Notes under the pieces: generated by a model
The model's database searches: none
Seen by the model: the letters and a program-made list of their open reading frames with translations, nothing else
Told to the model about the DNA's origin: nothing
Part shown: positions 1-11,953 of the stretch, piece after piece
Numbering within the stretch: the first letter of the stretch is position 1
Layout of the letters: each line of letters begins with the position of its first letter
Assembly: GCA_946409675.1 (NCBI GenBank)
Contig: CAMJXI010000021.1
Coordinates: 1-11,953 of the forward strand
Length of the DNA: 11,953 nucleotides
Direction: 5' to 3'
From: an uncultured Lactobacillus sp.
GTDB taxonomy: Bacteria > Bacillota > Bacilli > Lactobacillales > Lactobacillaceae
Made by a program: the position numbers and the translations under genes

Positions 1-46
1 AGATTTCCATTGGTGACTGGAGTTCAGACGTGTGCTCTTCCGATCT
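1..46 (+). other. Illumina P7/TruSeq index adapter (library contamination)
   Basis: Bases 13-46 match the Illumina TruSeq read-2 adapter: they begin GTGACTGGAGTTC and end CTCTTCCGATCT. Bases 1-4 (AGAT) match the end of the P7 oligo, and bases 5-12 (TTCCATTG) sit exactly where an 8-nt i7 index belongs. This is a sequencing-library remnant left in the assembly, not plasmid DNA. Real sequence starts at 47, so the truncation of the gene there is an assembly artefact. Confidence 0.97.
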
Positions 47-829
47 GATTGTCGTGATGGGTATACCTTGCTCCAGCAACTTCGCCGCAAATGTGTGGCG
101 AAGCAAATGACAGTGAAATTTAATCCCGGATAAAGTCTCGAAGTGTGTCGCGTACGTCTGCAATGTTCGCCTTGAAACCCGGAATAATGGTCGTCCTGTT
201 ACCTCACAGGATTGCTGATAGTCCCACACAATCTCAGCTGCATGTTGATCAATAATCGGAATGCATCGATCACTGCCCCATTTCGCATCTGAAATATTGA
301 TATACACTCGCCGTTTACGCAATGTGACATCGCTATAGGTTAAGTTAGCCACCTCGCCCACACGAGCACCTGAACTGTATAATAACCAGAATGCAGCCCG
401 TAAATTGGGTTGTAGCGTATCAACCCAACTCAGAAATGTTGCAATATTCTCGTCACTTAATCGATCAATTGGCTGTGGATTTGTGCGCATATGCAACCCA
501 GCCGGTGCTGGGCTCTGATTGATCACACCGTTAATCTCCGCCCATTGATAATATACGCAGACAGTTGAAATAACCCCGTTGATTGTCCGCGGATTCAGAT
601 TATTTCTCAGCATGTCTCGTTGAAAATCTAGTATGTCATTTCGTTTGACGTCCCTAAAATCGGTGATACCAGCGTTTTGAATATACCTCTCAAATTTTTG
701 AAGACGTTGTTTATAAACCCTGATTGTTGATTCACGCTTGTTTTCGAGTTGCAGTTGGTTTAGAAATTCGTCGAATATTTTCTTCGCCTTCTTTTTCGGC
801 GCCAATTTTAAAATTTGTCGTGTGTTCAT
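47..829 (-). CDS. Tyrosine recombinase/integrase, C-terminus cut off by adapter
   Basis: This frame of 261 codons has no stop and runs straight into the adapter junction. The first 110 or so residues look like a SAM-like core-binding domain (for example the stretch containing STIRVYKQRLQKFERYI). The catalytic domain follows, with Arg I at R156 (SSGARVGEV) and the HxxR box at H241-R244 (HLLRHTFA). The second His/Trp and the nucleophilic Tyr would lie in the missing part, roughly the last 25-40 residues. The ATG at 829 was chosen because it gives a natural N-terminus; no clear ribosome site precedes it and it overlaps the upstream YvrJ frame by 98 nt, suggesting translational coupling. A typical role is site-specific integration, excision or multimer resolution; the partner site is unknown. 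Confidence 0.88.
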
Positions 830-1004
830 TTTCGCCAATTTCATTTTTTCGATTTATAAAAGCGCCAGAAGAAATTAATTCAGATAATGTGTTTATAGAC
901 TTAGTTAATTCGTCCATGCGTCTATCGATGCGTATGATCATAACTAACGCAATGACGATACCAGAGGACTGTTCTACTAAGTATTTTATGAATTCAGCTG
1001 TCAA
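732..1004 (-). CDS. YvrJ-family small membrane protein
   Basis: A 90-residue protein. Residues about 9-25 form one hydrophobic segment (EQSSGIVIALVMIIRID), followed by a polar helix with a DELTKSINTLSELI-like pattern. That arrangement (one membrane span, then R-I-D/E and a 'LTKSIN-LS' helix) is what I know of the short YvrJ family; the assignment is by resemblance. The protein is longer than usual for the family because its last 30 or so residues are encoded inside the recombinase gene in another frame. The start is a TTG at 1004 overlapping the previous stop by 11 nt; an AAAGGTGGTGA ribosome site lies rather far upstream (about 12 nt). YvrJ genes often accompany DUF1659 and DUF2922 genes, as here; their function is unknown. 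Confidence 0.62.
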   Translation of the reverse strand: MTAEFIKYLVEQSSGIVIALVMIIRIDRRMDELTKSINTLSELISSGAFINRKNEIGENEHTTNFKIGAEKEGEENIRRISKPTATRKQA

Positions 1005-1230
1005 GGTTGAAATCCGTCACCACCTTTTCCGATGAGGTGTCTTGATTGAGGATTCTCCCTAAATTCTCACCACAATCTTTACAGAGCTCAAATGACCCAA
1101 CCAACATTTTGGCACTATCTGAATCGTAAATATTGGCTCTAAAAAAAATATCGCGAACTCGACTACAGCACTCACACTTGTGATACGCAGCCTGCGCAAA
1201 AGTTTCAAGTTTGATAAATTCTTCGATCAA
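994..1230 (-). CDS. Small Cys-rich (zinc-ribbon-like) protein
   Basis: A 78-residue protein with a CECC motif near residue 19 and a CKDC motif about 35 residues later, a spacing compatible with one structural zinc site. It has no hydrophobic segment. The TTG at 1230 is preferred because GGAGGAG (1237-1245) lies 6 nt before it; the upstream TTG at 1248 would make the ribosome site part of the coding sequence. The gene lies between DUF2922 and the YvrJ-like gene and overlaps the latter, so it belongs to the same operon, but a terminator-like hairpin directly upstream should reduce its transcription. No family is recognised. A DNA- or protein-binding accessory role to the recombinase is possible but only inferred. 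Confidence 0.6.
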   Translation of the reverse strand: MIEEFIKLETFAQAAYHKCECCSRVRDIFFRANIYDSDSAKMLVGSFELCKDCGENLGRILNQDTSSEKVVTDFNLDS

Positions 1231-1248
1231 TTTTTTCTCCTCCTCCAA

Positions 1249-1283
1249 AAAAAGGGCTGGGCCTAATTTGCCCAGCCCTTTTT
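1249..1283 (-). terminator. Intra-operon intrinsic terminator/attenuator
   Basis: GGGCTGGGC (1254-1262) pairs perfectly with GCCCAGCCC (1270-1278) around a 7-nt loop; A-runs and T-runs flank both sides, so it can work in either direction. It lies directly after the DUF2922 stop and only a few bases before the ribosome site of the next gene. It probably sets a lower level of the Cys-rich protein, YvrJ-like protein and recombinase than of the two upstream genes. Confidence 0.8.
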
Positions 1284-1285
1284 AA

Positions 1286-1510
1286 TTATTCGACCGTGAT
1301 ATCAATTTGATCCGTTGAAGTTTTAACGATTTTTGCGCTCTTTGGAATTGCGCCTTTCCAGATATAATCTGTGTCGGCGACCAAATCCATAGCTTCTTTC
1401 ACTTCTCGACCAGTTAAATCCATTCGTGGATCTGGAATCTTAATTCGACGATCTTTGGAATCCTCCGTGAATGTCAATACGAGCATGTCAGTTAATTGTG
1501 TGTCAGCCAT
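1286..1510 (-). CDS. DUF2922-type protein
   Basis: A 74-residue protein of unknown function. The sequence reads as a predicted beta-rich start (MLVLTFTEDSKDRRIKIPDP), then a DLTGREVKEAMDLV helix and a final beta region ending in DITVE. The order 'LxFxT/E ... I-x-DP-x-x-DLT-x-x-EVK-x-AMD' is the pattern I associate with DUF2922. The ATG at 1510 has GGAGGTG (1521-1527) about 10 nt upstream, inside the last codons of the preceding gene, so the two genes are closely coupled. No signal peptide or membrane segment is seen. DUF2922 and DUF1659 genes are commonly adjacent in Firmicutes, which supports both assignments; no biochemical role is known. Confidence 0.75.
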   Translation of the reverse strand: MADTQLTDMLVLTFTEDSKDRRIKIPDPRMDLTGREVKEAMDLVADTDYIWKGAIPKSAKIVKTSTDQIDITVE

Positions 1511-1517
1511 TTATTTT

Positions 1518-1778
1518 TTACACCTCCGCTGGTTTGCTTGGTTCAAATGTTGCACCAATAAAGAATTTATCCGTCTTGTAATAGTCGGTAATATTGTGCT
1601 GTTGCAAATCAAATAATGCCGTACCAATTTCGATTACCTTTTTGTCGTCGAAATTAGGGTTGACCTTTGAAAGATTAACAGTTTTTTTGACGATTTTTTC
1701 GCCACTTTCATCAAAATAAATACCACTCAAACTGCGTGTGCAGCTTCCTTGGATTACTTCTTCAACTTTTCGAGCCAT
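1518..1778 (-). CDS. DUF1659-type protein
   Basis: An 86-residue protein beginning MARKVEEVIQGSC. It resembles DUF1659 proteins in length and in the run of a beta region with a 'GEKIVKKTVNLSKVNPN' segment followed by a helix IEIGTALFDLQQHN. The start at 1778 is strongly supported by AAGGAGGT (1787-1794), 8 nt upstream. The frame could be read from a TTG at 1859, but that would place the ribosome site and leader hairpins inside the gene, so it is rejected. It is the first gene of the minus-strand operon and is likely controlled at translation by the leader described separately. Its function is unknown. Confidence 0.72.
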   Translation of the reverse strand: MARKVEEVIQGSCTRSLSGIYFDESGEKIVKKTVNLSKVNPNFDDKKVIEIGTALFDLQQHNITDYYKTDKFFIGATFEPSKPAEV

Positions 1779-1787
1779 AAAAAAATA

Positions 1788-1849
1788 CCTCCTTGATTTT
1801 TTATGATCAAGAAGGTCCTCAGTTACTAGTATGATAGCCTTCTTGATCA
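1788..1849 (-). promoter_or_regulatory. Leader with two mutually exclusive hairpins controlling the DUF1659 ribosome site
   Basis: In the minus-strand RNA, an upstream arm UGAUCAAGAAGG (complement of 1838-1849) pairs perfectly over 12 bp with CCUUCUUGAUCA (complement of 1804-1815). The same CCUUCUUGAU can instead pair with AUCAAGGAGG (complement of 1788-1797), which contains the Shine-Dalgarno site, over 10 bp with a single G-U and an 8-nt loop. The first fold frees the ribosome site; the second hides it. The upstream arm is a near copy of the ribosome site region. This is the layout of a translational switch; the signal is not visible. Confidence 0.6.
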
Positions 1850-1867
1850 GATTTGACAATAAAAATA

Positions 1868-1891
1868 GAATGCCGGCATTTGCTGGTATTC
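1868..1891. other. Hairpin in the divergent leader region
   Basis: GAATGCCGGCA (1868-1878) faces TGCTGGTATTC (1881-1891). On the plus strand all 11 positions pair, two of them as G-U; on the minus strand the same two become A-C mismatches, but a U-rich tract (UAUUUUUAUUG) follows. It may be a weak attenuator in the minus-strand leader or the first stem of the plus-strand structured region. Confidence 0.4.
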
Positions 1892-1936
1892 TCTGATTAA
1901 GTTCCTAGGCTATATTTTCTTTCTGAATACGTTTTC

Positions 1937-1964
1937 ATTGTACCATACATAACATTAATTTCAA
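1937..1964 (-). promoter_or_regulatory. Promoter of the DUF1659-DUF2922-YvrJ-recombinase operon
   Basis: On the minus strand TTGAAA (complement of 1959-1964) is followed after 16 bp by TACAAT (complement of 1937-1942), with an extended -10 TG one base before it. Transcription would start near 1930 and leave a leader of about 150 nt before the ATG at 1778. Confidence 0.7.
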
Positions 1965-2117
1965 GCCATCTCTTAATGCAGGAGCCAACTGGGTGTGGGC
2001 GAAGTCCACAAATGGGTCTCTCAGCGCTGATTTGCATGTTACACTGTTAAATTTGGTGATTTATATTCGGATTTAATCTCTTAATTCAATCGCCAACATC
2101 ATCAATCAACATGCAAA

Positions 2118-2159
2118 AACCGTGCTGTCAAGGCTGATTTGGGCCTTGACAGCACGGTT
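2118..2159 (+). repeat. 17-bp perfect hairpin within the structured region
   Basis: AACCGTGCTGTCAAGGC (2118-2134) and its exact complement (2143-2159) flank an 8-nt loop TGATTTGG. No T-run follows, so it is not an ordinary terminator. It directly abuts the closing arm of the preceding stem (2108-2117) and is followed by a GTTAAGC/GCTTAAC pair (2157-2163/2211-2217) that encloses the 10-bp hairpin at 2184-2206. Confidence 0.85.
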
Positions 2160-2239
2160 AAGCACTTGTATTGAAGGGGCTTAGCCAGTCTCCGCAGGAG
2201 GCTGGCGTTGGCTTAACTCTTGTCTGCCAAGAAGTTCAG

Positions 2240-2442
2240 ATGGCGTTAGCGAAGTTGGCGTAATCAGTAATTCTGCAGGAATTACTGATTCGCCAAAGTC
2301 TTCCCTTCCTCCCCATGGTGTCACTTAGGATTGCTTCCTTATTATCATTTGCAGCGAACTTCTGCAAATTAATCAGATGGGATGGAGGGGCAAGGAAGTG
2401 TGAAACCTTGGGGAGGAAGGGAAGACGTCTTCGCGAAGCCAT
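2240..2442 (+). repeat. Three-way junction of nested inverted repeats
   Basis: An outer stem pairs 2240-2254 with 2429-2442 (13 pairs, one bulge, one mismatch). Inside it one branch is the 18-bp hairpin 2255-2296 (arms TTGGCG and AATCAGTAATTC with their complements, one bulged T). The other is a 27-position stem 2298-2324/2400-2426 with 25 matches, which itself encloses CTTCCTT/AAGGAAG and the hairpin ATTTGCAG/CTGCAAAT (2347-2354/2362-2369). The branches fit end to end with only one to two unpaired bases at the junction, as expected for a folded RNA. Chance palindromes GAAGACGTCTTC (2421-2432) and CTTCGCGAAG (2429-2438) overlap the closing strands. Confidence 0.75.
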
Positions 2443-2454
2443 ATTTACCGCTGA

Positions 2455-2545
2455 GCCACCACACTGTCTCCGAGCACACTTCAACTCGCACCTCTATAAT
2501 TGGTTGTGCCTGGGCGCAACCATAGCCGAGAGACGGTGTGGTGGC
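2455..2545 (+). repeat. 16-bp stem with inner hairpin
   Basis: GCCACCACACTGTCTC (2455-2470) pairs with GAGACGGTGTGGTGGC (2530-2545), one pair being U-G on the plus strand. Inside, GGTTGTGC (2502-2509) pairs with GCGCAACC (2514-2521), also with one U-G, around a CTGG loop. It shares its outer GAGCCA and inner TGTCTCC with the stem at 2638-2704, while the middle bases differ in a compensated way. Confidence 0.75.
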
Positions 2546-2637
2546 GGGCCTTGTTGGCTTGAACTAAGTCATAAATCAGAATGATGATCTCGTCGGTGAG
2601 CTTGGGTGCTGATCTGAGTGATCAACAGAAATGTTGA

Positions 2638-2704
2638 GCCAAAACCCTGTCTCCAGCATCTAGTAATGTGGCACCACGAAATAGCTTAGGGACAGGGTTT
2701 TGGC
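2638..2704 (+). repeat. 16-bp stem related to the 2455-2545 stem
   Basis: GCCAAAACCCTGTCTC (2638-2653) pairs with GGGACAGGGTTTTGGC (2689-2704), one pair being U-G on the plus strand. The apical part CTAGTAA...GAAATAG (2660-2684) closes as CTA/TAG and GTG/CAC around an AGUA-GAA internal loop that resembles a loop-E (bulged-G) motif. Both stems are followed by GGCGGG and preceded by GAGCCA. Confidence 0.7.
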
Positions 2705-2757
2705 GGGTCCAGTTATTGTAATATTGTGTATAAGCAAAAAATGTCGATCCGAGCGAT

Positions 2758-2824
2758 GTAATCTGTCCTGCGAGCTCTATCTTGATGGCACAACTGGTTA
2801 ATCTGGGGACAGATCACGAGCGAT
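2758..2824 (+). repeat. Last stem of the series, with flanking CGAGCGAT direct repeat
   Basis: GTAATCTGTCC (2758-2768) faces GGACAGATCAC (2807-2817) with 10 of 11 pairs. The 8-bp direct repeat CGAGCGAT lies at 2750-2757 and 2817-2824, just outside both arms. This stem carries the same CTGTCC element as the two before it, but its single mispair is A-C on the plus strand. Confidence 0.55.
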
Positions 2825-3031
2825 ATTGCCTAGAATTTTTGATCATATTTCCGATTTTAAAGTGAAAAATAAAAATCAAACCCACACTCGCCGTTTGGCA
2901 GGGAAAACAACGGGTTGTTTTCAGTTCTAAAAGTGTCTTGGCTTGCGTTTCAGTCAATTCCTTAAAGCCTCCTAGACGGCGTAAAACGCCCTCTACGTCG
3001 ATTTACCATTGACTTCAATTTTATTTTATCT
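2825..3031. other. Gene-less stretch with two small inverted repeats
   Basis: No protein gene is visible. GAAAACAAC (2903-2911) and GTTGTTTTC (2914-2922) form a 9-bp inverted repeat with a two-base centre. GGCGT-aaa-ACGCC (2978-2990) is enclosed by GACG/CGTC and by GTCAAT/ATTGAC (2953-2958/3008-3013), a nested hairpin without a T-run. It may be the 3' part of the structured region or part of a replication or control region. Confidence 0.5.
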
Positions 3032-3061
3032 TTTACACAATATGTTGCTAATCACTATAGA
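3032..3061 (+). promoter_or_regulatory. Promoter of the Fst-type toxin mRNA
   Basis: TTTACA (3032-3037) and TATAGA (3056-3061) are separated by 18 bp. Transcription from about 3068 gives a 65-nt leader before the toxin ATG, typical in scale for toxin RNAs of this family. Confidence 0.5.
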
Positions 3062-3084
3062 AAAAAGCATCTACATACTCTAGA

Positions 3085-3125
3085 ATTAAGTTGTCGCCTT
3101 AATCCCAAATCCAGCGATGGATTGG
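3085..3125 (+). promoter_or_regulatory. Toxin mRNA leader hairpins hiding part of the ribosome site
   Basis: ATTAAG (3085-3090) pairs with CTTAAT (3098-3103). Next, CCAAATCCA (3105-3113) pairs with TGGATTGG (3118-3125) around a GCGA (GNRA) tetraloop with one bulged A, taking up the first two bases of the GGAGGT ribosome site (3124-3129). In the known Fst system a 5' stem-loop keeps toxin translation low; this hairpin has the position for the same role. Confidence 0.6.
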
Positions 3126-3134
3126 AGGTGGATC

Positions 3135-3221
3135 ATGTTTAAAGATTTTTTTGCGCCCCTTGCGGTCACGCTTATCGGCGTCTTGTTTGCTTGGTGGTTA
3201 GATGGCAAAAGCCGCAAGTAA
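3135..3221 (+). CDS. Fst/Lpt-family type I toxin (28 residues)
   Basis: This tiny gene encodes a 28-residue peptide: a short MFKDFFAPLAV start with the family's conserved proline (P8), one membrane-spanning segment (about residues 6-22) ending in AWWLD, and a charged tail GKSRK. That order (KD-FF, AP, G, W-x-L-D/N, basic tail) is the signature of Fst-type toxins such as Fst of Enterococcus and Lpt of Lactobacillus plasmids, which act at the cell membrane and damage plasmid-free daughter cells. GGAGGT ends 5 nt before the ATG. The surrounding promoter, leader hairpins, convergent antisense promoter, direct repeat across the start region and shared terminator reproduce the full RNAI/RNAII layout. 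It is probably a post-segregational stability gene of this plasmid. Confidence 0.88.
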   Translation: MFKDFFAPLAVTLIGVLFAWWLDGKSRK

Positions 3222-3276
3222 ATCCATAAAGCGACACTAACCCATACGTTTAATGTAATTTGTTAAGCGAAAAAAG

Positions 3277-3308
3277 AAGCCCACAGCGTATCCCGACGCT
3301 GTGGGCTT
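3277..3308. terminator. Bidirectional terminator shared by toxin mRNA and antitoxin RNA
   Basis: AAGCCCACAGCGT (3277-3289) pairs perfectly over 13 bp with ACGCTGTGGGCTT (3296-3308) around ATCCCG. An A-rich run precedes it on the left (a U-tract for the minus-strand antitoxin) and a short T-run follows. In Fst systems this shared terminator is also where the two RNAs first pair. Confidence 0.88.
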
Positions 3309-3345
3309 TGATGCATTGGTGGATCATGTTCAAGATTTCTTTGCA
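3277..3345 (-). ncRNA. Antisense antitoxin RNA of the Fst-type system (RNAII)
   Basis: A minus-strand RNA of about 70 nt would start near 3344 and end at the terminator. It contains the complement of GGTGGATCATGTT (3318-3330), which is identical to 3127-3139, the ribosome site and start codon of the toxin; the similarity continues as AAGATTT-N-TTTGC. In the known par locus such direct repeats let the divergently placed RNAII mask toxin translation in trans, together with terminator complementarity. Size, orientation and repeats all fit; the 5' end is inferred from the -10 element. Confidence 0.82.
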
Positions 3346-3350
3346 ACTTT

Positions 3351-3359
3351 ATATTAGCA
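3351..3359 (-). promoter_or_regulatory. Extended -10 promoter of the antitoxin RNA
   Basis: Read on the minus strand this is TGCTAATAT, an extended -10 (TG-n-TAATAT). No good -35 is seen, which is tolerable for an extended -10. Start is expected near 3344. Confidence 0.6.
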
Positions 3360-3502
3360 TATTAGGCTATATTTAGCTATCTTGAGCATGAAAATATCCT
3401 TTTAATGTGTTCTTATGCGTTCTCCATTTTCATTATTTTCTGAAAGCATGCTACATCAACATTCTTTACCAAACAAAAGTTATCTACATATTAGCTTAAC
3501 TT

Positions 3503-3835
3503 TTAAACCAAATCTAGGTCAATCATCACTCTTTGCCAATGGATCCGATACTTTATCATCTGTCTTACTTTCTCTATATTGTCGTTATTCCAATGAAGGT
3601 CATCAGCTACTTCTAGCATAACTGAGACTGAGTGTGGGTTTTCTGGATAGTCACCCACTTGAGTTTTCATGTATTCAACCAATTCCTGTTCTATTTCATA
3701 GTTACCTACGCCATGAATCTTCGATGAAAATCTACGTTCAAATTCAGATTTAAACCGTTCATTTATCGTTTCGTATATTATTTTTTCCAGTTCTGATCCG
3801 GTTATTGTATCAACGTCAAAATTATCTATTAGAAT
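3503..3835 (-). pseudogene. Decayed hypothetical gene without a start codon
   Basis: A protein-like frame of 110 codons (from ILIDNFDVDTITG to the end VMIDLDLV) has acidic, helix-rich composition but no ATG, GTG or TTG near its beginning. Immediately upstream in frame is a TGA (3836-3838). Ten codons further up lies a TTG (3866-3868; ITGKQQEWE before the stop) next to the terminator of the neighbouring recombinase. One nonsense change (for example TGG to TGA) in a once longer gene would explain this; an ATT start is the alternative. The product is not recognised. It has no membrane segment or known motif. Confidence 0.5.
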
Positions 3836-3866
3836 TCACTCCCACTCTTGTTGTTTCCCAGTTATC

Positions 3867-3897
3867 AAAAAAGACACCCATGTGCGATGGGTGTCTT
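3867..3897 (-). terminator. Terminator of the compact recombinase gene
   Basis: AAGACACCCAT (3871-3881) pairs perfectly with ATGGGTGTCTT (3887-3897). On the minus strand the stem is followed by six U residues (complement of 3867-3872). It lies about 105 nt after the recombinase stop at 4004; that gap contains no gene. Confidence 0.88.
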
Positions 3898-4003
3898 AGG
3901 GATTGATTAAGCACAATTATCTATTATCCTTTGGGGATATAAATAATCAACGCCGCCATTATAAATCGCTTTCAATTAGTTAACAAGGTCCATTTAAAAC
4001 TAT

Positions 4004-4591
4004 TTATCCAAAATCTATTCGATCTAAAATCCTCTCACGACTCTGCTGATCGAGCCCCAAATACTCCAGCGTCATGGCCTCATTTGAATGATTTAGTAAT
4101 CTCATTACTAACCCAATATTGTAATTTGATTGGACGTAAACTCGATATGCGCCAGTCTTACGCATTGTGTGCGTACCCAAATAATTAATACCTAAAAGAT
4201 TACCAACTTTAGCCATAATCTTATAAAACTGTCCCTCGGTAATGTGACGTTCTGGTCTCCGTATCGATGGGAATAACCATTCAGAATTAATCCCATTCTC
4301 TCTTAGCCAAGACCAATATACAATCAAATCTGTTTCCACTGGGCTCAGATACAACACATTTTTCTTCCCTGTCTTCTTATCGTGAATGTAGGCATTCGAC
4401 TTGATTGTTCCATCTGTATTATAAATATCATCAAGTTTAAGCCCCATAACATCAGACACTCGGAGTAAAGTCGCCTTCCCAAATTGAAAAATAGTGTAAT
4501 TACGCCTACCGGCCTTAAATGAATGTAATAAGGTATCTTGAACATCTTTAAGCACATTAGAGTCTTTAATTGGTGACACGATCTGCCGCAT
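4004..4591 (-). CDS. Compact tyrosine recombinase
   Basis: This 195-residue protein has only the catalytic domain of the tyrosine recombinase family; the usual 100-residue N-terminal core-binding domain is missing. The full catalytic set is visible: R44 (TLLRVSDVMG), a beta-hairpin Lys (K73, K76 or K77 in DKKTGKK), H141 and R144 (HTMRKT), H168 (LLNHSN) and the nucleophile Y177 (TLEYLGL). The ATG at 4591 has AAGGAG (4600-4605) 8 nt upstream. It has its own promoter and terminator, so it is a single-gene unit. Short recombinases like this act in plasmid multimer resolution or in inversion of DNA segments, and phase-switch recombinases of the FimB type are similarly short. Repeats directly upstream are candidate binding sites. 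Confidence 0.9.
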   Translation of the reverse strand: MRQIVSPIKDSNVLKDVQDTLLHSFKAGRRNYTIFQFGKATLLRVSDVMGLKLDDIYNTDGTIKSNAYIHDKKTGKKNVLYLSPVETDLIVYWSWLRENGINSEWLFPSIRRPERHITEGQFYKIMAKVGNLLGINYLGTHTMRKTGAYRVYVQSNYNIGLVMRLLNHSNEAMTLEYLGLDQQSRERILDRIDFG

Positions 4592-4632
4592 AAATCTTTC
4601 TCCTTAGGGTTAATTATTATTAATATATAAAT

Positions 4633-4715
4633 AAATAGACCCACAATTTATATTCTATCATAAACTGTTCTGATATCTCAATGATTCTTAGGGTCTATTT
4701 GTAAGAAATAGCCCC
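4633..4715. repeat. Inverted repeats around the recombinase promoter (candidate recombination sites)
   Basis: AAATAGACCC (4633-4642) and GGGTCTATTT (4691-4700) are a perfect 10-bp inverted pair enclosing the recombinase promoter. A further arm AAATAGCCCC (4706-4715) faces the second with a 5-bp spacer GTAAG, the geometry of a tyrosine recombinase core site. This last pair is followed by TTTT and could also act as a weak plus-strand terminator. A looser GGGTTAATTATT copy lies at 4607-4618. Confidence 0.5.
4652..4681 (-). promoter_or_regulatory. Promoter of the compact recombinase
   Basis: On the minus strand TTGAGA (complement of 4676-4681) and TAGAAT (complement of 4652-4657) are separated by 18 bp. 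It lies inside the inverted repeat pair 4633-4642/4691-4700. Confidence 0.6.
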
Positions 4716-4773
4716 TTTTAACATAGATATACGAAATCTAACTTTATGGGCAGCGAAATCTTCTTATCTGCGG

Positions 4774-4813
4774 TATAATTTGCTTTATTGCAATTGATTC
4801 TAATTGCAATAAA
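4774..4813 (+). promoter_or_regulatory. Methyltransferase promoter with operator-like palindrome at the start site
   Basis: A perfect TATAAT lies at 4774-4779, with no good -35 hexamer in front. The predicted start (about 4786) falls inside a 12-bp perfect inverted repeat TTTATTGCAATT/AATTGCAATAAA (4784-4795/4802-4813, 6-nt spacer). Such a palindrome across the start site is the usual place for a repressor; methyltransferases of some restriction systems repress themselves, but no helix-turn-helix extension is seen here, so the binder is unknown. As RNA it would be a 5' hairpin. Confidence 0.55.
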
Positions 4814-4841
4814 ACACAAAAACTGAAAAGAGGGAATTTAG

Positions 4842-6056
4842 ATGACAAATTCTGTAAGTTCTACTAACGAGCAAGAATTTAGTATTGATGCATTCTTTGC
4901 TGGCGTCGGTGGAATTGAGCTTGGTTTCGAGCAAACCGGCAAGTTCAGAGTTGCCTATGCGAATGAGTTCGATCAGAATGCACGAAAAACTTATTCTTTA
5001 AACAACCCAGATACACACCTAGATGGCCGTGATATTCACGATGTTGATCCTAAGGAAATTCCAAACAGCGATCTTATCGTCGGAGGATTCCCATGCCAGG
5101 CATTCTCGATAGCTGGCTATCGTAAGGGATTTGAAGATGGCCGTGGTGATTTATTCTTCGAAATGTTGAAGATGATCAAAGCAAAAAAACCAAAGGCTGT
5201 CTTCATCGAAAATGTTAAGAACTTGGTCACTCATGATCATGGTAATACATTCAAAGTCATTCGAGAGGCTCTTGTCGAAAATGGTTATTTTATCCAATGG
5301 AAAGTGCTAAACGGAAAAGATTTTGGTAATGTTCCTCAAAATCGCGAACGTATCTATGTTGTCGGCTTTAAAAATAAAACAGCCTTTGACAATTTTGAGT
5401 TTCCTGAACCAATTAAATTAACAAAAACTATTCATGATGTCATCGATTTTCATAACGATAAGAACGAAAAGTATTATTATCGCAAGGGCGTTCAGCCATT
5501 CTATGATCAATTAGTACCAGAAATTACGAGCCAAGACACTATTTATCAATGGCGTCGACAATACGTACGTGAGAATAAGACTGGTGTTATTCCGACATTA
5601 ACAGCCAATATGGGCACTGGTGGCCATAATGTTCCGCTAATTCTTACTGACTCTGGTGAAATTAGAAAACTGACACCTAAAGAAACCTTCTATGCTCAAG
5701 GTTATCCTAAAGACTTCAAACTACCAGAAATATCCAACGGCCAACTTTACAAACAAGCAGGTAATTCTGTTGTTGTACCGGTAATCAATAGAATCGCAAA
5801 AAATGTTTATTTTGCTCTAAATTCCGTTAAAGATAACAATGAATTAGAACAAAATCATGATAAATATGCTCTAATATACTCTGATATTAACAGTCGATTT
5901 GAAGGAAAGAGCTATGTAAAAAAATATAGTTCATCAATTGATGAACTAAAAAAATTTGTTGAAGCATCTGGTGTTCAATTACTAAATGATGCTGATTATA
6001 TAAAACTTGTTCAAAAGAAGAAACAAGCAACATTCTACATGATAGAAGAATCCTAA
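4842..6056 (+). CDS. Type II DNA (cytosine-5) methyltransferase
   Basis: A 404-residue protein with the ordered motifs of C5-cytosine methyltransferases: motif I FFAGVGGIELGF (18-29, AdoMet binding), motif IV GGFPCQAFS with the catalytic C85, motif VI ENVKNL (123-128), motif VIII QNRERIYVVG (166-175), motif IX RKLTPKE (275-281) and motif X QAGNSVVVPV (305-314). The target recognition region is about residues 185-268 and contains YQWRRQYVRENK and LTANMGTGGHN, a wording I associate with enzymes for GG(N)nCC-type sites; the specificity is only a guess. About 75 residues after motif X form an extra C-terminal part not needed for catalysis. AGAGGGA precedes the ATG by about 6 nt. It protects host DNA from the nuclease encoded next. 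Confidence 0.95.
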   Translation: MTNSVSSTNEQEFSIDAFFAGVGGIELGFEQTGKFRVAYANEFDQNARKTYSLNNPDTHLDGRDIHDVDPKEIPNSDLIVGGFPCQAFSIAGYRKGFEDGRGDLFFEMLKMIKAKKPKAVFIENVKNLVTHDHGNTFKVIREALVENGYFIQWKVLNGKDFGNVPQNRERIYVVGFKNKTAFDNFEFPEPIKLTKTIHDVIDFHNDKNEKYYYRKGVQPFYDQLVPEITSQDTIYQWRRQYVRENKTGVIPTLTANMGTGGHNVPLILTDSGEIRKLTPKETFYAQGYPKDFKLPEISNGQLYKQAGNSVVVPVINRIAKNVYFALNSVKDNNELEQNHDKYALIYSDINSRFEGKSYVKKYSSSIDELKKFVEASGVQLLNDADYIKLVQKKKQATFYMIEES

Positions 6057-6063
6057 ATTATTC

Positions 6064-6102
6064 AAACGAAGCTGAACCTTTAGCTTCGTTTCTTTGTATA
6101 AT
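6064..6102 (+). terminator. Terminator between methyltransferase and restriction gene, with -10 of the latter
   Basis: AAACGAAGCT (6064-6073) pairs perfectly with AGCTTCGTTT (6082-6091), followed by CTTTG, an intrinsic terminator. Immediately after it is TATAAT (6097-6102) with no good -35. The nuclease gene is therefore probably expressed by read-through and a weak promoter of its own, which would delay nuclease relative to methyltransferase. Confidence 0.7.
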
Positions 6103-6134
6103 CAAGTTATCAAATAAAATATGGAGCATAAGCT

Positions 6135-7433
6135 ATGACAGTATGGAGTCGTTACTCAAAAGAACAAAAGACTGAATACGAAGAATATCTAAAAATGTAT
6201 AGTGCACTTTCTGCACTATTTAATCAAAAATCATCTGAAACCGGCGCACCTTATTTAGACTCCAAATTTCAAGAAACAATCTATGCTCGTAGTTTCGATT
6301 CTGAAGACGTTGATATTGGAAATACACCTCATGATATCAGATCAACATTCGCAAATGACGACAAGATTGGTATTGGGATAAAGACCTGGTTAAACTCAAA
6401 TACTTCTTACCAAAAAGTTATGCAACTTAAACGTTATAAAGAAGAAATCGATAAGCACAAAGATGATTTAGATGATTTGGCATTGACTATATCAACTATC
6501 AAAAACACAAGATTGATTGCTGACTATAATCGTCTAGGTCTCAAAGACAATGAAAACATCTATCATTACGTAACTCGTGACCGAGGAACCCTAAAACTAT
6601 CTGAAACTAGCTACCCCTTAGTCGACATAAATCATCTCGAACCACAATCACTAAAAAGTAGTTCCTTTAACTTCACTGACGGCTTAAAGGAATATAAATA
6701 CACCTTTGGTGACAGCCAGGTCTTTATGAAATTTGGTGAAACTCTACCAAACACTGATCTGTTAAAGAAAATCGACATTGAAATACTAGAAGATCCATTC
6801 GAATTCATAAAACAATCATTTAAAAAGTTTTACAGTACTGGTGGCGTTCTAGTACCAGAAAAAACACGTGATTATCTATATCTTCCACTCTACTCATACA
6901 GAGACCATAAAGTATCAAAAAGTAGTGGTTTAAATGCTTGGAACGGACTACCAAAATCAGCTGGCAGTACTGTACTACGCCCAGAAGGAGAAGCCTACAT
7001 TCCAATTCCAAAAGCCCTTTGGAAGAAACACCCTTATTGGATAAATCCAACGATAAACATGAGTAAATATGCTGAATACCACCAATCCACTGGTAACTCG
7101 AGCTATCCTATCCACTTACACATGCCGGACGGAACCACATTCGACGCTATCTTTGCACAAGAAGGCTTCAAAGCACTACAAACTAACCCTCAAAACATCT
7201 TAGGAAAATGGATTCTTAATGCCTTAGGAATTAAAAAACCACAAAGACAAAGATACGATATACCAGCTACCAATATCGTTACAATGGATCGCTTAAAACA
7301 AATCGGATACGACAGCGTAAAACTATGGCGAGAAGTCCCTGCTAAGCCAGACGATTTTTGGATCGACTTCGCAGAATACGGGTCATTCGAACGATTCATA
7401 AACGACGAAACACAGACCACAGAAGAAGATTAA
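6135..7433 (+). CDS. Putative type II restriction endonuclease with B3-like DNA-binding C-terminus
   Basis: A 432-residue protein placed 78 nt after the methyltransferase in the same direction, the normal position for the partner nuclease. The N-terminal half has an EDxK-like set: E47 (KFQETIYARSF), D67 and K83 (IGIGIKTWL), compatible with a PD-(D/E)XK core, though a clear motif is lacking. The C-terminal 170 or so residues begin SGLNAWNG, then EGEAYIPIPKALWKKHPYW and DGTTFDAIFAQEGFKALQTNPQNILGKW (three pieces: 337-344, 345-352, 353-358 approximately). The pattern 'EVYIPIP ... G-KAL-x-x-NP-x-x-LGKW' resembles the B3-like recognition domain of the NgoFVII/BfiI group; no HxK phospholipase motif is present. 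GGAG lies 8 nt before the ATG. Function is inferred from context plus this resemblance. Confidence 0.72.
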   Translation: MTVWSRYSKEQKTEYEEYLKMYSALSALFNQKSSETGAPYLDSKFQETIYARSFDSEDVDIGNTPHDIRSTFANDDKIGIGIKTWLNSNTSYQKVMQLKRYKEEIDKHKDDLDDLALTISTIKNTRLIADYNRLGLKDNENIYHYVTRDRGTLKLSETSYPLVDINHLEPQSLKSSSFNFTDGLKEYKYTFGDSQVFMKFGETLPNTDLLKKIDIEILEDPFEFIKQSFKKFYSTGGVLVPEKTRDYLYLPLYSYRDHKVSKSSGLNAWNGLPKSAGSTVLRPEGEAYIPIPKALWKKHPYWINPTINMSKYAEYHQSTGNSSYPIHLHMPDGTTFDAIFAQEGFKALQTNPQNILGKWILNALGIKKPQRQRYDIPATNIVTMDRLKQIGYDSVKLWREVPAKPDDFWIDFAEYGSFERFINDETQTTEED

Positions 7434-7903
7434 AACTCCTCTTAAACCCCAACCAAAAGGTTTGAGCCGTGCCGGCTCTCTCAAGACACTTTCCCTATCA
7501 ATGAAAAAATGTCATTGAATTTTGCTTTCTTTTGACACCCAGACATACTAGATGTAGACCAAATATTTTTGAGCCACATCTAGTAGATCCAGCAACCGTT
7601 TAAACGCAACTAGCCCTTGTCCCTGGTCACCACGGTTTTACGTGACGTTGCACGTATGCTTTTATTTAAACTGATAGCATATAGAACTCAATTGGTGGCA
7701 GGGTGGTTGATTCCATTTCCTAGTCTTCCACTCCACGTCTTTTGCGGGGTCATATCCGCAGGGTTCAGTACACCCATGTCTCTAACTATGCACGTGGTCA
7801 CCAACCGCGCTAACGAGTGATTTGAACGATCAATTGACAGGGAACTACCCAAACGTCTTCTGGTTGATGATCAACCCAACCAATTCGTTTTCGCACAAAA
7901 AAA
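7434..7903. other. Gene-poor stretch rich in small hairpins
   Basis: No convincing gene is present; a 67-codon frame at 7617-7820 has no ribosome site. Short inverted repeats follow each other: AAACC/GGTTT (7444-7463), GAGCCG/CGGCTC (7464-7478), TCAATGA/TCATTGA (7498-7518), TACTAGATGT/ACATCTAGTA (7546-7555/7576-7585, perfect 10 bp), TGCGG/CCGCA (7743-7760) and the 15-bp palindrome GGTTGAT-G-ATCAACC (7862-7876). GGTCACCACG (7626-7635) and CGTGGTCACC (7793-7802) are near-complementary over 9 of 10 positions. This could be a second structured RNA or a replication control region; the case is weaker than for 1982-2824. Confidence 0.4.
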
Positions 7904-7941
7904 GTGGATTGACTACTAGACTACCCTAGTAATCAATCCAC
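7897..7941 (-). terminator. Strong minus-strand terminator
   Basis: A 16-bp stem (7904-7919/7926-7941, arms GTGGATTGACTACTAG and its near complement) has one position that is G-U on the minus strand and A-C on the plus strand. On the minus strand it is followed by seven U residues (complement of 7897-7903). The transcript it ends must begin close by, since the DNA up to 8003 contains only a divergent promoter; it may be a short antisense RNA. Confidence 0.75.
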
Positions 7942-7979
7942 TGATCTTAAATTTCAGATTAGTTGACTGTTGATTTTTT

Positions 7980-8005
7980 TCAACCCATGTTATAATATGA
8001 GTTGA
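7980..8005 (+). promoter_or_regulatory. Extended -10 promoter overlapped by operator-like inverted repeat
   Basis: TGTTATAAT (7988-7996) is an extended -10 with perfect TATAAT. It lies in the centre of TCAACCCAT (7980-7988) and ATGAGTTGA (7997-8005), complementary at 8 of 9 positions, so a bound dimer would block transcription. TTGAATTCAA and GGGTTG directly downstream continue the symmetry. Confidence 0.6.
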
Positions 8006-8101
8006 ATTCAATTGGGTTGGTCCCCAAATGAACAAAAATCTTACTACTGGTTTTAGTAAGTCGCAAGTCTCCGGGAACGTCAATTCCGCGGAGCTTTTTT
8101 T
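8003..8101 (+). ncRNA. Candidate small RNA of about 100 nt
   Basis: From the extended -10 promoter a transcript of about 100 nt would contain one hairpin CTTACTA/TAGTAAG (8040-8046/8054-8060) and end at an intrinsic terminator: CTCCGGGAA (8069-8077) pairs with TTCC-G-CGGAG (8084-8093, one bulged G), followed by seven T residues (8095-8101). An ATG frame (8028-8237) crosses it but has no ribosome site and would be cut by the terminator. Its place beside the partition repeats suggests a plasmid control RNA, or an attenuator for what follows; no target is recognised. Confidence 0.55.
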
Positions 8102-8180
8102 GTGCGCTTTTTATTTACTTGTTATCATCACCATACTTAACTACAGCGATTTTGTAAATAGTTTTTCTAAACTCATACAT

Positions 8181-8240
8181 TTACCATTTACCATTATGTT
8201 ATTACCATTTACCATTATGTTAAATGGTAAATGGTAATAA
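8181..8240. repeat. parC-like tandem and inverted repeats, first cluster
   Basis: A 21-bp unit is perfectly repeated in tandem at 8181-8201 and 8202-8222, each holding two copies of TTACCATT. The second unit also forms the left arm of an 18-bp perfect inverted repeat (8199-8216/8223-8240) with a 6-bp spacer. Short, closely spaced repeats of this kind upstream of parA are the binding sites of ribbon-helix-helix partition proteins, so this is the probable centromere. Confidence 0.75.
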
Positions 8241-8296
8241 CACTTTGTATTAGGTACATAAACAACCGATGTACAAGCATTTATTATGAATGTATA

Positions 8297-8360
8297 TGTA
8301 CATTTAACACTTTGTATGAGATAATTATCCTACAACAAAGTGTTAAATGGTAAATGGTAA
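8297..8360 (+). promoter_or_regulatory. parA promoter with operator repeats, second cluster
   Basis: TGTACA (8297-8302) and an extended -10 TGA-GATAAT (8317-8325) are 17 bp apart. The -10 lies between the arms of a 13-bp perfect inverted repeat TTTAACACTTTGT/ACAAAGTGTTAAA (8303-8315/8335-8347). Two more AATGGTAA units follow at 8346-8360, and AACACTTTGTAT also occurs at 8239-8250. The partition protein that binds here should repress its own operon. Confidence 0.65.
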
Positions 8361-8386
8361 ATATTGTTCACATAGGAGGAAAGTAC

Positions 8387-9208
8387 ATGGTCAAAATCTT
8401 GAGTTTCGCAAATTTTAAAGGCGGAGTCGGTAAAACATCGACAACGGCATTAACAAGCTGGGCGCTAGCCGCTAAAGGCTACAAAGTATTAGCCATTGAC
8501 TTTGACGCGCAGGCCAACTTGACTTCGCTATTATTAAAGACCAAAGCGAGCGGAAGTGAGAACGCAATTATCACGATTGATCGGTCATTAATGTCCGCAA
8601 TCAATGAGAATATTCCAATTAACGAGATTGCAATCAGTATCACTGACAATCTTGACCTGGTTCCGACTGCCGTTGATTTTTCAATGTATCCACGGTATCT
8701 CGATAAGATGTTTAATAGTGAAATTGAAAAAGTGTCGTTCTTCAAGAACGCACTTGGGTCATTTAAAGACAAATACGATTTTATTTTTATCGACGTACCA
8801 CCAACATTATCCTTGCAAAACGACACTGCCTTCTATGCCTGCGATGATATCGTCGTCGTTCTCCAAACTCAAGAACGAAGCATGGCCGGTGCTGAAGCAT
8901 TTATTCAGTATTTACAGAATACCCTAATTAACGAATTTGAATCATCGGTTGACGTTCTAGGAATCTTACCAGTATTGTCTAAACGAAACGCCCAAGTCGA
9001 CGCCGAAATTCTCGAGGCTGCAAAACAAGAATTCGGCGAGGAAAATATCTTTAGAAACACGATTACAATCATGGAGCGCATTAAACGAATGGATATGACG
9101 GGAATCACAGCTAACAATAACGATCGCTGGGACAACAAGGTTCATGAGTCATTCTCACTTGTTGCCGATGAACTGATTGCTCGTCTAAACTCCGTTAAGG
9201 AAGGGTAG
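8387..9208 (+). CDS. parA: ParA-type plasmid partition ATPase
   Basis: A 273-residue ATPase with the deviant Walker A motif KGGVGKT (residues 11-17, signature Lys K11), the second box IDFDAQANL with D40 (37-45) and Walker B IFIDVPP with D136 (133-139). There is no N-terminal helix-turn-helix extension, so this is the short ParA class (type Ib) that pairs with a small DNA-binding partner and an upstream centromere. The ATG at 8387 is chosen because AGGAGGA (8374-8380) precedes it by 6 nt; the frame opens 11 codons earlier at 8354, inside the operator repeats. ParA forms ATP-dependent gradients on the nucleoid and moves plasmid copies bound by the partner. Confidence 0.93.
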   Translation: MVKILSFANFKGGVGKTSTTALTSWALAAKGYKVLAIDFDAQANLTSLLLKTKASGSENAIITIDRSLMSAINENIPINEIAISITDNLDLVPTAVDFSMYPRYLDKMFNSEIEKVSFFKNALGSFKDKYDFIFIDVPPTLSLQNDTAFYACDDIVVVLQTQERSMAGAEAFIQYLQNTLINEFESSVDVLGILPVLSKRNAQVDAEILEAAKQEFGEENIFRNTITIMERIKRMDMTGITANNNDRWDNKVHESFSLVADELIARLNSVKEG

Positions 9209-9216
9209 GGGATATC

Positions 9217-9579
9217 ATGGCTGGATTGTTGGATCACAGTGGAAAGTCAAAAAAGAAGCTTACCCGTGGGGCTGAAATAAAAGTAGCTAATCAAGTTACC
9301 CGACAAGAATTATCTGATCAAGACAAGATAGCTTCGGATAATAATATTGAAATATCAATGAAAAAGCAGGTTGATTTCCCAGTAAATATTCGAGTAAATA
9401 ATCATGTCAGAAACAACATTACTGCGCTACTGAACCTCGGTTTGGGGAATTCTGCTTCCGAACTAGTCAATAGACTAGTCAACGAACAGATTGAAACTTT
9501 GGAGCCATCACAGATTAAGAGATTTAATCAGATGGTCGATATTCTGGAGCAAAAAGACTACTTGAAACGTCAAAAATAA
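9217..9579 (+). CDS. ParB-like ribbon-helix-helix partition protein
   Basis: A 120-residue protein starting 8 nt after the parA stop, with AGGGGA as ribosome site. The first 50 residues are basic, polar and probably flexible (KSKKKLTRG), as in partners that stimulate ParA. Residues about 54-92 read as a ribbon-helix-helix: a strand FPVNIRV, then helices NNHVRNNITALLNLG and SASELVNRLVNEQI. A terminal helix follows. It resembles the small proteins annotated downstream of ParA in Lactobacillus plasmids (DUF5388-type, sometimes called replication-associated). It probably binds the repeats at 8181-8240 and 8303-8360 and represses the operon. Confidence 0.8.
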   Translation: MAGLLDHSGKSKKKLTRGAEIKVANQVTRQELSDQDKIASDNNIEISMKKQVDFPVNIRVNNHVRNNITALLNLGLGNSASELVNRLVNEQIETLEPSQIKRFNQMVDILEQKDYLKRQK

Positions 9580-9586
9580 TGCAAGA

Positions 9587-9640
9587 GACAAGACATTGGC
9601 AACATTCCAATATCTTGTCTTCTTAACATTGACTTTTTTT
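9587..9640 (+). terminator. Terminator of the partition operon
   Basis: GACAAGACATTGG (9587-9599) faces CCAATATCTTGTC (9607-9619) with 12 of 13 pairs around CAACATT. The T-run follows only after about 14 bases (9634-9640), so termination may be inefficient. Confidence 0.6.
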
Positions 9641-9663
9641 ATGCGCTAATATTAAGTTGTTAA

Positions 9664-9804
9664 ACACATCATACAGTTGAATCCCACGATAATACTGGTG
9701 TTGAAACCGAATTGAAAACTTCAGCAACTAAGACGGAAACTTCGCAAGCAGAATCGCAAACATCGATAACAAAACATCATTGGTGGCAATTTAGACATAA
9801 ATAA
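9664..9804 (+). pseudogene. C-terminal remnant of an unrecognised gene
   Basis: An open frame of 46 codons runs from a TAA (9661-9663) to a TAA at 9802-9804, with no start codon at its beginning. It encodes a Thr/Ser/Glu-rich stretch (ETELKTSATKTETSQAESQ) ending in HHWWQFRHK. The low-complexity linker with a short aromatic-basic tail looks like the end of a longer protein whose front has been lost. It could also be chance; no function is proposed. Confidence 0.35.
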
Positions 9805-9853
9805 ATATACTTTGTCTCTTTATTAGGAAATTAAACGGAGTAATTTTTAATTC

Positions 9854-9881
9854 AAAAAGAACGCCAAATGGCGTTCTTTTT
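9854..9881. terminator. Bidirectional terminator after the muramidase gene
   Basis: AAAAAGAACGCC (9854-9865) and GGCGTTCTTTTT (9870-9881) form a perfect 12-bp hairpin with an AAAT loop and T-runs on both strands. It overlaps the stop of the minus-strand muramidase and also faces the plus-strand partition operon. Confidence 0.9.
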
Positions 9882-10641
9882 ATTTTATCCTTAATTGATC
9901 CCCCGGGTGAATCACCGACTTGATCGTCTTACCATTCAATTTTGCCAAATCATACATGTCTACATTGAATTTATGGGCAATCCCCCACCACGAATCCCCC
10001 GAAACGACAGTATAATACGCATCAGAGCACTCTCGATCAATAATATCTCCCGTATAATGCTCAAAAAAATCATAAGACATATCAACGTTCATGTTCATAT
10101 AATTATCCGTAAATTGCCATGTGCCAACATTATCAACACCAGGTTGCTTGTTGTTATGCGCCGCAATCCACAGATTCTTAGCAATTAACTGATCAGGATT
10201 AACTCGACCTTCCCAGATCCACGAAGCAGATGTGTAAATATCAGTCTTATGATATCCTGCAGATATCACAGTCCGCAGAAATTCATTAACACTCGATGTG
10301 GCATGATGTGGAATCTCAGGCGTCTCGACATCAACAACCATCACAGAATCGCTCATAATACCCATTTTCTTCGCATTAAGAATGAACCACATCGCTTCAT
10401 GTACGGCGTCCTTATCGTTAGAAAATCGTGCAAAATGATAAGCATGAACCTTCATGCCACACTCACGTGCATTCTTAATCTGATTTTTTGCTTTTGGATT
10501 GATATATGCCGTCCCTGGGTTAGATCCCTCCGTTATTTTAACGATCACCGCCTTAACACCAACATTTTTGAGTCTCTGAAAAAATGCCGGCGTATCAGGT
10601 TGGTGGCTGCTCACGTCTGCCACCAGATTATATGTTGCCAA
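9880..10641 (-). CDS. GH25 muramidase with C-terminal LysM domain
   Basis: A 253-residue peptidoglycan hydrolase. Residues 5-195 form a GH25 (Lyc) domain: the N-terminal DVSSHQ with D9, and the catalytic pair D104-E106 in MVVDVETPE. Further family marks are the AYHFAR strand and the GTWQFTDN segment near its end. Residues 209-252 are one LysM peptidoglycan-binding repeat (YYTVVSGDSWWGIAHKFNV). It cleaves the glycan backbone at N-acetylmuramic acid. No signal peptide is present, as in phage endolysins released through a holin. The TTG start at 10641 has AGGAGGA (10647-10653) 5 nt upstream, overlapping the end of the initiator gene, so it is the last gene of that operon. It could be a phage lysin or a wall-opening enzyme for transfer. 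Confidence 0.92.
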   Translation of the reverse strand: MATYNLVADVSSHQPDTPAFFQRLKNVGVKAVIVKITEGSNPGTAYINPKAKNQIKNARECGMKVHAYHFARFSNDKDAVHEAMWFILNAKKMGIMSDSVMVVDVETPEIPHHATSSVNEFLRTVISAGYHKTDIYTSASWIWEGRVNPDQLIAKNLWIAAHNNKQPGVDNVGTWQFTDNYMNMNVDMSYDFFEHYTGDIIDRECSDAYYTVVSGDSWWGIAHKFNVDMYDLAKLNGKTIKSVIHPGDQLRIK

Positions 10642-10655
10642 TTATATCCTCCTGT

Positions 10656-11660
10656 CTATTGTCTATACTGTGCCACTGCATCAACGTGCTTATGCTTCAT
10701 TCGCAATTGTCCGTGATAGATCGTATGGTACAGCCAACTCAGATCTCCGTCATATGCAGTCATAATTGTCGCCAAAGTCGGAGCAATCTGCTTGTCCAAC
10801 CAATCGGCCATTTGTTCAACCGTCCGATCCAATGGCATTATTGTTAATTTTAGGCTAGAAACGTTACCTAGCAAGGTATCCCACCATTTGGCAGTTGGCC
10901 AGCGTGCCTTATTTGTATCATGTTTTTCAGCCGGTTTTTCTATAAATCTAATGTAATTTTTGAGTGTCGATCGGAGCACAACCCCAATGTCCACGTGTCC
11001 TACAAGGTGTTTTGCGAGTAACTGTGCACGTTCTTTTTTGTAAACGACTTCTAAACGTGTCCAAGAAGCACTCTTTTCGCTTTCTTTTCCATTATTGGCG
11101 ATTCTTTCCAGCTTTTTATCGTAGATTCGGACAAAAATATCGGATTTTTGCGATCCAAAATACATTGTTCTTCCCAAGAAATTATTATCCGTGCAACTCC
11201 GACTATTCAATTCGTCCCACTTATTCCAGCGACTAGTAAATAGTCCATTAATCGCCGCACTATGAATCCGATCAAAATTAATCAAATTATCCTCCCGATC
11301 ATCAATGGCAAGATCGATTCGAGTAAATTTGCTCTCCGGAACCTTGCTTATCACATATACCAGCAATTCGCGAATTCCTCGAGTTTGCTCATAGACTCTG
11401 CACCCAGTCCCCGTGATGATCACGTGCATTCCCATCTTGTCGTTCTCGATCGGTCGCTCAGATTTTCCAGAGTTAAACAGCACAAAAACATTCCCTTCCG
11501 ACCATTTCCATTGACTGTTATATCCAAATCTTCCAGTAGTTAGAGCCTTAAATTCCTCCTCATTGAGTCTTAAAACGCTGGTAATCAAGTATTTAAGCTC
11601 AACTTTATGAACGGTAAATTCAAGCCAATCAAAAGCGGTAGTAAGATATGTTCCAGGCAT
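10656..11660 (-). CDS. Rep_trans-type initiator/MOBT relaxase
   Basis: A 334-residue protein with the marks of the Rep_trans family, which contains pT181-type plasmid initiators and the MOBT relaxases of ICEBs1 (NicK) and Tn916: FTRIDLAIDD with acidic metal ligands (112-121), GRTMYFGSQKSDIFVRIYDKK (two pieces, 163-172 and 173-183) and WTRLEVVYKK with E204 (200-209). Y180 in RIYDK is the best candidate for the nicking tyrosine; Y167 is the alternative. These enzymes cut one strand at a hairpin site and stay covalently attached, starting rolling-circle replication or transfer. The ATG at 11660 is chosen because GAGGTGG (11667-11673) precedes it by 6 nt. A matching nick hairpin lies 34 nt upstream; ssb precedes and the muramidase follows in one operon. 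Confidence 0.85.
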   Translation of the reverse strand: MPGTYLTTAFDWLEFTVHKVELKYLITSVLRLNEEEFKALTTGRFGYNSQWKWSEGNVFVLFNSGKSERPIENDKMGMHVIITGTGCRVYEQTRGIRELLVYVISKVPESKFTRIDLAIDDREDNLINFDRIHSAAINGLFTSRWNKWDELNSRSCTDNNFLGRTMYFGSQKSDIFVRIYDKKLERIANNGKESEKSASWTRLEVVYKKERAQLLAKHLVGHVDIGVVLRSTLKNYIRFIEKPAEKHDTNKARWPTAKWWDTLLGNVSSLKLTIMPLDRTVEQMADWLDKQIAPTLATIMTAYDGDLSWLYHTIYHGQLRMKHKHVDAVAQYRQ

Positions 11661-11693
11661 TATCGACCACCTCATTCCAACCTTGTATTTATT

Positions 11694-11717
11694 ACCCCCC
11701 TATTAGTGTCGGGGGGT
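11694..11717 (-). other. Nick-site hairpin (double-strand origin/oriT of the Rep_trans type)
   Basis: On the minus strand a 24-bp element reads ACCCCCC, the loop GACACTAATA, then GGGGGGT: a perfect 7-bp stem with a 10-nt loop. As I recall them, the oriT cores of ICEBs1 and Tn916 have the same ACCCCCC-N10-GGGGGGT frame with CTAACA at the loop end, and the pT181 nick site is in CTCTAATA within a similar hairpin. The position just upstream of a Rep_trans gene fits a site cut by that protein. Confidence 0.85.
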
Positions 11718-11740
11718 CGATACAGGTATTTGCTATAAAC

Positions 11741-11754
11741 GTTGATATATCAAC
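11741..11754. repeat. 14-bp perfect palindrome between ssb and the nick site
   Basis: GTTGATATATCAAC is perfectly self-complementary and lies right after the ssb stop, 24 bp before the nick hairpin. It may be an operator or an initiator/accessory protein site; no regulator is encoded in view. Confidence 0.6.
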
Positions 11755-11755
11755 A

Positions 11756-11953
11756 TCAATCAGTGGGTTGAGGCCGTTGCAAAAATTCAATAGAATCTGA
11801 AACCACAGAATAATAAACCTGATGAATCTGCGTGTCCTTATCAATTTTCTGTGATACCTCTAAACGCCCATTTACGAGCACCTGACGGCCTTTTGGACAA
11901 TTTGCGGCCAATGACTTAGCCAATTGATCAAACGCTACAAAACGCACAAAATC
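11756..11953 (-). CDS. ssb: Single-stranded DNA-binding protein, N-terminus outside the window
   Basis: The last 65 residues of an SSB of the OB-fold type: DFVRFVAFDQLAKSLAANC, then PKGRQVLVNGRLEV, and a final strand HQVYYSVVSDSIEFL. The order 'F-x-x-VAF-x-x-LA-x-x-x-x-x-x-x-KG-x-x-V-x-V-x-GRL' and the closing beta strand are the classic C-terminal half of the domain. The protein ends RPQPTD after the domain, without the long linker and acidic DDDIPF-type tip of housekeeping SSBs; such short forms are common in phages and mobile elements. It would coat the single strand released by the initiator encoded next. Confidence 0.85.
   Translation of the reverse strand, partial: DFVRFVAFDQLAKSLAANCPKGRQVLVNGRLEVSQKIDKDTQIHQVYYSVVSDSIEFLQRPQPTD

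Follow-up and report, generated by a model that had tools for sequence, protein, structure and literature searches.

The stretch of DNA that was analysed (the window, 11,953 bp) is contig C21, whose genes are those of a plasmid; the genome it comes from is incomplete (66%, in 172 contigs) and belongs to the same family as the genome of Lapidilactobacillus concavus. The minus strand was found to contain the genes for a DUF1659 protein, a DUF2922 protein, a small ORF, a YvrJ-like ORF (below the Pfam cut-off) and a Xer-type recombinase, with a cut SSB, a Rep_trans/MobT-like protein and a GH25/LysM protein present across the contig ends. Elsewhere the window contained a 195-aa integrase (a tyrosine recombinase at 4004-4591, minus strand), a cytosine methyltransferase with an NgoFVII-like restriction protein, and ParA with DUF5388. 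The same gene order, with some genes missing or unnamed, was found in plasmids of L. salivarius, L. amylovorus, L. johnsonii and L. taiwanensis. The DUF1659 protein was found in no other genome among 397 and in no plasmid, and the Rep protein was matched in 4 of the 397 genomes and in none of the viral contigs. The contig start (1-46) was adapter-like, an assembly artefact that we take to be Illumina adapter sequence, and the SSB gene is truncated at the opposite end. Before ParA, at 7800-8350, hairpins and TTACCATTTACCATT repeats make up another structured region, which could be a partition site or a control RNA.

The non-coding stretch with nested stems and a three-way junction, which a first-pass annotation had described at 1982-2824, was recovered by fold statistics, by a stem search and in the predicted folds (Table 1). 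The minimum free energy of this stretch was -359 kcal/mol on the plus strand (z -11.9, 60 dinucleotide shuffles) and -328 on the minus strand (z -11.5); the core at 1982-2446 reached z -12.5, and two control stretches of the same window gave z -1.1 to -0.1. The fold excess is mainly within 2025-2549. The 150-nt windows across 2025-2324 gave z values of -6.6, -6.0 and -7.1, followed by -0.6 at 2325-2474, where the window cuts through the long arm P7, -1.6 to -2.5 between 2475 and 2774, and +1.5, that is, no fold excess, at 2700-2849. The last value leaves the 3′ end at 2824, which had been proposed earlier, without support from fold strength, which is weak from about 2700.

Table 1. Coordinates and properties of the features at the locus; complementarity values are from the stem search, and pair changes refer to the L. 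plantarum pLY7801 copy (L006) and the L. concavus copy (L027).
Feature	Position in window	Strand	Remarks
Divergent promoter TTGAAA-16-TACAAT with leader element	1964-1937; element 1857..1964	-	Conserved leader; terminator-like hairpin GAATACCAGC/GCCGGCATTC, then T-run
Candidate large structured RNA	1982..2824	+ favoured, not proven	Ends approximate; z -11.9; relatives L006 ~6120-6715 and L027 ~7829-8440; no Rfam match
Helix P1	1995-2000/2004-2009	+	Triloop; common to L027 only; 6 pairs, 1 one-sided change kept
Helix P2	2031-2039/2109-2117	+	L027: 3/9 pairs double-changed and kept; 5′ arm not found in L006
Hairpin P3	2118..2159	+	17 bp; 2118-2134/2143-2159, 17 nt, 100%; conserved loop side GCTNNTTTNNGCCTTGACA; outer pairs partly broken in L006
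Hairpin P4	2184..2206	+	In L006 and L027 longer and different inside; left out of covariation counts
Three-way junction, closing helix P5	2240..2442	+	P5 2240-2244/2438-2442 and 2249-2254/2429-2434; internal loop GUUA/GAA; 2/6 pairs of inner half broken in L006
Junction hairpin P6	2255..2296	+	Pentaloop UGCAG; 2262-2273/2279-2290, 12 nt, 100%; double-changed and kept: 7/18 pairs L027, 5/18 L006
Junction long arm P7	2298..2426	+	2298-2324/2400-2426, 27 nt, 93%; L027: 3 pairs double-changed and kept, 5 pairs absent from both arms
3′ repeated hairpin h1	2455..2545	+	2455-2470/2530-2545, 16 nt, 94%
3′ repeated hairpin h2	2638..2704	+	2638-2651/2691-2704, 14 nt, 100%; inner motif GUGGCACC common to L006
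3′ repeated hairpin h3, weaker	2758..2817	+	Surrounding window z +1.5
Separate element, probable single-strand origin	2872..3013	-	~75-78% match to mostly unannotated parts of small plasmids

The stems named in the first-pass annotation were found at the same places by the independent stem search, and the three-way junction was formed in the window folded alone and likewise in the L. concavus relative folded alone. The hairpins h1 and h2, which had been regarded as related, were found to differ in their stem letters with the pairing retained, and a third, weaker copy (h3) was present at the 3′ side.

Two relatives of the locus were found, one in L. plantarum plasmid pLY7801 and one in a contig of L. 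concavus, which gives three members in total. The similarity of pLY7801 was colinear and lay within 6134-6579 in a sensitive comparison, and its copy was found without the 5′ part of the RNA. The L. concavus contig (G121:C74) was found with the pLY7801 RNA as query among 397 Lactobacillaceae genomes and was identical over 3,384 bases to NZ_AZFX01000043.1 of Lapidilactobacillus concavus DSM 17758. Its RNA locus was ~61% identical to that of the window whereas two long stretches with restriction-modification genes were 90-92% identical, so the plasmids are mosaics. The fold of the L. concavus copy reached z -10.0 and that of the pLY7801 copy z -2.6, the 3′ half of the latter folding weakly (z +0.7 to +1.4 at 6400-6624).

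With the pLY7801 RNA as query, four of the 397 genomes gave a match, namely the window, G121, a CRISPR spacer in G196 and a 25-nt match in G216. The L. concavus RNA matched only itself among 8 genomes of its genus, and the window RNA gave a match in 4 of 100 genomes, the three others only in the element after 2850. The P3 pattern was found only in the window's own genome among 395 Lactobacillales genomes, and a pattern search of genome contigs gave 24 stretches, one of which (L157) was the L. concavus contig. In the plasmid records searched, pLY7801 was the sole record carrying the RNA part, and the phage records contained no match to the window or the L. concavus locus; those obtained with the pLY7801 query were in methyltransferase genes only, outside the RNA, and were rejected. 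In viral contigs, one pattern gave a single stretch judged to be chance after reading, another was unspecific among the matches listed, 13 stretches were GC-rich without similarity to the RNA class, and two further patterns gave no match. In a blast comparison of the three RNAs with 205 loci (carriers' loci excluded), the CRISPR spacer was recovered; the other matches were all short, with E no better than 0.02. No description of the locus was found among the papers listed by a literature search that largely lay outside subscription journals.

Pair changes were counted in hand-aligned helices, P1-P3 and P5-P7 for the window against L. concavus and P3, P5 and P6 only for the window against pLY7801, the P7 arm of the latter being left out. 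Between the window and L. concavus, 21 pairs differed: 16 contained double changes that were kept, 2 one-sided changes that were kept and 3 one-sided changes that were broken, with no double change broken and 6 positions with gaps. The window and pLY7801 differed by 9 double changes kept and 2 broken and by 2 single changes kept and 3 broken, and L. concavus and pLY7801 by 7 double changes kept and 2 broken and by 1 single change kept and 4 broken. Since aligning by hand is biased towards the structure, pair changes were counted again over window 1982-2446, this time with an alignment made from sequence only and with the fold of a single sequence, six slid registers serving as control. The window fold on L. 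concavus kept 18 double changes with 7 broken (5-9 kept when slid), the L. concavus fold on the window 25 with 8 broken (5-10), the window fold on pLY7801 13 with 10 broken (3-8) and the L. concavus fold on pLY7801 11 with 7 broken (2-8), whereas the pLY7801 fold on L. concavus gave no excess (8 kept and 5 broken, against 2-9). One-sided changes of the window fold on L. concavus were at no advantage: 16 were kept and 29 broken, compared with 24-40 and 29-48, respectively, in the slid registers. The arms of P7 were placed wrongly by the sequence aligner. Paired changes above control across relatives, the general test of a structured RNA, were thus present in the three sequences over 1982-2446, where this covariation is good but not final evidence. 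A large structured RNA, as had been proposed, is favoured by the strength of the fold and, for 1982-2446, by covariation with the two relatives, and the locus is regarded as a candidate RNA.

Coding capacity was weighed against this reading. The region contained ORFs of 89 and 82 codons, and the longest open stretches were 106 codons (window, plus strand), 80 codons (L. concavus, minus strand) and 74 codons (L. plantarum, plus strand). In the aligned part, window 1982-2446 against the relatives, no conserved reading frame was found, and gap lengths against L. concavus were multiples of 3 in 3 of 12 cases. A protein-coding origin or a chance structure is contradicted by these frame-breaking gaps, by the fold excess and by the covariation, and is scarcely credible.

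ROOL and GEBRO were reportedly described in a 2017 paper. The Rfam search of the window gave no match at the gathering cut-off, and at E up to 10 over 1850-3120 it gave 17 matches, none of which reached its cut-off (best E 0.0056); most came from microRNA models lying on the long stems, and ROOL, GOLLD and GEBRO were absent. The earlier suggestion that the locus is GOLLD or ROOL thus finds no support from the covariance models. The ROOL model found ROOL on pMP118 (130.4 bits, cut-off 99.1) as a positive control for that one model. A ROOL search of the window's own genome gave no match, but it gave none in the controls either and so says little by itself. At E up to 1, the pLY7801 and L. concavus copies gave no match to the ROOL, GOLLD or GEBRO models. 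A highly diverged ROOL, GOLLD or GEBRO beyond the reach of these models would share the same kind of hosts and the mobile-element setting, and GEBRO-like RNAs were found to occupy a similar place in sibling plasmids. This reading is nevertheless unlikely in view of the missing model matches, of a ROOL model that works on pMP118, and of a blast comparison of the three copies with the GEBRO-like loci that gave only short matches (best E 0.012 on either strand, 1.6 on the same strand). A new class, the alternative that had been offered alongside GOLLD and ROOL, remains the best reading.

Like ROOL (RF03087), the locus is a large structured candidate RNA on a lactobacillus plasmid with long helices and no protein product, but it has no similarity to the model and its core is made of P3-P7 followed by repeated 3′ hairpins, some bearing GUGGCACC. 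GEBRO (RF02988) is likewise a large RNA; plasmids of L. taiwanensis and L. amylovorus that have the core genes of the window plasmid contain a GEBRO-like 3′ part upstream of their DUF1659-position ORF. It differs in that the window contained no match to its model and in direction, the GEBRO-like RNAs of the sibling plasmids being co-directional with the DUF1659-position ORF and the window RNA, if on the plus strand, pointing away from it. GOLLD is also a large ornate RNA, by its name of Lactobacillales (PMC12286853), but its Rfam model gave no match to the window.

The strand of the candidate RNA is not settled, and the plus strand is favoured with fair confidence. The first-pass annotation had derived a plus-strand origin from five of six mispairs being G-U on that strand, a count that was reproduced neither by the stem search nor in the hand-aligned helices. 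The strand-neutral stem search gave 1 G-T, 1 A-C and 2 other mispairs in the window and 3 G-T against 1 A-C in all three sequences, and the hand-aligned helices contained 4 G-U and 5 A-C. One-sided changes kept in the sequence-only test (16 on plus, 8 on minus) favour the plus strand, whereas the double changes kept (18 on plus, 23 on minus) and the energy do not, the plus/minus energy difference being that of shuffles, i.e. of composition alone (z 0.5); the plus-strand origin is thus weakly supported. The G-U share of pairs was higher on the plus strand in all three copies, and also in 5 other loci (8 of 8 tested). The internal loop of P5 was GUUA/GAA in the window, GUCA/GAA in L. concavus and GUCA/AAA in pLY7801, and on the plus strand it would resemble an RNA loop with G-A pairs. 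Plus-strand promoter-like sites reached at best 9/12 matches, and the terminator scan listed no plus-strand terminator.

The stems were long and nearly perfect with few G-U pairs, which would also suit DNA hairpins. The structure could then act as DNA, in hairpins of a single-stranded rolling-circle intermediate that serve a lagging-strand start or protection. The Rep_trans protein and the SSB fragment of the window plasmid, the about equally strong folding on both strands, and double changes kept on the minus strand at least as often, with few G-U pairs, are all consistent with it. Single-strand origins resemble the locus in being non-coding, palindrome-rich and present on small plasmids, but a separate neighbouring element outside the candidate RNA (2872-3013) is probably the single-strand origin; in the one plasmid read, rep was oriented relative to this element as it is in the window. 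A weak Rfam match to a Bacillus-plasmid RNA was present near the element. The locus is much larger than known single-strand origins, and its nested junction also goes beyond them. Such origins would also be confined to rolling-circle replicons, but the locus is present on pLY7801, whose initiator is Rep3-type, and theta is the known replication mode of Rep3 plasmids. A tblastn search (E 1e-3) of pLY7801 found nothing related to the window's Rep, and when seven window proteins were compared with this plasmid (tblastn) only the 195-aa integrase was found, at 76% identity. The Rep3 initiator and the sharing of the integrase alone speak against a rolling-circle DNA function, which is held to be quite unlikely. 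The L. concavus contig contained the 195-aa integrase (76%) together with relatives of Rep, DUF2922, GH25 and Xer, so that the RNA and the integrase occur together in all three carriers.

A very long minus-strand 5′ leader regulating the DUF1659 operon was considered as well, DUF1659, DUF2922 and the subsequent genes being read away from the structure on the minus strand. However, the conserved promoter at 1964-1937 lies between the structure and the operon and has its own short conserved leader, and the next ORF in pLY7801 encodes a different protein, which makes such a leader very improbable. The promoter/leader element adjoins the RNA in the relatives, being repeated in pLY7801 (6001-6071) and present twice in L. 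concavus, and its conserved leader (1857-1964) precedes different small ORFs. This leader folded no better than shuffled sequence, and its hairpin was not reported by the terminator scan. In the L. concavus contig, AACATATGTTCG was present at 7371-7382, presumably as a LexA-like box, before an ORF at 7406-7810 just upstream of the RNA; the ORF gave a weak YolD match (E 0.0077, below the cut-off). On the other side of the window RNA, a 28-codon ORF (MFKDFFAPLAVTLIGVLFAWWLDGKSRK) was found at 3135-3221 on the plus strand with no Pfam match, which we take to resemble the Fst/Lpt type I toxins.

The region is accordingly read as the probable gene of a large (~0.6-0.85 kb) non-coding RNA of small Lactobacillaceae plasmids, of a class absent from Rfam. 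That the locus yields an RNA product is very probable from the fold, the shared helices, the covariation and the lack of a conserved frame, and it would be transcribed and accumulate as a stable RNA. The locus lies among plasmid genes and is also present on pLY7801, and the RNA would serve the plasmid rather than the host, most likely in maintenance or copy number. The nearest precedent for such a role is the lncRNA of L. salivarius, which is ROOL by Rfam; it adjoins an HTH gene where the Rfam search places ROOL. When it was deleted in L. salivarius UCC118, the megaplasmid/chromosome ratio fell from 1.61 to 1.16 while the growth rate did not change significantly, and the authors were unable to assign it a definite function (PMC5643018). 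By analogy with this RNA, a maintenance role for the window RNA is an evenly poised possibility, slightly on the doubtful side. ROOL and GOLLD self-assemble into multimers, ROOL forming an octameric RNA-only cage, and what the large ornate RNAs OLE, ROOL and GOLLD do is said to be poorly understood (PMC12286853). Self-assembly of the window RNA into a multimer, by likeness to ROOL and GOLLD, is possible but rather unlikely. A further class on plasmids or contigs of 9.3-12 kb would offer a compact, mobile system for straightforward tests of deletion, copy number and stability.

The position of the locus was compared with that of other islands in 17 plasmids and contigs containing the core genes or parts of them, a sample that is not random because most were chosen as top Rep matches; one of the 17 (L186) was left out of the mapping. 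Seven of the 17 (the window, L. concavus, L014, L015, L016, L189 and L190) had a large non-coding island adjacent or close to the DUF1659-position ORF. In L018 a GEBRO-like island was separated from this ORF by inserted genes, and L185 contained a structured region (7390-7860) beside its own 195-aa integrase instead. No such island was present at that position in L013, which contained an AT-rich 817-nt spacer with one strong hairpin, or in L017 (225 nt), L019 (309 nt), L187 and L188 (228 nt), and L012 and L191 were without annotated DUF1659/DUF2922. As L014, L015, L018 and L190 share one island, they count as one case. The GEBRO model gave partial matches in L014 (33-125, 52.1 bits, E 1.5e-11) and L015 (6453-6536, 57.1 bits, E 4.3e-13) against a cut-off of 284.7, and the islands of L015 and L016 had a modest fold excess (z -2.5 and -3.4). 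In Psychrobacillus pPB01 (L189), 9503-10403 contained four copies of a ~110-nt three-way junction with a double change in 8 of 37 predicted pairs and no Rfam match at E up to 0.5; windows there reached z -9.6, but single windows mean little in that scan since 8-18% of windows per sequence were below z -3.2. Inside the annotated RepA gene of L187, a very strong fold was present at 3001-3150 (z -11.1).

The sibling-plasmid islands were not similar in sequence to the window RNA; a 53-nt G-rich match between pLY7801 and pPB01 (E 0.004) and a 28-nt match between L016 and pPB01 (E 0.01) were probably low complexity. Small Firmicutes plasmids with the DUF1659-DUF2922-YvrJ-Xer-SSB-Rep core may contain a slot for a large ornate RNA, which would be filled by unrelated RNAs acting as a plasmid-maintenance module, a tentative idea that we hold with some doubt. 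Its occupants would be the window class, the GEBRO-like RNAs, a so far unnamed RNA in L. johnsonii pLjDC22.2_1 and the Psychrobacillus locus, ~1 kb or more in length, with its four copies of a three-way junction. If different large RNAs do replace one another at the same plasmid position, this would strongly hint at a common function.

The CRISPR array of G196, another genome of the L. concavus genus, contained 11 repeats and 10 spacers (L028 1395-2085), which were compared with 12 plasmid sequences; 6 of these spacers gave no match there. One spacer resembled an RNA hairpin of pLY7801 in antisense at 25/36, which is weak because another spacer reached 24/36 in an unrelated AT-rich stretch of L014. 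One spacer matched the rep gene of L. concavus at 32/37 (28/37 for the window rep), and one matched the same RNA hairpin of pLY7801 at 33/36, so that both the plasmid family and the RNA locus have been seen by CRISPR immunity.
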